The notes below the pieces were generated by a model that did no database searches, was not told where the DNA came from, and saw nothing but the letters and a program-made list of their open reading frames with translations. The position numbers and the translations under genes are program-made. Below, in pieces: positions 1 through 64,000 of a DNA stretch of 64,000 bases. Each line of letters starts with the position of its first letter. Within the stretch, counting starts at the first letter, position 1. The DNA comes from Candidatus Limnocylindria bacterium (GTDB lineage Bacteria > Chloroflexota > Limnocylindria > P2-11E), in assembly GCA_036523395.1 (NCBI GenBank), contig DATDEH010000039.1, positions 1-64,000 on the forward strand, read 5' to 3'.

Positions 1-813
1 GACCGCGTGCGTCTCGAGCACGCCTTTGGCCTCGACCGTCCGCTGCCGATCCAGTACCTGTCGTGGCTCGGCAGCTTCCTCACCCTCGACTGGGGATACT
101 CGTTCTCGAGCCATCAGCCCGTGCTCACGCTGATCGGCGAACGGCTGCCTAACACGCTCTACCTGATGGGCACGGTCTTCGTCGTGGTGCTGTTGCTCGC
201 GATCCCGATCGGCGTTCTCACCGCCGTGCGCCAGTACTCGATCTTCGACCACGTCGTGACCGGGACCACCTTCACCTTCCTCTCGACGCCCACGTTCTGG
301 CTCGGCCTTCTATTGATCATCTTGTTCGGCCTGCAGCTGCGCTGGCTGCCGCTCGGCGGAATGGCGACGCTCGGCGCGCCGTTCGAGATCGGCGACCGCC
401 TCCGCCATCTGGTCCTGCCGGTCGCGACGATCGCGCTCGTGCAGTTGGGCTCGCACGTGCGCTACCTGCGCGCGTCGATGCTCGAAACGATCGGGCAGGA
501 CTACATGCGCACCGCGCGCGCGAAGGGTCTCGCCGAGCGCGTCGTCGTGCTGCGGCACGCATTGAAGAACGCCGCGATCCCACTCGTGACCGTCGTCGCG
601 CTCGACGTGCCGGAGCTCTTCGTCGGCGCGCTCGTGACGGAGCAGATCTTCGGCTGGCCCGGGATGGGCCGTCTGTTCTGGGACGCCGCTACGCGCTCCG
701 ATTACCCGGTCCTGCAGGGCATCCTCGTCGTGTCGAGCACCCTGATCGTGCTCGCGAATCTCTTCGCGGACGTCATGTACGGCTACCTCGATCCGCGGAT
801 CAGGTTCTCGTGA
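1..813 (+). CDS. ABC transporter permease, DppB/OppB type (5' end outside window)
   Basis: Inner-membrane permease of a dipeptide/oligopeptide-type ABC importer. The reading frame is open from base 1 and the first transmembrane helix is missing, so the gene starts upstream; the GTG at 7 is not the likely start. The visible part has the segment after helix 1 (LDRPLPIQYLSWLGS), four or five hydrophobic helices, and the cytoplasmic EAA loop that contacts the ATPase (TARAKGL, about residues 170-185 of the visible part). The ending DPRIRF is typical of the family. It runs into the next permease by a TGATG overlap. The receptor and ATPases of this system are not in the window, so the substrate is unknown. 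Confidence 0.9.
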   Translation, partial: DRVRLEHAFGLDRPLPIQYLSWLGSFLTLDWGYSFSSHQPVLTLIGERLPNTLYLMGTVFVVVLLLAIPIGVLTAVRQYSIFDHVVTGTTFTFLSTPTFWLGLLLIILFGLQLRWLPLGGMATLGAPFEIGDRLRHLVLPVATIALVQLGSHVRYLRASMLETIGQDYMRTARAKGLAERVVVLRHALKNAAIPLVTVVALDVPELFVGALVTEQIFGWPGMGRLFWDAATRSDYPVLQGILVVSSTLIVLANLFADVMYGYLDPRIRFS

Positions 814-1715
814 TGGCGACGAAGTCTGTCGCCGTCCCACTCGCGTCTCCGTTCGCCACCGCTGAGCGCAGCCAGTGGCAGATGGCGCTCGAGCGCTTTC
901 GCGCGCACCGACCGGCGGTGCTCGGTGTCTTCGTGCTCGTGACGCTGGCGATCCTCTGCGCCGCCGCTCCGCTCGTTTCGCCGTACGACCCCGACAAGAC
1001 GCGGCTCCTCGAGCTCTACGAGCCGCCGTCACTCACGCATCCGTTCGGGACGGATGACCTGGGACGCGATCTCGCCACGCGGATCCTATACGGCGGGCGC
1101 GTCTCGCTATCGGTCGGTCTCCTCGCGGTCACCGTCGCCGTCTCGATCGGCACCCTCGTCGGCGTGCTCGCCGGCTACTACGGGGGGTGGATCGACAGCG
1201 TGCTCATGCGGTTCGTCGACATGATGTATTCGTTCCCCCGCCTATTCCTGCTGATCCTCTTCGGCGTGTTCTTCAAGGGCATGACGATCGGCGTGATCGT
1301 CATCGTCCTTGGACTCCTCTCGTGGATGACGACGTCGCGTCTCGTCCGGGCGACGTTCCTGTCGCTGAAGAACCGCGAGTTCGTCGAGGCCGCGCGCTGC
1401 ATCGGCGCCACCGACCGGCGGATCATCGTGCGACACATCCTGCCGAACTCCCTCGCGCCGATCATCGTCGCCGCGACGCTCGGCGTCGCAGCCGCGATCA
1501 TCGCGGAGAGCACGCTCTCGTTCCTCGGGCTTGGCATCCAGCCGCCCACGCCCTCGTGGGGCAACATGCTCAATCACGCCACGACCGACATGGCGAAGGC
1601 GCCATGGATCGCGATCTTCCCCGGGCTCTTCATTTTCCTCGCCGTCGTCTCGATCAACTTCATCGGCGACGGTCTACGAGACGCGCTCGATCCGCGTCAT
1701 GTCGTGCGCGGCTAG
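813..1715 (+). CDS. ABC transporter permease, DppC/OppC type
   Basis: Second inner-membrane permease of the same importer, 300 residues. Features: a short cytoplasmic N-terminus, first helix near residues 30-50, the family signature HPFGTDDLGRD near residue 75, an EAA loop (EAARCIGATDRRI) near residue 195, and a C-terminal GDGLRDALDPR typical of DppC. ATG at 813 overlaps the previous stop (TGATG); a GTG at 810 would add one residue. The stop TAG (1713-1715) lies inside GCTAGC, which is also the left target duplication of the downstream insertion sequence, so the gene was left intact by the insertion. Confidence 0.92.
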   Translation: MATKSVAVPLASPFATAERSQWQMALERFRAHRPAVLGVFVLVTLAILCAAAPLVSPYDPDKTRLLELYEPPSLTHPFGTDDLGRDLATRILYGGRVSLSVGLLAVTVAVSIGTLVGVLAGYYGGWIDSVLMRFVDMMYSFPRLFLLILFGVFFKGMTIGVIVIVLGLLSWMTTSRLVRATFLSLKNREFVEAARCIGATDRRIIVRHILPNSLAPIIVAATLGVAAAIIAESTLSFLGLGIQPPTPSWGNMLNHATTDMAKAPWIAIFPGLFIFLAVVSINFIGDGLRDALDPRHVVRG

Positions 1716-1716
1716 C
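1711..1716. repeat. Left 6-bp target duplication (GCTAGC)
   Basis: GCTAGC directly precedes the left inverted repeat of the IS481-family element; an identical copy follows the right inverted repeat. It matches the NCTAGN target and 6-bp duplication known for IS481 and IS1002. The TAG inside is the stop codon of the upstream permease. Confidence 0.8.
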
Positions 1717-1727
1717 TGAGGTCTCCC
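1717..1727. repeat. IS481-type left inverted repeat
   Basis: TGAGGTCTCCC, the exact reverse complement of 2740-2750. It defines the left end of the element. Confidence 0.85.
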
Positions 1728-1745
1728 GGCACCTAGGTCACAAAT

Positions 1746-1807
1746 AGAAGGCCCCCGACTAGGGTGGCGGTGTTCAACGCCAACCACTTCTAGTCGGAGG
1801 GCTTTCT
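1746..1807 (+). promoter_or_regulatory. Hairpin over the transposase ribosome binding site
   Basis: The arm at 1746-1762 (GGCCCCCGACTAG core) is nearly complementary to the arm at 1790-1807 (CTAGTCGGAGGGC core), with one bulge, separated by about 27 bases. The right arm contains the Shine-Dalgarno GGAGG (1796-1800) of the transposase and is followed by a T-rich run. Transcripts entering from the permease operon would fold this stem and hide the ribosome binding site or terminate. Several other insertion sequences protect themselves from outside transcription this way; the role here is inferred. Confidence 0.65.
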
Positions 1808-2740
1808 TTGTATCACTCAGCCGCCACAACCCCGAGGATGCGTGCGTTCCTGGTGAGCGAAGCCGAGCGGATCGGCGTGACACGCACGGCCAGACAACTT
1901 GGCGTGAGTCGACGAACGGTGTATCGCTGGCGCCGGCGCGCGCCCGACTTCAGTGATCGCCCGTGTCGGCCGCACCACTCGCCGCTGCGTGCGGCGGATG
2001 TTCTCGAGGCCAACGTGCTCGCCCTGCGGCTGGAGCGACGCTGGGGTCCAGACCGCATCGGCGCGGTGCTGCACCTCGCGCCGAGCAGCGTGTATCGGAT
2101 CCTGCGACGCCATCAGGCCCAGCGACTGAGCCACCTGTTCCCGAAGCCCCCGCGAAGCTACGGGCACTTCGAGGTGATGGCGCCCGGCGAGCTCGTCGCC
2201 TTCGACACGAAGAGTCTTGGTCGTCTGGATCGCGGCGGCGGCCGTCATCCTGGACGTGGCAATCGGCCGCCGGGCGAGGGCCGCGATCAGCGCGTGGGTT
2301 GGCGTCAACTGCACGTCGCGATCGATCTGGCCAGCCGCGTGGTCGTGGCTGAGCTGCGTCCGGCGGCCGGGAACGCGGACACGATCGCGTTTCTCGAGCG
2401 CGCGCTCGCGGCGTTCGACGCCCGTGGCATCCGCGTCCGGCGCGTGCTGACCGACAACGGCTCCGGCTACAAACGCACGTTCCACGAGCGCGCCCTGGCT
2501 CTCGGTGTGCGGCATACCCGTACCAAGCCATATCACCCGTGGACCAACGGCCGCGTTGAGCGATTCAACGGCACGATCCAGCGCGAATGCCTGTATGGGG
2601 AGGAGTTCCGTTCAGAAGAGCAACGCGACCTTGCGGTTGCGCTCTACCTCGCCTATTACAACGCCGAACGCCCGCACATCGCTCTCGGTGGTCTCGCTCC
2701 AGCGCAGTGGCTAGCGCGCTGGAATGCGACCCAGGTCTAG
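1808..2740 (+). CDS. IS481-family transposase
   Basis: DDE transposase that would cut and join the ends of its own element. An N-terminal helix-turn-helix (GVSRRTVYRWRRR, residues 32-44) is followed by an rve/integrase catalytic core. The acidic triad is visible: D133 (AFDTKS), D216 (LTDNG) and E251 (ERFNG), with 34 residues between the last two, and a C-terminal YNAERPH motif. The TTG at 1808 lies seven bases after a GGAGG Shine-Dalgarno; an in-frame ATG at 1838 is the alternative but has no such site. The frame is undamaged and the stop lies at the edge of the right inverted repeat. Confidence 0.92.
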   Translation: MYHSAATTPRMRAFLVSEAERIGVTRTARQLGVSRRTVYRWRRRAPDFSDRPCRPHHSPLRAADVLEANVLALRLERRWGPDRIGAVLHLAPSSVYRILRRHQAQRLSHLFPKPPRSYGHFEVMAPGELVAFDTKSLGRLDRGGGRHPGRGNRPPGEGRDQRVGWRQLHVAIDLASRVVVAELRPAAGNADTIAFLERALAAFDARGIRVRRVLTDNGSGYKRTFHERALALGVRHTRTKPYHPWTNGRVERFNGTIQRECLYGEEFRSEEQRDLAVALYLAYYNAERPHIALGGLAPAQWLARWNATQV

Positions 2741-2750
2741 GGAGACCTCA
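2740..2750. repeat. IS481-type right inverted repeat
   Basis: GGGAGACCTCA, the exact reverse complement of the left end at 1717-1727. Confidence 0.85.
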
Positions 2751-2756
2751 GCTAGC
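2751..2756. repeat. Right 6-bp target duplication (GCTAGC)
   Basis: Identical to 1711-1716. The minus-strand TAG inside it (2752-2754) is the stop codon of the MFS gene. Confidence 0.8.
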
Positions 2757-3975
2757 TCGCGACCGCCTCGGCGGGCGCCTCGAGATAGCGCTCGGCGTGG
2801 CCGAGCGGGCTGAACAGCCGGAAGTAGAGCGCGATGCCGAAGACCAGCGCGCCGATGGCCGCGTAGACGGTCTGCACGTCACCGGTGCGCTCGACGATGT
2901 AGCCGCCGATCGTCGCGCCGAGCGGGTTCGCGGACCAGGCGAGGACCATCGCGATGGTGATGATCCGGCCCAGCAGGTGATTCGGGACGATGGCCTGCCT
3001 CAGGCTTCCGGTGTTGATGTTGAACAGGATCCCGAGGCCCGACGAAAGCGCGGACAGCATGACCGCGAGGAGATACGTCGGAGCGTAGGCGAGCGCCAGT
3101 GTCAGCAGACCACTCAGCATCAGAGCGACGAGTGCGACATTGCCGAACGAGAAGCGGCTGCGGAGCGGGCCCGCCGCGAGCGACATCGCCACGACGCCCG
3201 CACCGTCGGCCGCGAAGAGAAGGCCGAGCTCGCTGTCTGACACGGCGAAGCGGTGCTTGGCGAACAGGACGAGCTGCGCGTACACGGTCACGCTCACGAA
3301 ATTGATCAGCGCCATCATCGCCGAGATGTTCCGCAGGACGGGGTGCCGGAGGACGTACCGCAGGCCTTCCATGACGTCGGCGCGGATCGACGTGCGAGCG
3401 GCCTCCCGCGCGGCGTTGAACGGCCGCGCGATCAGCGAGAGCGTCACCGCCGAGACGGCGAACGTCGCGGCATCGATGTACAGCAGGTCCTCGAGCGGGA
3501 TGAGAGCGAGCAGAGCGCCCGCGGCCAGCGGACCGAGTACCGACGCGGTCGAGAAGCTTGCCTGGATGCGACCGTTGGCCGCGACGAGCTCGTCACGTCC
3601 GACAAGGCTGGGGATCGCGGCGAACTGGGCGGCCTCGAAGAAGATGCCCAGCGTCGCGGAGAGGAAGATCGCCGAGTAGATCCACCACACCGAGAGCACG
3701 CCCGCGGCGGCCGCGAGCGGCACCGACGCGAGAACAGCCGCGTTCAGAAGGTCCACGACGATCATGAGGCGCTTCCGATCGAGGCGGTCGGTCCACGCGC
3801 CGATCAGCAACCCGAATAAGAGGTGTGGCAGGCCGAACATCGCGAAGCCGATCCCGAGCGAGACCGCGGACCCGGTCAGCTTGAAGACCAGCAGCGGCAG
3901 CGCGAGCTGCGTGATCGAGCTGCCGAAGCTCGAGATGGTCTCGCCGGTCCAGAACTTCCAGAAATCGGAGCGCAT
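2752..3975 (-). CDS. MFS transporter (exporter-like, MFS_3 type)
   Basis: Integral membrane transporter of the major facilitator superfamily, 407 residues, about twelve hydrophobic helices. The loop between helices 2 and 3 has the MFS motif A form (GAWTDRLDRKR, about residues 55-65). The layout resembles the MFS_3/enterobactin-exporter group, so drug or siderophore export is plausible but not shown. The open frame extends further upstream, but the ATG at 3975 is preferred: it begins the normal short N-terminus before helix 1 (RSDFWKFW), avoids overlap with the divergent peptidase gene, and has a -10-like TAGTCT eight bases before it. Its stop coincides with the target duplication of the insertion sequence. 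Confidence 0.85.
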   Translation of the reverse strand: MRSDFWKFWTGETISSFGSSITQLALPLLVFKLTGSAVSLGIGFAMFGLPHLLFGLLIGAWTDRLDRKRLMIVVDLLNAAVLASVPLAAAAGVLSVWWIYSAIFLSATLGIFFEAAQFAAIPSLVGRDELVAANGRIQASFSTASVLGPLAAGALLALIPLEDLLYIDAATFAVSAVTLSLIARPFNAAREAARTSIRADVMEGLRYVLRHPVLRNISAMMALINFVSVTVYAQLVLFAKHRFAVSDSELGLLFAADGAGVVAMSLAAGPLRSRFSFGNVALVALMLSGLLTLALAYAPTYLLAVMLSALSSGLGILFNINTGSLRQAIVPNHLLGRIITIAMVLAWSANPLGATIGGYIVERTGDVQTVYAAIGALVFGIALYFRLFSPLGHAERYLEAPAEAVAS

Positions 3976-4015
3976 CCGAACGCAGACTACCGTTGATCGA
4001 ACGCATACTTCTGTG
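3976..4015. promoter_or_regulatory. Divergent promoter region, leaderless type
   Basis: Forty bases between divergent starts. On the minus strand TAGTCT (complement of 3984-3989) lies eight bases before the MFS ATG. On the plus strand CATACT (4004-4009) lies six bases before the GTG at 4016. Both positions predict transcripts that begin at or next to the start codon. Confidence 0.5.
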
Positions 4016-5368
4016 GTGCCCGACATGCTCGACCGATATCTCGAGCAGCACGGCGACCGATTCGTCACCGAGCTGCGCGAGCTCTGCGCGATCCCATCGG
4101 AGGCGACCGATCCAAGCGCGCTCGATGCCGCGGCGCGCTGGTGCGGCGAGCGTCTGGTCTCGGCCGGAGCGCAGTCGCACGAGCTCCGAGTGGACGGTGC
4201 GCCGGCGCTCGTCGTCGGCGAGACCGGAGCGGGCAAGCGCACGCTCATCTGCGTCCAGCACTACGACGTGCAGCCGGCCGTGCCGCTCGACCTCTGGCGA
4301 ACTCCCCCGTATGACCCGGCGGTGCGTGACGGCGCCATGTTCGCGCGGGGTGTCGACGACAACAAAGGACACCTGCTCCTGCGGATCCAGGCCGTCGAGG
4401 CTTACCGCGCGATCAACGGAGAGCTGCCCCTCCGCGTGCGCTTCCTGATAGAAGGAGAGGAGGAGAGCGGCAGCTCGAACCTCGCGCGCCTGCTCGCGCT
4501 CGACGCGACGCTGACCGACGGGGACGGCGCGCTGAAGGAGGGCGGCGCGATCGATACCGCGGGCCGGCCGCAGCTGCTCCTCGGCGGGAAGGGCATCTTC
4601 TACGTCGAGCTGCGCGTGCGTTCGATGGCGCGCGACGCGCACTCTGGCGCCGCGACGCATCTCCCCAACGCGGCGTGGCGGCTCGTCACCGCACTCGACA
4701 CGCTCGTCGACCGGAGCGGACGGATCCTCATCGACGGCTTCTACGACGACGTGCGCCCGCCCACCGAAGCCGAGCGCGCGCACCTCGCGTCGCTCCCGTT
4801 CGAGTCGGACGTGGTCAAGCGCCTGTACGACATCGAGTCATTCGCGTGGGGCCGCACTGACGCCGAGGCACGGGTCGCATCCGTGTACGAGCCGACGTGC
4901 AACATCTGCGGCCTGGTGTCGGGCTTCACCGGCGAGGGAATGAAGACGGTCATCCCGTCCGAGGCGATGGTGAAGATCGACTTTCGCCTCGTGCCCGAGC
5001 AGGATCCGGCGCGGATCCGGACGCTGCTTCGCGCGCACCTCGATCGCCGGGGCTTCACCGACGTCGAGCTCAGCGCGAAGGAAGGCACGCGGCCGTATCG
5101 CGGACGCATCGACGATCCGCTCGTGCGCGCAGCGCAGGCGGTCGCAGAGGAGGAGATCGGAAAGCCCGCGATGCTCATCCCCTCTTCCGGCGGAACATCG
5201 CCCATGTGGCAGGTCTGTGGGAAGCGATCGCTCGCGAACGTCACGCTCGGCATGGGTCACCCGGGATCGGGCGCGCACGCGCCGAACGAGAACATCCTCG
5301 TCGCCAACTACTGGAAGGCGCTGCGAGCGACGGTCGCGCTCTTCCGCCGCTACGCCGATCAGGCCTGA
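4016..5368 (+). CDS. M20-family metallopeptidase (dipeptidase-like)
   Basis: Zinc-dependent amino- or carboxypeptidase of the M20/CNDP group, about 450 residues, cytoplasmic. Metal and catalytic residues are visible: H82 (QHYDVQP), D114/D115 (GVDDNKG), the EGEEESG block near residues 146-152, and a C-terminal region SSGGTSPMW. The lid (dimerisation) domain between about 190 and 330 includes RDAHSG. The start is uncertain: GTG 4016 is favoured by a -10-like CATACT six bases before it; GTG 4013 and ATG 4025 are alternatives. It heads a run of closely spaced genes leading to the ABC importer, which may supply peptides. Confidence 0.88.
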   Translation: MPDMLDRYLEQHGDRFVTELRELCAIPSEATDPSALDAAARWCGERLVSAGAQSHELRVDGAPALVVGETGAGKRTLICVQHYDVQPAVPLDLWRTPPYDPAVRDGAMFARGVDDNKGHLLLRIQAVEAYRAINGELPLRVRFLIEGEEESGSSNLARLLALDATLTDGDGALKEGGAIDTAGRPQLLLGGKGIFYVELRVRSMARDAHSGAATHLPNAAWRLVTALDTLVDRSGRILIDGFYDDVRPPTEAERAHLASLPFESDVVKRLYDIESFAWGRTDAEARVASVYEPTCNICGLVSGFTGEGMKTVIPSEAMVKIDFRLVPEQDPARIRTLLRAHLDRRGFTDVELSAKEGTRPYRGRIDDPLVRAAQAVAEEEIGKPAMLIPSSGGTSPMWQVCGKRSLANVTLGMGHPGSGAHAPNENILVANYWKALRATVALFRRYADQA

Positions 5369-5371
5369 GCC

Positions 5372-5731
5372 GTGGAAGGGACCATCGAGATCAAGGCGCT
5401 TCGCTGCCGCGGGCATCAGGGCACGACAGCGGAGGAACGCGCGCGCCGACAGGAGTATCTCGTGGACGTCGTCGTGCGCACGGACCTCGCGGACGCGGTG
5501 CGTGCTGACGATCTCGCATCCGCGCTCGACATCAGCCTGCTCGCGAAGGTCGTGCGCGATGCGGTGTCCGAGCGTCCGCGCGCTCTCGTGGAGCGCATCA
5601 CGTTCGACGTCGCGCGCTCGGTCCTCGCGCGCTTCCCGGCGGTGAGCGAGACGCGCGTTCGCGTGCTCAAGCCCGAACCGGATGGGCTCGACGCGGGAGC
5701 CGAAGCCGTGGAGCTCGTGCTGCGCCGGTGA
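5372..5731 (+). CDS. FolB-like dihydroneopterin aldolase family protein
   Basis: A 119-residue protein of the tunnelling-fold FolB family. In folate synthesis FolB cleaves dihydroneopterin to hydroxymethyl-dihydropterin and glycolaldehyde. The family pattern is seen: GHQGTTAEER near the N-terminus (normally G-x-H-G-x-x-x-x-E), a central DISLLAKVVRDAV, LVERITFDVARSVL, and the final RVLKP strand. GTG at 5372 follows the M20 stop by three bases and the end overlaps the HAD gene (GTGA). No other folate genes are nearby, so the physiological role is inferred from family only. Confidence 0.75.
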   Translation: MEGTIEIKALRCRGHQGTTAEERARRQEYLVDVVVRTDLADAVRADDLASALDISLLAKVVRDAVSERPRALVERITFDVARSVLARFPAVSETRVRVLKPEPDGLDAGAEAVELVLRR

Positions 5732-6387
5732 TCCGCGCGCTCGTCTTCGACTTCGACGGTCTGATCCTCGAGACCGAGACGCCGTCATACCAGACGTGGG
5801 CCGAGATCTACAGGGAGCACGGCCACGAGCTGCCAATGGATCGGTGGTTCGGGTACATCGGAAGCGACACCGGGTTCGATCCGGTCGGGCATCTCGCGGC
5901 GCTCGTCGGTGAGGGATTCGACCGCGACGCGACGCAGGCGCGGCGGGACGTGCGCAAGACGGATCTCATCAACGCGCTCGACGTCATGGACGGAGTGCGC
6001 GATTACGTGGCCGATGGGAAGCGCCTCGGCATGCGTCTCGCGGTCGCCTCCAGCTCGTCGCGCCGGTGGGTCCTCGGCCATCTCGAGCGCCTGCGTCTGC
6101 GCGCGGAGTGGGACGCGGTCCTCACGCGCAACGATGTCGCGCGAACGAAACCGGCGCCCGACCTGTATCTCGCCGCGGTGGAAGCGCTGGGCGTCGCGCC
6201 GCGGGAGGCCGTCGCATTCGAAGACTCCCGGAACGGGATCGCGGCGGCGAAGGACGCCGGGCTGCTCTGCGTGGCGGTCCCGAACGCACTGACAACCGCC
6301 ATGGACCTGTCGCGGGCGGACCTGCGGCTCGGGTCGCTGGCAGAGACGCCGCTCGAGCGGCTGCTCGCCGTACTCTCTGCTCTGTGA
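5728..6387 (+). CDS. HAD-IA family phosphatase / phosphoglucomutase-like
   Basis: Haloacid dehalogenase superfamily hydrolase, 219 residues, probably acting on a small phosphorylated metabolite. Motif I DFDGLILETE (nucleophile Asp10, Asp12) lies near the N-terminus, motif II is the ASSSS run (about residues 110-114), motif III the Lys of TKPAPDLY, and motif IV FEDSRNGI. The helical cap between motifs I and II is of the beta-phosphoglucomutase type. The GTG overlaps the FolB-like stop (GTGA), and the end overlaps a possible GTG start of the next permease, so the genes are translationally coupled. Confidence 0.85.
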   Translation: MIRALVFDFDGLILETETPSYQTWAEIYREHGHELPMDRWFGYIGSDTGFDPVGHLAALVGEGFDRDATQARRDVRKTDLINALDVMDGVRDYVADGKRLGMRLAVASSSSRRWVLGHLERLRLRAEWDAVLTRNDVARTKPAPDLYLAAVEALGVAPREAVAFEDSRNGIAAAKDAGLLCVAVPNALTTAMDLSRADLRLGSLAETPLERLLAVLSAL

Positions 6388-6425
6388 CGACGGCGGTCGC
6401 GGCCAAGTCTCAGGTACGCGTCGCT

Positions 6426-7478
6426 ATGAACTCCCGTCGTTACCTCGGCGACGTGTGGCGGCGCCCGATCACACGGGCGGTCGTGAAGGCGCTCCTGACC
6501 ATCTGGGTGACGACGACCCTCACCTTCGGCCTTATCCGCCTCATGCCGGGGAGCCCGGTCGAGCTCAAGATCGACGAGCTGATCCAGTCGTCCAACGGAG
6601 CGCTGAGCTACGAGGACGCGAAGGCGATCGCATCGAGCCTCTTCGCCATCAACCTCAACGCACCGATCCACGAGCAGTACCTCTCGTTCATCTGGAACCT
6701 GCTGCATCTCGATCTCGGCAACTCGTTCCTGTCATCGGGGACCGGAGTGACCTCGATCATCATCTCGGTCCTTCCGTGGACGCTGTTCTCGGTCGGCACC
6801 GGACTCTTGCTCAGCTTCGTCGTCGGGATCGGTCTGGGGTTGCTCGCGGCATATCGCCGAGACTCGCTCCTCGATCGCGTCGTTTCGACCGGCGGATCGC
6901 TCATCAGCTCGATCCCGAACTACCTGCTCGCGCTACTGATGATCCTGTTCCTCGGCGTTCAATGGAAGCTCATCAACTTCACGGGTATGCGCGGAGCGTA
7001 TTCGTCCGGCATGCAGCCCGGCTTCACGCCTGCCTTCATCGGCGACATCTTCTATCACGCGTCCCTGCCGATCACGATCTACTTCCTGACGCAGATCGGG
7101 CACTGGATCCTCTCGATGCGAAGCGCGACGCTGTCGGCGCTCGAGGAGGACTACGTCACCGCCGCCCGCGCGCGCGGCCTGTCGGATGGCCGTATCCGCA
7201 CCGCTTACGTCGGACGCAACGCGGTCCTCCCGCTCGTCACCCAGCTCGCGATCAGCGTCGGCTTCATCGTCGGGGGCGCCGCGATCATCGAGCAGCTCTT
7301 CGCATATCAGGGCGTCGGTCTTCGCCTGCTCGCGGCTGTGACGCAGCGCGACTATCCGGTGATCCAGGGGATCGTGATGCTGACGACGATCGCGGTAGTC
7401 GTGGCGAACCTCGCGGCGGACCTCCTTTATTCGAAGCTCGACCCGCGCATCGGCCGCGCCGGCGGATCGTCCGGATGA
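6426..7478 (+). CDS. Oligopeptide/glycoside-type ABC transporter permease, DppB-like
   Basis: First permease of a complete importer, 350 residues. An N-terminal helix (VVKALLTIWVTTTLTFGLI) precedes an unusually long periplasmic insert, then five further helices. The EAA loop contains TAARARGLSDGR (about residue 255). The C-terminus ends DPRIGRAGG. ATG 6426 gives the usual short N-terminus; a GTG at 6384 that overlaps the HAD stop (GTGA) is an equally plausible start. The end overlaps the next permease by ATGA. The long insert after helix 1 is seen in carbohydrate-linked members of the family, but substrate is not shown. Confidence 0.9.
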   Translation: MNSRRYLGDVWRRPITRAVVKALLTIWVTTTLTFGLIRLMPGSPVELKIDELIQSSNGALSYEDAKAIASSLFAINLNAPIHEQYLSFIWNLLHLDLGNSFLSSGTGVTSIIISVLPWTLFSVGTGLLLSFVVGIGLGLLAAYRRDSLLDRVVSTGGSLISSIPNYLLALLMILFLGVQWKLINFTGMRGAYSSGMQPGFTPAFIGDIFYHASLPITIYFLTQIGHWILSMRSATLSALEEDYVTAARARGLSDGRIRTAYVGRNAVLPLVTQLAISVGFIVGGAAIIEQLFAYQGVGLRLLAAVTQRDYPVIQGIVMLTTIAVVVANLAADLLYSKLDPRIGRAGGSSG

Positions 7479-8383
7479 GCATCGCCGTCCTGAGCCGTCC
7501 GACCATGGGACAGCGCCTGCTCGGACCGTGGCGCGCGAGCGTCGAGTTCCTCCGCCTGCTCTCGCGGCGGCCGGTGGGCCTGGTCGGCTTCATCGGGATC
7601 GTGTTCTTCCTGTTGCTCGCCTTCGTCGCTCCGATCTTCGTTCCGTTCCAGAACGACCCGAGCCTGGTGGACATCTACCAGACACCTTCTCAGGCGCATC
7701 CCCTCGGCACGGATTTCCAGGGCAAGGACGTGCTCAACCAGATCGTCTTCGGGGGCCGCGACATCCTGACCGTCGCGATCCTCGCCGCGCTGGTGTCTAC
7801 CGTCATCGCGATCACGTTCGGATCGATCGCGGCCATCGTCGGCGGGAAGGTCGACTCGACGATCCTCGCCATCACGGACGTGGTGCTGACGCTGCCGAAA
7901 CTGATCCTGCTCATCGCGGTGGCGGCGATCCTGCGACCGACCAGCTTCGTCTTTCTGGCGGTGATCCTCGGACTGATCCAGTGGTCGAGCCTGCTGCGGC
8001 AGATCCGCGCTCAGGTCCTGTCGCTGAAGGAGCGCGACTACGTCGAGGCCGCCCGCTCGCTGGACCTCGGGCTCTTCCACATCGTGTTCCGCGAGATCCT
8101 GCCGACGATGCGGAGCTACATCGCCATCCACTTCATCTTCGCTATGACCGAAGCCATGTACGCCCAGGTCTTCATCGTCTTCCTCGGCCTCGTGCCGGTC
8201 TCGGGCTCGAACTGGGGCATCATGCTGTACTTCGCTCAAGGCCAGGGAGCGCTCTTCTTCCGCGACAGCATCTGGTACATCCTCAGCCCGATCCTCGCGA
8301 TCACGCTGGTGCAGCTGTCGCTGGTGTCGTTCGCGTCGGCCCTCGAGGACATCTTCAACCCGCGGCTTCGCGGCTCCGCCTAA
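7475..8383 (+). CDS. ABC transporter permease, DppC-like
   Basis: Second permease of the importer, 302 residues. It has an N-terminal cytoplasmic stretch, helix 1 near residues 32-52, the HPLGTDFQGKDVL signature near residue 73, the EAA loop EAARSLDLGLFHI near residue 190, and C-terminal DIFNPRLRG. The start ATG overlaps the previous stop (ATGA). It forms the translocation pore with the preceding permease. Confidence 0.92.
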   Translation: MSIAVLSRPTMGQRLLGPWRASVEFLRLLSRRPVGLVGFIGIVFFLLLAFVAPIFVPFQNDPSLVDIYQTPSQAHPLGTDFQGKDVLNQIVFGGRDILTVAILAALVSTVIAITFGSIAAIVGGKVDSTILAITDVVLTLPKLILLIAVAAILRPTSFVFLAVILGLIQWSSLLRQIRAQVLSLKERDYVEAARSLDLGLFHIVFREILPTMRSYIAIHFIFAMTEAMYAQVFIVFLGLVPVSGSNWGIMLYFAQGQGALFFRDSIWYILSPILAITLVQLSLVSFASALEDIFNPRLRGSA

Positions 8384-8388
8384 CGGTC

Positions 8389-9417
8389 GTGCCGGTCCTT
8401 TCGGTCCGCGACCTCTCCATCGACTACGTCACGCGCCGCGGTCCGGTCCACGCCGTGCGAAGCGTGTCGTTCGAGCTGGAGAAGAGCGAAACGCTGGCCA
8501 TCATCGGCGAAAGCGGGTCGGGGAAGACCACACTGGCGGTCGGGCTCATCCGGCTCTCGCCGCGCGGTACGAAGGTGACGAGCGGCGAGATCCTCTACAC
8601 GAAGGACGGGCTGACCACCGATGTCCGCAAGCTGGACGACGACGACCTCCGCGAGTACCGCTGGGCCGAGGCCGCGATGGTCTTCCAGGCGGCGCTCAAC
8701 TCCTTTAACCCGGTGATCACGATCTGGGAGCAATTCAATGACACGGCACGCGCGCACGGGATGAAGGATCGGCAGAAGGTCCGCGACCGCGCCGACGAGC
8801 TCCTCGATCTCGTGCACCTCGACGCGAAACGCGTCCTTCCGGCGTTCCCGCACGAGCTGTCCGGCGGGATGAAGCAGCGCGTCCTCATCGCGCTCGCGCT
8901 GATGCTCGAACCGCAGCTGGTCATCCTCGACGAGCCGACGACCGCGCTCGACATCCTCACCCAGCGCTCGATCATCGATCTGCTGCGGCAGCTTCGCGAG
9001 AAGCTCGCCTTCTCGATGATCTTCATCTCACACGATCTCTCCATAGCGGCGGAGCTCGCCGATCGCATGATCACGATGTATGCGGGCCGGGTTGTGGAGG
9101 AGGCGAACGTCGACGACATGTTCTACCGCCCGCGTCACCCGTACTCGGTCGGCCTGCTGCGCGCCGTGCCGCGCGTCTCGGGCGCCCTCGGGAACGTCGC
9201 GTCGATCCCGGGGTCGCCGCCCGACCTCATGCGTCTCCCGGTCGGGTGCTCGTACGCACCGCGGTGTCCGTACGCGATAGACGCCTGTCGCGCCGCGGAC
9301 CCGCCGCTCGTTCCCGTCGACACGCCGCGGCATGAGGCGGCCTGCATCCGCTGGAAGCACGTCGCCGAGGTACTCGGCTCGAACGCGGAAGTCCCGGTGG
9401 CAGAGAAGCTCGCATGA
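8389..9417 (+). CDS. ABC transporter ATPase, OppD/DppD type
   Basis: Cytoplasmic ATPase of the importer, 342 residues. Walker A is GESGSGKTT (near residue 42), the signature LSGGMKQR near 163, Walker B LVILDEPTTALD near 182, and an H-loop SHD. The C-terminal oligopeptide extension has the Cys-containing segment GCSYAPRCPYAIDAC, which in OppD relatives can hold an iron-sulfur cluster. GTG 8389 follows the permease stop by five bases; the 3' end overlaps the second ATPase. Confidence 0.92.
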   Translation: MPVLSVRDLSIDYVTRRGPVHAVRSVSFELEKSETLAIIGESGSGKTTLAVGLIRLSPRGTKVTSGEILYTKDGLTTDVRKLDDDDLREYRWAEAAMVFQAALNSFNPVITIWEQFNDTARAHGMKDRQKVRDRADELLDLVHLDAKRVLPAFPHELSGGMKQRVLIALALMLEPQLVILDEPTTALDILTQRSIIDLLRQLREKLAFSMIFISHDLSIAAELADRMITMYAGRVVEEANVDDMFYRPRHPYSVGLLRAVPRVSGALGNVASIPGSPPDLMRLPVGCSYAPRCPYAIDACRAADPPLVPVDTPRHEAACIRWKHVAEVLGSNAEVPVAEKLA

Positions 9418-10421
9418 GCGCGCTCATCGAGCTCGATCACGTCAGCAGGACCTTTACGACACCTGCGGGTGTCATCACCGCCGTCGACCAGGTGTCGCTC
9501 GCGCTCGGACAGGGCGAGGCCATGTGTTTGGTCGGGGAGAGCGGCTGCGGCAAGACGACGACGGGCCGGCTCCTGACCGGACTTCTCCGTCCGAGTGGCG
9601 GTCGACTGCTCTATCAGGGTAAGGACGTCTGGCTGACGAAGGGCGCCGACCTCGCACGTTTTCGCCGCGCGGTCCAGCTCGTCCATCAGGATCCGTACGC
9701 GTCGCTGAACCCGACCCGCACGGTGTTCCAGACGCTGTCGGCCCCGCTCTATCGGCACAAGAAGGCGAGCTCCGGGCGGCAGGCGCTGGCAGCGGTCAAC
9801 GAGCTGCTCACGCGAGTCGACCTCTCTCCACCGGAGAACTTCATCGCGAAATACCCGCATCAGCTGTCAGGCGGTCAGCGCCAGCGGGTCGCGATCGCGC
9901 GCGCCCTCACCGTCGATCCAAAGGTCATCGTGGCCGACGAGGCCGTGTCGATGGTCGATGTCTCGATCCGCATCAGCCTGCTCAACCTCCTGCTGGCGCT
10001 CGCAAAGGAGTTCAGCGTCACGATCGTCCTCATCACGCACGATCTGGCGGTGGCGCGCTATTTCGCCAGCCGCGGCCGGATCGGGGTGATGTATCTGGGC
10101 CGGATGGTCGAGCTCGCCAACACCGAGGCGCTGGTGACCGATCCCGCGCATCCGTACTCGGCCGCACTCATCGCGGCGATCCCGGAGGCCGACCCCGACA
10201 TCACGCGCTCCAAGACGCGTGTCGAGCTTCGGAGCGCGGAGATCCCGAGCCTGCTCTCGCTGCCACCCGGCTGCACGTTCCACCCGCGTTGCCCACTGGC
10301 GGAGGACGGCCTCTGCGATGTGCTCGTGCCCGAGCTGCTCCAAATACCAGGCGATCGCGAAGTCGCCTGCCATGTGGCCGTCCGTGAGCGCACGAGCGAG
10401 CGGAACGTGGTCACCGCTTAG
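9414..10421 (+). CDS. ABC transporter ATPase, OppF/DppF type
   Basis: Partner ATPase of the importer, 335 residues. Walker A GESGCGKTT (residue 42 area), signature LSGGQRQR, then Walker B VIVADEAVSMVD: the catalytic Glu is kept but the usual DEP reads DEA, as in many OppF proteins. The C-terminal oligopeptide domain has the Cys cluster CTFHPRCPLAEDGLCD. The ATG overlaps the OppD stop (ATGA) and the stop is followed directly by the next gene. Confidence 0.92.
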   Translation: MSALIELDHVSRTFTTPAGVITAVDQVSLALGQGEAMCLVGESGCGKTTTGRLLTGLLRPSGGRLLYQGKDVWLTKGADLARFRRAVQLVHQDPYASLNPTRTVFQTLSAPLYRHKKASSGRQALAAVNELLTRVDLSPPENFIAKYPHQLSGGQRQRVAIARALTVDPKVIVADEAVSMVDVSIRISLLNLLLALAKEFSVTIVLITHDLAVARYFASRGRIGVMYLGRMVELANTEALVTDPAHPYSAALIAAIPEADPDITRSKTRVELRSAEIPSLLSLPPGCTFHPRCPLAEDGLCDVLVPELLQIPGDREVACHVAVRERTSERNVVTA

Positions 10422-10697
10422 ATGGACCCGATCCTTCTGCAGGGCGCCTTCAGGATCGGCTTCCTGATCCTTGCGCTCTCGCTGTTGGTACTTCCTTTCG
10501 AAGACCGCTCGTCGGCCGAGTTCGTCGCCACCGTGCTCGCCGCCGTCATCGGCCTTGTGTTCATCGGGATCGTGAGCGTGCTCGCGCGATCATCGCTGCC
10601 GCCGCCACCACGGTCGCACGCTCGGACCTCAGTCGACAAAGCCATAGGGAAGGGCTACAACGAACGAGATTCGCACTCGGAGGGAACGACTAGATGA
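10422..10697 (+). CDS. Small membrane protein of the ABC operon, unknown function
   Basis: Unrecognised 91-residue protein. Two hydrophobic segments (about residues 8-28 and 32-56) are separated by a short acidic turn (PFEDRSSAEF), followed by a basic, hydrophilic tail. The ATG sits immediately after the OppF stop and the end overlaps the receptor gene by ATGA, so it is translated within the transporter operon. Position suggests an accessory membrane subunit, but no family is evident. Part of the tail encodes the GGAGGG Shine-Dalgarno of the receptor gene, so the 3' end may be constrained by that. Confidence 0.6.
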   Translation: MDPILLQGAFRIGFLILALSLLVLPFEDRSSAEFVATVLAAVIGLVFIGIVSVLARSSLPPPPRSHARTSVDKAIGKGYNERDSHSEGTTR

Positions 10698-12487
10698 CCG
10701 ATACCAACATTAGATATTCACCGACACGGCGGCGCTTGCTCCGTGACGCAACGCTCACCAGCCTTGGACTGATCGCGGCCGCATGCGCACCGGGCACAAG
10801 TGGAACGACATCGACGAGCACGACCGGCGGTGGCACGTCGGCGAAGGGTGGCGAGTTCCACGGTGCGTGGCCGTACGTGCTCGCGCCACAGGGTCACTGG
10901 AACTATTACGCGACGAACGCGATCCTTGGTGGCAGCATCTACACCGACCTGTTCATCTCTTCGCTCGCCGTCTACAACTGGGCGACCGCCAAGTACGAGT
11001 TCTGGGCCGCCGAGTCAGCGAAGCAGAACGGCGACAACTACGAGGTCAAGCTTCGCTCCGGCCTGAAGTGGGACGACGGCAAAGCGTTCACCGCGAAGGA
11101 CGTCGTCACCACCTACTGGGTCGGCCGCCTCGCGAGCTACGGCATCTGGAACTTCATCGATAAGGTCGAGGCCATCGACGACCTCAACGTCCGCTTCCAC
11201 TACACGAAGCCGACCAGCCTCGGCGAGAGGCTCATCCTCCGCAACGGCATCAAGCCCGATTCCATCTTCGGCCCACTCGCGAAGAAGGCGCAGGACTTCT
11301 ACACCGGTGGTGGCACGAACTCGACCGACGCGGGCAAGGCGCTCATCAAGGAGATGAACGACTTCCGTCCGACAGCCCCGTACTCGATCGGTCCATACAA
11401 GATCGACAGCGCGAGCGTGACCGCGGCCCAGCTCACGATGGTCCGCAACGCCGGCGGCCTGTTTGCCGACAAGGTGAACTTCGACAAGATCGTGATCTAC
11501 CAGGGCGAGACCGCCGAAGTCACTCCGCTCGTCCTGAACGGCGACGTCGACTACGCGACGCACGGCTTTCCGCTCGCCACCGACAAGGCATTCCAGGACA
11601 AGGGCTACCGCATCGTTCGCGGTCCGATCTTCACCGGGCCGGCGCTCTACTTCAGCTGGGACAACGCACCCGAGTTCCAGGACAAGCGACTGCGACAGGC
11701 GGTCGCCATGGCCTTCAACCGTGAAGAGGCCGGCAAGATCTTCTACGGAACGTCGGCCCGCGCGCCGAAGTACATGGCGGGCTTCCCGGACAGCCTGGTG
11801 CCCAACTGGGTCAACAGCGCCGACCAGTCCAAGCTGAACGCCTACGCCTTCGACACCGCCAAAGCCGACGCGCTCATGAAGGACATGGGCTACGCCAAGG
11901 GCACGGACGGCATCTACGCCAAGGGCGGGAAGGCGCTCTCCTTCGAGCTCTACTTCCCGAGCGACTTCCAGGACTGGGCCGCGGCGGCCACGTATGCCTC
12001 CGACGCGCTCAACAAGTTCGGCATCAAGATCACGCCTCGCGGCGCGATCCGGTCGACGCAGCTGCCGGACATGAACAACGACAAGTTCCAGATCGGACTG
12101 AACCCCTGGGGCATCGGAAACCCGCACCCGCAGGCTTCACTCGTCCGACCGTTCCGGGAGTTCAACAAGGACGCCACGGGCGGCGGCATGAAGTACCCGC
12201 TCACCCAGACGTACTCCGGCGGCTCGATCAACTTCGACACGGTCCTCGACGATGCGATCACGGGTTACGACACCGCCAAGCAGAAGGACCCCATCACGAA
12301 GCTCGCGATCGCGTTCAACGAGCTGCTTCCGATCATCCCGATCTACGAACGGCTCAACAACAACCCGATCAACGACAAGGTCCGCGTCACCGGTTGGAAG
12401 CCCGAAGGCGATCCCATCTACACCCAGGGTGGTGGCGACAACTTCACCATCGTCATGCTCATGGACGGGACGCTGCACAAGGTCTGA
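10694..12487 (+). CDS. Family 5 extracellular solute-binding lipoprotein (Tat signal)
   Basis: Receptor of the ABC importer, 597 residues, expected on the outer face of the cytoplasmic membrane. The N-terminus has a twin-arginine motif (TRRRLL, residues 11-16) and a lipobox IAAAC with Cys31, followed by a Thr/Gly linker. The SBP_bac_5 body includes LKWDDGKAFTAKDVV near residue 130 and a C-terminal IIPIYER. The start is set by a GGAGGG Shine-Dalgarno about ten bases before ATG 10694. Relatives bind peptides, oligosaccharides or nickel; the downstream sugar-type dehydrogenases favour a carbohydrate, which is inference. A terminator follows. Confidence 0.92.
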   Translation: MTDTNIRYSPTRRRLLRDATLTSLGLIAAACAPGTSGTTSTSTTGGGTSAKGGEFHGAWPYVLAPQGHWNYYATNAILGGSIYTDLFISSLAVYNWATAKYEFWAAESAKQNGDNYEVKLRSGLKWDDGKAFTAKDVVTTYWVGRLASYGIWNFIDKVEAIDDLNVRFHYTKPTSLGERLILRNGIKPDSIFGPLAKKAQDFYTGGGTNSTDAGKALIKEMNDFRPTAPYSIGPYKIDSASVTAAQLTMVRNAGGLFADKVNFDKIVIYQGETAEVTPLVLNGDVDYATHGFPLATDKAFQDKGYRIVRGPIFTGPALYFSWDNAPEFQDKRLRQAVAMAFNREEAGKIFYGTSARAPKYMAGFPDSLVPNWVNSADQSKLNAYAFDTAKADALMKDMGYAKGTDGIYAKGGKALSFELYFPSDFQDWAAAATYASDALNKFGIKITPRGAIRSTQLPDMNNDKFQIGLNPWGIGNPHPQASLVRPFREFNKDATGGGMKYPLTQTYSGGSINFDTVLDDAITGYDTAKQKDPITKLAIAFNELLPIIPIYERLNNNPINDKVRVTGWKPEGDPIYTQGGGDNFTIVMLMDGTLHKV

Positions 12488-12510
12488 TCCCCGCACCGAG
12501 CCGAATCTGA

Positions 12511-12547
12511 AAGAGGGTGCTCCGAAAGGAGCGCCCTCTCTCTTTCG
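12511..12547 (+). terminator. Rho-independent terminator after the ABC operon
   Basis: AGAGGGTGCTCC (12512-12523), a GAAA loop and GGAGCGCCCTCT (12528-12539) form a 12-bp stem with one mismatch, followed by a pyrimidine- and T-containing tail. It closes the importer operon 23 bases after the receptor stop. Confidence 0.8.
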
Positions 12548-12550
12548 CGC

Positions 12551-12556
12551 TAGCCT
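12551..12556 (+). promoter_or_regulatory. -10-like element for leaderless start
   Basis: TAGCCT ends six bases before the ATG at 12563. It follows the terminator, so the dehydrogenase pair is likely transcribed from here. No clear -35 was seen. Confidence 0.45.
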
Positions 12557-12562
12557 GCGTTC

Positions 12563-13549
12563 ATGCCACTCCGGATCGGCGTGCTCGGCACGGGATTCGC
12601 CGGTTCGATGCACGCGCGCAGCGCACTCGCGATCGACGGCGCGCAGGTCGTCGCCGTGGCTGCGGTCCCGCTCGATGAGGCGACGGCCCTCGCGAAGGAG
12701 TGCGGCGCTCGCGTCGCGAGCGCGGAAGATATCTGCGCCGCGGACGACATCGATCTCGTCGTTGTCGCGACGCCGACGTACCTGCATGCGGGGCACGCGA
12801 CTGCGGCGGCGCGTGGCGGCAAGCACGTGTTCTGCGAGAAGCCGCTGGCGCGGACGCTCGCCGACGCCGAGGCGATGGTGCGTGCGTGTGACGAGGCGGG
12901 CGTCACGCTCGCCGTCGGACACGTCGTTCGCTTCTTCCCCGAGTACCGTCAAGCGAAACAGCTGCTCGACGCCGGGACGCTCGGCCGTCCCGCGATCGTG
13001 ACGATGACGCGCGGGAACTTCTCGGTGGGCTCAGCTCGAGGCTGGTACCTCGATGAGGAGAAGAGCGGCGGCGTGGTGCTCGACCTCATGCTGCACGACC
13101 TGGACACCGTTCGCTGGTGGTTCGGCGAGCCGTCGCGCATCTACGCGAGGCGATTCAAGGGGAATGGCGGCCTCGAGTACGCGCTCGCGACGATCCGCTA
13201 CGACGACCGGCCGATCGTGCAGGTCGAGGCGAGCTGGGCTGAACACGCGGGCTTCCGCACCGGCTTCGAGCTCCGCGGCGATCGCGGGATGCTCGTGCAC
13301 GACAGTCGCACCGCGTCGCCTGTCGCGCTCCAGTCGCCGTCGGGCCCCGCCGGTCCGGCGATGATGGCCACGCCGACGCTGCACGAGACGCCTTACCTCG
13401 TGCAGCTGCGAGACCTGTTCGCGCGCATCGCGCGCGGCGAACGGCCGCTCGTCGACGGGCACGAGGGATTGCGGTCGCTCGCGCTCGGCCTGGCGGTCAT
13501 CCGCTCCGCCGACACCGGCGAGGTCGTGAGCTGGAGAGCGCCGGCATGA
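12563..13549 (+). CDS. Gfo/Idh/MocA family oxidoreductase
   Basis: NAD(P)-dependent dehydrogenase, 328 residues. The N-terminal Rossmann fold starts with GVLGTGFAG (residues 6-14), the family EKP motif appears as CEKPLAR near residue 92, and the C-terminal half is the substrate domain, with DLMLHDLD (catalytic Asp/His region) near 175. The family oxidises or reduces sugars, inositols and their derivatives. ATG 12563 is supported by the -10-like TAGCCT six bases upstream. It overlaps a second enzyme of the same family by ATGA, suggesting sequential steps on one imported compound. Confidence 0.88.
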   Translation: MPLRIGVLGTGFAGSMHARSALAIDGAQVVAVAAVPLDEATALAKECGARVASAEDICAADDIDLVVVATPTYLHAGHATAAARGGKHVFCEKPLARTLADAEAMVRACDEAGVTLAVGHVVRFFPEYRQAKQLLDAGTLGRPAIVTMTRGNFSVGSARGWYLDEEKSGGVVLDLMLHDLDTVRWWFGEPSRIYARRFKGNGGLEYALATIRYDDRPIVQVEASWAEHAGFRTGFELRGDRGMLVHDSRTASPVALQSPSGPAGPAMMATPTLHETPYLVQLRDLFARIARGERPLVDGHEGLRSLALGLAVIRSADTGEVVSWRAPA

Positions 13550-14544
13550 CCGAACGTCTTCGCGTCGGCCTCATTTCGTTCGCACACGTTCACGCGCCTG
13601 GTCTCGCGAATACGCTCGGCTCGCTCGAGCAGGTCGACTTCGCTGGGATCCACGATGACGATGAGAAGCGCGGGCGCACGGCGGCGGGCGCGCATGGGAC
13701 GCGCTGGCATCCGACGCTGGACGGACTCCTCGGGGCAAGCGACGCGGTCGTCATCGCGTCGAACAACGCCGACCACCGCCGTTACGCCGAGGCCGCCGCG
13801 AAGGCGCGCGTTCACGTGCTATGCGAAAAGCCGCTCGCGACGACGACCGCGGACGCGAAGGCGATGATCGACGCGTGCCGGTCCGCCGGCGTCCAGCTCG
13901 GGACCGCGTTCCCGGTGCGCAGCAGCCCAGCCGTCATGGCGCTGAGGGACGCGATCGCGGCCGGCTCGCTCGGTCGGATCCGCGCCGTGCGCGCGACGAA
14001 CCCGGGCCAGTATCCCGGCTCGTGGTTCGGGGACAAGCGCCAGGCGGGAGGCGGCGCCGCGATGGACCATACGGTGCACGCGGCCGATGCCATCCGCTGG
14101 CTCTTGGGCGATGAGTTCTCGCGCGTGCAGGCTGAGCTCGGCTCGTTCATCTACGGCCTCGACGTTGAGGACTGCGGCGTGATGACGTGCGACCTCGAGG
14201 GTGGCGCCTTCGCGTCGATCGACTGCAGCTGGTCGCGCCCGCAGACGTTCCCGACGTGGGGCGGCGTGACGCTGCACGTCGTCGGGGAGAAGGGGACCGT
14301 CGACATCGATGTCTTCCGGCAGGCCCTCACCCACTACGACGACACCGCCGGCCGCACTCGGCTCCTCGGCTGGGGTGACGATCTCACCGCGCGCATGGTC
14401 GCGGGCTTCGTCGACGCGATCCGCGCGGGCCATCCCGTGCCGATCAGCGGAGAGGACGGGCTCCGCGCGCTGGAGGTCGCGATCGCCGGCTACCGGTCGG
14501 CGGAGACGAAGCGGCCCGTCGCGATCGCCGACGTCCGCGCGTGA
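13546..14544 (+). CDS. Gfo/Idh/MocA family oxidoreductase, second copy
   Basis: A 332-residue member of the same superfamily as the preceding gene but clearly divergent. The Rossmann start is altered: GLISFAHVH replaces the usual G-x-G-x-x-G, so cofactor binding may differ. The EKP motif (CEKPLAT, about residue 90) and DHTVHAADAIRWLLG of the substrate domain are kept. The gene overlaps both neighbours (ATGA upstream, GTGA downstream). The variant glycine loop is also seen in family members whose N-terminus carries a His-rich loop; function remains unknown. Confidence 0.85.
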   Translation: MTERLRVGLISFAHVHAPGLANTLGSLEQVDFAGIHDDDEKRGRTAAGAHGTRWHPTLDGLLGASDAVVIASNNADHRRYAEAAAKARVHVLCEKPLATTTADAKAMIDACRSAGVQLGTAFPVRSSPAVMALRDAIAAGSLGRIRAVRATNPGQYPGSWFGDKRQAGGGAAMDHTVHAADAIRWLLGDEFSRVQAELGSFIYGLDVEDCGVMTCDLEGGAFASIDCSWSRPQTFPTWGGVTLHVVGEKGTVDIDVFRQALTHYDDTAGRTRLLGWGDDLTARMVAGFVDAIRAGHPVPISGEDGLRALEVAIAGYRSAETKRPVAIADVRA

Positions 14545-15110
14545 GCGGCGGGCCGTCCGAGTCGGTCGCCGCGTACCCCGAGATCATCGTCGTGCTCGGC
14601 GGCGGGATGCTTCTCGACGGATCGCCTGCATCGGCAACGCTGGCGCGAGCGAGGGCAGCCGCGGATGTCGCTCGAGCGCATCCGGAGGCGGCGATCATCT
14701 GTTCGGGCAGTCACGGCGTAGGCCGGAAGCCGCGACGCAGCGAAGCGGCGTCGATGGCCGACCTCATCGCCGCGGAAGGGATCGACCAAAGGCGGATCTT
14801 CCTCGAGGACCAGTCGCGCGACACGATCGGCAACGCGGTCTTCGTCGGCGAGCGCTATCTGCGCACGACCGCACCGCGACCGGTGTACGTCGTCACATCG
14901 CCGTTCCACGTCGAGCGATCGGTCGAGACATTCCGATCCGTGCTCGGACCGGCATGGGACATCGAGGGCGTCGCCAGCGCGCCCGCCCCGGATGACGCTG
15001 AGCGCGCCAGACACGAGCGACGGTTCCTGGAGCAGACACGCGAATTCCTCGCCGGGATCTCTCCCGGCGAGGTCTCGCGGATCAGTGCGAAGCTACGCGC
15101 GCGCCGATAA
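14541..15110 (+). CDS. YdcF/SanA-like DUF218 protein
   Basis: 189-residue protein with a DUF218 domain: a Rossmann-like fold beginning VVLGGGM (about residue 15), followed by SGSHGVGRKPRRSEA and the conserved EDQSRDTIGNA near residue 93, then TSPFHVERSVE. Related E. coli proteins (YdcF, SanA, ElyC) are linked to envelope functions, but no transmembrane anchor is seen here, so it is probably cytoplasmic. The GTG start overlaps the dehydrogenase stop (GTGA), tying it to that operon. The true substrate is unknown. Confidence 0.8.
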   Translation: MSGGPSESVAAYPEIIVVLGGGMLLDGSPASATLARARAAADVARAHPEAAIICSGSHGVGRKPRRSEAASMADLIAAEGIDQRRIFLEDQSRDTIGNAVFVGERYLRTTAPRPVYVVTSPFHVERSVETFRSVLGPAWDIEGVASAPAPDDAERARHERRFLEQTREFLAGISPGEVSRISAKLRARR

Positions 15111-15123
15111 GAGCGGCGCCGTG

Positions 15124-15672
15124 CTAGGCCGCTAGGCCCATCGCCTTCGCGCTGGCGGCATCGATCGCCTCGAGGCCGACGTCGATCTTCACCTTGTCGC
15201 CGACAAGCACGCCGTTCTGCACCGGCTGGTTCCACACCAGGCCGAAGTCCTTGCGGTCGAGGGTGAGGCTCGCGGAGGCGCCCAGGTGCTGGCCGCCCTT
15301 GCCGTCGACCCCGATACCTTCGAGCTCAACGTCGAAGGTGACCGGACGGGTGATGTCGCGGATCGTGAGGTCGCCGCTCACGGCGTATTTGCCCTCCCCC
15401 TTGGGGAAGATGGCCGAGCTCTTGAACACGATCTCGGGGTACTTCTCCGCGTCGAAGAAGTCCGCCGAACGGAGGTGCCCGTCCCGACGGGCGTCACCGG
15501 TGTCGATCGCGGTCACGTCGGCTCCGATCTCGAAGCTGGCGCGGTGCGGGTTCTCCGGGTCGATGTCGATCTCGCCGCGCAGCTTCCCCAGCCGCCCGCG
15601 GACCGTGCTGACCATCATGTGCTTGACGGAGAACGTCGCCTGTGTGTGATAAGGGTCGATGTACCAGACCAT
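15124..15672 (-). CDS. YceI family protein
   Basis: 182-residue YceI-like lipocalin-fold protein that binds a long isoprenoid-type molecule in characterised relatives. It starts WYIDPYHTQATFSVKHMM, typical of the family, then RRDGHLRSADFFDAEKYPE near residue 65 and the final VKIDVGLEA. No signal peptide, so cytoplasmic. ATG 15672 is chosen over the longer frame because AAGGAAAGG lies about eight bases upstream. It is transcribed away from a MarR-type gene across a shared operator, so that regulator probably controls it. Confidence 0.9.
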   Translation of the reverse strand: MVWYIDPYHTQATFSVKHMMVSTVRGRLGKLRGEIDIDPENPHRASFEIGADVTAIDTGDARRDGHLRSADFFDAEKYPEIVFKSSAIFPKGEGKYAVSGDLTIRDITRPVTFDVELEGIGVDGKGGQHLGASASLTLDRKDFGLVWNQPVQNGVLVGDKVKIDVGLEAIDAASAKAMGLAA

Positions 15673-15709
15673 TTTTTGTGCCTTTCCTTGGCGCTCGCTG
15701 AGCGCCGGT

Positions 15710-15729
15710 AGTTGATGATACAATCAACT
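15710..15729. promoter_or_regulatory. MarR-type operator between yceI-like and marR-like genes
   Basis: AGTTGAT-GATACA-ATCAACT is a perfect inverted repeat with 7-base arms, sized for a MarR dimer. It overlaps a -10-like TACAAT (15719-15724) that would start the regulator mRNA at its TTG codon, and on the other strand TATCAT for the yceI-like gene. Binding would repress both. Confidence 0.75.
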
Positions 15730-15731
15730 CG

Positions 15732-16226
15732 TTGACCACACAACCTATTCCCCAGCCAGTTCAAAGGCTCCGCCCCAAGCGGAAACTCGCACGGCGCGAG
15801 CTGGAGGCGTGGCTGGCATTCATGCGCGCTGGCCTGGCGGTGACGCGCGCGATGGATCGCGACGCGGAGGCGACGGGACGACTTCTCTTCTCCGAGCACC
15901 ACATCCTCGCCACGCTCCACGAGAGCCCACCCATCGGCGTGCGCCCGACCGAGCTCGCCGAGCGGACCGGGCTGACGAAGAGCGGTCTCACAAGGGCGAT
16001 CGACCGGCTCGAGTCGCAGCACCTGATCGAGCGCCGGGTGTGCCCCTCAGACGCGCGGGGACAGCTCATCGTGATGACCGCGCTCGGCCAGCGCGTCCTC
16101 AAACGCGCTGCGCCGGAGCACTTCCGGTCGATCGCTCGCAACTTCGCCGATCATCTGACGGACCGCGAGGTCGACGTGATCACGACCGCGCTGGGACGCG
16201 TGGCCAGTACCGCCGGCCGCGACTAG
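15732..16226 (+). CDS. MarR family transcriptional regulator
   Basis: 164-residue winged-helix repressor. The N-terminal helices (RRELEAWLAFMRAGLAV) form the dimer interface; the DNA-binding part includes VRPTELAERTGLTKSGLTRAIDRLE (helix-turn-helix, about residues 78-100), the wing ERRVCPSDARGQL near residue 108, and the C-terminal dimer helix. The DxR wing motif of the family is visible. Start TTG 15732 lies at the edge of a perfect inverted-repeat operator and is probably leaderless. It likely represses itself and the divergent yceI-like gene, with an unknown ligand. Confidence 0.88.
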   Translation: MTTQPIPQPVQRLRPKRKLARRELEAWLAFMRAGLAVTRAMDRDAEATGRLLFSEHHILATLHESPPIGVRPTELAERTGLTKSGLTRAIDRLESQHLIERRVCPSDARGQLIVMTALGQRVLKRAAPEHFRSIARNFADHLTDREVDVITTALGRVASTAGRD

Positions 16227-16274
16227 CAAGCCGGCGCCGATCTCGCTCCTGACGAAACGTCGGGAGGCACAGCA

Positions 16275-16568
16275 GTGGACGCCATCGTCCTCGCGATATC
16301 CCAGGAGAACGCCGACGCGCTCCTCGACGGCAGGCGCACGGCGGACCACCGCGCGCTGCCGCCAACGCGACTACCCGCGCGCGCCTATCTCGCGGTCGTA
16401 GGCACCGGGACGGTCGTGGGCGAGTGCGTGCTCGGCGAGCGCGCCGGACGGACCGCGAAGGGGTGGACGCTGCCGGTGAGCAAGCCGCGCCGCTATCGGA
16501 GAGCCCGCCCGCTCGCGGACTTCGGCATCGCGAAGACGCCGCGCAGCTTCAGATACGTGGAGCGGTGA
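16275..16568 (+). CDS. Small ASCH/PUA-like domain protein
   Basis: 97-residue cytoplasmic protein. The pattern ISQENADALLDGRRTADHR followed by PARAYLAV-GTGTVVGECVLGE and a final strand resembles the ASCH (PUA-like) RNA-binding fold, in which a lysine or arginine in the first loop contacts nucleic acid. GTG 16275 has GGGAGG eight bases upstream. A small hairpin (16248-16264) overlaps that site. The assignment is by pattern only and could be wrong; the protein could be a lone hypothetical of the MarR locus. Confidence 0.55.
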   Translation: MDAIVLAISQENADALLDGRRTADHRALPPTRLPARAYLAVVGTGTVVGECVLGERAGRTAKGWTLPVSKPRRYRRARPLADFGIAKTPRSFRYVER

Positions 16569-16672
16569 TCGCCAGCGAGCGAGCTGATGCCAACGCCCTT
16601 CCGTCGAAGGATCAACAGCGACAGCAGCGAGGGTGAGCGCCGGCAGCGGGAGCGCGGGCGAGGGCAAGCGGT

Positions 16673-17005
16673 CTAGTTAGCGGGTCGCCAAGCGAAGGTC
16701 ACATGCGTGATGAGCTGGCCGTCGGTCTCGAACGTCCATGTCGTGTAGTTCGCGAAATGACCCGGCGCGCGCGTGAGGCCACGAAGGATCACGGTCGTCC
16801 CGTCGATCTGCTGCTCACGGATACGCCGAATGAACGCCGGTGCGATGCGGACGAGGCGTCGTGCACCGTCGCGACCCTCCAGCTGCGAGTCGCCGCCGGG
16901 CAGCTCGATCTGCACGTTTTCGGCGCAGACCGCCGCGGCACGCTCGGGGTCTCGCGCCTCGAGCGCGTCCATGAATGTCTTGGCGGCTTCCAGCGGATCA
17001 GGCAT
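16673..17005 (-). CDS. NTF2-like (SnoaL-type) protein
   Basis: 110-residue cone-fold protein: an N-terminal helix pair (DPLEAAKTFMDALEARDPERAAAV), then four strands ending in THVTFAWRP. The family includes isomerases, steroid or polyketide cyclases and many proteins of unknown role; no catalytic Asp/His pair could be assigned with confidence. The long upstream extension of the frame runs through a divergent gene and is rejected; ATG 17005 has a -10-like TAATAC eight bases before it. The divergent propeller gene starts only 19 bases away. Confidence 0.8.
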   Translation of the reverse strand: MPDPLEAAKTFMDALEARDPERAAAVCAENVQIELPGGDSQLEGRDGARRLVRIAPAFIRRIREQQIDGTTVILRGLTRAPGHFANYTTWTFETDGQLITHVTFAWRPAN

Positions 17006-17024
17006 TAGGTGGAGTATTAGGGAC
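17006..17024. promoter_or_regulatory. 19-bp divergent promoter with shared -10-like element
   Basis: Only 19 bases separate two divergent starts. AGTATTA (17013-17019) reads TAATACT on the minus strand, eight bases before ATG 17005, and AGTATT on the plus strand, six bases before GTG 17025. One AT-rich element may serve two leaderless genes. A GGTGGAG at 17009-17015 could act as a plus-strand Shine-Dalgarno instead. Confidence 0.45.
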
Positions 17025-19217
17025 GTGCGGCAACTGCGCGGGCTACTGCCGTATGCACTGGTCTCCGCGCTGGTCGTTGTCGCCTCGATCGTCGCGATCG
17101 TCGTCTCCACCACGAGTGCGCCCGCAGGCCCTGCGGTGGCGGCTTCGGCCTCGCCCACGGCGGCCGCCAGCGCTTCACGGCAGGCCGTCACTGATCTGTC
17201 GGCCACCGGTCGGCTGGCCTACTGGCGCGCCGAGCCGAGCGGCGATCACCTGCTGTGGATCGCGAACGCCGACAACTCGCGGCGCCGCTCGATCGCGAAG
17301 ACCGATACCCCCAACTCGATCTCGAAGACGCGGTGGTCCGTCGACGGCAACCAGATCGCGTACGTCGAGGGTGGTATCCGGCTGGTCGTCGTGCGCGTAG
17401 ACGGTGCGACGACGTCGTACACGCTCGCGCCGGAGCTGCGTTCCGACAGCTACCGCATCGTCGACCACCGGTTCTCGCCGAGCGGCGCGCGCATCGCGGC
17501 GACCGTCCAGCGCCAGACCGGAAGCCAGAGCGATGTCTACATCGCGGCCGCGAACGGCACGTGGACGCGCATCACCACCGTGGAGGATGCCATCGCCGCC
17601 GACTGGCTCGATGAGGACGAGCTGCTCGTGCAGACGACTGGCGGCGTGATCTCGGCGGTGCGCGCGACCGGAACGAACCAGTTCCGTCCGCTGACTGGCC
17701 TGCAGGCGTCGTCTCCGGTCGTGGGCAGCGACGGCCGCATCTACTTCCTCGCCGGGCGCGTCACGCAGTTCGCGGGCGCGTCGGAAACGTTCGTGTTCGC
17801 GGCCGCGGCGAACGTATGGAGCATGACCGCGGATGGCACCGACGTGCGCCGCGAGCTCGCGCCGCCCGATCAGGACAGCCTGCGTCTCGACGGCACGTGG
17901 TCGACGGGATTCCTCTACCACCGCGGCACGAACCCGGCGCAGCTCGTCATCGGATCGATCCCGATCCTCCTGCCCTCGAACGCTGGCCTGATCGAACGCA
18001 TCGCCGTGTCGCCCGACAAGCGCTTCGCGATCGGGTTCGCCGGCCCCACGGTGGTCCGCGTCGACATCTCCCCCACCGGCCTCGCGCCGAGCGCGATCCT
18101 GCTGCTCGGTTCGATCGACGCCGGCGACGTCTGGTTCCCGCGCTCCGCTCCGATCGCGAGAGCGGCGGCCACGCCGCGGGCCGACGCTCCGGCCGTGCGG
18201 TACGTGTTCGCGCTCGGCGGGAGCGTCTGGACGATGGGCCCCGACGGGGTCGCGTCGATACTGCGCACCGGCGCGAGCAACGCGCAGACGGGGCGGCGGT
18301 TCACCATCCCCCTCCCGCAGTGGTCGCCAACAGGTGATCGCGTCCTCACCGTCGAGAGCCTGGGGTCCGGAGCGTCCGCTCAGCAGCTGATCCCGGTCAC
18401 GATCGACCGCGCCGGCAAGGTGACGCGCCTGACCACTCTCTCGTCCGTCGCGCCCGCAGTCTCGTGGTCGCCGGACGGGTCGCTCATCGCGGCAGTGGCG
18501 CTGCCCGCATCGCCGCTTGATCCATCGATCCTTCAGAGCGAGCTGAACGTGAGGGTCGTGACCGCCGATGGCGCACCTGGTCAGACGCTCCCCGGACGCG
18601 AGGTCGCGTGGACGAAGCCCGGGATGTTCGTTCTCACCAACGGGACGATCCGCGCGAACGACCGCGCGCGCGACGAGCAGGCCATCGAGCTGTGGACGGG
18701 CACGCAGAAGCGCACGGTCACGACGGTCGCGCGGATCATCGGCGACCCGCGCGCGCTCGCACCGTCGACGACGAAAGGCATCACGTCCGTGAGCAACATC
18801 ACCGCGGCGTCCGATGGCACGTACGCCACGGCGCGCGTGGCATTCCTCGGCACGACAGCGACGCCCTTCCTCGTCCTGCTTCGCGCTTCCGATGGCGCTG
18901 CGACGCAGTACGTCCTCGGCGACCGCATCACCGACGAGGCCTGGTCGCCGGCAAGGCCGCTCATCGGCTACACGAACACCGTCGGCGGTCTCGGCATCCC
19001 GGGCTCGCCTACCGAGTCGAAGCCTGTTGCGACGGTCCGTGACCCGGCGAGCGGTGGCGTGCTCGCGGAAGTCGATGGCCGTTTCGCGGGCTGGTCGCCC
19101 GACGGCGCGTGGTTCTACGTCGCGACCAGCGGCGGCCTCTACGCGCGGACGCTCGCGGGCGGCGCGCTCGTGCGCGTGAGCGGCATCGGGGTCCCGGTCA
19201 GCATCACGAAGCCTTAG
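17025..19217 (+). CDS. Membrane-anchored TolB-like beta-propeller protein
   Basis: 730-residue protein with one N-terminal transmembrane anchor (PYALVSALVVVASIVAIVV, about residues 8-27), an Ala/Ser-rich linker, and a long extracytoplasmic region of TolB/PD40-type repeats. The repeats recur as RWSVDGNQIAYV, RFSPSGARIAA, QWSPTGDRVL, SWSPDGSLIAA, GWSPDGAWFYV. No hydrolase domain follows, so it is likely a binding or scaffold propeller at the cell surface. GTG 17025 is preferred to the longer frame, which would overlap the divergent NTF2-like gene. The LLM oxidoreductase gene starts two bases after the stop. Confidence 0.82.
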   Translation: MRQLRGLLPYALVSALVVVASIVAIVVSTTSAPAGPAVAASASPTAAASASRQAVTDLSATGRLAYWRAEPSGDHLLWIANADNSRRRSIAKTDTPNSISKTRWSVDGNQIAYVEGGIRLVVVRVDGATTSYTLAPELRSDSYRIVDHRFSPSGARIAATVQRQTGSQSDVYIAAANGTWTRITTVEDAIAADWLDEDELLVQTTGGVISAVRATGTNQFRPLTGLQASSPVVGSDGRIYFLAGRVTQFAGASETFVFAAAANVWSMTADGTDVRRELAPPDQDSLRLDGTWSTGFLYHRGTNPAQLVIGSIPILLPSNAGLIERIAVSPDKRFAIGFAGPTVVRVDISPTGLAPSAILLLGSIDAGDVWFPRSAPIARAAATPRADAPAVRYVFALGGSVWTMGPDGVASILRTGASNAQTGRRFTIPLPQWSPTGDRVLTVESLGSGASAQQLIPVTIDRAGKVTRLTTLSSVAPAVSWSPDGSLIAAVALPASPLDPSILQSELNVRVVTADGAPGQTLPGREVAWTKPGMFVLTNGTIRANDRARDEQAIELWTGTQKRTVTTVARIIGDPRALAPSTTKGITSVSNITAASDGTYATARVAFLGTTATPFLVLLRASDGAATQYVLGDRITDEAWSPARPLIGYTNTVGGLGIPGSPTESKPVATVRDPASGGVLAEVDGRFAGWSPDGAWFYVATSGGLYARTLAGGALVRVSGIGVPVSITKP

Positions 19218-19219
19218 AC

Positions 19220-20104
19220 GTGCAGGTCGGCGCGGTCTTCCCGCAGCTCGAGATCGGTACGGATCCCGACGCGATCGCGAAGTACGCGCGCACCATCGAA
19301 GCGCTCGGCTACGACCATCTGGTCATCTTCGATCACGTCCTCGGCGCCGATGCCGACAGGCCCGGCGGCTGGACCGGCGTGTATGACCACCGTTCGTTGT
19401 TCCACGAGCCGTTCGTGCTGTACGGCTACCTCGCCGCCATCACCACGCGGCTGCGGCTCGCGACCGCGGTGATCGTGCTCCCGCAGCGGCAGACGGCGCT
19501 CGTCGCGAAGCAGGCGGCGGAGGTCGATGTCCTGTCACGTGGCCGGCTCACGCTCGGAGTCGGCATCGGATGGAACGAGGTCGAGTATGACGCGCTGGCG
19601 CAGCGCTTCACGGATCGAGGCAGACGCATCGAGGAGCAGATCGCGGTCCTGCGCGCGCTCTGGACACAGGAGGTCGTCGACTTCAAAGGTCGATGGCATC
19701 GCATCGATCGCGCGGGGCTCAACCCGCTACCGGTGCAGCGGCCAATTCCGATCTGGATGGGTGGTGGCTGGGACCGGCAGAAGCGAGCGCTCGTTGAGCC
19801 CGTGGCGAGACGTATCGCGAGGATCGCCGACGGCTGGTTCACCCACGTCCCCGCGAACGACGATGGCCGCGCGGCGATGGAGGCCTTCCGTCGTCTGGTC
19901 CAGCAAGAAGGACGCGATCCAGCCAAGATGCCCGTCGAGGGACGCCTGCCCGCTGCGAAGAGTGGCGCGGAAGAGTGGAAGCGCGGCATCGAAACGTTCC
20001 GCGAGATGGGGATGGCGAGCGTCGAGCTCAACACGATGGGCGCCGGCTACCGCTCGCTGGATGAGCACATCGACGCACTCCGGCGTTTCAAGGAGCTGAC
20101 CTAG
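19220..20104 (+). CDS. LLM-class (F420- or FMN-dependent) oxidoreductase
   Basis: 294-residue luciferase-like monooxygenase fold (TIM barrel). Recognisable blocks are VGAVFPQLEIG at the N-terminus, YDHLVIFDHVLG near residue 34, RLTLGVGIGWNEVEY near 113 and PIPIWMGG near 173. The GW-N-E motif is typical of the F420-dependent subgroup, so F420 is the likely cofactor; FMN cannot be excluded. GTG 19220 is two bases after the propeller stop, so the two genes are cotranscribed. Substrate is unknown. Confidence 0.88.
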   Translation: MQVGAVFPQLEIGTDPDAIAKYARTIEALGYDHLVIFDHVLGADADRPGGWTGVYDHRSLFHEPFVLYGYLAAITTRLRLATAVIVLPQRQTALVAKQAAEVDVLSRGRLTLGVGIGWNEVEYDALAQRFTDRGRRIEEQIAVLRALWTQEVVDFKGRWHRIDRAGLNPLPVQRPIPIWMGGGWDRQKRALVEPVARRIARIADGWFTHVPANDDGRAAMEAFRRLVQQEGRDPAKMPVEGRLPAAKSGAEEWKRGIETFREMGMASVELNTMGAGYRSLDEHIDALRRFKELT

Positions 20105-20175
20105 GGCGCGTGCCGCATCGTTCTTCCTGCACGACCGCGCGACGAGATCGGACACCCGGCGACTATCGTCGACGC

Positions 20176-20478
20176 GTGGATGTGCAGGTCGATCGCCACG
20201 TCGGCAACGCGCCGGACGCGAGCGCGATCGAAAAGCAGCTGCGCGCGGAAGCGCGCGACGTGTACGGTTGGTCGAACGGACCTGGTGACCGCTACGAGCA
20301 GCACACGCACGCGTACCACAAGCTCCTCTACTGCACGCACGGCTCGATCGACTTCGTGCTCGGCGACGGCCGGACGCTGACGCTGCGGCCGGGCGATCGC
20401 ATGGTCCTGCCGTCTGGCACGCCACATGGCGCCCGGGTCGGACCCGAGGGCTGCGTCTGCGTCGAGGGCAAGGTCTAA
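20176..20478 (+). CDS. Cupin domain protein
   Basis: 100-residue single-domain cupin. Motif 1 is HTHAYHKLLYCTHGSIDF (metal-binding His residues near 42-46), and motif 2 is PGDRMVLPSGTPHGA near residue 75. Such small cupins are enzymes or ligand-binding proteins of mixed function. GTG 20176 is the likely start; an upstream GTG at 20110 would add 22 residues that do not look like protein. Its TAA stop forms part of the -10-like TAAACT of the following aminotransferase gene. Confidence 0.8.
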   Translation: MDVQVDRHVGNAPDASAIEKQLRAEARDVYGWSNGPGDRYEQHTHAYHKLLYCTHGSIDFVLGDGRTLTLRPGDRMVLPSGTPHGARVGPEGCVCVEGKV

Positions 20479-20481
20479 ACT
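20476..20481 (+). promoter_or_regulatory. -10-like element overlapping a stop codon
   Basis: TAAACT contains the TAA stop of the cupin gene and ends seven bases before the aminotransferase ATG (20489), predicting a leaderless transcript. Confidence 0.5.
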
Positions 20482-20488
20482 CGCCGAC

Positions 20489-21685
20489 ATGCGCCCGCTC
20501 GCGCTCCGCATGGGTCGGCTCGGCACCGAAACGGCATTCGAGGTCCTGGCCCGCGCGAAGGCCCTCGAGGCCAAGGGCCGGAGCATCGTGCATCTCGAGA
20601 TCGGCGAGCCCGATTTCGATTCGCCGCGGTCTGTCGTTGCGGCTGGCGTCGCATCGATCGAGCGCGGCGAGACGCACTACACGCCGTCGGCGGGCATCCC
20701 CGAGCTGCGCGAGGCGGTCGCGAATTACCTGAACCGCGCGCGCGGACTTGCGATCGAGCCTGGGCAGGTCATCGTCACACCCGGCGCGAAGCCGATCATG
20801 TTCTTCGCGATCCTCGCGCTCCTCGAGTCAGGCGACGAGGCGATCTATCCCGATCCGGGGTTTCCCATCTACGCATCGATGATCTCGTTCGCCGGCGCGA
20901 GGGGCGTGCCGCTCGCGCTCCGCGAAGAGAACGACTACGTCCCCGACCTCGACGAGCTGCGACGTCTCATCACGCCGCGGACGAAGCTGCTCATCCTCAA
21001 CAGCCCGCACAACCCGACGGGCGGCGTGCTCTCAGCGGAGGCGATCCATGAGATCGCAAAGATCGCGCGCGAGCACGACCTCTGGGTGCTGTCGGACGAG
21101 ATCTACGCCGAGATCATCTACGAGGGCAAGCACCGTTCGATCGTCGCGGAAGAGGGAATGGCCGAGCGCACGATCCTGCTCGACGGATTCAGCAAGACCT
21201 TCGCGATGACGGGATGGCGGCTGGGATACGGCGCGTTCCCGAAGGCGCTCGTGGATCCCGTCGCCAAGCTCGTGACGAACTCCGTCTCATGCACTGCGAC
21301 GTTCACGCAGCGCGCCGGAGTGGTCGCGATCTCACAGCGCCCCGCGGAGGTCGACGTGATGCTTGCGGAATTCCGGCGGCGGCGGGACGCCATCGTCGCT
21401 GGACTCAACCGCATCGACGGGATCACCTGCCGCCTCCCACACGGCGCCTTTTACGTCTTCCCCAACATCAAAGGTCTGGGGCTCGGCGATGCTGCGACGG
21501 TCGCAAACCGCGTCCTGAACGAGGCCGGTGTCGCAGCACTGGCCGGGACCGCCTTCGGGCCGGCCGGCGAGGGCCACCTGCGCCTCTCATACGCGAACTC
21601 ACTGGAGAACCTCAACCTCGCTGTCGAGCGCATCCGGGACTGGGTGCGGTCCGGCAAAGGTGCGCTACCTACTGCGAGAGCCTGA
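20489..21685 (+). CDS. PLP-dependent class I/II aminotransferase (aspartate-aminotransferase-like)
   Basis: 398-residue fold-type I transaminase. Visible are the substrate-side HLEIGEPDFDSP near residue 36, the PLP pocket VTPGAKPIMF near 97, NSPHNPTGG near 170, SDEIYAEIIYEG near 200, and the Schiff-base lysine in GFSKTFAMTGWRLGY near 235. The pattern fits the subgroup 1-gamma aspartate aminotransferases; exact amino acid specificity is not visible. ATG 20489 is supported by TAAACT seven bases upstream. A strong stem-loop follows the stop at 21701-21726. Confidence 0.92.
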   Translation: MRPLALRMGRLGTETAFEVLARAKALEAKGRSIVHLEIGEPDFDSPRSVVAAGVASIERGETHYTPSAGIPELREAVANYLNRARGLAIEPGQVIVTPGAKPIMFFAILALLESGDEAIYPDPGFPIYASMISFAGARGVPLALREENDYVPDLDELRRLITPRTKLLILNSPHNPTGGVLSAEAIHEIAKIAREHDLWVLSDEIYAEIIYEGKHRSIVAEEGMAERTILLDGFSKTFAMTGWRLGYGAFPKALVDPVAKLVTNSVSCTATFTQRAGVVAISQRPAEVDVMLAEFRRRRDAIVAGLNRIDGITCRLPHGAFYVFPNIKGLGLGDAATVANRVLNEAGVAALAGTAFGPAGEGHLRLSYANSLENLNLAVERIRDWVRSGKGALPTARA

Positions 21686-21700
21686 ATGGCGAAGCAGACG

Positions 21701-21726
21701 TAAGGACGGCCTCCAGGCTGTCCTTA
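21701..21726. terminator. Stem-loop between convergent genes
   Basis: TAAGGAC-G-GCCT-CC-AGGC-T-GTCCTTA: an almost perfect 26-base palindrome 15 bases after the aminotransferase stop, facing the end of the tetR-like gene. It could stop transcription from both sides. Its right arm runs into the operator-like repeat at 21723-21742. Confidence 0.7.
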
Positions 21727-21742
21727 CATACCGGTAGGTAAG
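21723..21742. promoter_or_regulatory. Second TetR-type operator, downstream of tetR
   Basis: Minus-strand reading CTTACCTACCGGTATGTAAG. It is a near-palindrome centred on ACCGGT and matches the upstream operator (22359-22376) at 16 of 18 positions. It lies between two convergent gene ends, where no promoter is expected. Confidence 0.65.
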
Positions 21743-21763
21743 TAGAGCGAGGCGCAAAGACAG

Positions 21764-22348
21764 CTAGACCCCGATGCCGTCGACGATCAGACCCACGATG
21801 TCGGTCGCCAGCTCCTGCGGCTCGCGTCCACCAGGCAAGGGTTCGCGCCCCGTCCACGGATCGAGGAGGTTGAGGAGCGCCTGTGCGGCGAACGCGGTGT
21901 CCATCTGCCGCAGCTCACCGGCCTGAACGCCGTCGTCGAGGATCTGCTGCAGGGGCGAGAAGAAGTGCCTGAAGAAGGCACTGCGCGCCTGGCTGTTCTG
22001 GTCGACCGTGAGAGTCACACCGCCATCGCGCAAGAGCCGCGGGGCGCTGCAGCGGGCACCGATCAGATAGGCCAGCGCGGAGATCAGCCGATCGCGTGCG
22101 CGGCCGCCACGGCGTGCCGACAACTTCAGCGCGCCGCCGTGCTCCTCCAGAACGCTGCAGACCATCGCCGTGAAGAGCGCGCTCTTGTCCGTGAAGTAGT
22201 AGTAGACGGTCGGCTTCGTAACGGCGGCCTCGCGCGCGATATCAGCGAGAGAAGCGCCTCGAACGCCCTTCTCTCCCCAGAGGCGGTCGGCCGCCTGAAG
22301 CACGCGCTCTCGGGTCGACCCGGTCGGCCGGCGCTTCAGGTGCGGCAC
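21764..22348 (-). CDS. TetR family transcriptional repressor
   Basis: 194-residue regulator. The N-terminal DNA-binding domain has the TetR helix-turn-helix (ASLADIAREAAVTKPTVYYYF, about residues 33-53); the rest is a helical ligand-binding and dimer domain. The start is GTG 22348. An inverted repeat 11-28 bases upstream is its likely operator (self-repression), and a second copy lies just after the gene. The adjacent genes (aminotransferase, surface protein) do not face these operators in an obvious way, so the regulated partner is uncertain. No efflux gene adjoins it. Confidence 0.9.
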   Translation of the reverse strand: MPHLKRRPTGSTRERVLQAADRLWGEKGVRGASLADIAREAAVTKPTVYYYFTDKSALFTAMVCSVLEEHGGALKLSARRGGRARDRLISALAYLIGARCSAPRLLRDGGVTLTVDQNSQARSAFFRHFFSPLQQILDDGVQAGELRQMDTAFAAQALLNLLDPWTGREPLPGGREPQELATDIVGLIVDGIGV

Positions 22349-22358
22349 CCGGAGATTC

Positions 22359-22376
22359 TACCTACCGGTCGGTAAG
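22359..22376. promoter_or_regulatory. TetR-type operator upstream of tetR
   Basis: TACCTACCGGTCGGTAAG, a near-palindrome around ACCGGT, 11 bases before the tetR-like GTG start. The size and position fit an autorepressor site. A near-identical site lies at 21723-21742. Confidence 0.7.
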
Positions 22377-22633
22377 CAGCGTCGACAGGTCGTTACCGCC
22401 TCATCTGATGCGATCGGGTTAGGCCCGAAGCCAGCGGGCGCGCGCCCTCGCTTGCTCGTGCCCCGTCCGCGGTGGCGTGCCACAACGTCGGCGCTCTGCA
22501 CGAGGAATCCATTTCGAAAACGAAACGAGACGACAACACGCTTGCTGTCGTCGAGCTGACGACATCGCGTTACCGATTCAGGCATCGCGTTTTGCCGCGG
22601 CGTTACGCGACCGCGTTCCGGTGGAGCGGGCTC
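22377..22633. other. Intergenic region upstream of the surface protein gene
   Basis: No convincing gene. It holds a perfect 7-bp inverted repeat TGTCGTC-GAGCT-GACGACA (22546-22564) and two direct copies of CATCGCGTT (22563-22571 and 22583-22591) spaced exactly 20 bases, i.e. about two helix turns. An AT-richer stretch near 22512-22530 may be promoter DNA. These fit a regulated promoter feeding the structured leader that follows. Confidence 0.45.
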
Positions 22634-22692
22634 TGCCTCCTGTGCGAAGCACATCGCCCCGGATGGGGCCACGCAAATCACCACAGGAGGCA
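22634..22692 (+). promoter_or_regulatory. Structured mRNA leader that sequesters the ribosome binding site
   Basis: TGCCTCCTGTG (22634-22644) is perfectly complementary to CACAGGAGGCA (22682-22692), which contains the Shine-Dalgarno of the gene at 22696. Inside lies a second perfect hairpin GCCCC-GGAT-GGGGC (22656-22669), with purine-rich strands GAAGCACA and ACGCAAATCAC on either side. The result is an 11-bp closing helix, an asymmetric internal loop and an inner hairpin, which looks like a compact riboregulator (thermosensor, protein site or riboswitch). Ligand unknown. Confidence 0.6.
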
Positions 22693-22695
22693 CCA

Positions 22696-24036
22696 ATGCG
22701 CAAGGCATCCGGAGTCCTGACCTTCATCACTGGTCTGGCTCTCCTGGTATTCGCCGCGTCGAGCCCGGCAGCCGCAACCGGCGGCAGCAACAACAACAAC
22801 GCGCCCGGGTTCAACGGCACGGTGAAGATCCATGAAGAGCCAGGCGAGGCCGAGCCGATCAAGAAGAACGAGCCGCATGTCTGCACTTTCCACATCCACG
22901 GGTTCAACTTCGATTCGCACTCCAGCGGCTGGTGGCGGATCGAGGGTTGGGCTCCCACCGGCAGCGGCACCGTTATGCAGGAGACCTGGGGCCCAGCCGA
23001 CAACAACGGCGACTGGAAGTCGCACGTGATCAAGATCCCGGACGGCCACTACAAGCTGTTCTGGGATCAGACGCAGCCTCAGGCGCCCGGCGGGGAGAAG
23101 CACAAGGTCTTCTGGGTCGAGTGCAACGCCGACACGACGACCGGCGGCTCCAACACCACCGGTAGCACCGGGACAAACACCACCGATGGCACCGGCACCA
23201 ACACAACTTCGACCACGGGTACGGCAACGACCGGCACCTCGAGCAATTCGACGACGGGTGGCAACACCTCGACGAGCTCGAGCACCGGTACAACGACCGG
23301 GACGACCACCGGTACAACGACCGGGACCACCACAGGTGGCAGCACCTCGACATCAACGACCGGTGAGACCACGACCGGAACGACGACCACCTCGACCTCG
23401 GGCGGTAGCAGCTCGAGCTCGACGACGGGTACGACGACCGGATCGACAACCGGTACGACCACGGCCGGCTCGACCACTTCAGGTACGACCACGGCTGGCT
23501 CGACCGGCACTTCTGGCACGACGACGTCGGGCACGACGACCGCCGGCACGACCGGAACATCCGGCACGACCGGTGAGACGACGACGGGCGGTACGACCAC
23601 AGCTGGATCCACCGGCACCTCAACCTCGACGAGCACGACGACCGCTGGCTCGACCAGCACGTCCGGCACAAGCGGTACATCCGGCACAAGCGGTACATCC
23701 GGAACGACCGGAACATCTGGAACAAGCGGCACATCTGGCTCGACCGGCACGAGCGGCGCATCCACGACGACCACCACGACCACGGGTGGCACGGCCGGCA
23801 CAACGACCGGCACGACCACTGGCGGCGCGACCCTCGGAGTCGAGACCCTACCCAGCACGTCTGGCGGCGGGATGCAGGTCGGCGGCGGCGCTGTCGCCGG
23901 CGTCCAGACGCTGCCCTCCACCAGCACCGACTCGGGTAACGGCCAAATTCCGTTCGTATCTCTCGGCATCGTGCTCATGGCTTCGGGCGCGGTGATGCTC
24001 ATCCGGCAGCGGCCGCAGAAGCCATTCACGCAGTAG
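22696..24036 (+). CDS. Secreted Thr/Gly/Ser-rich surface protein with sorting-like tail
   Basis: 446 residues. A signal peptide (KASGVLTFITGLALLVFAASSPAAA, about residues 3-27) is followed by a folded domain to about residue 145 with two Cys (EPHVCTFHIHGFNF and VFWVEC) that could form a disulfide. Residues 147-375 are a low-complexity T/G/S repeat, probably an extended, possibly glycosylated stalk. LPSTS occurs at 385-389 and again at 406-410; the second is followed by a hydrophobic helix (IPFVSLGIVLMASGAVMLI) and a basic tail, the layout of a sortase signal with an atypical LPxTS motif. A strong AGGAGG ribosome site precedes ATG 22696 but is base-paired in the leader. Confidence 0.85.
   Translation: MRKASGVLTFITGLALLVFAASSPAAATGGSNNNNAPGFNGTVKIHEEPGEAEPIKKNEPHVCTFHIHGFNFDSHSSGWWRIEGWAPTGSGTVMQETWGPADNNGDWKSHVIKIPDGHYKLFWDQTQPQAPGGEKHKVFWVECNADTTTGGSNTTGSTGTNTTDGTGTNTTSTTGTATTGTSSNSTTGGNTSTSSSTGTTTGTTTGTTTGTTTGGSTSTSTTGETTTGTTTTSTSGGSSSSSTTGTTTGSTTGTTTAGSTTSGTTTAGSTGTSGTTTSGTTTAGTTGTSGTTGETTTGGTTTAGSTGTSTSTSTTTAGSTSTSGTSGTSGTSGTSGTTGTSGTSGTSGSTGTSGASTTTTTTTGGTAGTTTGTTTGGATLGVETLPSTSGGGMQVGGGAVAGVQTLPSTSTDSGNGQIPFVSLGIVLMASGAVMLIRQRPQKPFTQ
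23284..23331. repeat. 24-bp tandem repeat in the T/G stalk
   Basis: Two 24-base units (23284-23307 and 23308-23331) differing by one base, encoding T/G octapeptides. They suggest length change by slippage or unequal recombination. Confidence 0.8.
23663..23698. repeat. 18-bp tandem repeat in the T/G stalk
   Basis: Two identical 18-base units CCGGCACAAGCGGTACAT (23663-23680 and 23681-23698) encoding SGTSGT-type hexapeptides, followed by degenerate copies. Confidence 0.8.
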
Positions 24037-24118
24037 GCACCGGGCCGAAAGGCCATGCCTTGCGCACGGGAGGGGGCCCACAAGGGCTCCCTCCCGTCCT
24101 ATCTCGCAAACTGAATCT

Positions 24119-25594
24119 GTGAAGGCGCTCAGGGCGTTCTGGGTGGGCGAGGCGGACATCGCGCCGGTCGCACTTTTCCGGATCCTTTACGGGCTGCAGC
24201 TGTTCAACTGGTTCTGGCAGCTCTATCCGAATCTCACCGCATTCTTCACCGACGAAGGGATCTTCCCCAGGCGGCAGCTTCTCGCGCTCTATCCGGAGCG
24301 CCTGTCACTGCTGAACCTCGTCGGCGAGTGGTGGCAGGTCGCGCCGATCTGGGGCCTCTCGTGCGTCGTCGCGCTCGCGCTCACGGTCGGATGGCGAACA
24401 CGGCTCGCGAGCTTCCTCGCATTCGTCCTCATCGTGGGTTTTCAGTGGCGCAACCCGCTCATCCTCGACGGCAGCGACCTCGTCTTCCGGTTCGTGCCGC
24501 TCTGGCTCATGTTCACGAACGCAGGCGACCTGTATTCGATCGACGCGCGTCGCCGCCCGCAGCCGCCGACGGGGCGCGGGTGGGCTCTGCCGATCCGCAT
24601 CCTCGAGCTACAGGTCGCGTGGATCTACCTCGCGACCGGGATCGAAAAGCTCGGCGGATCACTTTGGGTGGACGGCACCGCGGCGTATTACGCGCTACAG
24701 CTCGAGCACACCTTCGGACGCTGGTGGGCGCGACCGATCGCGCTACAGCCCCTGCTCGTGCACATCATCAGCTGGGGGACGATCGCGGTGGAGCTCGGGT
24801 TCCTGCCTTTCGCGATGATCCCTTCGCGCTGGAGCCGTGTGATCGCCACAGTCGCCGCGTTTGGTCTGCACTTCGGGATCCTGACCATGATGAATGTCGG
24901 CAACTTCCCGGTCATCATGCTGTCGACGCTGATCGTGTTCCTTCCGCCGGACTGGATCCGCGGCTTCGTCGCGCGGGCTGCGGGCACTACGCGAAAGCGC
25001 CTGCCACAGGCACTTCGGTGGTGGGAGGGCTTCGTCGCGATCGCCGCGGACCGCCTCTCTCCGCCGAGCACGTTGTCGCGCCCGAACGAGCTGTGGCGGC
25101 GATTCTCCGCGCTCGCGCTCGTCGTGTTCGCGCTGTTCGTGTTCTCCACCGCCGTCCCACGACAGCTCGACGTGCTCCGTCCGACGGGAGATCCGGCGGG
25201 CTTGGTCCGCTTCCTTTCGCTCGATCAGCGCTGGGACATGTTCTCGCCCGACCCGGCGCGCGCGGACGGCTGGATGCTGGGACCCGCGCAGCTCATCGAC
25301 GGCACGACGTTCGATCTATATACCGGCGGCCCCGTGGACAACACCAGCGAGCGGTACAGTGACCCGCTTTACACACGCTGGGTCAAGGTGCACGAGCGCA
25401 TCGCCAACGCCGGGTACGGCGACTATCGTCTCGAGTACGCGCGCTATTTCTGCCGCGTCAGGAACCTCCACCTGCGACCGGGGCAGGTGCCGCTTGATTC
25501 GTTCCAGCTCACCTACATCGAGCGCGTCATCCAGCCACCGGGGGAAGGACCACCGCTGATCAACCGGTACGACCTGTGGACGCACAAGTGCTAG
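24119..25594 (+). CDS. HTTM domain membrane protein
   Basis: 491-residue polytopic membrane protein of the HTTM (vitamin K gamma-carboxylase-like) group. The start VALFRILYGLQLFNWFWQLYPNL, then FTDEGIFPRRQLL near residue 42 and RFVPLWLMFTNAGDLYSID near 125, are typical of the family; about eight hydrophobic helices follow. The C-terminal 150 residues are soluble (DQRWDMFSPDP near 365). Bacterial HTTM proteins are mostly uncharacterised, and gamma-carboxylase activity should not be assumed. GTG 24119 is the start in use; the 3' end overlaps the cyclase gene. Confidence 0.85.
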   Translation: MKALRAFWVGEADIAPVALFRILYGLQLFNWFWQLYPNLTAFFTDEGIFPRRQLLALYPERLSLLNLVGEWWQVAPIWGLSCVVALALTVGWRTRLASFLAFVLIVGFQWRNPLILDGSDLVFRFVPLWLMFTNAGDLYSIDARRRPQPPTGRGWALPIRILELQVAWIYLATGIEKLGGSLWVDGTAAYYALQLEHTFGRWWARPIALQPLLVHIISWGTIAVELGFLPFAMIPSRWSRVIATVAAFGLHFGILTMMNVGNFPVIMLSTLIVFLPPDWIRGFVARAAGTTRKRLPQALRWWEGFVAIAADRLSPPSTLSRPNELWRRFSALALVVFALFVFSTAVPRQLDVLRPTGDPAGLVRFLSLDQRWDMFSPDPARADGWMLGPAQLIDGTTFDLYTGGPVDNTSERYSDPLYTRWVKVHERIANAGYGDYRLEYARYFCRVRNLHLRPGQVPLDSFQLTYIERVIQPPGEGPPLINRYDLWTHKC

Positions 25595-28500
25595 AGCAAC
25601 AGCCCCAGGAGCGCCGTCTCGTGACGGTGCTCTTCGCCGACTTTGCCGGATTCACCGAGCTCGCGGACCAGATGGATCCGGAGGAGCTCCAGGTGCTGGT
25701 CTCCGGCATCTTCGAGGACCTCGCCGAGGAAGCCGTGCGGCACGACGGCACCATCGAGAAGTTCATCGGCGACGCGATCTTCGTCGTCTTCGGCGCACCC
25801 GTGGCGCACGAGGACGACCCGCAGCGGGCGCTGCGCACGGCGCTCGCGATGCAGCGCGTATTCGCCGACCACGCCGCGCGGGTGAAGAAGGAACGCGGCG
25901 TCGAGTTCGGCCTGCGCATCGGGCTCCACACCGGCATGGTCGTCGCCGGCGCGGTCCGCAGCGTCGCCGAGTACGGCGTCATGGGCGACACGGTGAACAT
26001 CGCGTCGCGCCTGCAGTCCGCCGCCGGGCCGGGCGAGATCTACGTCACGCAGACCACGTTCCGTCTGACCAATCGCGAGTTCAGCTTCCGCGAGGTCGGG
26101 CCCGTCGAGCTCAAGGGCAAGGACAAGCCGATCCTCGCGTACGCGCTGATCGGCGAGCGCACCGACGTGCGCCCGAGCATCGAGATCGCCGCACCGCTGG
26201 TCGGCCGCTGGATGGAGCTCTCCCGCCTCGACCTCGCATATCAGTCCGCGCGTCTCGGCAGGACCGAGCTGGTGCTCATCGCCGGCGAGCCGGGCATCGG
26301 CAAGAGCCGGCTCGTCTCGGAGTTCATCGGCCTCGCCACCGCCGCCGAGGAAGGCGCGAAATCGGCGGACGCGCCACGCGTCATGCGCTGGACGTTCTCG
26401 CGCGTGAACCAGCGCAGCTACGCGGGCTTCATCGAGCCGATCCTGGTCGAGCTGAACCTGCAGCCGTCCGACCCGGAAGCCATCACGCGGGTCGGCGAGA
26501 AGCTCCTGGAACTTGGCTTCATGAATCCCGGACCCGCCGTCGCGCCGATGCTCGCGCAGTTCCTCCATCTTCCGGGCGTGAACGAACCCGCGAGCGACTC
26601 GGAAGAATGGAAGCGCGCGATGTACATCGTCGTATACGACGTCATCGCCGCGCTCGCGCGCCAGCATCCCCTGCTCTACGTCCTCGAGGATCTGCATTTC
26701 GCCGACGCCGCGTCGCTGGACCTGTTGTGGTTCCTCACCTCCCGAGCGTCGCGGGTGCCGATCCTGTTCCTCCTCGCGCAGCGGCTCGGACCCGGCTCGC
26801 CTGAACCGAAGCCGACCCGGACGAATTACAGCCAGCTCGTCCTGGAGCCGTTGTCGGACGAAGAGGCCGCGCGCATCGTCGAAGCGACGCTCGACTGGGT
26901 CCCCGATGAGCTGCGGGACCGGATCGTCGCGCGCGCCGGTGGCAATCCGTTCTTCATCGAGGAGTCGCTGCGCTCGCTCGTCGAGTCAGGCGCGGCGGAG
27001 AAGGACGCGAGCGGCGAATGGCATCTGCGCGAGCGTCCCGCCGCTCTTGAGGTTCCGGCCACGCTGCACGCCGTGGTCGCCTCGCGCATCGACCGGCTGC
27101 CGCCGACGGCACGTGAATGCATCCAGCTCGCCGCGGTCATCGGAACGCGATTCGGGGACCGCGTGCTGCGAGAGGCGGGCGGTGACCGGATCGCCGACGC
27201 GGTGGACCAGCTCATCGCCGCCGACCTGGTGCTCGAGGCGGCGCCTGGCGAGCGGCGCGAGGGCCGCTACCGCTTCAAGCACGCCGTCGTCCAGGAGGTC
27301 GCGTACAACACGCTGCTCGTGCGCCGCCGCATCGAGCTGCATCGCCGCGTCGCCACTGCGTACGAGAAGGTCCTCGGCGAGGAGCTCAAGGAGTTCTACC
27401 CGGCCCTCGCGCATCACTACCTGATCGGCGATGTTCCGGAGAAGGCGGCCGAGTACTCGTGGAAGTCGGCGCAGCGCGCGACGGCGATCCACGCGTACAT
27501 CGAGGCGCTGCGCTTCGCCGAGCAAGCGCTCGAGCTGTACGAGAAGATCAACCGGATCGAGGCGGCGGTCGAGGCGCTCTATCTCATCGCGCGCGTGCGC
27601 CGCTACCGGGGTGAGAACGACGCGGCCCTGACCGCATACGAGCGGGCGCTCGGGCTCCTCGAGACGCGCGACCCGAAGAGCGGCGAGGTCGCGATCGTCC
27701 TCGCGTACATGGCCGAGCTGTGCACGCGCTGGGACGCGAAACATCCGGACCTGGAATCGCTCATCGAGCGCGGTCTCGCGATCGTGGGAGACGCGAAGTC
27801 CCGCGAGCGTGTCCTTCTTCTGGCCGCGAAGTCCTTCATGCCGCGCCGCGGGCCAAAGTCGACCGACGCCGACTGGGAGGCATCGCTCGCGACGGCCAAG
27901 GAGGCCCTCACGATCGCCGAGGAGCTCGGCCTGCTCCGCGAGCGCTCGTTGTGCCTCGACGCGGTGGGCTTCGCCTATCGCGAGCTGGGCAACTTCCGGG
28001 AGGCGTACCTCGCGAATCAGCGCCGCTTGCCGATCGCGCAGTCGCTCCAGGACAGCGACGAGCTCATCGACGCGCACACGATGGTCGCTATCTGCGCGCT
28101 GTCACTCGGTGACATGCACGAGGCGATGGACCACGCCGCCAGTGCGCGTGAGGTCGCGATCGAGACGGAGAAGCCGCGGCTCGGGGCACACGCACTTCGG
28201 ACCGAAACGCTCGCGCACCTACTGGCGGGTGACTTCCCGGGCACGATCGCCGCGGCCGCGCGTCGCGAGCGATTCGCCACGCCAACGAAGTGGCCCTCGA
28301 CCCTGAGCGTGGCGATCGGCGCGGCGTCCGCGATGTCATCACCCGAGGAGAAGGCGTATCGCGACCTGCTCATCGAGCAGGAGGCGTCCCCGGCCGAGCT
28401 GGCGCTCGCGGACTTCCTCGCCGCGTACTACGGGATGCGCGAGAGCGAGAGCGCGTACCACGCGGTCCGGAGCGCCGGGCAGCCGAAGTCGATCGTGGAC

Positions 28501-28893
28501 CTCACGCTCATCGGACCGCTCCTCGTCCTGGCGGCGGCGCGCTGGCGCATACCCGACGAGGCGTTCGAGGACCGCGTCGCGGCAGTGGTCGAGCGGACCT
28601 CGCACGCGCGCGGCCGCGCGCTCCTGACGCACGCGGAGGCGATCCGCATCGACAACGCGGGCGAGCACGCCAAGGCCGCGAAGCTGCTCTTCGATGCCGT
28701 GCAGGCGTTCGCGACGCTCAAGCTCGATTACGAGCGCGCCGTCGCTCTCGCCGATCTGGCGCGCGCGCTCCGCAACGTGCCGGGCCGCGAGGAGCAGGCC
28801 CAGGCGCAGTGCGACGAGGCGAAGGCGATCGCCGAGCGCCTCAGCGCTACGGCACTGCGCGTCGCGGCGGAGAACCTGACCGTCCGGGTCTAG
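25576..28893 (+). CDS. Class III adenylate/guanylate cyclase-AAA ATPase-TPR regulator
   Basis: 1105-residue cytoplasmic signalling protein. Residues 15-185 form a class III nucleotide cyclase domain: metal Asp22 (FADFAGFT) and Asp66 (FIGDAIF), with the transition-state NIASRL block near 144. From about 205 there is an AAA/NACHT-like ATPase with Walker A GEPGIGKSR, and the C-terminal half is TPR-like helical repeats. This architecture is common in soil Actinobacteria and Chloroflexota, usually with unknown input. GTG 25576 overlaps the HTTM gene by 19 bases; GTG 25588 is an alternative. Its stop shares CTAG with the convergent oxidoreductase gene. Confidence 0.92.
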   Translation: MDAQVLEQQPQERRLVTVLFADFAGFTELADQMDPEELQVLVSGIFEDLAEEAVRHDGTIEKFIGDAIFVVFGAPVAHEDDPQRALRTALAMQRVFADHAARVKKERGVEFGLRIGLHTGMVVAGAVRSVAEYGVMGDTVNIASRLQSAAGPGEIYVTQTTFRLTNREFSFREVGPVELKGKDKPILAYALIGERTDVRPSIEIAAPLVGRWMELSRLDLAYQSARLGRTELVLIAGEPGIGKSRLVSEFIGLATAAEEGAKSADAPRVMRWTFSRVNQRSYAGFIEPILVELNLQPSDPEAITRVGEKLLELGFMNPGPAVAPMLAQFLHLPGVNEPASDSEEWKRAMYIVVYDVIAALARQHPLLYVLEDLHFADAASLDLLWFLTSRASRVPILFLLAQRLGPGSPEPKPTRTNYSQLVLEPLSDEEAARIVEATLDWVPDELRDRIVARAGGNPFFIEESLRSLVESGAAEKDASGEWHLRERPAALEVPATLHAVVASRIDRLPPTARECIQLAAVIGTRFGDRVLREAGGDRIADAVDQLIAADLVLEAAPGERREGRYRFKHAVVQEVAYNTLLVRRRIELHRRVATAYEKVLGEELKEFYPALAHHYLIGDVPEKAAEYSWKSAQRATAIHAYIEALRFAEQALELYEKINRIEAAVEALYLIARVRRYRGENDAALTAYERALGLLETRDPKSGEVAIVLAYMAELCTRWDAKHPDLESLIERGLAIVGDAKSRERVLLLAAKSFMPRRGPKSTDADWEASLATAKEALTIAEELGLLRERSLCLDAVGFAYRELGNFREAYLANQRRLPIAQSLQDSDELIDAHTMVAICALSLGDMHEAMDHAASAREVAIETEKPRLGAHALRTETLAHLLAGDFPGTIAAAARRERFATPTKWPSTLSVAIGAASAMSSPEEKAYRDLLIEQEASPAELALADFLAAYYGMRESESAYHAVRSAGQPKSIVDLTLIGPLLVLAAARWRIPDEAFEDRVAAVVERTSHARGRALLTHAEAIRIDNAGEHAKAAKLLFDAVQAFATLKLDYERAVALADLARALRNVPGREEQAQAQCDEAKAIAERLSATALRVAAENLTVRV

Positions 28894-30305
28894 CTGAGGC
28901 TCCGCGCGATGACGCTCCGCGCGGCGTTGTAGCCGCACATGCCATGTACGCCACCGCCCGGTGGCGTCGCGGACGAGCAGAGGTAGATGTCGCGCGCCGG
29001 CGTCGCGTACGGGTCGATCGCGATGTTCGGTCGCATGAACAGCTGCAGTCCCGAGTGCGATCCGCACGAGATGTCGCCGCCGGCGTTGTTCGCGTTGCGG
29101 TGCTCCACATCGCGTGTGTTCATGACGACGCGTGCGAGCACACGCTGGCGGAAGCCCGGCGCGAAGCGCTCGAGCTGCGCCTCGATGCGGTCGGTCATGT
29201 CCACCGTCGAGCCGTTCGGAACGTGGCAGTACGCCCAGAGCGTCTGCTTTCCGGTCGGCGCCCGGCTGGGATCGAACAGGCTCTGCTGCGCCACCAGCAC
29301 GAAGGGCCGGTCGGGATGCTCGCCGCGCCACACCGCGGACTCCGACGCGGAGATCTCGTCGAACGAGCCGCCGAGGTGCACTGTGCCGGCGCGCAGGCAC
29401 TCGGCGGCGCGCCACGGCACGGCTCCGTCGAGGGCGTAGTCGATCTTGAACACGCCAGGGCCGCGGCGGTACCGGCGCAGCGCGCGCCGATAGCCGGCCG
29501 GCAGCCGGTCGGCCGCGATGCTCTCGAGATGCCACGGCGACGTGTCGAAGACGTACGCGCGCGCTGTCGGTAGGTCGGACAGCTCCTGCACGAGATGCTT
29601 TGTCGTGATCGTTCCACCGAGCTCGTGGAGATAGGAGCCGAGCGCCTCCGCGATCCGTCGCGATCCACCGCGCGGAAGCGGCCACCCCACGGCGTTCCCG
29701 GTGACGAGGAACATGAGCGCGAACGCTGCCGTGAACGGATGCTCGAGCGGCAGGAACGAATGCGCCGCGCATCCCGCGATGAGGGCCCGCCCGGCCTCGC
29801 CGTGGAACGATGACGCGAGGCCGCGAGCCGAGCGCATCGCGTGAAGACCGAAGCGCGCCAGTAGCAAGGGATGCCGCGGCACGTGGGCGACCGGCCGGAG
29901 GACCTCGGTCGCGAGCTGGTCCCACCGCGAGACGAGCGGGGACAGGAGCCCGCGATATGCATCACCGTCGGCGCCGAGCCGCGCCGCGGTCGACTCGACC
30001 GAACGCTCGAGCATCACGGCCGTGCCGTCGTCGAGCGGGTGTGCGAGCGGCGCGTCGGGCTGGATCCATTCGAGGCCGTGCTTCTTGAGTGGGAGTCCGT
30101 TGAAGAATGGCGACATCACCGCGAGGGGCTGGATCGCCGAGCAGACGTCGTGCATGAAACCCGGGAGCGTCAGCTCAGCGGAACGCGCGCCTCCGCCGAT
30201 GTCGTCATTCGCCTCGTACACCGCGACCGAGTGGCCGGCACGCGCGATCTGGATGGCCGCGGCGAGACCGTTGGGACCGGCCCCGACAACGACCGCATCA
30301 GGCAC
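28890..30305 (-). CDS. CrtI/phytoene-desaturase-like FAD oxidoreductase
   Basis: 471-residue flavoprotein. The N-terminal dinucleotide-binding motif VVGAGPNGLAAA (residues 5-16) is followed by YEANDDIGGGARS. The body includes LERSVESTAARLG near residue 98, and the C-terminal FAD-binding part has ATPPGGGVHGMCGYNAA. It groups with the PYROXD2-like or CrtI family, which may oxidise carotenoid-like or other lipid substrates; no carotenoid genes are near. GTG 30305 overlaps the upstream S9 peptidase gene by eight bases. Confidence 0.87.
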   Translation of the reverse strand: MPDAVVVGAGPNGLAAAIQIARAGHSVAVYEANDDIGGGARSAELTLPGFMHDVCSAIQPLAVMSPFFNGLPLKKHGLEWIQPDAPLAHPLDDGTAVMLERSVESTAARLGADGDAYRGLLSPLVSRWDQLATEVLRPVAHVPRHPLLLARFGLHAMRSARGLASSFHGEAGRALIAGCAAHSFLPLEHPFTAAFALMFLVTGNAVGWPLPRGGSRRIAEALGSYLHELGGTITTKHLVQELSDLPTARAYVFDTSPWHLESIAADRLPAGYRRALRRYRRGPGVFKIDYALDGAVPWRAAECLRAGTVHLGGSFDEISASESAVWRGEHPDRPFVLVAQQSLFDPSRAPTGKQTLWAYCHVPNGSTVDMTDRIEAQLERFAPGFRQRVLARVVMNTRDVEHRNANNAGGDISCGSHSGLQLFMRPNIAIDPYATPARDIYLCSSATPPGGGVHGMCGYNAARSVIARSLS

Positions 30306-33105
30306 GCAGCAGGTAGCGGTCGAACCACTCTCCCGCGCGACGGACCGAGTCGATCATGTTCTCCCGAGTGCGGAAGCCGTGTCCCTCGCCCTTGTACACG
30401 TAGTACTCGTGCATCTTTCCGGCAGAGCGCAGCGCCGCGACGACCTGCTCGGCTTCCGCGAGCGGCACGCGCGGGTCGTTCTCGCCCTGAAGGATCAAGA
30501 GGGGCGCGTCGATCTTCGACACGTGCGTGAGCGGCGAGCGATCGCGATAACGTTCCGCGTCCTTCTCGGGATCGCCGAACTCGCGGACGAGCATCTCGCG
30601 CAGGTCGCCGCGCGTCGTGTCGTACATCGTCCTCCAGGACACGACGCCCACGACCGACACGCCGGCGGCGTAGCGGTCGGGGTACATCGCGAGCGACATG
30701 AGCGTCAGGTATCCGCCGTAGCTCCCGCCATAGATGCCGACACGCTTCGGATCCGCGATGTGCTGCTTCGCGAGCCAGTCGATCCCCTTCACCACGTCCT
30801 CGAGATCCTTGCCGCCCCAGTCATGGCGATTTCCCTCCTGGAACTCGCGGCCGTAACCGGTCGATCCGCGGATGTTCGGCGCGAGGACGACGTAGCCGTT
30901 GTTCGCGAACCACTGGCTCGCGCGGTCCCACCAGCGGTAGTGCTGTCTCGTCGGCCCGCCATGGACGTGGACGATCGCCGGCGGCGACCCGTCGCCGCGG
31001 ATGGCCTCGGCGTGCGGGATATAGAGGAGCGCGGGGATCTCAGTTCCCATCGCGCCCGGATAACGAACATGCACCGGCTCCACCAGCGTCGCGGGATCGA
31101 TGGTCGCGGGCAGCGAGCGCGTCAGCCGGCGCGGCTCGGTCATACGCTCGCGCGTGACGTACACGTCCCACGGATCGCGCGCCCCGCTGAACAGGTACGC
31201 GACCTGGTCACCGTCGGGGCCGACACAGATGGAGTCATGAACGCCGGGCCGATCGGCGACGGCATGGTCTGCGTGCGAGACGACGAACACGCGCCGGATC
31301 GATACCTCGGCCTCCTCGTTGTGCAGATAGAGGAGGGCGCGCCCGTCGGGCCGCCACGCCGGCGAGGTCTCGTCGAAGATGGTCTTCGTGAGTGGCTCGA
31401 CGCGCGTGACGTGGTCGCCCTCGAGCGTGGCGACCGCGACCTCATAGCGTCGCCGCATGTTCGTCGTGAAGGCGATGAGCGACCCGTCCTCGGACCAGTC
31501 CCCCTCGAGCGACTCCCCGTCCGCGTCACGCGTCTCGAGCTTCGTCGGCGTGCCGCCGCCGGCCGAGATGACATAGAGATCGCTGTTCGTGCGCACGCTC
31601 TCGCGCCGCGACGAGAAGAGGATCCGCTTTCCATCGGGCGACCAGCGCGGCAGCGCGTCATCGAACTGGCCGTCGGTGAGCGCGCGCTTCGTGCCGGTCG
31701 CGACGTCGACCACGTGTATCGCGAAGCCTTTGCCGGCAACGTTCGCCACATACGCGATACGCGATCCGTCCGGAGACCACGCGATCTCGCGATGCATGAC
31801 GTCCGGTTCGTTCGTGAGGTTGCGCTCCTTCTCGCCCTCGCGGTCGACGAGCCAGATGTCGAAGCGCTCGTTGCCGCCACGATCTCGAAGGCAGGCCAGC
31901 TGCTTCGCATCCGGAGACCAACGAGGACAGACCGACCTCTCCTTCGCGTCGGTCAGCTGGTAGATCCGCTCGTGCTCGATCGGCGCGCTGTAGATCTCGA
32001 AGGTCCCGGTCTTGTTCCAGGCGAAGGCGACCTCGGCGCCGTCAGGTGAGACGTCGATACCGCCCCAGAGATAATCGACGTAGGGCGAGCCGACGAGGTC
32101 CTCGATCGGAGCGTGGCGGAAGCGGTCGCCCAGCGGCCGCGGTTTGAACCCGGTGGCCTCGGGCACGATGTCGGTCGCCGCGTTCGCGATCGTCGTCGCC
32201 GGCCGCTCGGTCGACGTCGCCCGCCAGTCCTCGGCGAACGGCTTCGGTCGTGGGCGCGGCTCCCGCGGCGTCAGGGGCGCGGGCGCGGCCGTAGCGGCGC
32301 GAGGCTCTGCGGATGGCGCGGGTGGGCTGGGCGGCGCGCCGGCGCCGTCGCCGTTCGCGTCCCGACCGGGCAGCGGCCGCTTCGCACGCTCCGCCATCTC
32401 GCGCGTCGCGCTCGCCACCACCAGCGTCGCGGGGCCCATCGCCGCCACGCGCGCCGCGGTGTCCTCCTTCGGGACGATGACGTCGTGGTGATACATCTTG
32501 TCCTCGAGCCGGCCCTCGTATGCGCGATCCCAGGGCGGCGGCAGGAGGATCCCGAACTGCTTGCGTGTCCTCGGCAGCTCGCGTTGCAGCCGCATGAGCG
32601 TGTCGCGTCCGGCGTTCCAGATCGGCGCGCGCTTCGACGACAGCACCGCTGAGAAGACGAGTGGCATGAGCTGCTTCGCGCCCTCGCTCGCGAGATCGAG
32701 ATCTCCGCTGAAGAGGACACCGCCGGACTTGCGCACGAGAACGACCGTCGCGCCCTGTCCTTTGTTCTTCACGCGGAAGACACGCGTGTCCGGGCGCACG
32801 AGGTCGTCTGGCTTCAGGACGAGGTCCGCGCCGCCCTGCACCGCGGCGGCATCGTCTTCGTGTACCGCGATCTGGACGCCGAGCGTCTCGCGATAGCGGT
32901 GCGCCTCGGCCGCACGGGCGGCGTTCGTCGCGAGCAGCAGCGACGCGCGTCCGGCGCCCTGGATGAGTCGCAGCGCGCGCTCGCTGTAAGGGGGAATGTC
33001 GATGAGGAGGTTGCCGCGCGCCGCATCGAAGACGATGTACTGCCGCTCGTCCTCGAGGGGCGCGTACAGCTCGAAGATCCACGAACGAAGCTGCTGGATG
33101 TCCAT
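30298..33105 (-). CDS. S9 prolyl-oligopeptidase family peptidase with N-terminal degenerate metallo-beta-lactamase-like domain
   Basis: 935 residues, three parts. Residues 1-245 resemble a metallo-beta-lactamase fold (IVFDAARGNLLIDIPPYS, later GGVLFSGDLDLAS), but the metal motif HxHxDH is absent: the stretch after LLAT reads NAARAAEAHRY. Residues about 250-300 are a Pro/Ala linker. Residues about 320-690 are a WD40/TolB-like propeller (WSPDGSRIAYV, WSPDGKRILF), and the C-terminus is an alpha/beta hydrolase with Ser795 (GGSYGG), Asp877 (ENDPRVP) and His909 (EGHGF). The propeller and hydrolase make a complete S9C-type peptidase; the front domain is an unusual addition. No signal peptide. Confidence 0.9.
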   Translation of the reverse strand: MDIQQLRSWIFELYAPLEDERQYIVFDAARGNLLIDIPPYSERALRLIQGAGRASLLLATNAARAAEAHRYRETLGVQIAVHEDDAAAVQGGADLVLKPDDLVRPDTRVFRVKNKGQGATVVLVRKSGGVLFSGDLDLASEGAKQLMPLVFSAVLSSKRAPIWNAGRDTLMRLQRELPRTRKQFGILLPPPWDRAYEGRLEDKMYHHDVIVPKEDTAARVAAMGPATLVVASATREMAERAKRPLPGRDANGDGAGAPPSPPAPSAEPRAATAAPAPLTPREPRPRPKPFAEDWRATSTERPATTIANAATDIVPEATGFKPRPLGDRFRHAPIEDLVGSPYVDYLWGGIDVSPDGAEVAFAWNKTGTFEIYSAPIEHERIYQLTDAKERSVCPRWSPDAKQLACLRDRGGNERFDIWLVDREGEKERNLTNEPDVMHREIAWSPDGSRIAYVANVAGKGFAIHVVDVATGTKRALTDGQFDDALPRWSPDGKRILFSSRRESVRTNSDLYVISAGGGTPTKLETRDADGESLEGDWSEDGSLIAFTTNMRRRYEVAVATLEGDHVTRVEPLTKTIFDETSPAWRPDGRALLYLHNEEAEVSIRRVFVVSHADHAVADRPGVHDSICVGPDGDQVAYLFSGARDPWDVYVTRERMTEPRRLTRSLPATIDPATLVEPVHVRYPGAMGTEIPALLYIPHAEAIRGDGSPPAIVHVHGGPTRQHYRWWDRASQWFANNGYVVLAPNIRGSTGYGREFQEGNRHDWGGKDLEDVVKGIDWLAKQHIADPKRVGIYGGSYGGYLTLMSLAMYPDRYAAGVSVVGVVSWRTMYDTTRGDLREMLVREFGDPEKDAERYRDRSPLTHVSKIDAPLLILQGENDPRVPLAEAEQVVAALRSAGKMHEYYVYKGEGHGFRTRENMIDSVRRAGEWFDRYLLRA

Positions 33106-33112
33106 GGAGGGC

Positions 33113-33970
33113 CTAGCCTACAAGTTCAGGCAGCACGAGCGTTCCATCGACACGCGCGACGCCACGCTTCGCTTCGAGACGCAGGGTCGTGCGCTCGGTC
33201 TGCTCGTCGTCCCAATCGAAGAGGCGCTTCACCTGCTTGGTCGTAACGCCGCCGGCGAGCTCGAGCAGCCGTCGCAGCAGCGCGGTCATCGCATCGTTCG
33301 ACGAGATCCGCTCCGCGCTCTTCACCGTTTCGGGATAGCGCCGCACGAACAGGTCGTAGGTGTAGTTGTAATCCTCGCGACCCTCACCGACGGCTTTCAC
33401 GCGCGCGACGTACATGAGTCGCTGGAGCTCCTCCACCGCCTTCGCGTAGTCGGCCTTTCCCTCCTGCGAGGTGATGCCCAGATCCGCGCGCAGGCGCTTC
33501 GTCTGCGTCTCGCCACGCTGCGAGAGATAGTCGATGACGCGGCGCGCTATGTCCGAAAGCCGTCCTGCGCGGACGTCCTCGAGGTGGTCGTCGGGCTCGC
33601 CGGCGCGCCCGAACGTCGCGTAGAAGGTCGGCAGCAACTTCATCGAGACGAACGTGGGCTTCCTCACGAGCAGCTTCCCGTAATAGAGACGCTTCTCCTC
33701 GGGGAGCTCATCCTTCCAGCCCCACATCCAGCCCCATTTGCGGTCGTCGCTGTTCGTCGACAGGTGGTCGAAGCACGCGGGTATGGGTGCGTCGCCCGAC
33801 CGGAGCGTGAACGCGAAGCAGAAGCCGAACGCGTCGACCATGGTGACGAGCTGATCGGCGTTCCGCACTCGGTGGACCCCCTTCACCTTCGCGCGGTGCG
33901 CTTCGAGCGCGTCGTCGAGCTTCGCGGCCTTGCGGCGGGGCGCCTCTCGCAGCTGACGTGTCGCGGCCAT
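33113..33970 (-). CDS. AlkZ/YcaQ-related winged-helix protein
   Basis: 285 residues. The middle has WGWMWGWKDELPEEKRLYYGKLL, resembling AlkZ-related proteins, and the C-terminal half has winged-helix segments (GRLSDIARRVIDYLSQRG, TTKQVKRLFDWDDEQTERT). AlkZ/YcaQ glycosylases unhook DNA crosslinks; the catalytic QxQ or QxD motif of true AlkZ is not visible, so a glycosylase role is doubtful. ATG 33970 is preferred over the upstream one because the divergent gene starts at 33993. The S9 peptidase gene begins seven bases after its end, so the two may be cotranscribed. Confidence 0.7.
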   Translation of the reverse strand: MAATRQLREAPRRKAAKLDDALEAHRAKVKGVHRVRNADQLVTMVDAFGFCFAFTLRSGDAPIPACFDHLSTNSDDRKWGWMWGWKDELPEEKRLYYGKLLVRKPTFVSMKLLPTFYATFGRAGEPDDHLEDVRAGRLSDIARRVIDYLSQRGETQTKRLRADLGITSQEGKADYAKAVEELQRLMYVARVKAVGEGREDYNYTYDLFVRRYPETVKSAERISSNDAMTALLRRLLELAGGVTTKQVKRLFDWDDEQTERTTLRLEAKRGVARVDGTLVLPELVG

Positions 33971-33992
33971 CTGGTGCTCATACTGTGGCGCA
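33971..33992. promoter_or_regulatory. 22-bp divergent promoter
   Basis: CATACT (33979-33984) lies eight bases before ATG 33993 on the plus strand. The same bases read CAGTATG on the minus strand, with TATGAG six bases before ATG 33970. There is no room for separate leaders or Shine-Dalgarno sites, so both mRNAs are probably leaderless. Confidence 0.5.
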
Positions 33993-35027
33993 ATGGGGCT
34001 GAGGGTGGGGATCATCGGGACCGGGTTCGGCGCGCGCGTACAGGTCCCCGGTTTCCGCGCTGCGGGCTATGAGGTCACTGCGATCTGCTCGGCGCGAATG
34101 GATCGCGCTCGCGCGGCGGCGGACCAGGCCGGCATCCCCGTCGCGGTCGACATGGTGAACGATCTCGTCTCGCGCGACGACGTCGACGTCGTGTGCGTGG
34201 CATCGCCGCCGACCCTGCATCGCGAGCACGCGCTCGCGGCGCTCGCCGCGGGCAAGCACGTCCTCTGTGAGAAGCCGATGGCGCGCGACACCGGCGAGGC
34301 GCGTGAGATGGTCGCCGCGGCCGAACGAGCCGGTGTCGTGCACGCGATCGACCACGAGTTCCGCTACACGCCCGCGCGGTCCAAGGTGAAGGAGCTCCTC
34401 GAAGGGCGTGCCATCGGTGAGATGCGGCTGGCGTTGGTGATGGAGATGACGGGAATGCTCGTCGACCCGGCGCGTCCCCGTCAGGAGTGGTGGCTCCGGC
34501 GGGACCGCGCCGGCGGACTCCTTGGCGCGATCGGCTCGCACTGGATCGATTCGCTGATCTGGTGGCTCGGCGCCGTGGATCGCGTGTCGGGTGAGCTCGG
34601 GATCTCCGCGAAGACGCGACCGACGACCGATGGAGGATCCGCGCGGGTAACTTCGGACGACACCGCGCAGCTCCTGATGCGCATGAGCAGCGGCGCGATC
34701 GCGACGATCCAGCTCTCGAGCGCGGTCCACCATCCGTCGCGCCGCGTGATCCTCTACGGCAGCGACGGGACGATCGTCCTCGGAGGAGATGGACGCGTGC
34801 TGCTCGCCCGCGGATCGGGCGCGCTCGAGGAGATCCTTCCGGCGAGCACGAATGACGGCGCGTTCCCCGATCTCGCGCGTCGCATGCGCGAGCACATCGA
34901 GGCCGGTCCGACGGGAAAGGACGACGCGCCACATCCGACGTTCGCCGATGGGCTGCGCGTGCAGGAGGTCATGGACGCGGCGTACCGCTCCGCCGAGGTC
35001 GGCGGCGCCGTCGCGATCGCTAGCTGA
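33993..35027 (+). CDS. Gfo/Idh/MocA family oxidoreductase, third copy
   Basis: 344-residue NAD(P)-dependent dehydrogenase. The Rossmann loop GIIGTGFGARVQVPG (residues 6-20) is followed by CEKPMARDTGEA (EKP motif near 93), DHEFRYTP near 122, and the substrate domain signature GGLLGAIGSHWIDSLIWWLG near 175. It is not adjacent to the two copies at 12563-14544 and differs from them enough to be an independent gene. ATG 33993 has CATACT eight bases before it. The last eight bases overlap the convergent DUF4149 gene. Confidence 0.88.
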   Translation: MGLRVGIIGTGFGARVQVPGFRAAGYEVTAICSARMDRARAAADQAGIPVAVDMVNDLVSRDDVDVVCVASPPTLHREHALAALAAGKHVLCEKPMARDTGEAREMVAAAERAGVVHAIDHEFRYTPARSKVKELLEGRAIGEMRLALVMEMTGMLVDPARPRQEWWLRRDRAGGLLGAIGSHWIDSLIWWLGAVDRVSGELGISAKTRPTTDGGSARVTSDDTAQLLMRMSSGAIATIQLSSAVHHPSRRVILYGSDGTIVLGGDGRVLLARGSGALEEILPASTNDGAFPDLARRMREHIEAGPTGKDDAPHPTFADGLRVQEVMDAAYRSAEVGGAVAIAS

Positions 35028-35472
35028 GGAACATCGCGACGATGCCCGCCGCCGTCGCGACGGTCATCGCGCGCCGCGAGCTCCGGTGCAATGATGCGAA
35101 CTCACGCCGCAGCGGGGCGTCGTCGCGGAGATCGTCCCAGCCTGGCGTCTGCGCGCGGATCGTTCGCGCCACGGGACTCGCCCACGCGCTCGAATACAGC
35201 GTCGCGCCGCACAGGACGAGCAGCGCGAGCCACCGGATGACCAGACGCGTCTCCGGCGCGCCGGTCACCTCGAACGCCGTCGCCTTGAGGACGCTCGTGA
35301 CAACGATGAGGACGACGCAGAGGATCGCCAGTCCGTCGTAGCGGCCGAGAACAGCACCGAAGATCGTGCCCGCCTCGCCGCGCGAGCGGACCGACGCGAA
35401 GATCGCCGGCGCCGCCGCCAGGCCCAGGACCACCGCGCCTCCGACAAGGATCGCGAGCGCGAGGTGATACAC
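35020..35472 (-). CDS. DUF4149-like small membrane protein
   Basis: 150 residues with four hydrophobic segments: residues 3-25 (LALAILVGGAVVLGLAAAPAIF), 45-63, 80-98 and 135-150. The first helix with VGG and APAIF is typical of DUF4149 proteins, which are uncharacterised. The start is unsure: GTG 35472 begins directly at helix 1, and the frame is open upstream without another good start, so the real N-terminus could be longer. The stop lies inside the end of the convergent dehydrogenase gene. Confidence 0.65.
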   Translation of the reverse strand: MYHLALAILVGGAVVLGLAAAPAIFASVRSRGEAGTIFGAVLGRYDGLAILCVVLIVVTSVLKATAFEVTGAPETRLVIRWLALLVLCGATLYSSAWASPVARTIRAQTPGWDDLRDDAPLRREFASLHRSSRRAMTVATAAGIVAMFLS

Positions 35473-35575
35473 GAACTGGAGCGTGTCGAAGTACAGGGTT
35501 TCGATGCGTGCATATTGGACAGAAAGGAATTCCCGACCACCAAGGTCGGTTTAGGATTAGGACAAGGGAGCACGA

Positions 35576-36784
35576 ATGCCGACGTACCGCGACTACTTCG
35601 CCGAGATCAAGAAGCGGGTCAAAGAAGCGACGCCGCAGCAGGTCGCTGACCTCCTTCGCGCCGGCGACATCCAGCTCGCTGACGTTCGCGAGAAGAACGA
35701 GTGGGACGAGGGCCATCTCCCCGGCGCCGTGCACCTGCCGAAGAGCTACCTCGAGCAGTGGGCGGAGGACCGCATCCCTGACAAGGACAAGGCCACGATC
35801 CTCTACTGCGCCGGTGGTGTGCGCTCCGCGATGGCCGCCGACACCCTCGCCGAGCTGGGCTACAGCAACGTCGTCTCGATGTCCGGCGGCTTCAACCGCT
35901 GGAAGGACTCCGGGCTCCCATGGAAGAAGCCCGACGCCGGGCTCACGCCGGAGCAGGCCCAGCGGTACAGCCGGCACCTCCTGATCCCAGAGGTCGGCGA
36001 AACGGGCCAGCTGCAGCTCCTCCGGAGCAAGGTCCTGCTCATCGGCGCCGGCGGCCTCGGGTCGCCCGCGGCGCTCTACCTTGCGGCGGCGGGCGTCGGA
36101 ACGCTCGGCATCGTCGACTCGGACGTCGTCGACGCGACGAACCTCCAGCGCCAGATCCTCCACACGACCGAGCGCATCGGCGAGCCGAAGACCGAGTCCG
36201 CACGGCAGACGCTGGAAGCGCTCAACCCCGACGTGAAGATCGTCGGATACCAGGAGCGCCTCACGAGCGAGAACATCGACCGCATCCTCTCCGAGTACGA
36301 CGTCATCGTTGACGGCGCCGACAACTTCCCCACGCGCTACCTGCTGAGCGACGCGTCGGTGAAGTGGAACAAGCCGATCGTGCACGGCAGCATCTATCGC
36401 TTCGAGGGACAGGTCACGGTCTTCAAGCCGAACGAGGGTCCGTGCTATCGCTGCCTCTTCCCCACACCACCGCCACCGGAGCTCGCTCCGTCGTGCGCCG
36501 AAGCCGGCGTTCTCGGCGTACTGCCCGGCGTCATCGGGACGATACAGGCGAACGAGGTCATCAAGCTCCTGCTCGGGATCGGCGAGCCGCTCGTCGGGCG
36601 ATACCTGCTGTTCGACGCCCTCGAAGGTTCATTCCGCGAGGTGCGGCTGCGTCGCGACCCGAAGTGCCCGGTCTGCGGCGAGAATCCGACGATCACCGAG
36701 TACATCGACTACGAGGGCTTCTGCGCGTCGCCGTCCGAGTGGCAGGCGCAGCACGCTCCGAAAGTGAGCACCCCGGCCGAATAG
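35576..36784 (+). CDS. N-terminal rhodanese-MoeB/ThiF fusion (sulfur-carrier adenylyltransferase)
   Basis: 402 residues. A rhodanese domain comes first (about 15-115, active Cys78 in YCAGGVRS), then an E1-like MoeB/ThiF domain with the ATP loop GAGGLGS (157-163), the catalytic Cys region PSCAEAGVLG near 300, and a zinc site CYRC...CPVC. The protein would adenylate the C-terminal Gly of a ThiS/MoaD-like carrier and pass sulfur to it, in molybdopterin, thiamine or cysteine synthesis. The usual order (MoeZ, MOCS3) is MoeB then rhodanese; here it is reversed. No carrier gene is adjacent. AGGGAG six bases upstream supports ATG 35576. Confidence 0.9.
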   Translation: MPTYRDYFAEIKKRVKEATPQQVADLLRAGDIQLADVREKNEWDEGHLPGAVHLPKSYLEQWAEDRIPDKDKATILYCAGGVRSAMAADTLAELGYSNVVSMSGGFNRWKDSGLPWKKPDAGLTPEQAQRYSRHLLIPEVGETGQLQLLRSKVLLIGAGGLGSPAALYLAAAGVGTLGIVDSDVVDATNLQRQILHTTERIGEPKTESARQTLEALNPDVKIVGYQERLTSENIDRILSEYDVIVDGADNFPTRYLLSDASVKWNKPIVHGSIYRFEGQVTVFKPNEGPCYRCLFPTPPPPELAPSCAEAGVLGVLPGVIGTIQANEVIKLLLGIGEPLVGRYLLFDALEGSFREVRLRRDPKCPVCGENPTITEYIDYEGFCASPSEWQAQHAPKVSTPAE

Positions 36785-36806
36785 CCGTCCCATATCCTCT
36801 AACTGG

Positions 36807-37919
36807 ATGGGTGTGATTCGGGTCCTAAGCCTCCTGGCCGTGCTGGTCCTCGCCTGCAACGGCGCGGCGCCGGTCACGACGACGTCGCCCACGCCCACAG
36901 CCTCCGTCGACATCAAGCGCACGAAGCTGGACATCAGCTACGCGTCGCTGAGCGACCAGGACGTCCACAAGGTCTCGAGCAAGAAGATCCTCGAGGGCGC
37001 GATCAACGCGATCAACGCGGAGATCAAGAAGACCGGCGGCAAGGGCGAGATGGCGATGATCGACTTCCAGGATGTCCAGGAGACGACCGTCCCCGACTTC
37101 AAGAAGTTCGCCGACGCCGCCGCGGGAGTGAAGGCACTCAACCCCCAGATCACCGCCGATCGCTTCGCCGACGTCGCGATCGAGGGCATGATGAGCGCGA
37201 CGCCGGACTGCCACACCTACTACGTCGACAAGAGCGATGGTGTGCATCGCTCGCGGCCTGTTCCGGCGAGCGGCCAGGTCGCCAGCGTCCCGACCACCGG
37301 GACCTCGCTCGGCGGACCGGACGAAGCTGGCCTCATTGGACGGATGCTGCCGGGCGGCATCGTCTACATCACCTGGCACGAATTCGTCGTGACCGGGACA
37401 TACAAGATCTTCGACGAGGTCCGCAAGATGATGGACAAGGGTCTCGCCGCCGGCGGGAAGGCCTGGCTCTTCGACCTCCGCGGCAACGTCGGCGGCTTCG
37501 ACTCGGACACGATCGCGTCGTTCTTCCTCAACGGGGAGAAGATGCTCAATGTCGTCTACCGGGGCGGCGGCGCCGCCGCGTCGACCAGCGCGCGCAAGGA
37601 ATGGCGGCTTCCCGAGGCCTACCAGCTGCCGCTCGTGATCATCCTCAACGACCGCGGCGGATCGGGGCCCGAGGTGCTCGCTGCCGACCTCAAGGAGAAC
37701 AAGCGCGCCACCATCGTCGGTGGCAAGAGCATCGGCTGCATGGGCGCCACATCCGTCACGAACATGACCGACGGCTCGAGACTGGCCGTCGTGACCCAGG
37801 AATTCACCGGCGCGCAGACCGGCACGGTGTTCAACAACGTGGGTGTCATCCCGGATGTGGCCGCCGACGACGCGACCGCGATCAGCAAAGCGATCGAGAT
37901 CCTCAAGCAGAAGATGTGA
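36807..37919 (+). CDS. S41-family peptidase-like lipoprotein without PDZ domain
   Basis: 370 residues with a lipobox (LAVLVLAC, Cys17), a Thr/Pro linker, a helical N-terminal region and an S41 core. Core motifs: DCHTYYVD near 135, FDLRGNVGG near 220, and the Ser in DRGGSGPEVL (Ser286). Twenty-five residues later, where Prc/CtpA proteases have the catalytic Lys, the residue is Cys311 (KSIGC). No PDZ domain is visible between the helical part and the core. It is probably anchored on the outer face of the membrane; whether it cleaves peptide bonds is open. The gene at 38769 is a paralogue. Confidence 0.82.
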   Translation: MGVIRVLSLLAVLVLACNGAAPVTTTSPTPTASVDIKRTKLDISYASLSDQDVHKVSSKKILEGAINAINAEIKKTGGKGEMAMIDFQDVQETTVPDFKKFADAAAGVKALNPQITADRFADVAIEGMMSATPDCHTYYVDKSDGVHRSRPVPASGQVASVPTTGTSLGGPDEAGLIGRMLPGGIVYITWHEFVVTGTYKIFDEVRKMMDKGLAAGGKAWLFDLRGNVGGFDSDTIASFFLNGEKMLNVVYRGGGAAASTSARKEWRLPEAYQLPLVIILNDRGGSGPEVLAADLKENKRATIVGGKSIGCMGATSVTNMTDGSRLAVVTQEFTGAQTGTVFNNVGVIPDVAADDATAISKAIEILKQKM

Positions 37920-38137
37920 TCGCCTTCCGTCTCAGACGAAGGCACGCTCGCCCGCCGAAAAACTGACCCAGAGGTACCAGTACCGAGGTCCCCTTCGTAC
38001 GCCTCGCGCCCGAATCGGGTCGCGCTGTGACGGTTTTGGTACCGCTAATGGGTTGGCGGCTCGCCTTCCGGTCGATATGGTCTGCGCACAGATCACCTGA
38101 GGAATCACCGAGGACGGGATTGGGGGGCCATCACGTC
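37920..38137. other. Intergenic region before the ECF sigma gene
   Basis: 218 bases without a convincing gene. It contains an imperfect stem (CCTTCCGTCTCAGACGAAGG, 37924-37943) just after the S41-like stop, which may end that transcript, and two GGTACC hexamers about 66 bases apart. The sigma gene start is ambiguous, and coding may begin earlier at 38027. Confidence 0.4.
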
Positions 38138-38725
38138 GTGACAGTCGTAGCAGCAAGGGTCGACTCGCTTCCTTCCCTCGAGCAGATGGGGCCGGTTCCG
38201 GACGTCATCGAGCGCGCTCGCGGTGGCGACCGGTCGGCATTCGCGGATCTCTACGACACGCACGTCGACGCGGTGTACCGCTACATCCTGTACCGCGTCC
38301 GTGAGCCCAGCGACGCCGAGGATCTCACGAGCGACGTGTTCACACGTGCGTTCGCGAACATCCACCGCTACCGCTGGCAGGGCAAATCGTTCCTCGCATG
38401 GCTCTACACGATCGCGCGCAACGCGGTCACCGACCGCCGTCGCCGTCAACGGCCCACCGTCGACCTCGAGAACGCGTTCGGTCTCGCCGAAGATGGCCCG
38501 ACCGCACACGAGCACGCGGTCCGTGGTGAGGAGGTCGATGCGCTTCGCGGTGCTGTGAAGCATCTGACGACCGAACAGCAGGAAGTTCTCGTGCTGCGCT
38601 TCGTCGAGAACATGTCGAGCCGCCAGGTCGCGAACATGCTCGGCAAGAACGAAGGCGCGATCCGCGCACTGCAGTTCCGCGCGCTTGGCCGTCTGCGCAA
38701 GCTCATGACGACCGAGGTCGCCTGA
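38138..38725 (+). CDS. ECF-type RNA polymerase sigma factor
   Basis: 195 residues. Sigma region 2 spans about 25-95 (FADLYDTHVDAVYRYIL, then DAEDLTSDVFTRAF and WLYTIARN), the core-binding and -10 recognition part; region 4 is the C-terminal helix-turn-helix (LTTEQQEVLVLRF ... SSRQVANMLGKNEGAIRALQFRALGRL). No anti-sigma gene follows; instead it sits between two S41-like lipoprotein genes, which might be part of its signal pathway or targets. GTG 38138 is a guess; ATG 38186 or an earlier GTG at 38027 are possible. Confidence 0.87.
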   Translation: MTVVAARVDSLPSLEQMGPVPDVIERARGGDRSAFADLYDTHVDAVYRYILYRVREPSDAEDLTSDVFTRAFANIHRYRWQGKSFLAWLYTIARNAVTDRRRRQRPTVDLENAFGLAEDGPTAHEHAVRGEEVDALRGAVKHLTTEQQEVLVLRFVENMSSRQVANMLGKNEGAIRALQFRALGRLRKLMTTEVA

Positions 38726-38755
38726 GCGGCTGAAACTCAGCGGCTTCGGCGGACA

Positions 38756-38761
38756 TAGACT
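38756..38761 (+). promoter_or_regulatory. -10-like element for the PDZ/S41 gene
   Basis: TAGACT ends seven bases before ATG 38769. This predicts a leaderless mRNA for the second S41-like gene, separate from the sigma gene. Confidence 0.5.
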
Positions 38762-38768
38762 CGATTAG

Positions 38769-40082
38769 ATGCGGCCTCGCGCACTCCCCCTGCTCGTCAC
38801 CCTCGCGTTCTTTGCTTCCGCTTGCGGTCTGCTGCCCGCGGATCTCCAGCACGAGCTGCTGCCGTCGCAGACGCAGTACAAGACCGCTGAAGCCGCGTAT
38901 TCGGTCCTGATCGAGCGTCACGTCGACAAACCCACGCCCCAGCAGCTGATCCCCGGCGCGCTCGACGGGGTGACGAAATACCTGAAAGACGCCCAAATCG
39001 ACGCCGCGCCGACCGTCGACCGGCCGACCCTCACCGGCAGCGTGTGGTCCGATTTCGCCAAATTCACAGCCTCGCTCGACGCGGTCGTGCAGCGTTACCC
39101 GACGACGGACAAAGCGCTGATGGAACGGGCCGCGGTGGACGGGATGGCGCGCGCGATGAACGAATGCCACACCTACTACCTCGATCCGAACCGCGCGAAG
39201 GGCTTCAACCAGCGGCCCGCTCCGGTGACCGGGATCGGCGTGACGATCTTCCAGCCTGACCCGAATCAGCCGATCGAGGTGATCGACGTGATCGCCGGCA
39301 CGCCCGCGGAAAAGGCAGGCGTGAAGAAAGGCGACAAGTTCATCCGCGTGAACGGCGAAGACGTCAAGGCGCTCACGACGGACGAGGTCGCGAACAAGGT
39401 GCGCGGCCCCGAAGGAACGCAGGTCACGGTCACGTTCCTGCGCGGCACGCAAGAGGTCGAGTTCACGATCACGCGCGCGCGATTCCAGAGCCCCCTCATC
39501 ATCTCGCGCATGGAGAGCGACTCGATCGGCTATCTCTCCGCGAAGCAGCTCATCTCGACCGTCGCGGACGACATGGCGGCGGCTGCGCGCACGCTTTCGG
39601 CGCAGGGCGCAACGGCATGGATCCTCGACCTTCGCGACGACCCGGGCGGCGAGCTCACGGTCGCGGTCAACGTCGCGAGCCTGTTCGTGCAGCGCGCAAC
39701 GCTCGTCTATCAGATCGGCCGCGATGGCCAGCGCACCGCAGTGGACTCCAACCCGAGCAAGTACCTCGGGCTGAACAAGCCGCTCGTAGTGCTCGTGAAC
39801 AAGAATTCCGCTTCAGGCTCAGAGATCATCGCCGCCGGCATCCAGGCCAACGGCACCGGGACGGTCATGGGCACCCAGACGGCTGGTTGTGTGGGCACCG
39901 GACAGCCGCGCGAGCTTCCCGACGGGGGTCTGCTGCTGGTCACCCTGACCAAGATGCAGGACGCCAAGAGCGGCGCTGACCTCAACGGGCCGGGCAAAGG
40001 CGTCGTGCCGGATAAGGTGATCACGGACCCGGCCGACCAGCAGCTCCAGGCCGCGATCACCTTCCTGCGAGGCCACGTCTAG
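38769..40082 (+). CDS. S41-family peptidase-like lipoprotein with PDZ domain
   Basis: 437 residues. The signal and lipobox (LAFFASAC, Cys18) are followed by a helical domain, a PDZ domain (about 155-235, GTPAEKAGVKKGDKFIRVNG) and an S41 core: LDLRDDPGG near 295 and the nucleophile Ser349 in NSASGSEI. The residue 25 positions later, the catalytic Lys of CtpA/Prc, is Cys374 (QTAGC). The paralogue at 36807 has the same change. Both share the motif ECHTYY/DCHTYY before the core. It is expected outside the cytoplasmic membrane. The stop shares CTAG with the convergent DMT gene. Confidence 0.87.
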   Translation: MRPRALPLLVTLAFFASACGLLPADLQHELLPSQTQYKTAEAAYSVLIERHVDKPTPQQLIPGALDGVTKYLKDAQIDAAPTVDRPTLTGSVWSDFAKFTASLDAVVQRYPTTDKALMERAAVDGMARAMNECHTYYLDPNRAKGFNQRPAPVTGIGVTIFQPDPNQPIEVIDVIAGTPAEKAGVKKGDKFIRVNGEDVKALTTDEVANKVRGPEGTQVTVTFLRGTQEVEFTITRARFQSPLIISRMESDSIGYLSAKQLISTVADDMAAAARTLSAQGATAWILDLRDDPGGELTVAVNVASLFVQRATLVYQIGRDGQRTAVDSNPSKYLGLNKPLVVLVNKNSASGSEIIAAGIQANGTGTVMGTQTAGCVGTGQPRELPDGGLLLVTLTKMQDAKSGADLNGPGKGVVPDKVITDPADQQLQAAITFLRGHV

Positions 40083-40939
40083 CTCTGCAGCCCCAGCGCG
40101 ACGAGGCCCGCGACCAGCACCGCGACTCCCACGTACTGGTTCGGCGCGAGCCGCTCGTGCAGGACGGCGATCGCGAGCAGCGCGGGGATCAGCGGGTAGG
40201 CGCCACTGCCGGTCATGACGAATGACGCGAATCCCGAGGCGATCCCGAGCGACAGCAACACATTCGCACCGGTATCCAGCACGCCGACGACGACGATGAG
40301 AACGAGCGCTCGCCGGTCCCGCAGCGGCGCGAACGAGGGGCGTCGCACCAGGACGTAGCCGAGGAGCAGCAGCACGCTGAAGGCGCGGAGCGGCAAGATC
40401 ATGCCGAGGCCGTCGGTCGCATGGACCGCCGCGGCGTAGAGACAGGCCCAGACCGCGAAACCGAAGGTCGCGACCAGTCCGTAGCGAACGCCTTCGCTGG
40501 GCCGGCCGAGCGTCTTACGGACCTCGCCGAAATCGGTCGACGCGACGACGACACCGACGAACGTCGTGGCGATCGCGACGCCCTGGCCCGTGGTGAGTCG
40601 CTCGCCGAGAAGGACCACGATGAGGACCACCGCGAGCGCCGAGTAGCTCGCGACCACCGGACTGACGACCGCGATCGGGCCGAGCGCCAGCGCGCGATAG
40701 AGCGCGGCGGCGGACGTGACGCCGATGATCCCGAGGACGAACCCATATCCGACGAGCTCTGGAGTGAGCACCGGCCAGCGGCCGAGGAGCGCGAGCACCA
40801 CCGCATAACCCACGAGGCTGATGCTCTGCATGCCGATCGACGTGAGCGCGACACCGACGCGACGGGTGGCCATCGCGGCCGCGTAGTCGCCGAAGCCGAA
40901 CGCGAGGGCCGCGCCGACGCCGTAGAGGAGAGCTTCGAT
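40079..40939 (-). CDS. DMT/EamA-type membrane transporter, start unresolved
   Basis: About 286 residues, ten hydrophobic helices in two EamA halves (first half ends near residue 145), e.g. ALLYGVGAALAFGFGDYAAA, YRALALGPIAVVSPVVA, LLGERLTTGQGVAIA, ALLAIAVLHERLAPNQY. It is a likely drug/metabolite exporter. The frame has no ATG, GTG or TTG near the expected N-terminus. The only ATG there (40950) is one base out of frame and abuts a perfect palindrome. Either a non-standard start is used, or a base is missing, or the palindrome replaced the start. The coordinate given is the first plausible codon (ATC). Confidence 0.7.
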   Translation of the reverse strand: MEALLYGVGAALAFGFGDYAAAMATRRVGVALTSIGMQSISLVGYAVVLALLGRWPVLTPELVGYGFVLGIIGVTSAAALYRALALGPIAVVSPVVASYSALAVVLIVVLLGERLTTGQGVAIATTFVGVVVASTDFGEVRKTLGRPSEGVRYGLVATFGFAVWACLYAAAVHATDGLGMILPLRAFSVLLLLGYVLVRRPSFAPLRDRRALVLIVVVGVLDTGANVLLSLGIASGFASFVMTGSGAYPLIPALLAIAVLHERLAPNQYVGVAVLVAGLVALGLQS

Positions 40940-40949
40940 GCCTTTCTCA

Positions 40950-40972
40950 TCGCAGGGGGAGACCCCCTGCGA
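40950..40972. repeat. Perfect 10-bp-arm palindrome at a gene start
   Basis: TCGCAGGGGG-AGA-CCCCCTGCGA, a perfect inverted repeat with a 3-base loop. It occupies the gap between the M24 stop (40978) and the DMT gene, where the ribosome site and start of the latter should be. It could be a terminator, but it has no T-run and looks more like a REP-type palindrome. Confidence 0.7.
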
Positions 40973-40977
40973 CCCCC

Positions 40978-42150
40978 CTACACGACTAGCTGGCGGGGGG
41001 CGCGCGTCAGGTTGCGCGAGCCGGTCTCGGTGATGACCAGCATGTCCTCGAGGCGCACGCCGCCGAGCTCCGGCAGGTAGATGCCGGGCTCGACGGTGAC
41101 GACGTCGCCGGCTGCGAGCGGCTTGGTGCCGGAACGCCCGACGGTCGGCATCTCGTGGATCTCCAGGCCGACGCCGTGCCCTGTGCCGTGGATGAAGCCG
41201 CGCGGCACTCCGCCGTTCTTCGAGCGCTGCTGCCCCGGCCGCAGCGTGTCGTATCCGGCCTCGAAGATGATGTCCTCGACCAGCTCGTGCACTTCGCGGC
41301 CCGTGACGCCGGGACGCAGTGCCTTGATGCCGGCGTCCTGCGCGCGCTTGGTGACCTCGTACATCTTCACGATCTCCGCGGGCGGCTCGCCCTTCGAGAC
41401 GGTGCGCGTCATGTCCGCCCAGTACCGCGTGGTCTTGTTCTGCGGGAAGATGTCCATGACGATCGCCTCGCTCGCGCGCAGCGGGCCCGAGCCGATCATG
41501 TGCGGGTCGGCGGCCTGCTTTCCCGGCGCGATGATCGCGCCCTCGGACATGCAACCGAGCTCGAGCAGCCGCGACTCGACCACCGCGCGCAGCCGCTCGG
41601 CGGTGAATGTCTCGCCGTCGAGCTCGAGCGTCCCGTCCTTGCGAACGGTCGCCCGCCGGACGGCGTCGACGCCCTTCGCCCACGCGTCCTCGGTCGCGCG
41701 CTGCGTCGCCTCCAGCGCCTCGATCTCGTCGGGCCGCTTCGCGCGCCGTCGATCGCTGAGCTCGCGATCGATCACGAGCTCGACGCCCGCGCCGCGCAGT
41801 CGCTCGGCCATGCCGAGCGGGAAATACGGACCGACCGCGACGCGCCGCAGGCCGCGCGCCTGGAGGAACCGGTCGATGACGGCCGCGTCGAGCTCCTCGC
41901 GCGTGGTCGCCGTCTTGGAGAACTCCGTCGCGCCGAAGTCGACGATGTTGAACACCTCGGCGGCCCGCGATTCCTTTCGCGCGCGGCCCTCTTCGAGCGG
42001 GTTCGCGACGATGACGACCTGGCCGTCCTGCTCGAGCGCGATGATCGGATCGGGCGCGAGGAAACGGGTCAGGTGATAGACGTCCGGGAACTTGTACCCG
42101 TCGGCGTAGAAGAGGAGGGCGTCGCGCTTTCTGCTGTCCGGAGCGGCCAT
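40978..42150 (-). CDS. M24-family metallopeptidase (Xaa-Pro aminopeptidase-like)
   Basis: 390 residues. The N-terminal creatinase-like domain (about 1-150) is followed by a pita-bread catalytic domain. Metal ligands are visible in order: Asp in VMDIFPQ, Asp in WADMTRT, His in GTGHGVGLEIHE, Glu in VTVEPGIY and Glu in VRLEDML. It probably removes N-terminal residues before proline; close relatives also include creatinases. ATG 42150 is chosen because a -10-like TAGATT lies eight bases upstream and the longer frame overlaps the M50 gene. The DMT gene follows. Confidence 0.9.
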   Translation of the reverse strand: MAAPDSRKRDALLFYADGYKFPDVYHLTRFLAPDPIIALEQDGQVVIVANPLEEGRARKESRAAEVFNIVDFGATEFSKTATTREELDAAVIDRFLQARGLRRVAVGPYFPLGMAERLRGAGVELVIDRELSDRRRAKRPDEIEALEATQRATEDAWAKGVDAVRRATVRKDGTLELDGETFTAERLRAVVESRLLELGCMSEGAIIAPGKQAADPHMIGSGPLRASEAIVMDIFPQNKTTRYWADMTRTVSKGEPPAEIVKMYEVTKRAQDAGIKALRPGVTGREVHELVEDIIFEAGYDTLRPGQQRSKNGGVPRGFIHGTGHGVGLEIHEMPTVGRSGTKPLAAGDVVTVEPGIYLPELGGVRLEDMLVITETGSRNLTRAPRQLVV

Positions 42151-42158
42151 CGCCGCCA

Positions 42159-42164
42159 AATCTA
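42159..42164 (-). promoter_or_regulatory. -10-like element for the M24 gene
   Basis: Minus-strand TAGATT ends eight bases before ATG 42150, in the 16-base gap after the M50 gene. It would give the peptidase its own leaderless transcript. Confidence 0.45.
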
Positions 42165-42166
42165 GG

Positions 42167-43189
42167 CTAACGAGCGCGCGTGAGTAGCGGCCGCACGAGA
42201 GCGCCGGCACCGCGAGCCAGCTCCTCCAGCTGCTCGCGACAGAGGTCCTCATCCCGTCGTCGCGTGCGCGCGAGTGACTCGAGCCCCGCCACCGCGCGCT
42301 GCCGACCTTCGAGCGCGCGCCCCTCGGCGCAGAGCACGGCGGCTTCGGCGCGAGCGAGCATGTAACCCTGAACGGGCCCGCCGTCAGCGAAGCCGAGCCA
42401 GGACCGCGCCGCTCGGGCGTCGCCGCGGTGACGAGCCGTGTAGTACGCGGCCTCGGTGAAGAGGATCGCGTCGGCTGCGGTCCATTTCTCCTTCCGCAGG
42501 TCAACGGCCGCATCGAGATGCCGGCCGGCCGCTTCGATCTCGCCTCGGTCGAGCGCGGCCTCGTACAGAACGAGCCGCGCGAAGACATCTTCCGGCCATC
42601 GCTCCATCGCGCCGAGCAGGGCCGGATCCCATTCGCGCGGCCGTCTGCCCGACAACGCCTCGGCGAGCATCAGCGTCGCGGCCAGGATCTGACCGCATTC
42701 GCGGTTGCGCACCAAGAGGGAGAAGATCCGCCTCCCGTCGGCGAGCTGACCGGCGCTGCGGAGCGGCAGGAGATTGAGAGCCCCAAGGATCAGGGACATC
42801 TGCGCGACCGCCTGCAACACGGAAAACGGATCGCCAAAGCGGAGCCCTCCGGCAAGCGAGATCATCACCGCGCCGGACACGAGCCCGCTCAGAGGACCGG
42901 CGGCAGTGCTCACGATCAGGCCCCAGCGCAGCGGTCCAACGGCGGCGGTGCGGTCGAACGGCACAAGGACCACGCCTGCCTGGAGCGACCGCACCAGTCG
43001 CACACGCGGTCGACCGTAGTCACGGATCTCGAGTGGGCCCAGGTGGACCCTGGCAACGCGGAGGCCGACGAGATATCCGGCGACGACGTGCCCCAGCTCG
43101 TGCACGAGCACCGCGACGATCAGCGAGACCACGCCAACACCCACCGACAGCGCCATGGCCACCAGCAGCACGATGACGCGTTCGTTCAC
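42167..43189 (-). CDS. M50-type membrane metallopeptidase-like protein
   Basis: 340 residues. An N-terminal helix carries the zinc motif HELGH (about residues 30-34, VLVHELGHVVAGYLVG), and three further helices include a second family segment LGALNLLPLRSAGQLADGRRI, where the third metal ligand (Asp in the D-G-R element) is expected. This is the site-2-protease plan of intramembrane cleavage. The C-terminal 150 residues are soluble, helical and TPR-like. A role in cleaving a membrane-bound regulator is possible but no partner is evident. Start GTG 43189. Confidence 0.8.
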   Translation of the reverse strand: MNERVIVLLVAMALSVGVGVVSLIVAVLVHELGHVVAGYLVGLRVARVHLGPLEIRDYGRPRVRLVRSLQAGVVLVPFDRTAAVGPLRWGLIVSTAAGPLSGLVSGAVMISLAGGLRFGDPFSVLQAVAQMSLILGALNLLPLRSAGQLADGRRIFSLLVRNRECGQILAATLMLAEALSGRRPREWDPALLGAMERWPEDVFARLVLYEAALDRGEIEAAGRHLDAAVDLRKEKWTAADAILFTEAAYYTARHRGDARAARSWLGFADGGPVQGYMLARAEAAVLCAEGRALEGRQRAVAGLESLARTRRRDEDLCREQLEELARGAGALVRPLLTRAR

Positions 43190-43266
43190 GGCCGAAATGC
43201 TGTGCGACGCGAGCTCTGCCGCGGTGGCAGGACGCGATCAACCGCGGTCGAGCGCATGCTGGCCGG

Positions 43267-43866
43267 ATGCTGAACGGGATCACGTCGCAGCTGAGCGCGC
43301 GGCGCGGTCATTTCAAGATGGAATCCGGTCACCACAGCGAAACGTGGTTCGAGCTTGGAACATTGTTCGATGATCCCGATGCGGTCCGTCCGTTCGTGGT
43401 GGAGCTTGCGAGACGCCTTTCGTCGCAGCGTCCCGATGCCGTGTGCGGACCGATGACGGGCGGAGCGAGGCTTGCGGGGATGGTCGCCACCGAAATGGGC
43501 ATCGATTCGATCGTCGCGGAGCGGTCAGAGACGACGGGTGCGACCGGTCTGTTCCCGGTCAGCTACCGGATCGCTGAGGCAGAGCGGCGGACGACGCGCG
43601 GGAGAAGGATCGCCATCGTGGACGATGCGATCAGCGCCGGCTCGGCGGTGCGCGGGACGTACGCCGACCTCATCGCGTGCGACGGGCTGCCGGTCGCGCT
43701 CGGAGCCCTCGTTGTATTCGGCGGTGCGGCCGCGCGGTTCGCGGCGGATAAGGGCCTCGCGCTGGAGGCGATCGAGCGGATGTCGTTCGACATGTGGCGG
43801 CCAGCTGAGTGTCCCCTCTGCGAGGCCGGCGTCGCGCTGGAGACGGCTGCCGCCCGCTCTGGTTAG
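43267..43866 (+). CDS. PyrE-like phosphoribosyltransferase
   Basis: 199 residues of the type I phosphoribosyltransferase fold. The N-terminal hood RGHFKMESGHHSETWFEL resembles orotate phosphoribosyltransferases, and the PRPP loop is IAIVDDAISAGSAV (about residues 115-128). It may make orotidine monophosphate or salvage another base; no other pyrimidine genes are nearby, so it may be a PyrE paralogue with a different substrate. ATG 43267. Its stop shares TTAG with the convergent DUF2079 gene. Confidence 0.8.
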   Translation: MLNGITSQLSARRGHFKMESGHHSETWFELGTLFDDPDAVRPFVVELARRLSSQRPDAVCGPMTGGARLAGMVATEMGIDSIVAERSETTGATGLFPVSYRIAEAERRTTRGRRIAIVDDAISAGSAVRGTYADLIACDGLPVALGALVVFGGAAARFAADKGLALEAIERMSFDMWRPAECPLCEAGVALETAAARSG

Positions 43867-45335
43867 CGTCGGCGCAACAGCGACAGACCTTCGCCGCTCG
43901 CGATCTCGTCGAAGCCGAGCGTCTTCACCGCCGCGACCTCGGCAAGATGTTTCGCCATGTCGCGGTTCACGCTCGGCGCGGCGTAATCGAGGATGACGTA
44001 CTGAGCGTCACAGACATCGAGGCCGAGCAGGTTGTAGTTGGACCGCCGCTGCGGGATCTGTGTGGTGAAGAAGTCGCGCGACGATACGGCCGCGTCCGAT
44101 GGGATGGCCCGCACCGCGTTGAGGAACGGCTCGTAGCGCGGCTCGCGGACGAGGATCGGCTGCCCGGACGGCGCGCGGTCCGGCTCGCCGCGGAGGAATG
44201 CGTCCGCGAAGTTCAGCGAGAACGGCAGGCCCCCGAAGGCGAATGCGAGGACGAGCGTGCTCACGATGACGCCGCGCGCCACTTGCCTGCGCCACCGCTC
44301 GTCCAGCCCCGCGACGCCGAGGATCGACGCGCCCAGGGCGAGCGGGATGAGCGGCGCGCCGTACTGGTTGTGGAGCGTGTGAAAGCCGCCGTAGTCGGAC
44401 AGCATGAGGTACCCGAGGGTCGGCACGGAGGTCACGAACGCCCACTTCGAACGGAGCGCGAGACCGAGACCCGGTCCGAAGAGGCTCAGGACGAAGACGA
44501 CCTTCGAGCCGACCTCGCCCTGCCCAAGCACCCGGAGCGCGCGGAGCGGATCGAGAAGCAGCGTCCGCGCGATCTCGCCCTCATCGCGCCCGAGACTCGC
44601 GTAGCGGCCGAGGTACTGATAGGGAGCTCCCGCCGCGAACGCCGGGATGATGACCATGAGCGTCACGACGAAGGCGACGACGCTGGCAACGATCACGATC
44701 GCGCTCGGCCACCAGCGGCGCTGGAGTGCGAGTGCGACGCCAAAGCCGACCCCGATCACCGCTACCTCCTCTTTGGCGAGCAGCGCCGCGAAGAGACACA
44801 GGATCATGGGCACCATCCGGCGTGTCGCGAGGAAGTACAACGCGAATCCGAGGGGCGCAGCGGCGAGCGTGATCTCGTGGAAGTCGTACAAGGCGATGAA
44901 CGAGAGCGGCGCGCTCAGCAGATACGCCGCGACCCATACCAGACGTTGCTGGCTCGTCGGAAGGAAGCGCCGCGCGAGCAGATAGATCGGCCATATGCCG
45001 AGCGCGAGCGCGATCGTCTGGACGACGATCAGCGTCTCGGGACGCGGGACGAGGACGTACACGGGCAGGATGAGCAGCAACGCTGGCGAGAAGTGGTCGC
45101 CAAAGAACGAGTGCGGCTCGCAGCGCGCGAGGCTGAGCGTCGACTCCATGAGGCGGCCATGGATGGTGTTCCAGAGGACCTGGTCGAAGACGGCGAGGTC
45201 CGACGCGGTCGAGTGGAAGGTCCAGTGCCGCACGAGCGCCAGCCCGCCGAGCAGGATCGTCGCGACAAGAGTGGCGGCAAGCGCGATCCGGCCCTCGGAG
45301 CGCGCGAGAAATCCCGAGCGCCCCACCGCCGCCAC
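43863..45335 (-). CDS. DUF2079 polytopic membrane protein
   Basis: 490 residues, about ten hydrophobic helices. The N-terminal pattern SDLAVFDQVLWNTIHGR, HSFFGDHFSPALLLILPVY and IALYDFHEITLAAAPLGFALYFL is characteristic of DUF2079 proteins, which resemble GT-C type glycosyltransferases. The DxD/ExD-like acidic residues in the first outer loop support that link, but activity is unproven. Start GTG 45335 has TAGCGT eight bases upstream, so it is probably leaderless. Confidence 0.87.
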   Translation of the reverse strand: MAAVGRSGFLARSEGRIALAATLVATILLGGLALVRHWTFHSTASDLAVFDQVLWNTIHGRLMESTLSLARCEPHSFFGDHFSPALLLILPVYVLVPRPETLIVVQTIALALGIWPIYLLARRFLPTSQQRLVWVAAYLLSAPLSFIALYDFHEITLAAAPLGFALYFLATRRMVPMILCLFAALLAKEEVAVIGVGFGVALALQRRWWPSAIVIVASVVAFVVTLMVIIPAFAAGAPYQYLGRYASLGRDEGEIARTLLLDPLRALRVLGQGEVGSKVVFVLSLFGPGLGLALRSKWAFVTSVPTLGYLMLSDYGGFHTLHNQYGAPLIPLALGASILGVAGLDERWRRQVARGVIVSTLVLAFAFGGLPFSLNFADAFLRGEPDRAPSGQPILVREPRYEPFLNAVRAIPSDAAVSSRDFFTTQIPQRRSNYNLLGLDVCDAQYVILDYAAPSVNRDMAKHLAEVAAVKTLGFDEIASGEGLSLLRRR

Positions 45336-45343
45336 GACCGAAA

Positions 45344-45349
45344 ACGCTA
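45344..45349 (-). promoter_or_regulatory. -10-like element for the DUF2079 gene
   Basis: Minus-strand TAGCGT ends eight bases before GTG 45335. Confidence 0.4.
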
Positions 45350-45381
45350 GCTGAAGTCGCGGCGCGCCGGCCCTGATCTCC

Positions 45382-45684
45382 CTAGCCCGCCGGGTTCGCG
45401 ACGCCTTCGAAGAAGGCGAGCTGCGCCGTCGAGTTCGCCTGGCGGACCGGACGCAGCGGTCTGTACTCGGGCGAGTCGTACCACTCGAGAGCGCGCGCGA
45501 GCGATGGGAACTCGAGGATCACCGTTCGCGGCCCCGGCCATTCGCCTTCGCGGACCTCGGTCTTGCCGCCGCGCACGAGATACCGGCCGCCGTACTGCGC
45601 GATCGTCGCGGGCACCTGCTTCGAGTACTCCGCGTAGCCCTCGGCGTTCTTCACGTCGACGATCGCGATCACATACCCCTTCAC
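45382..45684 (-). CDS. DUF1330 family protein
   Basis: 100-residue cytoplasmic protein of the DUF1330 family (dimeric alpha-beta barrel, ferredoxin-like). Typical blocks are GYVIAIVDVKNAEGYAEYSKQVPATIAQYGGRYLVRGG in short segments and VILEFPSLARALEWYDSPEY. The biological role is unknown. Thirteen bases separate it from the upstream hydrolase gene on the same strand, so it is probably the last gene of that unit. Confidence 0.9.
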   Translation of the reverse strand: MKGYVIAIVDVKNAEGYAEYSKQVPATIAQYGGRYLVRGGKTEVREGEWPGPRTVILEFPSLARALEWYDSPEYRPLRPVRQANSTAQLAFFEGVANPAG

Positions 45685-45697
45685 AGGCCCACCTCCG

Positions 45698-47284
45698 TCA
45701 CGGTCGCCGGAGCGCCGGCGCCTGGATCATGACCGCGATGCCGACCGCGATCGCGAAGAACATCGCGATAGAAGACACGACGATGATCGCGCGCTGGTGC
45801 GCCGGCGGATGCCCGCGGCCGGTCGACCGCTGTCCGGCGTTTTCATGCCACGTGGCGAAGGCGAGCCAGCTGATGCCGACGTACGCCCCTCCGAGGATGG
45901 CCAGCCAGAACCCGATCCCGAGCAGCCGCGACCCGAGTCGCTCACCCCACACCAGCCAGAGGGCGTGCTGATCGATGAACGTGACGACGCCGCCGACTAT
46001 CGGCAGCGTCATGAGCCACGCCCACACCGCCTCACCATCGACGCGTAGCCGATCGGACGTGCGGATGCGCGCGATGACGCCGGCGGTGAACGCGAGCATC
46101 GCCACGACGCGCCAGGTCACGAGCGTGAGCACGCGGTCGCGACGGCGGGCACGCCACCCTTCCTCGCCATGCTCCGGGAAGAATCGCGAGCGCGGCCGGT
46201 CGCGAGGCGATTCGATCTCCTGCGCGATACGCGACCAGAACTCCTCGCGATTAACGAAGTAGCCGCCGTGGTCGAGGATGACGTTCATCCAGTTCGTGAC
46301 CTCGATGTCCTCGTCCGGCGGGCGGATGTGCGACGGCGTTCGCAGCTCGCCGCCGGCCACCGGGTCGTACGCGGACCAGACGTTGATCCAGTGCATGGTC
46401 CTTGGGAGCGACTCGCGCAATCGGCAGGTGCGCGCCGGGATCAGACGCCTATCCCACGCGTTGTTGAGCGCCGACCCGAACGTGACGAATGTCTTCACGC
46501 GGGCGAGATCCTCCGGCAGCACCGCGCCGGAGCACAGGGCGTCGTACGCGACGACCGTGCCCTGTGAGTGCGCGATGACCGCGATGCGCTCGCACTGCCG
46601 CTTTTCGACGAGGAAGTGGATGGCCGCCGCCACGCTTCCCCGGATATGCACGGCCTGGATGTCATCCCACATGAACGTGTAGAAATCGCCGATCTGGTCC
46701 TGCACGAAGTTGCGGAGTCCCATGACCGCTTGCTCCACCGGTCCCGGGATCTGCGCGAGCACGTACAGCGTGAGGATGAGCGGGACTGACAGGATCGCCG
46801 CCGAGACGTAGCCGATGAAGAGCAGGATCGACGAGACGACCTCGATGATCGCCTTGGGCGACCCGGGCAGCTTACGGAACGAGTCGACGACGACCTCCGC
46901 GAGACGCAGGCATCGCACCACCGCCGACTTCAGTCCCCACCACGTCATCTCGTCGAGGTTCGGCGCGCTGAGTCGCGCGGCCCACCACGCCTCGGCGAGG
47001 ATCCAGGTCTGCGCGGGATGCCCTTCCGCCGCGCGCAGGTCGATCGAGAAACGCGCCGGACGCTCCGCGACCTCACCGTAGGTCAGGTCCGACGACGCGA
47101 CGCAGAGGTCGAGCTCGCGCCGCTTGTGCCACTCCTGAAGCCAGCGGAGGAGCGGGCCTCCGAACTCGCGGACGGTGTAGCTCTCCGATTGCTGACCGAT
47201 GCCGTGGACGAACACCACGCCGACGCGGATCGCGCCTTCGGTCTGCGCGATGAGATGCTGCTCGACCGCTTGGCGCTCCTGCAT
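45698..47284 (-). CDS. Membrane alpha/beta-hydrolase (lipase/esterase-like)
   Basis: 528 residues. The N-terminal GVVFVHGIGQQSESY starts an alpha/beta hydrolase core; the nucleophile elbow is AHSQGT (about residue 260), followed later by DPVAGGE (Asp) and LDHGGYF (His). Two hydrophobic segments lie within the core (about 170-205) and at least three more in the C-terminal third, so it is membrane-bound. The combination of a lipase-like core with C-terminal helices is seen in uncharacterised proteins. ATG 47284 overlaps the amidohydrolase stop (TGATG). Confidence 0.75.
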   Translation of the reverse strand: MQERQAVEQHLIAQTEGAIRVGVVFVHGIGQQSESYTVREFGGPLLRWLQEWHKRRELDLCVASSDLTYGEVAERPARFSIDLRAAEGHPAQTWILAEAWWAARLSAPNLDEMTWWGLKSAVVRCLRLAEVVVDSFRKLPGSPKAIIEVVSSILLFIGYVSAAILSVPLILTLYVLAQIPGPVEQAVMGLRNFVQDQIGDFYTFMWDDIQAVHIRGSVAAAIHFLVEKRQCERIAVIAHSQGTVVAYDALCSGAVLPEDLARVKTFVTFGSALNNAWDRRLIPARTCRLRESLPRTMHWINVWSAYDPVAGGELRTPSHIRPPDEDIEVTNWMNVILDHGGYFVNREEFWSRIAQEIESPRDRPRSRFFPEHGEEGWRARRRDRVLTLVTWRVVAMLAFTAGVIARIRTSDRLRVDGEAVWAWLMTLPIVGGVVTFIDQHALWLVWGERLGSRLLGIGFWLAILGGAYVGISWLAFATWHENAGQRSTGRGHPPAHQRAIIVVSSIAMFFAIAVGIAVMIQAPALRRP

Positions 47285-48459
47285 CAGGCGACCCGCACTC
47301 CTCGCTGATACACCGCCCACACGCGCCACAGGGCACGCGGATCGGACAGCGGGTCGCCGTGCACGAGCACGAGGTCCGCGGGCTGACCTTCGTCGAGGTG
47401 CCCGGCGTACTCGACGCCATACAGCGCTCCGCCGTTGCGGGTGGCGGAGGCGAGCGCCTCGTACGGCTCGAGTCCCGCGTCAACGAGCAACTCGACCTCC
47501 CAGGCGAGATGGCCGGCGCGCACCGACCCGCCGCCGAAGTCGGAGCCGGTCGCGATGGTCACGCCGGCGCGTTTCGCAGCCGCGACCGATGCGTACGCGC
47601 CTTCCTTGCGCTTCGCGATGCGCTCCCGACCCTCGGACGCGGCGAAGCGATCGATCGTCGTCGTGCGTGCGAACGTTTCCCACGACGCGAAGACGGACAG
47701 CGTCGACACCAGCGTCACGCGGTTGCGCTTCATCGTGAGGGCTATGTCGTCATCGAGCTCCATGCCGTGCTCGATGGAGTCGACGCCGGCCTCGGCCGCG
47801 ACGCGCGCGCCGGCGAAGTAGCCGGAGTGAGCCGCGACGCGCGCCCCGCGCTTGTGCACCGCCTGGACCATCGCGCGCACGTCATCGACGCCGAACGGTG
47901 CGTCCTTCACGCCGCCCGGCGCATCCATGTAGAGCTTCACGAGATCGGCGCCGAGGTCGAGCTGCGACATCGCCGCGGCGACGAGCTCGGCACCGTCGAC
48001 GCTCACGTCCATGAAGTCGTAGCCCTTGGCGGCGATCCACGTGCCCGCGACGCGGATGTACGGCGCGCCCGGCCTCCCCTTGAGCTCGTCACGCGCGGCG
48101 ATCGAGACGGGAGCTCCGTCCTTGACGGGCGCGCCGACGTCGCGCGCCCACAGGATGCCGGCGTGGGCGAGACGCTTCGCGTTGTCTCGCGCCACCTGCC
48201 GCAGCGCCGGCCCCGGGTCATCGGCGCGGGCGATCCAGTGGCTGCCGCCCTGCATCGTGAGATGGCTGTGGCAGTCGACCATCGCCGGGACGATCGTCGC
48301 GCCCCCGGCGTCGATCACCTCGGCGCCGGTCGTGTCGGCCGAGTCGTTCGGGCGTATCCACGCGATCTGCCCGCCTTCGAGCGCCACGCTGACCCCGGTG
48401 CGAAGCGATCCCGACGTGCCGTCGGCGAGCGCCGCGTCGTGGAGGACGACCCGTGTCAT
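47284..48459 (-). CDS. Amidohydrolase family protein
   Basis: 391-residue metal-dependent hydrolase (imidazolonepropionase/prolidase-like subgroup). Metal and catalytic residues: DCHSHL (His-x-His, about residues 63-67), the Lys in DLVKLYMD near 175, His in AAHSGY near 210, IEHGMEL near 230, and Asp in GSDFGGG near 310. The C-terminal strand AVYQRGVRV completes the composite beta-domain. Substrate is unknown; related enzymes cleave Xaa-Pro or cyclic amides. ATG 48459 has TAACAT nine bases upstream. Confidence 0.9.
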   Translation of the reverse strand: MTRVVLHDAALADGTSGSLRTGVSVALEGGQIAWIRPNDSADTTGAEVIDAGGATIVPAMVDCHSHLTMQGGSHWIARADDPGPALRQVARDNAKRLAHAGILWARDVGAPVKDGAPVSIAARDELKGRPGAPYIRVAGTWIAAKGYDFMDVSVDGAELVAAAMSQLDLGADLVKLYMDAPGGVKDAPFGVDDVRAMVQAVHKRGARVAAHSGYFAGARVAAEAGVDSIEHGMELDDDIALTMKRNRVTLVSTLSVFASWETFARTTTIDRFAASEGRERIAKRKEGAYASVAAAKRAGVTIATGSDFGGGSVRAGHLAWEVELLVDAGLEPYEALASATRNGGALYGVEYAGHLDEGQPADLVLVHGDPLSDPRALWRVWAVYQRGVRVA

Positions 48460-48468
48460 CGCTGCGCG

Positions 48469-48474
48469 ATGTTA
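48469..48474 (-). promoter_or_regulatory. -10-like element for the amidohydrolase gene
   Basis: Minus-strand TAACAT ends nine bases before ATG 48459, in the 47-base gap after the broken esterase gene. Confidence 0.4.
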
Positions 48475-48506
48475 GGCGCAACGGCGTCGGCGTCCGCGGT
48501 GGCGTG

Positions 48507-49423
48507 TCAGCCGAGCGTGCGTGCGAAGAAATCGACGATCATCATGACCAGCTGGTCCGGCGACGGCTGCTCCCTCGGATTCGCGAGGCCGTGTGGACCG
48601 CTGTGCACCATCACCAGCGATGTGGTCACGCCCGCGGCCTGCAGCTTGGCGGCGAACTCCTGCGATTGCGACGCCGGCACGGTCTGATCCGCGTCCCCTT
48701 GCAGGATGAGGAACGGCGGATCGTCGCTCGAGATCCACGTCACTGGGCTCGCCCTGCTCAGCGTGTCACTCGCGCCTCCCGGAGCCGCGCCGAATACATC
48801 GGTGATGACCCGAGTCGCGTCGCTCGGCCACGCGGATGCGGTGAGGTCGGCGGGTCCGAAGAGATCGACGACGGCCTGAAGCCGGCTCGATTCGCTCGCC
48901 CACTCGCCCATTTCGAAGCCCGCGCTAACGCCCGCGGTACCCATGAGGCTGACCAGGTGTCCTCCCGCACTGCCACCCCAGGCACCGATCCGCTGCGCGT
49001 CGATGCCGTAGGTCGACGCGTGTGATCGGAGATATCGCACGGCGCACTGGCGTCGACGATCTGCGCGGGCCACTTTTCGGAGGGTGCGAGACGATAGTCG
49101 ATGGACGCGACGACGAAGCCCTTCGCGTTGAGCAGCGGCCGCAGCTGCTCGAGGAACCCACCACCGAGGCGGCTGCCCTTCTCCCAGCCTCCGCCATGCA
49201 CGTACATCACGGCCGGCACCGGCGCGGCCGGCTGCGGCGAAGGGAGCGAGACGTCCATCGCCAGTGGTTTCCCGCCGTCGGTGCAGTACGTCACGGTCTG
49301 GATCTGCGGCTTCGGCACCGGCGTGGCCGACGGCGCCTTCGACACCGTCGCCGCCGAGCCGCCGCAGGCTGCGAGGATGACGGTCACGAGCGCCAGGCGG
49401 AGCGTTCGCTTCACACCGTTCAT
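48507..49423 (-). pseudogene. Lipoprotein esterase (BD-FAE/acetyl-esterase-like) with frameshift
   Basis: Two minus-strand frames together make one alpha/beta hydrolase. Frame A (from ATG 49423) gives a lipobox signal (VILAAC), then VMYVHGGGWEKGS and SIDYRLAPSEKWPAQIVDA. Frame B continues CAVRYLRSHASTYGID, the nucleophile elbow GGSAGG, Asp in GDADQTVP and His in SGPHGLA. The switch falls at about 49047-49050, where a one-base loss (CCAAGTG to CCAGTG on the coding strand) would explain it. All catalytic residues are intact on either side. It could be a real recent mutation or a sequencing error. Confidence 0.8.
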
Positions 49424-49480
49424 ACGGCGCCGGCCCGGGTGGTGTGACGCCAAGGTGTTAGCGGTGCGTGAAATCCGGGG

Positions 49481-50508
49481 TCAGGCGGTCCAGTCGAGGA
49501 CCACCTTGCCGCACTGACCCGAGCGGACGACCTCGAACGCCTGAGCGAACTCTTTGGCCGCGAAGCGATGCGTGATCACGGCTGTGATGTCGAGCCCGCT
49601 CTGCAGCATCGTGCCCATGCGGTACCACGTCTCGAACATCTCGCGCCCGTAGATGCCCTTGAGGGTGAGCCCGCGGAAGATCACCTGGTCCCAGGCGATC
49701 GGGATCTCCTGATTCGGGATCCCGAGCAGCGCGACGCGGCCGCCGTTGTTCATGAACGCGAGCATCCCGCGCAGGGCGTCGGGGCTGCCGGACATCTCGA
49801 GACCGACGTCGAATCCCTCGAGCATGCCGAGCTCCTTCATGACCGCGTCCAGCGTCGTCGTCGTGTAGTCCACTGCCAGCGTCGCGCCGAGACGCCGCGC
49901 GAGAGCGAGCCGGTACTGGTTGCGATCGGTGACGACGACGTGGCGCGCGCCGACGAATTGGCACACCGCGGCGGCCATGACGCCGATCGGACCCGCGCCG
50001 GTGATGAGCACGTCCTCGCCCGCAAGCTCGAAGGACAACGCGCTGTGCACGGCGTTCCCGAGCGGGTCGAGGCATGCGCCGATCTCGTCGGGCATCCCCG
50101 GCGGCAGCACGTACGCGTTCGCCGCAGGGACGGCGATGTACTCCGCGAACGCACCCGGCCGCTGCACGCCGATCCCGACCGCGTTGCGACAGAGATGACG
50201 GCGCCCGGCGCGGCAATTCCGGCAGTGCCCGCACGTGACGTGGCCCTCGACGGCCACGCGCTGGCCCGCCTCGAAACCGGTCACCTCGCTGCCGATCTCC
50301 GCGACGGAGCCCTCGAACTCGTGACCGATGACGAGCGGCACCTTGATCGTCTTCTGCGCCCAGGGATCCCAGTTGAAGATGTGCAGGTCCGTGCCGCAGA
50401 TCGACGTGTAGTGGACACGCACGAGCAGGTCGTTGGGACCGATCGCCGGCTTCGGCACATCCTCGAGCCAGATGCCTGGCTCCGCGCGGCTCTTCACGAG
50501 CGCGCGCA

Positions 50509-50509
<1 letters not shown>
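49481..50509 (-). CDS. tdh: L-threonine 3-dehydrogenase
   Basis: 342-residue zinc-dependent medium-chain alcohol dehydrogenase that oxidises L-threonine to 2-amino-3-ketobutyrate with NAD. The catalytic zinc ligands are Cys in SICGTDLH (about 38) and GHEFEG (about 64-65). The structural zinc Cys cluster is [15 protein letters not shown], and the Rossmann loop is TGAGPIGVM near 168. The gene follows kbl with a TAATG overlap, the classic threonine-to-glycine pair, which makes the assignment firm. It is the last gene of the receiver-kbl-tdh unit. Confidence 0.94.
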
Positions 50510-51711
<1,202 letters not shown>

Positions 51712-51723
51712 GGCACGCCTCGG

Positions 51724-52098
51724 TCAGGTGAGGGCGAGCACCTTCTTGATCGCGTTGATGAGCTCGATCGGGCCGAACGGCTTGAGCAGGTAATCGGACG
51801 CCCCCACCGCGCGGCCCTCGGCCACGTCGGCGGCCTTGTCGTGGGCGCTGAGCATGACGACCGGGACATCCCGGGTCAACGCGTCGCCCTTCAGCGTGCG
51901 GCACACATCGAAACCATCCGGCTTGAAGCCCTCGAATGTCACGTCGAGCAGAACCACATCGGGCTTCGCCGTCTTCACGAGCTCCGGCACCACGCCGGGA
52001 TCGCCGGTCTCGACGACGCGCCACCCCTGACTCGACAGCGTGATACGGACAAGTTCACGCATGTGGTTGGAGTCGTCGGCAACGAGAACAGTGAGCAC
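51724..52098 (-). CDS. Stand-alone response regulator receiver protein
   Basis: 124-residue CheY-like receiver without an output domain. The acidic pair ADDSN (about 9-10), the phospho-acceptor Asp in LLDVTF (about 53), the Thr/Ser site MLSAHD and Lys in LLKPFG (about 104) are all present. Start GTG 52098. Lying 12 bases before kbl, it is cotranscribed with threonine catabolism, which is unusual; the partner kinase is not in the window. Confidence 0.87.
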   Translation of the reverse strand: MLTVLVADDSNHMRELVRITLSSQGWRVVETGDPGVVPELVKTAKPDVVLLDVTFEGFKPDGFDVCRTLKGDALTRDVPVVMLSAHDKAADVAEGRAVGASDYLLKPFGPIELINAIKKVLALT

Positions 52099-52166
52099 CC
52101 TCGGTCGGACGATAGCAGCGCGGCGGAGCGGTGGCTCCTGGGCCACCGCTCCGCATCGCCAGATGC

Positions 52167-52643
52167 TTAGTTGGAACCCTTTTCGACGCGACTGCCGTGG
52201 ATCTCGCCACGCCACGCGCCGGTCGGCGCGCCGCGCGACTCGACGAACTTCTTGAACCGCTCGAGGTCGCCGCCCACGCGGCGCTCCAGGAAACCGAGCG
52301 CGTCTCCGACCTTCTCGGTCGCGTCGCGCGGCTCGTAGGTGAGCTCGAGGGTCACTTTCGCCTGGCCATCGCCCTTCGGCTGGAACGTCACGGATCCGGC
52401 GTTCATCGCGCCAGTGACGCTGTGCCACGCGATGTGGCGGTCTGGGACCTGGTCGGTGATCTCGGCCTCCCACTCCTCATCCTTGCCAGCGATCTCGGCG
52501 TGCCAGCGGAGGCGCTTCTCGTCGAGCTGGATGACTTCCTTGACGCCCTCCATGAACTCGGGGAATGACTCGAACTGCGTCCACTGGTCGTACGCGACGG
52601 TGGCGGGAACATCGACAACGATGTCCTTCTCGATGCGTGCCAT
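52167..52643 (-). CDS. SRPBCC (polyketide cyclase/START-like) protein
   Basis: 158-residue helix-grip fold protein. The family start IEKDIVVDVPATVAYDQWTQFESFPEFMEGV is seen in segments, followed by RHIAWHSVTGAMNAGSVTF and a long C-terminal helix GDLERFKKFVE. It binds a hydrophobic ligand in relatives; often found in stress or membrane-linked contexts. ATG 52643 has a strong AAGGAG Shine-Dalgarno seven bases before it, one of few clear ones in the window. Confidence 0.87.
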   Translation of the reverse strand: MARIEKDIVVDVPATVAYDQWTQFESFPEFMEGVKEVIQLDEKRLRWHAEIAGKDEEWEAEITDQVPDRHIAWHSVTGAMNAGSVTFQPKGDGQAKVTLELTYEPRDATEKVGDALGFLERRVGGDLERFKKFVESRGAPTGAWRGEIHGSRVEKGSN

Positions 52644-52655
52644 GTCTATCTCCTT

Positions 52656-52934
52656 CTACGCGGTATTGATGAGCTCGGCGACCGGACCTCGCCAGGTCTG
52701 GAGGAAGTCGTGCGCGTCGAGGACGTCGTCCTTCGTGAAGGCCGGCGTCTTCACTCCGTCTTCGCGCTCGACGATCGCGACGCTTGACTCACCACACACG
52801 GTGCATGCGAGCTTCACGACGAGCGTCTGAGGCTCGGCCGTGATGCCGTGTACCGCGCAGCTGGCGAGTCGTGCGCCGCAGGCTGGGCACTCCATCGTGC
52901 GGATGCGCTCCAGGATGGCCCCGATCCAGTCCAC
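52656..52934 (-). CDS. Small zinc-ribbon protein
   Basis: 92 residues from GTG 52934. Two Cys pairs, CPACGARL and CTVCGE, about 35 residues apart, form a probable zinc ribbon, followed by a short acidic helical tail. No known function. ATG 52895 would start directly at the first Cys pair and GTG 52994 would add an unlikely N-terminus. It is 12 bases upstream of the SRPBCC gene on the same strand, so probably one unit. Confidence 0.65.
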   Translation of the reverse strand: MDWIGAILERIRTMECPACGARLASCAVHGITAEPQTLVVKLACTVCGESSVAIVEREDGVKTPAFTKDDVLDAHDFLQTWRGPVAELINTA

Positions 52935-53009
52935 AGCCGTTTCGACTGCAACTCCGGCGCCACAGCGCGGTGCGCTTGGCCGCAGAACGACCAAGCGCCC
53001 CCCCGCGGA

Positions 53010-53033
53010 GGCCCGTCAGAGTTGAGACGGGCC
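53010..53033. terminator. Stem-loop downstream of the tail-tube remnant
   Basis: GGCCCGTC (53010-53017), loop AGAGTTGA, GACGGGCC (53026-53033): a perfect 8-bp stem between the tail-tube remnant and the zinc-ribbon gene. No T-run follows, so termination is only possible. Confidence 0.45.
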
Positions 53034-53065
53034 CGGGTCTACGGGTCCGTGACCAGCCGCAGCCC

Positions 53066-53421
53066 TCATGGGAAGCCATTCGTCAGCGAGTAGCGCGCGA
53101 TGACTTGGTTCCTCTGATCAGAGATGACGATCGTCGCGTTCTTGTGCTCGAACTGCCCTGCGGCGATCCGGAACGCCCACTTCTGCAGCTCGCTGGCCCC
53201 GCTGAAGCCTTGCTTGAGCACGAGGTTCGGGTACTTCATTCGACGACCTCGATCTCGATGCTGAGACCCGAGACGGAACGGAAAAACGCGGTCGGCATGC
53301 CGTCGAACGTGATCGCGACCTGGAGCGCCGAGAGACGGATCTCATCGTTGCGCGCGGGCGCTCCGGAAGCCGCGGTCCCGAGGACCAGCCGCGTGGCGGA
53401 GAGACTAGAGCCCGGGCTCAC
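53066..53421 (-). pseudogene. Remnant of a gp19-type (phage/contractile injection) tail tube protein
   Basis: Two short minus-strand frames match consecutive parts of T4 gp19-like tube proteins. Frame A (GTG 53421 to 53236) ends with FFRSVSGLSIEIEVVE; frame B (ATG 53239 to 53066) gives KYPNLVLKQGFSGASELQKW then ATIVISDQRNQVIARYSLTNGFP and stops. In intact homologues a Gly-rich loop of about 15 residues (around REGG...KLPG) joins these, and a further C-terminal part follows NGFP. Here the loop is deleted with a frame change and the C-terminus is lost. No sheath, baseplate or other injection genes are present. GTG 53421 overlaps the upstream gene. Confidence 0.6.
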
Positions 53422-53885
53422 CCCGGCGTCGCGTCCTCCGTCGGGAAGGCGCCGATGAGCGCGCCGGCAACGCGCGCGTCCGAGACCAGCTCTTCCCACA
53501 CGCGCTCGAGGGTGTTCGCGTCCGGCCCGTCTTCACCGCGGCGGCGGGCGAGGAGCAGGAGCGCGCACGCTCGCAGCGACGGCGCGGCGACGATGACGCC
53601 GTCCGGACCGCGGCCGGTGCTTTCGGCATGCGGCGCGGCGCGATGCGCGGCGATGTACTCGTCGATGTCGTCCGGCGGCGTGCCGAGCAGCGGAGAGCCA
53701 TCGGCCAGCAGGATCGACACGACGTCGTACGGGGTCATGGTGTGGTTCGCGACGCCGCGGCCGCCGACGTAGAGAACGTCACTCAGTCGCAGCGTGATGC
53801 GTCCCTCTGGCGCGAGGGCGTCGGCGCGGGCCAGGATCCGTGTGGCGACTGTCAATTCGGTAGCGGGCTGCTCGCGGATCAGCAC
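53418..53885 (-). CDS. Class II aldolase/adducin-like N-terminal domain protein
   Basis: 155 residues. ATRILARADALAPEGRITLRLSD, TPYDVVSILLADGSPLLGTPPDDIDEYIAAHRA follow the N-terminal pattern of class II aldolase/adducin proteins (normally GHVSVR and TPxDLV), but the metal-binding HTHP region that should come next is absent and the C-terminus is short. It may be an inactive relative. Start GTG 53885; the end overlaps the tail-tube remnant (GTGA). The function is unknown. Confidence 0.5.
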   Translation of the reverse strand: MLIREQPATELTVATRILARADALAPEGRITLRLSDVLYVGGRGVANHTMTPYDVVSILLADGSPLLGTPPDDIDEYIAAHRAAPHAESTGRGPDGVIVAAPSLRACALLLLARRRGEDGPDANTLERVWEELVSDARVAGALIGAFPTEDATPG

Positions 53886-53940
53886 CTCTGTAGCGTGGCA
53901 CGGCGTGGAACCAGAGTGCCAGTCCGCTCGTCCTACTGGC

Positions 53941-54288
53941 ATGCGCCCGATGCTCCTCGCCCTCACGCTGCTCGTCGCCTCCGCCTGCGGCGGCGGTGCG
54001 ACCGATCGCGTCGCGGACATCGCCGGCATCGTGACCAGCGTGAGCGGGCGCACCGACGGCGTCTCGGTGCTCGTCGAGTCCGACCCTTCGACGCCGACCG
54101 GCGGCGCGAAGGCTTCCGTCGCGGTGACGAGCGGAACGCGGATCACCCGTCGTGCTCAGGGCGGCGACGTCGCGGCGACCGCGCGCGAGCTCATTCCCGG
54201 TGTGCAGGTCGAGGTCTGGTTCGATGGACCGGCCGCGATGTCCTACCCCATCCAGGCCAAAGCCCTGGCCGTGGTGATCGTCCGCTAG
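53941..54288 (+). CDS. Small lipoprotein, DUF3221-like
   Basis: 115 residues. The signal and lipobox (LLVASAC, Cys16) are followed by a small beta-domain: IAGIVTSVSG, VLVESDPS, SVAVTSGTRITRR and ELIPGVQVEVWFDGPAAMSYPIQAKALAVVIV. The last block resembles DUF3221/YobA-type lipoproteins. Probably on the outer membrane face of the cytoplasmic membrane. ATG 53941; the stop shares CTAG with the convergent SRPBCC gene. Confidence 0.75.
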   Translation: MRPMLLALTLLVASACGGGATDRVADIAGIVTSVSGRTDGVSVLVESDPSTPTGGAKASVAVTSGTRITRRAQGGDVAATARELIPGVQVEVWFDGPAAMSYPIQAKALAVVIVR

Positions 54289-54716
54289 CTCTCTCCGAAC
54301 CGCTTTCGCAGCGCGGCCATCGTGCCATCGATCGTGCGGTGGTGGCCGACGATGTAGCGAGAAACGAAGCGGAAGAACGCGTTGTAGATCTCGCCGTTCT
54401 CCGTGATCGTCAGCGTGCTTCCTTCGGACGTGGCCGCGATCTCGCTTGTCCACGTGCCGCCGAAGTCCTTCTCCCCGACGACACGGCGGACAAGTCGCGC
54501 CGGCGGACGGGTCTCGATCGTCTCGAACTTCACGTCCCCCACCCCGCGCGAGGACAGCAGCGACGGATCGTTGATCGCGGCCCACACATCCTCTGCGGGA
54601 CGGCGGAACGTCGCGCTTCGGCTGGCGACGTGCGCCACGGGCAGCGACCTTCCCGCGAGCGTGATCCCCACGAGGATCAGAAAGAGCACGACGATGATTC
54701 CGACGGCGACGTCCAC
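54285..54716 (-). CDS. Membrane-anchored SRPBCC protein
   Basis: 143 residues. An N-terminal hydrophobic helix (VGIIVVLFLILVGITLAG, about 5-22) is followed by an SRPBCC fold: ATFRRPAEDVWAAINDPSLL, GGTWTSEIAATSEGSTLTITENGEIYN and a C-terminal helix. It likely shields or carries a hydrophobic ligand at the membrane. GTG 54716 has TAGGCT eight bases upstream. The longer frame would overlap the divergent sigma factor gene and is rejected. Confidence 0.8.
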   Translation of the reverse strand: MDVAVGIIVVLFLILVGITLAGRSLPVAHVASRSATFRRPAEDVWAAINDPSLLSSRGVGDVKFETIETRPPARLVRRVVGEKDFGGTWTSEIAATSEGSTLTITENGEIYNAFFRFVSRYIVGHHRTIDGTMAALRKRFGES

Positions 54717-54724
54717 GGCGGGGA

Positions 54725-54730
54725 AGCCTA
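54725..54730 (-). promoter_or_regulatory. -10-like element for the SRPBCC gene
   Basis: Minus-strand TAGGCT ends eight bases before GTG 54716. Confidence 0.4.
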
Positions 54731-54808
54731 GCCGGGTCCTGGTGGCAGTGCGAGACAATCGGCTCTGTCCGTCACATTTGGCGGCCCGGCGGTGCTTTGA
54801 AGGAAGAG

Positions 54809-55339
54809 ATGGAAGTGGCTGAGCGTCTGCGTCTGGGAACGGTCCCGGGCCAGGGCTTGCCGCCGGCCTTCGAAGAGCTCTTCCGGAAGGAGTACGCCAG
54901 GGTGGTCGCGATCGCTCAGCGCGTGGTCGCCGACGCCGATGAGGCGGAGGACGTCGCACAGGACGTCTTCGTGTCCTTCTATCGCAAGCATCCCGCGGAA
55001 GCGCACTACGCCGCGCCGTGGCTCTACGCCGCGGCCGCGCACACCGCACTCAACGTCCTGCGCTCGCGCGAGCGACGCGGCAAGCGGGATGCGGTCGAGG
55101 CGCTGCGCCGCGACACGCAGGTACCGGATCCCGCGCAGGCCGCAGAGACGGCCGAGACCAGGTCCGAGGTCCGCGCGGCGCTCGGGCGTCTTCCGGACCG
55201 CAGCGCCGCGCTTCTGGTCCTTCGTTACAGCGGGCTCAGCTATGAGGAGATCGCGGCCGCGCTCGGGCTCCGGCAGTCGAGTATCGGAACGCTGCTTCGC
55301 CGAGCCGAGGACGCGTTCCGCAAGGAGGTCACGAAATGA
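54809..55339 (+). CDS. ECF-type RNA polymerase sigma factor
   Basis: 176 residues. Region 2 (about 22-88): FEELFRKEYARVVAIAQRV, DEAEDVAQDVFVSFYRK, PWLYAAAAHTALNVLRSR. Region 4 (about 125-172): LPDRSAALLVLRYSGLSYEEIAAALGL and SSIGTLLRRAEDAFRKE. It would direct polymerase to its own regulon. ATG 54809 (or TTG 54797) follows AAGGAAG. The stop overlaps the next gene by ATGA, the usual sigma/anti-sigma coupling. Confidence 0.9.
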   Translation: MEVAERLRLGTVPGQGLPPAFEELFRKEYARVVAIAQRVVADADEAEDVAQDVFVSFYRKHPAEAHYAAPWLYAAAAHTALNVLRSRERRGKRDAVEALRRDTQVPDPAQAAETAETRSEVRAALGRLPDRSAALLVLRYSGLSYEEIAAALGLRQSSIGTLLRRAEDAFRKEVTK

Positions 55340-56349
55340 GTGACATAGAGGAAATGCTTTCGGTCACAGAGGCGAAGGTCGATACGGAGCGGGCGCTCGC
55401 GCGACTGCGCGCGCGCGTCGATGCTGAACGCATCGCACCGGTGAGTCGAGGCGCGTCCGCGCCACGCCGGGTCGCGGTGAACATCTGGGTCCGTGGACTC
55501 GCGGCGGCAGCGACGGTCGCGCTCGTCGCGACGCTGCTCACGCTGAGCGGCCTCGCCGAGACGATCCTCACGATCTTCGAGCCCAAGCAGCTCGTGGCGG
55601 TGCCGATCACCTCCACAGACCTGAGCAGTGCCTCGAGCTTTGGCGCGTACGGGACGCTGACCTGGACGGAGCAGCCCCGGCCTTACGACGTGCCCGACAT
55701 CCGCACGGCGGCGCGTGAGAGCGGCATGACCGTGCTGACTCCCGGGAATCTGCCAGCGGGCGTTGGCGCGCCGCGCTACGGAGTCATGCCGAAGACAACG
55801 GCGACCTTCACCTTCAGCGCCGCGAAGACCACGCAGGCGGCCGCTGCGCAGAAACGCACACCACCGCCGATGCCGGCGAACATCGACGGGAGCAAGCTTT
55901 TCATCACCGGCGGACCCGCGGTCGTCGCGTTCTACGACGACGGCACGAGCACGACCGGTGCGTCCGGGGCGACCGGTGCATCCGGGGCAAGCCCGTTCTC
56001 GGCCATGCCAAAGCTGATCGTCGCGCAGGGTAGGCCCCCGGTGGTGCAGTCCGATGGCGTGACCGTCGATCAGCTCCAGAACTATCTGCTGGCGCAGCCG
56101 GGCATCTCGCCGCAGCTCGCGGCGCAGATCCGCGCGATCAAGGATCCCTCGAGCACGCTTCCGGTCCCGATCCCGGTCGACATGGCCACCTCGAAGAAGA
56201 TCACCGTTCAGGGCGTTGAGGGCATCTTCGTCGGTGATTCGACCGGCCTGGGCAGCGCACTGATCTGGCAGAAGGACGGGATCGTCTACGGCGTGGCTGG
56301 AGCACTCACGGAACAGCAGGTCCTGGCGGTGGCAAACTCGCTCCATTGA
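55336..56349 (+). CDS. Membrane protein, probable anti-sigma factor
   Basis: 337 residues. A short cytoplasmic N-terminal part (about 1-48, DTERALARLRARVDAERI) precedes one transmembrane helix (about 50-72, VRGLAAAATVALVATLLTLSG) and a large extracytoplasmic domain with a Gly/Ala/Ser-rich linker (TTGASGATGASGASP). Topology, ATGA overlap with the sigma gene and position fit an anti-sigma factor, but the zinc anti-sigma motif (HxxxCxxC) is not seen. It could instead be a DUF4367-like domain protein. The stop overlaps the ABC ATPase gene (TTGA). Confidence 0.7.
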   Translation: MSDIEEMLSVTEAKVDTERALARLRARVDAERIAPVSRGASAPRRVAVNIWVRGLAAAATVALVATLLTLSGLAETILTIFEPKQLVAVPITSTDLSSASSFGAYGTLTWTEQPRPYDVPDIRTAARESGMTVLTPGNLPAGVGAPRYGVMPKTTATFTFSAAKTTQAAAAQKRTPPPMPANIDGSKLFITGGPAVVAFYDDGTSTTGASGATGASGASPFSAMPKLIVAQGRPPVVQSDGVTVDQLQNYLLAQPGISPQLAAQIRAIKDPSSTLPVPIPVDMATSKKITVQGVEGIFVGDSTGLGSALIWQKDGIVYGVAGALTEQQVLAVANSLH

Positions 56350-57254
56350 TCGACGCGCCCGCGATCCGCACCCAGGAGCTGACGAAGCGGTACGGGAGCA
56401 TCAACGCGCTCGCCGGTCTGACGATGACCATCCCGCGCGGCGACATCTTCGGGTTCCTCGGACCGAACGGCGCGGGCAAGACGACCGCGGTGAAGCTCCT
56501 GCTCGGACTGACGCCGCCGACGTCAGGTGACGCGGAGGTCCTCGGCGCGCCGATCGGCGACCGCGAGGCGCTCCGCCGCGTCGGGTACCTCCCCGAGCTG
56601 TTCCGCTACCAGTCCTGGCTGACCGCGCGCGAGGTCCTGGCGCTGCACTGCGAGCTCGCGGGTATCGACCGCGCGGCGTGGCAGCGCGAGATCGAAGACG
56701 CGCTCGCGATCGTCGGGCTCTCCGATCGCGGATCGGGTCGTGTCGGGACGTTCTCCAAGGGGATGCAGCAGCGGATCGGTCTCGGTGTCGCGCTCCTCGG
56801 CGCACCCGACCTGGTCGTCCTCGACGAGCCGACCAGCGCGCTCGATCCCGTCGGCCGCCACGACGTGCGCGAGATCATCCGCGGGCTTGGCGAGCGCGGC
56901 ACGACGGTCTTCCTCAACTCGCACCTGTTGAGCGAGGTGGAACAGGTCTGTCACCGCGTCGCGATCGTCGATCGCGGCCGCGTCGTCGCGGAGGGCACGC
57001 TCGATGAGCTCCTCGGCGGCGACACCGTGCGCATCCGCGCAACGGGCCTCGATCGCGCGGCAAGAACGGGCCTGGCGCGCCACGGGCGGCTCGACGACGA
57101 AGGCGATTGGCTGGTCATACGCGGGATCGACGGCGAACGTGTGCCTGAGATCGTCGCCGAGATCGTGCGGCTGGGCGGTCATGTCTACGCGGTCGAGCCT
57201 CGGCATGAGTCGCTCGAGGACCGCTTCCTCCGCCTTCTCGGACAGCCCAACTGA
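56346..57254 (+). CDS. ABC exporter ATPase (ABC-2 type)
   Basis: 302 residues. Walker A GPNGAGKTT (about 39-47), signature FSKGMQQR near 137, Walker B LVVLDEPTSALD near 157 and switch His in NSHLLSEVE. The C-terminal regulatory part ends ESLEDRFLRLLG. TTG 56346 overlaps the anti-sigma gene stop. Together with the next gene it forms an ABC-2 exporter, common in sigma-factor controlled drug or envelope stress operons; the cargo is unknown. Confidence 0.92.
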   Translation: MIDAPAIRTQELTKRYGSINALAGLTMTIPRGDIFGFLGPNGAGKTTAVKLLLGLTPPTSGDAEVLGAPIGDREALRRVGYLPELFRYQSWLTAREVLALHCELAGIDRAAWQREIEDALAIVGLSDRGSGRVGTFSKGMQQRIGLGVALLGAPDLVVLDEPTSALDPVGRHDVREIIRGLGERGTTVFLNSHLLSEVEQVCHRVAIVDRGRVVAEGTLDELLGGDTVRIRATGLDRAARTGLARHGRLDDEGDWLVIRGIDGERVPEIVAEIVRLGGHVYAVEPRHESLEDRFLRLLGQPN

Positions 57255-58114
57255 TGCTCGCACTCACCATCGCGCGACTTCAGCTTCAGGAGCTGCTGCG
57301 GCGTCGACTCTTCCTCGTGCTGCTGCTCCTCACGGTCGTGGTCATCTCGCTCACGACCTGGGGCTTCTCGCGCATCCCGAGCCTCGGTGACTCACGCGGG
57401 CGGCCGATGACGGCGGTCGAGATCGCCGCGATCGCTTCGCAGTTCCTGATCCTGGTGATGTTCATGTTCAGCTTCGTGCTCGCGTTCTCGGCCGTGTTCG
57501 CGGCTTCGCCCGCGATCTCTGCCGAGGTCGAGTCCGGGATCACGCTCGCACTGCTCGCGCGTCCGATCACGCGGCTCGAGTACGTCGTCGGCAAGTGGCT
57601 CGGCCTCGTCGCGACGGTCCTCATCTACGCGGTGCCCGCGGCCACCGTGCAGATGGTGCTCGTGCAGTTCGTCGTCGGATACTCCGCACCGCACCCGATC
57701 GAGTTCCTCGCATTCGTGATCGGCGAGGCCATCGTCCTCGTCACGCTGTCGCTGCTCCTCTCCACGCGTTTCGCCGGCATGGTCGGTGGCGTGAGCGGAC
57801 TCATCATCTGGGGACTCGCCTGGATGGGCGGCATCGTGGGCGGCATCGGCCTCGTGTTCGAGAACGCGACCCTCACGCACGTCGGGACCGCATCGAAGCT
57901 CATCCTGCCGACCGATGGCCTCTGGCGCGGCGCGGTGTGGAGCCTCGAGCCCGCGTCGCTCATCGCCGCGTCGCGCGCAGCCGGCGCCGCGGCGGCTGCG
58001 AATCCCTTCTTCGCGGCAGACCCACCGCCTCCCGCGTATGTCGCATGGTCCGTCATCTGGATCACCGGGATGCTCGGGCTCGCTGTTTGGAGCTTCATGC
58101 GGAAAGAGCTGTGA
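57254..58114 (+). CDS. ABC-2 type transporter permease
   Basis: 286 residues, six hydrophobic segments. The N-terminal cytoplasmic helix LTIARLQLQELLRRRLF is followed by helices near 18-35, 60-85, 115-140, 145-165, 175-200 and 262-280. ISAEVESGITLALLARPITRLEYVVGKWLG between helices 2 and 3 is the signature of this permease family. ATG 57254 overlaps the ATPase stop (TGATG). It is the membrane half of the exporter. Confidence 0.9.
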   Translation: MLALTIARLQLQELLRRRLFLVLLLLTVVVISLTTWGFSRIPSLGDSRGRPMTAVEIAAIASQFLILVMFMFSFVLAFSAVFAASPAISAEVESGITLALLARPITRLEYVVGKWLGLVATVLIYAVPAATVQMVLVQFVVGYSAPHPIEFLAFVIGEAIVLVTLSLLLSTRFAGMVGGVSGLIIWGLAWMGGIVGGIGLVFENATLTHVGTASKLILPTDGLWRGAVWSLEPASLIAASRAAGAAAAANPFFAADPPPPAYVAWSVIWITGMLGLAVWSFMRKEL

Positions 58115-58692
58115 TCCGCGACCGGCACCTGATCCTCGTCAAGCACGCGGTGCCTCAAGTGGATGTCGAGACACCGGCGCACGAGTGGCGTCTGCATCCC
58201 GAAGGCGAGGCGGCTGCTGTCGTGTTGGCCGAACGCCTCGTCCGCGCCCGCTACACGGCGGAGAGGATCGTGGCGAGCACCGAGCCGAAGGCGACGCAGA
58301 CCGGCTCGATCATCGCTGAACGCCTGCGGCTGCCGTTCTCGACGGTGGATGGGCTTCACGAGCACGACCGCCGCGCCGCCGGCTTCCTCGAGCGCAAAGT
58401 GTTCGAGGCGCGCATGCGCGATCTGTTCGCGCATCCGGACCAGGTCGTGTTCGGGAGCGAGTCCGCATCTGCGGCACTCACGCGATTCACGGCCGCCGTC
58501 GATCGTGTGATCAGTGAGAACGCCAGCGACGGCGACGTCGTCATCGTGACCCACGGGACCGTGATGTCGCTCTTCGTCGCCAAGCGTTCGCATGTGGACG
58601 CTAGGGAGCTCTGGGCTTCGCTCGGGCTGCCTTCGTACATCGCGCTCGAGCTGCCGAACTACCGGATCATCGAGGTCGTCGCGTCGATCTAG
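58111..58692 (+). CDS. Histidine phosphatase family protein
   Basis: 193-residue phosphoglycerate-mutase-like protein. The catalytic start is LILVKHAVP instead of the usual L-V-R-H-G, with His12 kept and Arg replaced by Lys; a Ser/Thr-Glu pair STEPKATQT follows near 60, and the second catalytic His is in IVTHGTVMSL near 150. The K-H-A form occurs in some family members. GTG 58111 overlaps the permease stop, so it belongs to the sigma/ABC operon. Substrate is unknown. The stop shares CTAG with the convergent remnant. Confidence 0.85.
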   Translation: MIRDRHLILVKHAVPQVDVETPAHEWRLHPEGEAAAVVLAERLVRARYTAERIVASTEPKATQTGSIIAERLRLPFSTVDGLHEHDRRAAGFLERKVFEARMRDLFAHPDQVVFGSESASAALTRFTAAVDRVISENASDGDVVIVTHGTVMSLFVAKRSHVDARELWASLGLPSYIALELPNYRIIEVVASI

Positions 58693-58847
58693 CTTCCGTG
58701 CTTGCGCACTGGGTAGCGCAGGTGCGTGACGCCGACGCCCGGGATCACCGTCGGGTTGCCAAGGACCGCTGGCGTTCCCACGCCATCACTCCGGTGGGCG
58801 ACGAAGCCGTCGAGCGACATAGACATGATCGCGACGACCTTCGACAT
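58689..58847 (-). pseudogene. Dihydrofolate-reductase-family gene reduced to both ends
   Basis: A 52-codon frame begins SKVVAIMSMSLDGFVA, the N-terminus of the RibD-C/dihydrofolate reductase family, and ends LGNPTVIPGVGVTHLRYPVR, its C-terminal strand. Family members have about 190 residues, so some 140 central residues, including the NADPH-binding core, are missing, with the frame kept. ATG 58847 overlaps the stop of the MFS gene (TGATG). A shortened functional protein is unlikely; this looks like an internal deletion. It could also be an assembly artefact. Confidence 0.75.
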
Positions 58848-60091
58848 CAAGAAGGGCGGGCTGCCGCTGGCGATCGCAGCGTTGTGGCCGAGCGCATCAG
58901 GAGCACGGTGGTCGCGGCCATGAGGATCGCCGCGAGGAGATAGGGCGCGCCGGGCAGGCCGAGTCCCGCAAGCGGGCCGACGAACAGCGCGAAGGTCCCG
59001 GTGTAGAGCCCGGGGGTCACCAGCGTGACCATCGATCGCAGCGCCGTCAGCGCGCCCTGCAGCTGGCCCTGCTCGTTCGGCTGCACCTCGCGTGTCGCGA
59101 TCGATTGGAACGGTCCGCCGGAGAGTCCGGCGAGCGAGTAGATCGGCAGCGCGCCCAGGAGCAGCCAGGTCGTGGGCGCGAAGGCGAAGAGCAATTCAGA
59201 GGTGATGCCGAATCCGAGCCCCGTGAGGAGCGCGTTGAAATCGCCAAGCCGCTTCACAACCGGACCGACGAGGAAACCATTCACGAGAAGGCTCGCCGCG
59301 CCGACGATCGCGAGTGACACGCCGATGGCTCGCTCGTCGAAGCTGAACCGGTACGTGGTGTAGAGGACCCAGGTGTTCGGGATCGCGTCGTGCGCGAGGA
59401 ACGCGAAGAGCATCGCGACCGTGAGCGACATCAGCACCGGTCGAGAGCCGAGGAAGCGCACCGCGCCGATGGGGTTCGCGGCGTGGAGCCGGAACGGGCT
59501 GCGCCGGTCCGCGGGTAGGGACTCGGGAAGGATGAGCGCGCCGTAGACGAAGTTCGCGATCGACAGCGCCGCCGCGGCCCAGAACGGCGCGCGCAGATCG
59601 ACCGCGCCGAGGAGACCGCCGATCGCGGGGCCGACGATGAACCCGATGCCGAAGGCCGCGCCGAGCAAGCCGAAGCGCGCGGCCCGTTCCTGCGGCGGTG
59701 TCACGTCGGCGACGTACGCGCCGGAGATGCTGTACGACGCCGAGGTGGCGCCGGAGACAAGGCGACCGAGGAACAGGATGGGGATGGTCGGCGCGACAGC
59801 CATGACGATGTAGTCGAGACCAAGGCCGAGGTTGGAGAGCAGGATCACCGGACGGCGCCCGAATCGGTCGGAGAGCGCGCCCTGCACCGGCGAGAAGATG
59901 AACTGCATCAGCGCGCCCGCTGTCCCGAAGATTCCGAAGATCGCCGCTGCGCCCGCCATGTCGCCGCCCTGCAGCTTCAGGATGAGCTGCGGGAACACCG
60001 GGATGATGATCCCGAACGAGACCATGTCGAGTAGGACTGTGATGAAGATGAACATGAACGCCGCGCGCGTCTTCGTGATCACACGCGGCAT
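58847..60091 (-). CDS. MFS transporter, TetA-like (DHA1 type)
   Basis: 414 residues, twelve helices. The N-terminal part FIFITVLLDMVSFGIIIPVFPQL is typical of the TetA/DHA1 group, motif A is GALSDRFGRRPVIL (about 71-84), and the motif C-like GPAIGGLLG lies near 140. It would export a drug-like or other amphiphilic compound by proton exchange. It is not next to a regulator; the TetR gene at 21764 is too far away to assume a link. The downstream DHFR remnant overlaps its stop. Confidence 0.9.
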   Translation of the reverse strand: MPRVITKTRAAFMFIFITVLLDMVSFGIIIPVFPQLILKLQGGDMAGAAAIFGIFGTAGALMQFIFSPVQGALSDRFGRRPVILLSNLGLGLDYIVMAVAPTIPILFLGRLVSGATSASYSISGAYVADVTPPQERAARFGLLGAAFGIGFIVGPAIGGLLGAVDLRAPFWAAAALSIANFVYGALILPESLPADRRSPFRLHAANPIGAVRFLGSRPVLMSLTVAMLFAFLAHDAIPNTWVLYTTYRFSFDERAIGVSLAIVGAASLLVNGFLVGPVVKRLGDFNALLTGLGFGITSELLFAFAPTTWLLLGALPIYSLAGLSGGPFQSIATREVQPNEQGQLQGALTALRSMVTLVTPGLYTGTFALFVGPLAGLGLPGAPYLLAAILMAATTVLLMRSATTLRSPAAARPS

Positions 60092-60219
60092 TCTCTCAAG
60101 GTCAGCTCAGGCGCGCGCGTCAGTGTGTCGAACGACATGTTCAACAACTTACCAAGTAACATCGGTAACAGGTGCCATCTTGAAACGCGGCACCCGGTAT
60201 GCGAGGTAGTTACTTCGAA
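60092..60219. promoter_or_regulatory. Divergent control region between MFS and htpX-like genes
   Basis: Contains an inverted repeat TGTCG-AA-CGACA (60126-60137) and a cluster TTACC-AA-GTAAC-ATC-GGTAAC (60149-60169) with repeated GTTAC/GTAAC halves, which could be operators. TAGTTA (60207-60212) lies seven bases before the ATG at 60220. No regulator gene adjoins. Confidence 0.4.
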
Positions 60220-61089
60220 ATGAACACGATCAAGGTCGTCGCTCTCCTCACGCTCCTCACGGTCATCCTCATTGCCGGAGCACGCCTGTTCTTCGGCCCG
60301 TCCGCGGTGCTCCCCGCATTGCTCATCTCGATGGTCATGAATTTTGGGACGTGGTGGTTCAGCGACCGCATCGCCTTGTCGTTCGCCGGCGCGAAGCCGG
60401 TGACCGAAGCCGAGGCGCCGGAGCTGTATCGCATCGTCGGCCGCGTCGCCGAGACCGCGGCCCTTCCGACGCCGCGCATCTTCGTGATCGATCAGCCGGC
60501 GCCGAACGCGTTCGCAACCGGCCGCGACCCGCAGCACGCGGTGGTCGCAGTGACACGAGGCATCCTCGAAATAGTCAACGAACGCGAGCTCACCGGCGTC
60601 CTCGCTCATGAGCTCGGGCACGTGCGAAATCGGGACACCTTCGTCATGGCGGTCGTCGCGTCGGTCGCTGGAGCGATCAGTTACATGGCTCAGATGGCGC
60701 AGTGGTCGATGTGGATGGGTGGTGGAGACCGTGACCGTCGCGACTCCGGCGGGCTCGGGATGATCGGGCTGCTGCTCGGCATCGTCCTGCTGCCGCTGGC
60801 GGCGGCGCTGGTGCAGCTCGCAGTGAGTCGCTCGCGCGAGTACGGCGCGGACGACCAGGGCGCCGAGCTGTCACATGATCCCCTCGCACTCGCGTCGGCC
60901 TTGCGCAAGCTCGATTCGTACAGCAAGAAGATCCCGCTTCCCGTGAATCCGTCGGTCGCGCCGCTCTTCATCGTGCAGCCGCTGCTGCCAGGCGGGCTCG
61001 GCGGACTCTTCGCGACGCACCCACCGATCGCGGATCGCATCGCGCGGCTCGAGAAGATGGCGGGCGCGGAGCTGCCGGCGCAGTTCTAG
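60220..61089 (+). CDS. htpX: HtpX-type M48 zinc metallopeptidase
   Basis: 289-residue membrane protease that degrades misfolded membrane proteins in relatives. Two N-terminal helices (about 5-22 and 28-45), the zinc motif HELGHVRNRD near 128, the third ligand Glu in SREYGADDQGAELS near 208, and two more helices between. ATG 60220 is preferred; an earlier ATG 60199 would add seven residues. No heat-shock element was recognised. Its stop shares CTAG with the convergent membrane protein gene. Confidence 0.9.
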   Translation: MNTIKVVALLTLLTVILIAGARLFFGPSAVLPALLISMVMNFGTWWFSDRIALSFAGAKPVTEAEAPELYRIVGRVAETAALPTPRIFVIDQPAPNAFATGRDPQHAVVAVTRGILEIVNERELTGVLAHELGHVRNRDTFVMAVVASVAGAISYMAQMAQWSMWMGGGDRDRRDSGGLGMIGLLLGIVLLPLAAALVQLAVSRSREYGADDQGAELSHDPLALASALRKLDSYSKKIPLPVNPSVAPLFIVQPLLPGGLGGLFATHPPIADRIARLEKMAGAELPAQF

Positions 61090-61475
61090 GGCAGCGGAGT
61101 CGTTCCCGGCGCGATGTAGTTGCCGAGGTCGCGCACTGGGGTGCCATCCGCATCGAGCACACGGCGATCGCCCAGCGGGTCCTTGAGCGAGACCACGACC
61201 GGGAGGTAGAACGCGATCGCCGGATACGTGCCGGGGCTCTGTCGCAGGTTCACCGTGACGGTGACGGTCTGCGCGTCCTCCTTCACGGTGCGCTCCGCGA
61301 TCTCGGTCCCGAGGCCGGTCACGATGTTGACGACGATCTTTCGCGCATCGCCGGTGTGCTGGAAGCTGATGATCCGGGCGCTGTGGATCGTCGCGAGGCT
61401 GCTCAGCACGAGGACGACGGTGAGGATGGCCAGGCCGATTACTCCGGCGGCGACGACGAAGCGTTGGCCCGTCAT
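61086..61475 (-). CDS. Single-helix membrane protein, unknown function
   Basis: 129 residues: an N-terminal hydrophobic helix (VVAAGVIGLAILTVVLVLSSL, about 7-27) and an extracytoplasmic domain of alternating strands (IVVNIVTGLG, QTVTVTVNLRQSPG, YLPVVVSLKDPLGDRRVLDADG). No family recognised. The gene begins directly after the cupin gene stop on the same strand, so both are probably one unit. Confidence 0.6.
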   Translation of the reverse strand: MTGQRFVVAAGVIGLAILTVVLVLSSLATIHSARIISFQHTGDARKIVVNIVTGLGTEIAERTVKEDAQTVTVTVNLRQSPGTYPAIAFYLPVVVSLKDPLGDRRVLDADGTPVRDLGNYIAPGTTPLP

Positions 61476-61829
61476 CTAATCGACGATCGTCGTCTTGCCG
61501 TTCCCGAGGATGGACCAGTGCGTCATGCTCTTGCCGGGCCGGGCCCCGTGCCAGTGCTTGGTGTTCACCGGGATGAACGCGACGTCGCCCGCCGAGACAT
61601 CGTGGCGCTCGTCGTCGGTCGCGACAAGGCCCTCACCTTCGGTGATGACGAGGATCTGGTCGGTCGAGTGCACATGCGGCTTGTTCACCGCGCCGTTCTT
61701 GAAATGCACCTCCGAGAGGCGGAGGTCACGGCTCTCCTCGCCGACGGCGGTCTGGTAATCGACCTCGCCGACGAAGATGGGATTGTCGGACCGCTCGCGT
61801 CCGGCCTTGGTGACGCGGATCACCCGCAC
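61476..61829 (-). CDS. Cupin domain protein
   Basis: 117-residue cupin. Motif 1 is KPHVHSTDQILVITEGEG (His-x-His about 52-54) and motif 2 is SAGDVAFIPVNTKHWHGA near 83. It likely binds a metal; enzyme activity is unknown. GTG 61829 is chosen, with GTG 61823 as an alternative; the divergent hydrolase starts 29 bases away. The start could also be read two codons later. Confidence 0.82.
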   Translation of the reverse strand: MRVIRVTKAGRERSDNPIFVGEVDYQTAVGEESRDLRLSEVHFKNGAVNKPHVHSTDQILVITEGEGLVATDDERHDVSAGDVAFIPVNTKHWHGARPGKSMTHWSILGNGKTTIVD

Positions 61830-61858
61830 GCATCGATTCTGGCGCAAACTGGAGCGCG

Positions 61859-62584
61859 GTGACCGCCCTGGTGCTCATCCACGCCTTCCCGCTCAGTGGC
61901 GCGATGTGGGGACACGAGGTCCGCGCGCTGCGCGACGCGGCCGATCCGATCATCGCGCCCTCGCTCCCGGGATTCGGCGGGACCGCTGTGCCGCGCGGTG
62001 ACGCCTCGATGGACGACTACGCCGACAGCCTCGTCGCCGCAATGGATGCAGCGCGGATCGAGCGCGCGGCGGTCGCCGGCCTGTCGATGGGCGGCTATGT
62101 CGCGTTCGCGCTGTGGCGCCGCCACCGCGACCGCGTCGAGCGCCTCTTTCTGGCCGACACCCGCGCCGAGGCAGATACGGAGGACGCGCGCGAGAAGCGT
62201 CTGCGTCTCGCGGCGCTCATCCGCCAGCACGGGATCGAGGCGCTGCTGAAGACGCCACCACCCTGGCTGCGCAAGGGTTCGCCTCACTGGGATCCGCTCC
62301 TGAAGATGATCCGTGGTCAGACGCCCGATGGCGTCGCGCAGGCAAGCATCGCGATGGCCAACCGCCCGGACAGCCGACCCGATCTGCCGACGATCGACGT
62401 TCCGACCGCGGTCGTCGTCGGCGAGGAGGACGAGATCACTCCGCTCGCGATGTCGCAGGTGATCAGCGATCGGGTCCCGGGCGCGACGCTCAGCATCATC
62501 CCCGGCGCCGGACACATCGCGAACATCGAGGCGCCCACGGCATTCGAGGCCGCACTTCGCGCATGGCTTCGACGGACGGCGTGA
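61859..62584 (+). CDS. Alpha/beta-hydrolase
   Basis: 241-residue cytoplasmic serine hydrolase. [13 protein letters not shown] is the oxyanion region, AGLSMGGYV the nucleophile elbow (about Ser75), Asp in VGEEDEITP near 185 and His in GAGHIANIE near 217. It resembles the 3-oxoadipate enol-lactonase/esterase group, but specificity is not visible. GTG 61859 start; the end overlaps the ABC ATPase gene (GTGA). Confidence 0.88.
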
Positions 62585-63246
62585 TCGTCCGCGCGACGGA
62601 TGTCGCGCGTGTGTATCCCACGGGCGCCACAGCGGTCTCGGCGCTGGACGGCGTGACGCTCGAGGTGCGGCGGGGCGAGTTCCTCGCGGTGATGGGGCCG
62701 TCCGGGTCGGGCAAGTCGACGCTGCTGAACATACTGGCCGGCCTCGAGCGCCCGACCGGCGGGAACGTCTTCGTCGACGGGGTGGATCTCTCGGCCATGG
62801 ACGAGGTGACTCTCGCACGCTACCGGCGCGAGAAGGTCGGGATGATCTTCCAGGCCTTCAACCTGCTTCCCCGCTACCGCGTCGTCGAGAACGTCGCCCT
62901 TCCGCTGGTGTTCGCGGGTATCCCGCGCGAACAGCGCCTCGAACGCGCGCGCGCGGTACTCGATCGTCTCGGCATGGGGCCGCGCGCGGATCATCGCCCG
63001 AGCCAGCTCTCGGGCGGCGAGATGCAGCGAACGGCGATCGCACGCGCCCTGGTGACGGAGCCATCGCTGCTGCTCGCCGATGAGCCGACCGGCAACCTCG
63101 ACAGCGCGAATGGGGAGGCGCTGCTCGCGGTGCTCGAGGAGCTGCATGCCCGCGGGCAGACCGTCGTGCTCGTCACGCACGACGCCGGCATCGCCTCGCA
63201 CGCGCAGCGCGTCGTGCGCATGCGCGACGGACGGATCGTGAATTGA
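62581..63246 (+). CDS. MacB/LolD-type ABC transporter ATPase
   Basis: 221 residues. Walker [10 protein letters not shown] (about 38-46), Q-loop FQAFNLLP, signature LSGGEMQR near 145, Walker [13 protein letters not shown] near 165 and the H-loop THD. The Q-loop and GNLD are typical of the LolD/MacB/FtsE group. GTG 62581 overlaps the hydrolase stop; ATG 62563 is an alternative. It serves the FtsX-like permease that follows. Confidence 0.92.
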
Positions 63247-64000
63247 GAGCATCGGATCTGTTCGATCTCGCGTTCGGCAACTACACGCGCTCGCGGCTGC
63301 GCTCGACGCTCACGACGCTTGGCGTCGCGATCGGCACGGCGCTCGTGGTGCTGCTGATCGCGCTCGCGACGGGCGCCGAGGACAACGTGAAGCGCTCGAT
63401 CTTCTCCATTGGCGACCTGCGGCTCGTCACGGTGCAGCCATTCCAACCGGGTGCGACCGGGCTGTCCGCCGTGCCGCGCACCATCGGCGATGACCATGTC
63501 GCGAAGTTCAAGGCGATCCCGCACGCGCAATCCGTCTACCGGCAGTACGACGCGCCGCTCGGAACGCTGCTCGAGGGTGGCGAGGACGCGGCGATCCGTC
63601 CGCAGGGGATCGAGGCCGGCGCCCCGGTCGATCGCGGCGACCTTCTCGCCGGCCGGCACCTCGAACCGAACGAGCACGCCGTGGCCGTGATCCCGGGCAA
63701 CCTCGCACGCCTCGTCGCAGCGACGCCCGACGCGGCCGTCGGCAGGAAGCTGACCCTGCGGCTCGGCGGCGCGGTGAAGCTGGGCAGCACGCGCATCAGC
63801 GGGAGCGGAACACCGCGCGATTACATCGTCACGGTCGTCGGCGTTTTCGACGAACAGGCGTCGCAGACGTCGGTCAGGATCCCGCTCGACGACGCGCTGC
63901 TTGCTGGCGCGGAGAACCGCGGGCTCACACCCGACTTGGTACGCCAGAACACGGGCTACAGCGGCGTCGCGATCGAGTCCGAGGATTCCCAGTACGTCGC
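63243..64000 (+). CDS. MacB/FtsX-family ABC permease (3' end outside window)
   Basis: First 252 residues of a permease. The N-terminal helix segment (RSRLRSTLTTLGVAIGTALVVLLIALATG, within residues 15-45) is followed by a large extracytoplasmic domain of the MacB_PCD type (about 50 onward: IPHAQSVYRQYD, ISGSGTPRDYIVTVVGVF). TTG 63243 overlaps the ATPase stop (TTGA). The remaining helices lie beyond base 64000. With the ATPase it forms a mechanotransmission-type exporter of unknown cargo. Confidence 0.88.
   Translation, partial: MRASDLFDLAFGNYTRSRLRSTLTTLGVAIGTALVVLLIALATGAEDNVKRSIFSIGDLRLVTVQPFQPGATGLSAVPRTIGDDHVAKFKAIPHAQSVYRQYDAPLGTLLEGGEDAAIRPQGIEAGAPVDRGDLLAGRHLEPNEHAVAVIPGNLARLVAATPDAAVGRKLTLRLGGAVKLGSTRISGSGTPRDYIVTVVGVFDEQASQTSVRIPLDDALLAGAENRGLTPDLVRQNTGYSGVAIESEDSQYV

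Follow-up and report, generated by a model that had tools for sequence, protein, structure and literature searches.

Why can a transposon lie exactly where two convergent genes end and leave both of them complete? This question is raised by a 64,000-nucleotide stretch of contig DATDEH010000039.1 from a Candidatus Limnocylindria bacterium (the window), in which an insertion sequence separates an oligopeptide permease gene from an MFS transporter gene (Table 1). A sequence-only reading had claimed that the element fell on a CTAG that was the stop codon of both genes, that a 6-bp target duplication preserved each stop, and that a CTAG-targeting transposon has a harmless landing site wherever convergent stops share this word. 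Targeting of CTAG followed by selection very probably explains both the insertion in the window and the over-representation of copies at shared stops in the subgroup to which this element belongs.

Table 1. Positions of the element, its target duplications and its neighbors in the window.
Feature	Position	Strand	Remark
IS481-family insertion sequence, 1,034 bp, complete	1717..2750	+	direct sequence reading, profile match
Left target duplication GCTAGC	1711..1716		TAG 1713-1715 is the permease stop
Right target duplication GCTAGC	2751..2756		CTA 2752-2754 is the minus-strand TAG stop of the MFS gene
Left terminal inverted repeat	1717..1742	+	first 11 bp perfect, 21/26 overall
Right terminal inverted repeat	2725..2750	-	pairs with left repeat, 21/26
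Transposase, 310 aa, TTG start, stop inside element	1808..2740	+	
Oligopeptide ABC transporter permease (Opp4C type), intact	810..1715	+	
MFS transporter, intact	2752..3975	-	
Conserved RNA hairpin just 5' of transposase start	1746..1807	+	

The element itself is an ordinary member of the IS481 family. Its transposase scores 255.4 bits against the curated IS481 model NF033577 (cut-off 224), and the next best family model, IS3, reaches 112.5 bits, below its cut-off of 160. Profile search finds the integrase core domains rve and rve_3 behind an N-terminal helix-turn-helix part, and the putative catalytic residues, placed by motif, are D133, D216 and E251, with 34 residues separating the last two. 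Like other family members, the element has a single transposase gene within about 1 kb (one ORF in 1,034 bp), terminal inverted repeats, and a DDE triad in the integrase core. The 11-bp perfect terminal repeats of the sequence-only reading were read directly as TGAGGTCTCCC (1717-1727) and GGGAGACCTCA (2740-2750), within ends that match imperfectly across 26 bp, and GCTAGC indeed stands on each side. The permease matches NF045476 (Opp4C; 368 bits, cut-off 350) and the MFS gene product matches PF07690. That reading had also proposed mapping all copies in the genome, and a genome-wide search showed the element in the window to be the sole one.

The site before insertion was reconstructed from related genomes. 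In G002, which belongs to the same genus and lacks the element, orthologues of the permease (91% identity) and of the MFS gene (88%) converge on one GCTAGA, the CTAG of which is TAG for both genes. With one letter of this hexamer different and an extra codon in the permease, the empty site is homologous, not identical; the single CTAG common to both genes, which the earlier reconstruction had expected to find in a relative, is thus present, but the hexamer is not the GCTAGC that it gave. The empty site of a related element in G016 is stricter than this one. The joined flanks of that element, CCCGGCTAGCTCGAACGATCGCC, occur uninterrupted in G026 and, bar one base, in one G024 contig, in both cases with a single GCTAGC between near-identical flanks. 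The shared CTAG of this locus is also retained in G018, G025, and G027, making five other genomes of the family that have it without the element, and in a sixth genome the 4-bp overlap is present as CTAA.

Both stops survive at the insertion in the window, as had been claimed, and the 6-bp length of the duplication comes from relatives of the element, since the palindrome also allows 4. Because GCTAGC is its own reverse complement, the copy in the window fits either a 6-bp duplication or a 4-bp duplication with one extra base per element end, and the empty G016 site, also a palindromic GCTAGC, is compatible with both lengths. The window copy has CTAG at both ends, as have 48 of the 112 related loci that were scored automatically, with fragments and mis-scored ends counted in. 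The NCTAGN duplication, on the presence of which in other copies the earlier reading had staked itself, is seen in 22 of these 48 relatives as identical flanking hexamers; 4.9 were expected on shuffling, and 22 was reached in none of 20,000 shuffles. Because these hexamers are often non-palindromic (ACTAGG, GCTAGG, GCTAGT, TCTAGC, CCTAGC, and CCTAGT), the target duplication is likely one of six bases. In more than half of the 48 copies the outer bases are unequal, especially in Alphaproteobacteria (identical in 7 of 22), a pattern that may stem from later mutation or from recombination between copies. Outer bases are also unequal at the loci L145 and L143, which end in ACTAGC/GCTAGT and TCTAGT/GCTAGC, with CTAG kept on both sides.

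How often convergent genes share a CTAG stop was counted in contigs of the same bacterial family, with genes called by a codon-usage model written for this analysis. An exact 4-bp overlap was found in 32 of 138 distinct convergent pairs (1.13 Mb), and no other gap length from -12 to +20 occurs in more than four pairs. The overlap is CTAG in 26 of the 32, and a few of these 26 may include transposase genes at element-bearing loci; such loci are masked in the control counts below. CTAG overlaps of convergent genes are therefore common in this family. The 555 control CTAG sites comprise 23 shared convergent stops, 182 single stops, 204 intergenic sites, and 146 sites inside or overlapping a gene. 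Across 1.15 Mb, shared convergent stops make up 23 of the 382 non-coding control sites, and 85 of the 382 lie between convergent genes. In the window, 5 of the 24 other CTAG sites are shared convergent stops, and the five convergent pairs concerned meet at 28890, 40079, 54285, 58689, and 61086.

Among the genomes searched, only those of the same bacterial family contain close relatives of the element, which have TGA-type ends and 53-79% protein identity. Both flanks are readable in five copies, including that in the window. The G016 copy lies on the shared stop of genes for a MoCoBD protein (molybdopterin oxidoreductase) and an SDH-type (ClpP-like) protease, and that at G006:C33 on the shared stop of membrane dipeptidase and amidase genes. 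A further copy, at G005:C233, is on a shared convergent stop whose right gene runs for just 41 codons before the contig end cuts it off. At G009:C115, CTAG ends the right gene and the left gene stops 8 bp short. The hexamers of the G005 and G009 copies are unequal, so later mutation or recombination must have occurred there. In the comparison with other CTAG sites that the sequence-only reading had asked for, convergent genes share the stop at 4 of 5 close copies but at 23 of 382 non-coding controls (Fisher 9e-5). As the window copy was picked for being striking, the fair test is that without it, which gives 3 of 4 (Fisher 0.001); without the G005 copy as well, the value is 0.012. These observations establish that CTAG is the target, that it is duplicated, that both stops survive, and that the arrangement recurs.

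Five further close copies have one readable flank each, and in three of them (G013:C17, G012:C155, and G006:C54) a gene stops on the CTAG. The copy at G013:C108 has no gene stopping there, and at G006:C37 (L275, about 1480-1500) the gene stop is 12 bp upstream, in a triple GACTAG/ACTAGG repeat where a partial element has its right end, which looks as if insertion or excision had recurred at one site. A one-mismatch pattern search for more element ends returned mostly chance matches. The element at G006:C33 (L273, 1501-2638) is a hybrid, its right 313 bp being of the close subgroup and its left end (TGTACTTCC...) of a distant IS481 type, and both of its flanking genes still end on CTAG.

The mechanism that we favor would begin with the DDE transposase inserting the IS481-family element at CTAG. 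In the window, two convergent genes overlapped by 4 bp at that CTAG, which read TAG for both. Duplication of the target gives each flank its own CTAG, and sequence and empty sites show that no residue changes in either protein, that no promoter is touched, and that no operon is split. Insertions at CTAG within operons, promoters, or genes would carry a cost, and selection would filter the copies that survive. Because the overlaps are common in the family and many other CTAGs lie in genes, in operons, or near promoters, shared-stop insertions would be among the most tolerated. We infer that selection is the cause of the over-representation at shared stops. The genes on either side are convergent for all five close copies but for 85 of 382 controls (p 6e-4), and since the shared-stop excess is mostly this excess, tolerance would be sufficient as its cause. 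The weak points of the case are that five close copies only are fully readable, that two of them have unequal hexamers, that the G006 element is a hybrid, and that the gene calls are home-made.

Pure coincidence would mean that an element targeting CTAG, many sites of which are stops, merely chanced on a shared one in the window. In its favor stand the counts of shared stops among CTAG sites, in the window and across the control sequence, but the pattern recurs in other genera at different gene pairs, with 3 of 4 copies even when that in the window is set aside, and we regard coincidence as very unlikely. A shared CTAG younger than the insertion, left for example when an element that had carried it in was precisely lost, is hardly credible. 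Element copies always have CTAG bordering both ends, as such a history would have it; against this, the G016-locus overlap stands without an element in five family genomes and in CTAA form in the sixth, and 4-bp convergent overlaps occur genome-wide.

We consider active targeting unlikely, in which the subgroup transposase would favor junctions of convergent genes, or shared stops, by something more than CTAG, for instance local supercoiling, stalled polymerases, or terminator structures. Given convergence, close copies are on shared stops in 4 of 5 cases against 23 of 85 control sites (p 0.027, marginal), a mild excess in numbers that are very small and one that falls to p about 0.06 without the window copy. 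Two of 22 Alphaproteobacterial copies also lie on shared CTAG stops, against none of 132 local non-coding sites (p 0.02). However, the more distant relatives in Chloroflexota, which also target CTAG, have no copy on a shared stop (0 of 21), in genomes that may have fewer such sites and where the control is small, and their gene orientations look unbiased. An active preference for convergent junctions is not needed to explain the pattern. We likewise give little credence to a stronger version, in which the subgroup in this one Chloroflexota family would use shared-stop CTAGs as a preferred niche, chosen beyond CTAG and selection, for spreading free of cost.

With CTAG targeting and selection as the preferred reading, the claim of a harmless landing site is supported by the close relatives, which reuse such sites, and distant Chloroflexota IS481 elements show no excess there; a preference for shared stops by all CTAG-targeting IS481 elements was considered and rejected for these distant copies. 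Among the 26 Chloroflexota copies bordered by CTAG on both sides, none was called intragenic, whereas 146 of the 555 control CTAG sites were inside or overlapping a gene. One of the Alphaproteobacterial shared-stop copies lies between genes that we take, from reading their sequences, to encode a nitrilase and an RNA cyclase. The transposase gene of 37 of the 48 copies, but not that of the window copy, ends on the TAG supplied by the duplicated CTAG on the right. As the G016 transposase does so, the right CTAG at that locus again serves two convergent genes, transposase and protease.

Several features of this locus have known counterparts. IS481 of Bordetella pertussis, about 1.04 kb long with an NCTAGN target and 6-bp duplication (PMC3053399), resembles the window element in transposase family, approximate length, and target; the window element differs in its terminal sequence TGAGGTC and in being a single copy. 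In the literature searched, we found no report of both convergent stops being kept. A precedent is TnRErm46/ISRe46 of Rhodococcus equi, which targets CTAG with NCTAGN duplication and in which the duplicated TAG is the stop of the target gene, leaving it uninterrupted (PMC6794481). That one target gene keeps its stop under a CTAG-targeting IS481 element is therefore already published. TnRErm46 is, however, a compound element with cargo, described for the stop of one gene where both convergent genes are concerned here, and the ISRe46 transposase stops inside the duplication, whereas that in the window stops inside the element. ISLxc2/ISLxx4 of Leifsonia xyli, also of the IS481 family with NCTAGN duplication (PMC2516522), likewise has its transposase stop in the host duplication, as do most copies counted here but not that in the window. 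Convergent overlaps of CTAG, TTAA, CTAA, and TTAG are a known class of 4-bp overlaps (PMC2174442), and a broad survey found IS481 over-represented between convergent genes (PMC9208149). No paper in the literature searched dealt with IS481 insertion where convergent genes share a stop, and none tied 4-bp convergent overlaps to CTAG-targeting transposons. Set against that literature, modestly new points are the two-gene case together with its empty sites, the repeated occurrence of this case in a single family, and the base rate of such sites.

This is a concrete, countable case in which the short word that a transposon targets coincides with the CTAG overlap of convergent genes, something that compact genomes commonly have, at no cost at the protein level, and it helps to explain where CTAG-targeting elements survive. 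Because CTAG is otherwise scarce (31 sites in the window against 72.5 expected) and the sites can be listed in any genome, target choice and selection become testable against each other.

Finally, transcripts that enter an insertion sequence from neighboring genes hide the ribosome site of the transposase in a hairpin in IS10, IS50, and IS200. The hairpin ahead of the transposase here has a predicted fold of -42 kcal/mol (z -7.0), and its 3' arm holds GGAGGG (1796-1801), a putative ribosome site six bases before the TTG. Each of the six left ends that were compared has this hairpin (z-scores from -5 to -8), and at five consensus pairs at least one sequence differs in both paired bases. By analogy, it probably keeps transcripts entering from the neighbor genes from being translated into transposase. 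A consensus search of 1600-2900 found no promoter-like or terminator-like site, and we therefore do not claim the hairpin as an intrinsic terminator. The element of about 1 kb contains five CTAGs of its own (1733, 1759, 1790, 2711, and 2737) despite the scarcity of this word in the window, and two of these CTAGs form base pairs with one another in the stem of the hairpin, where most of the copies compared retain them.
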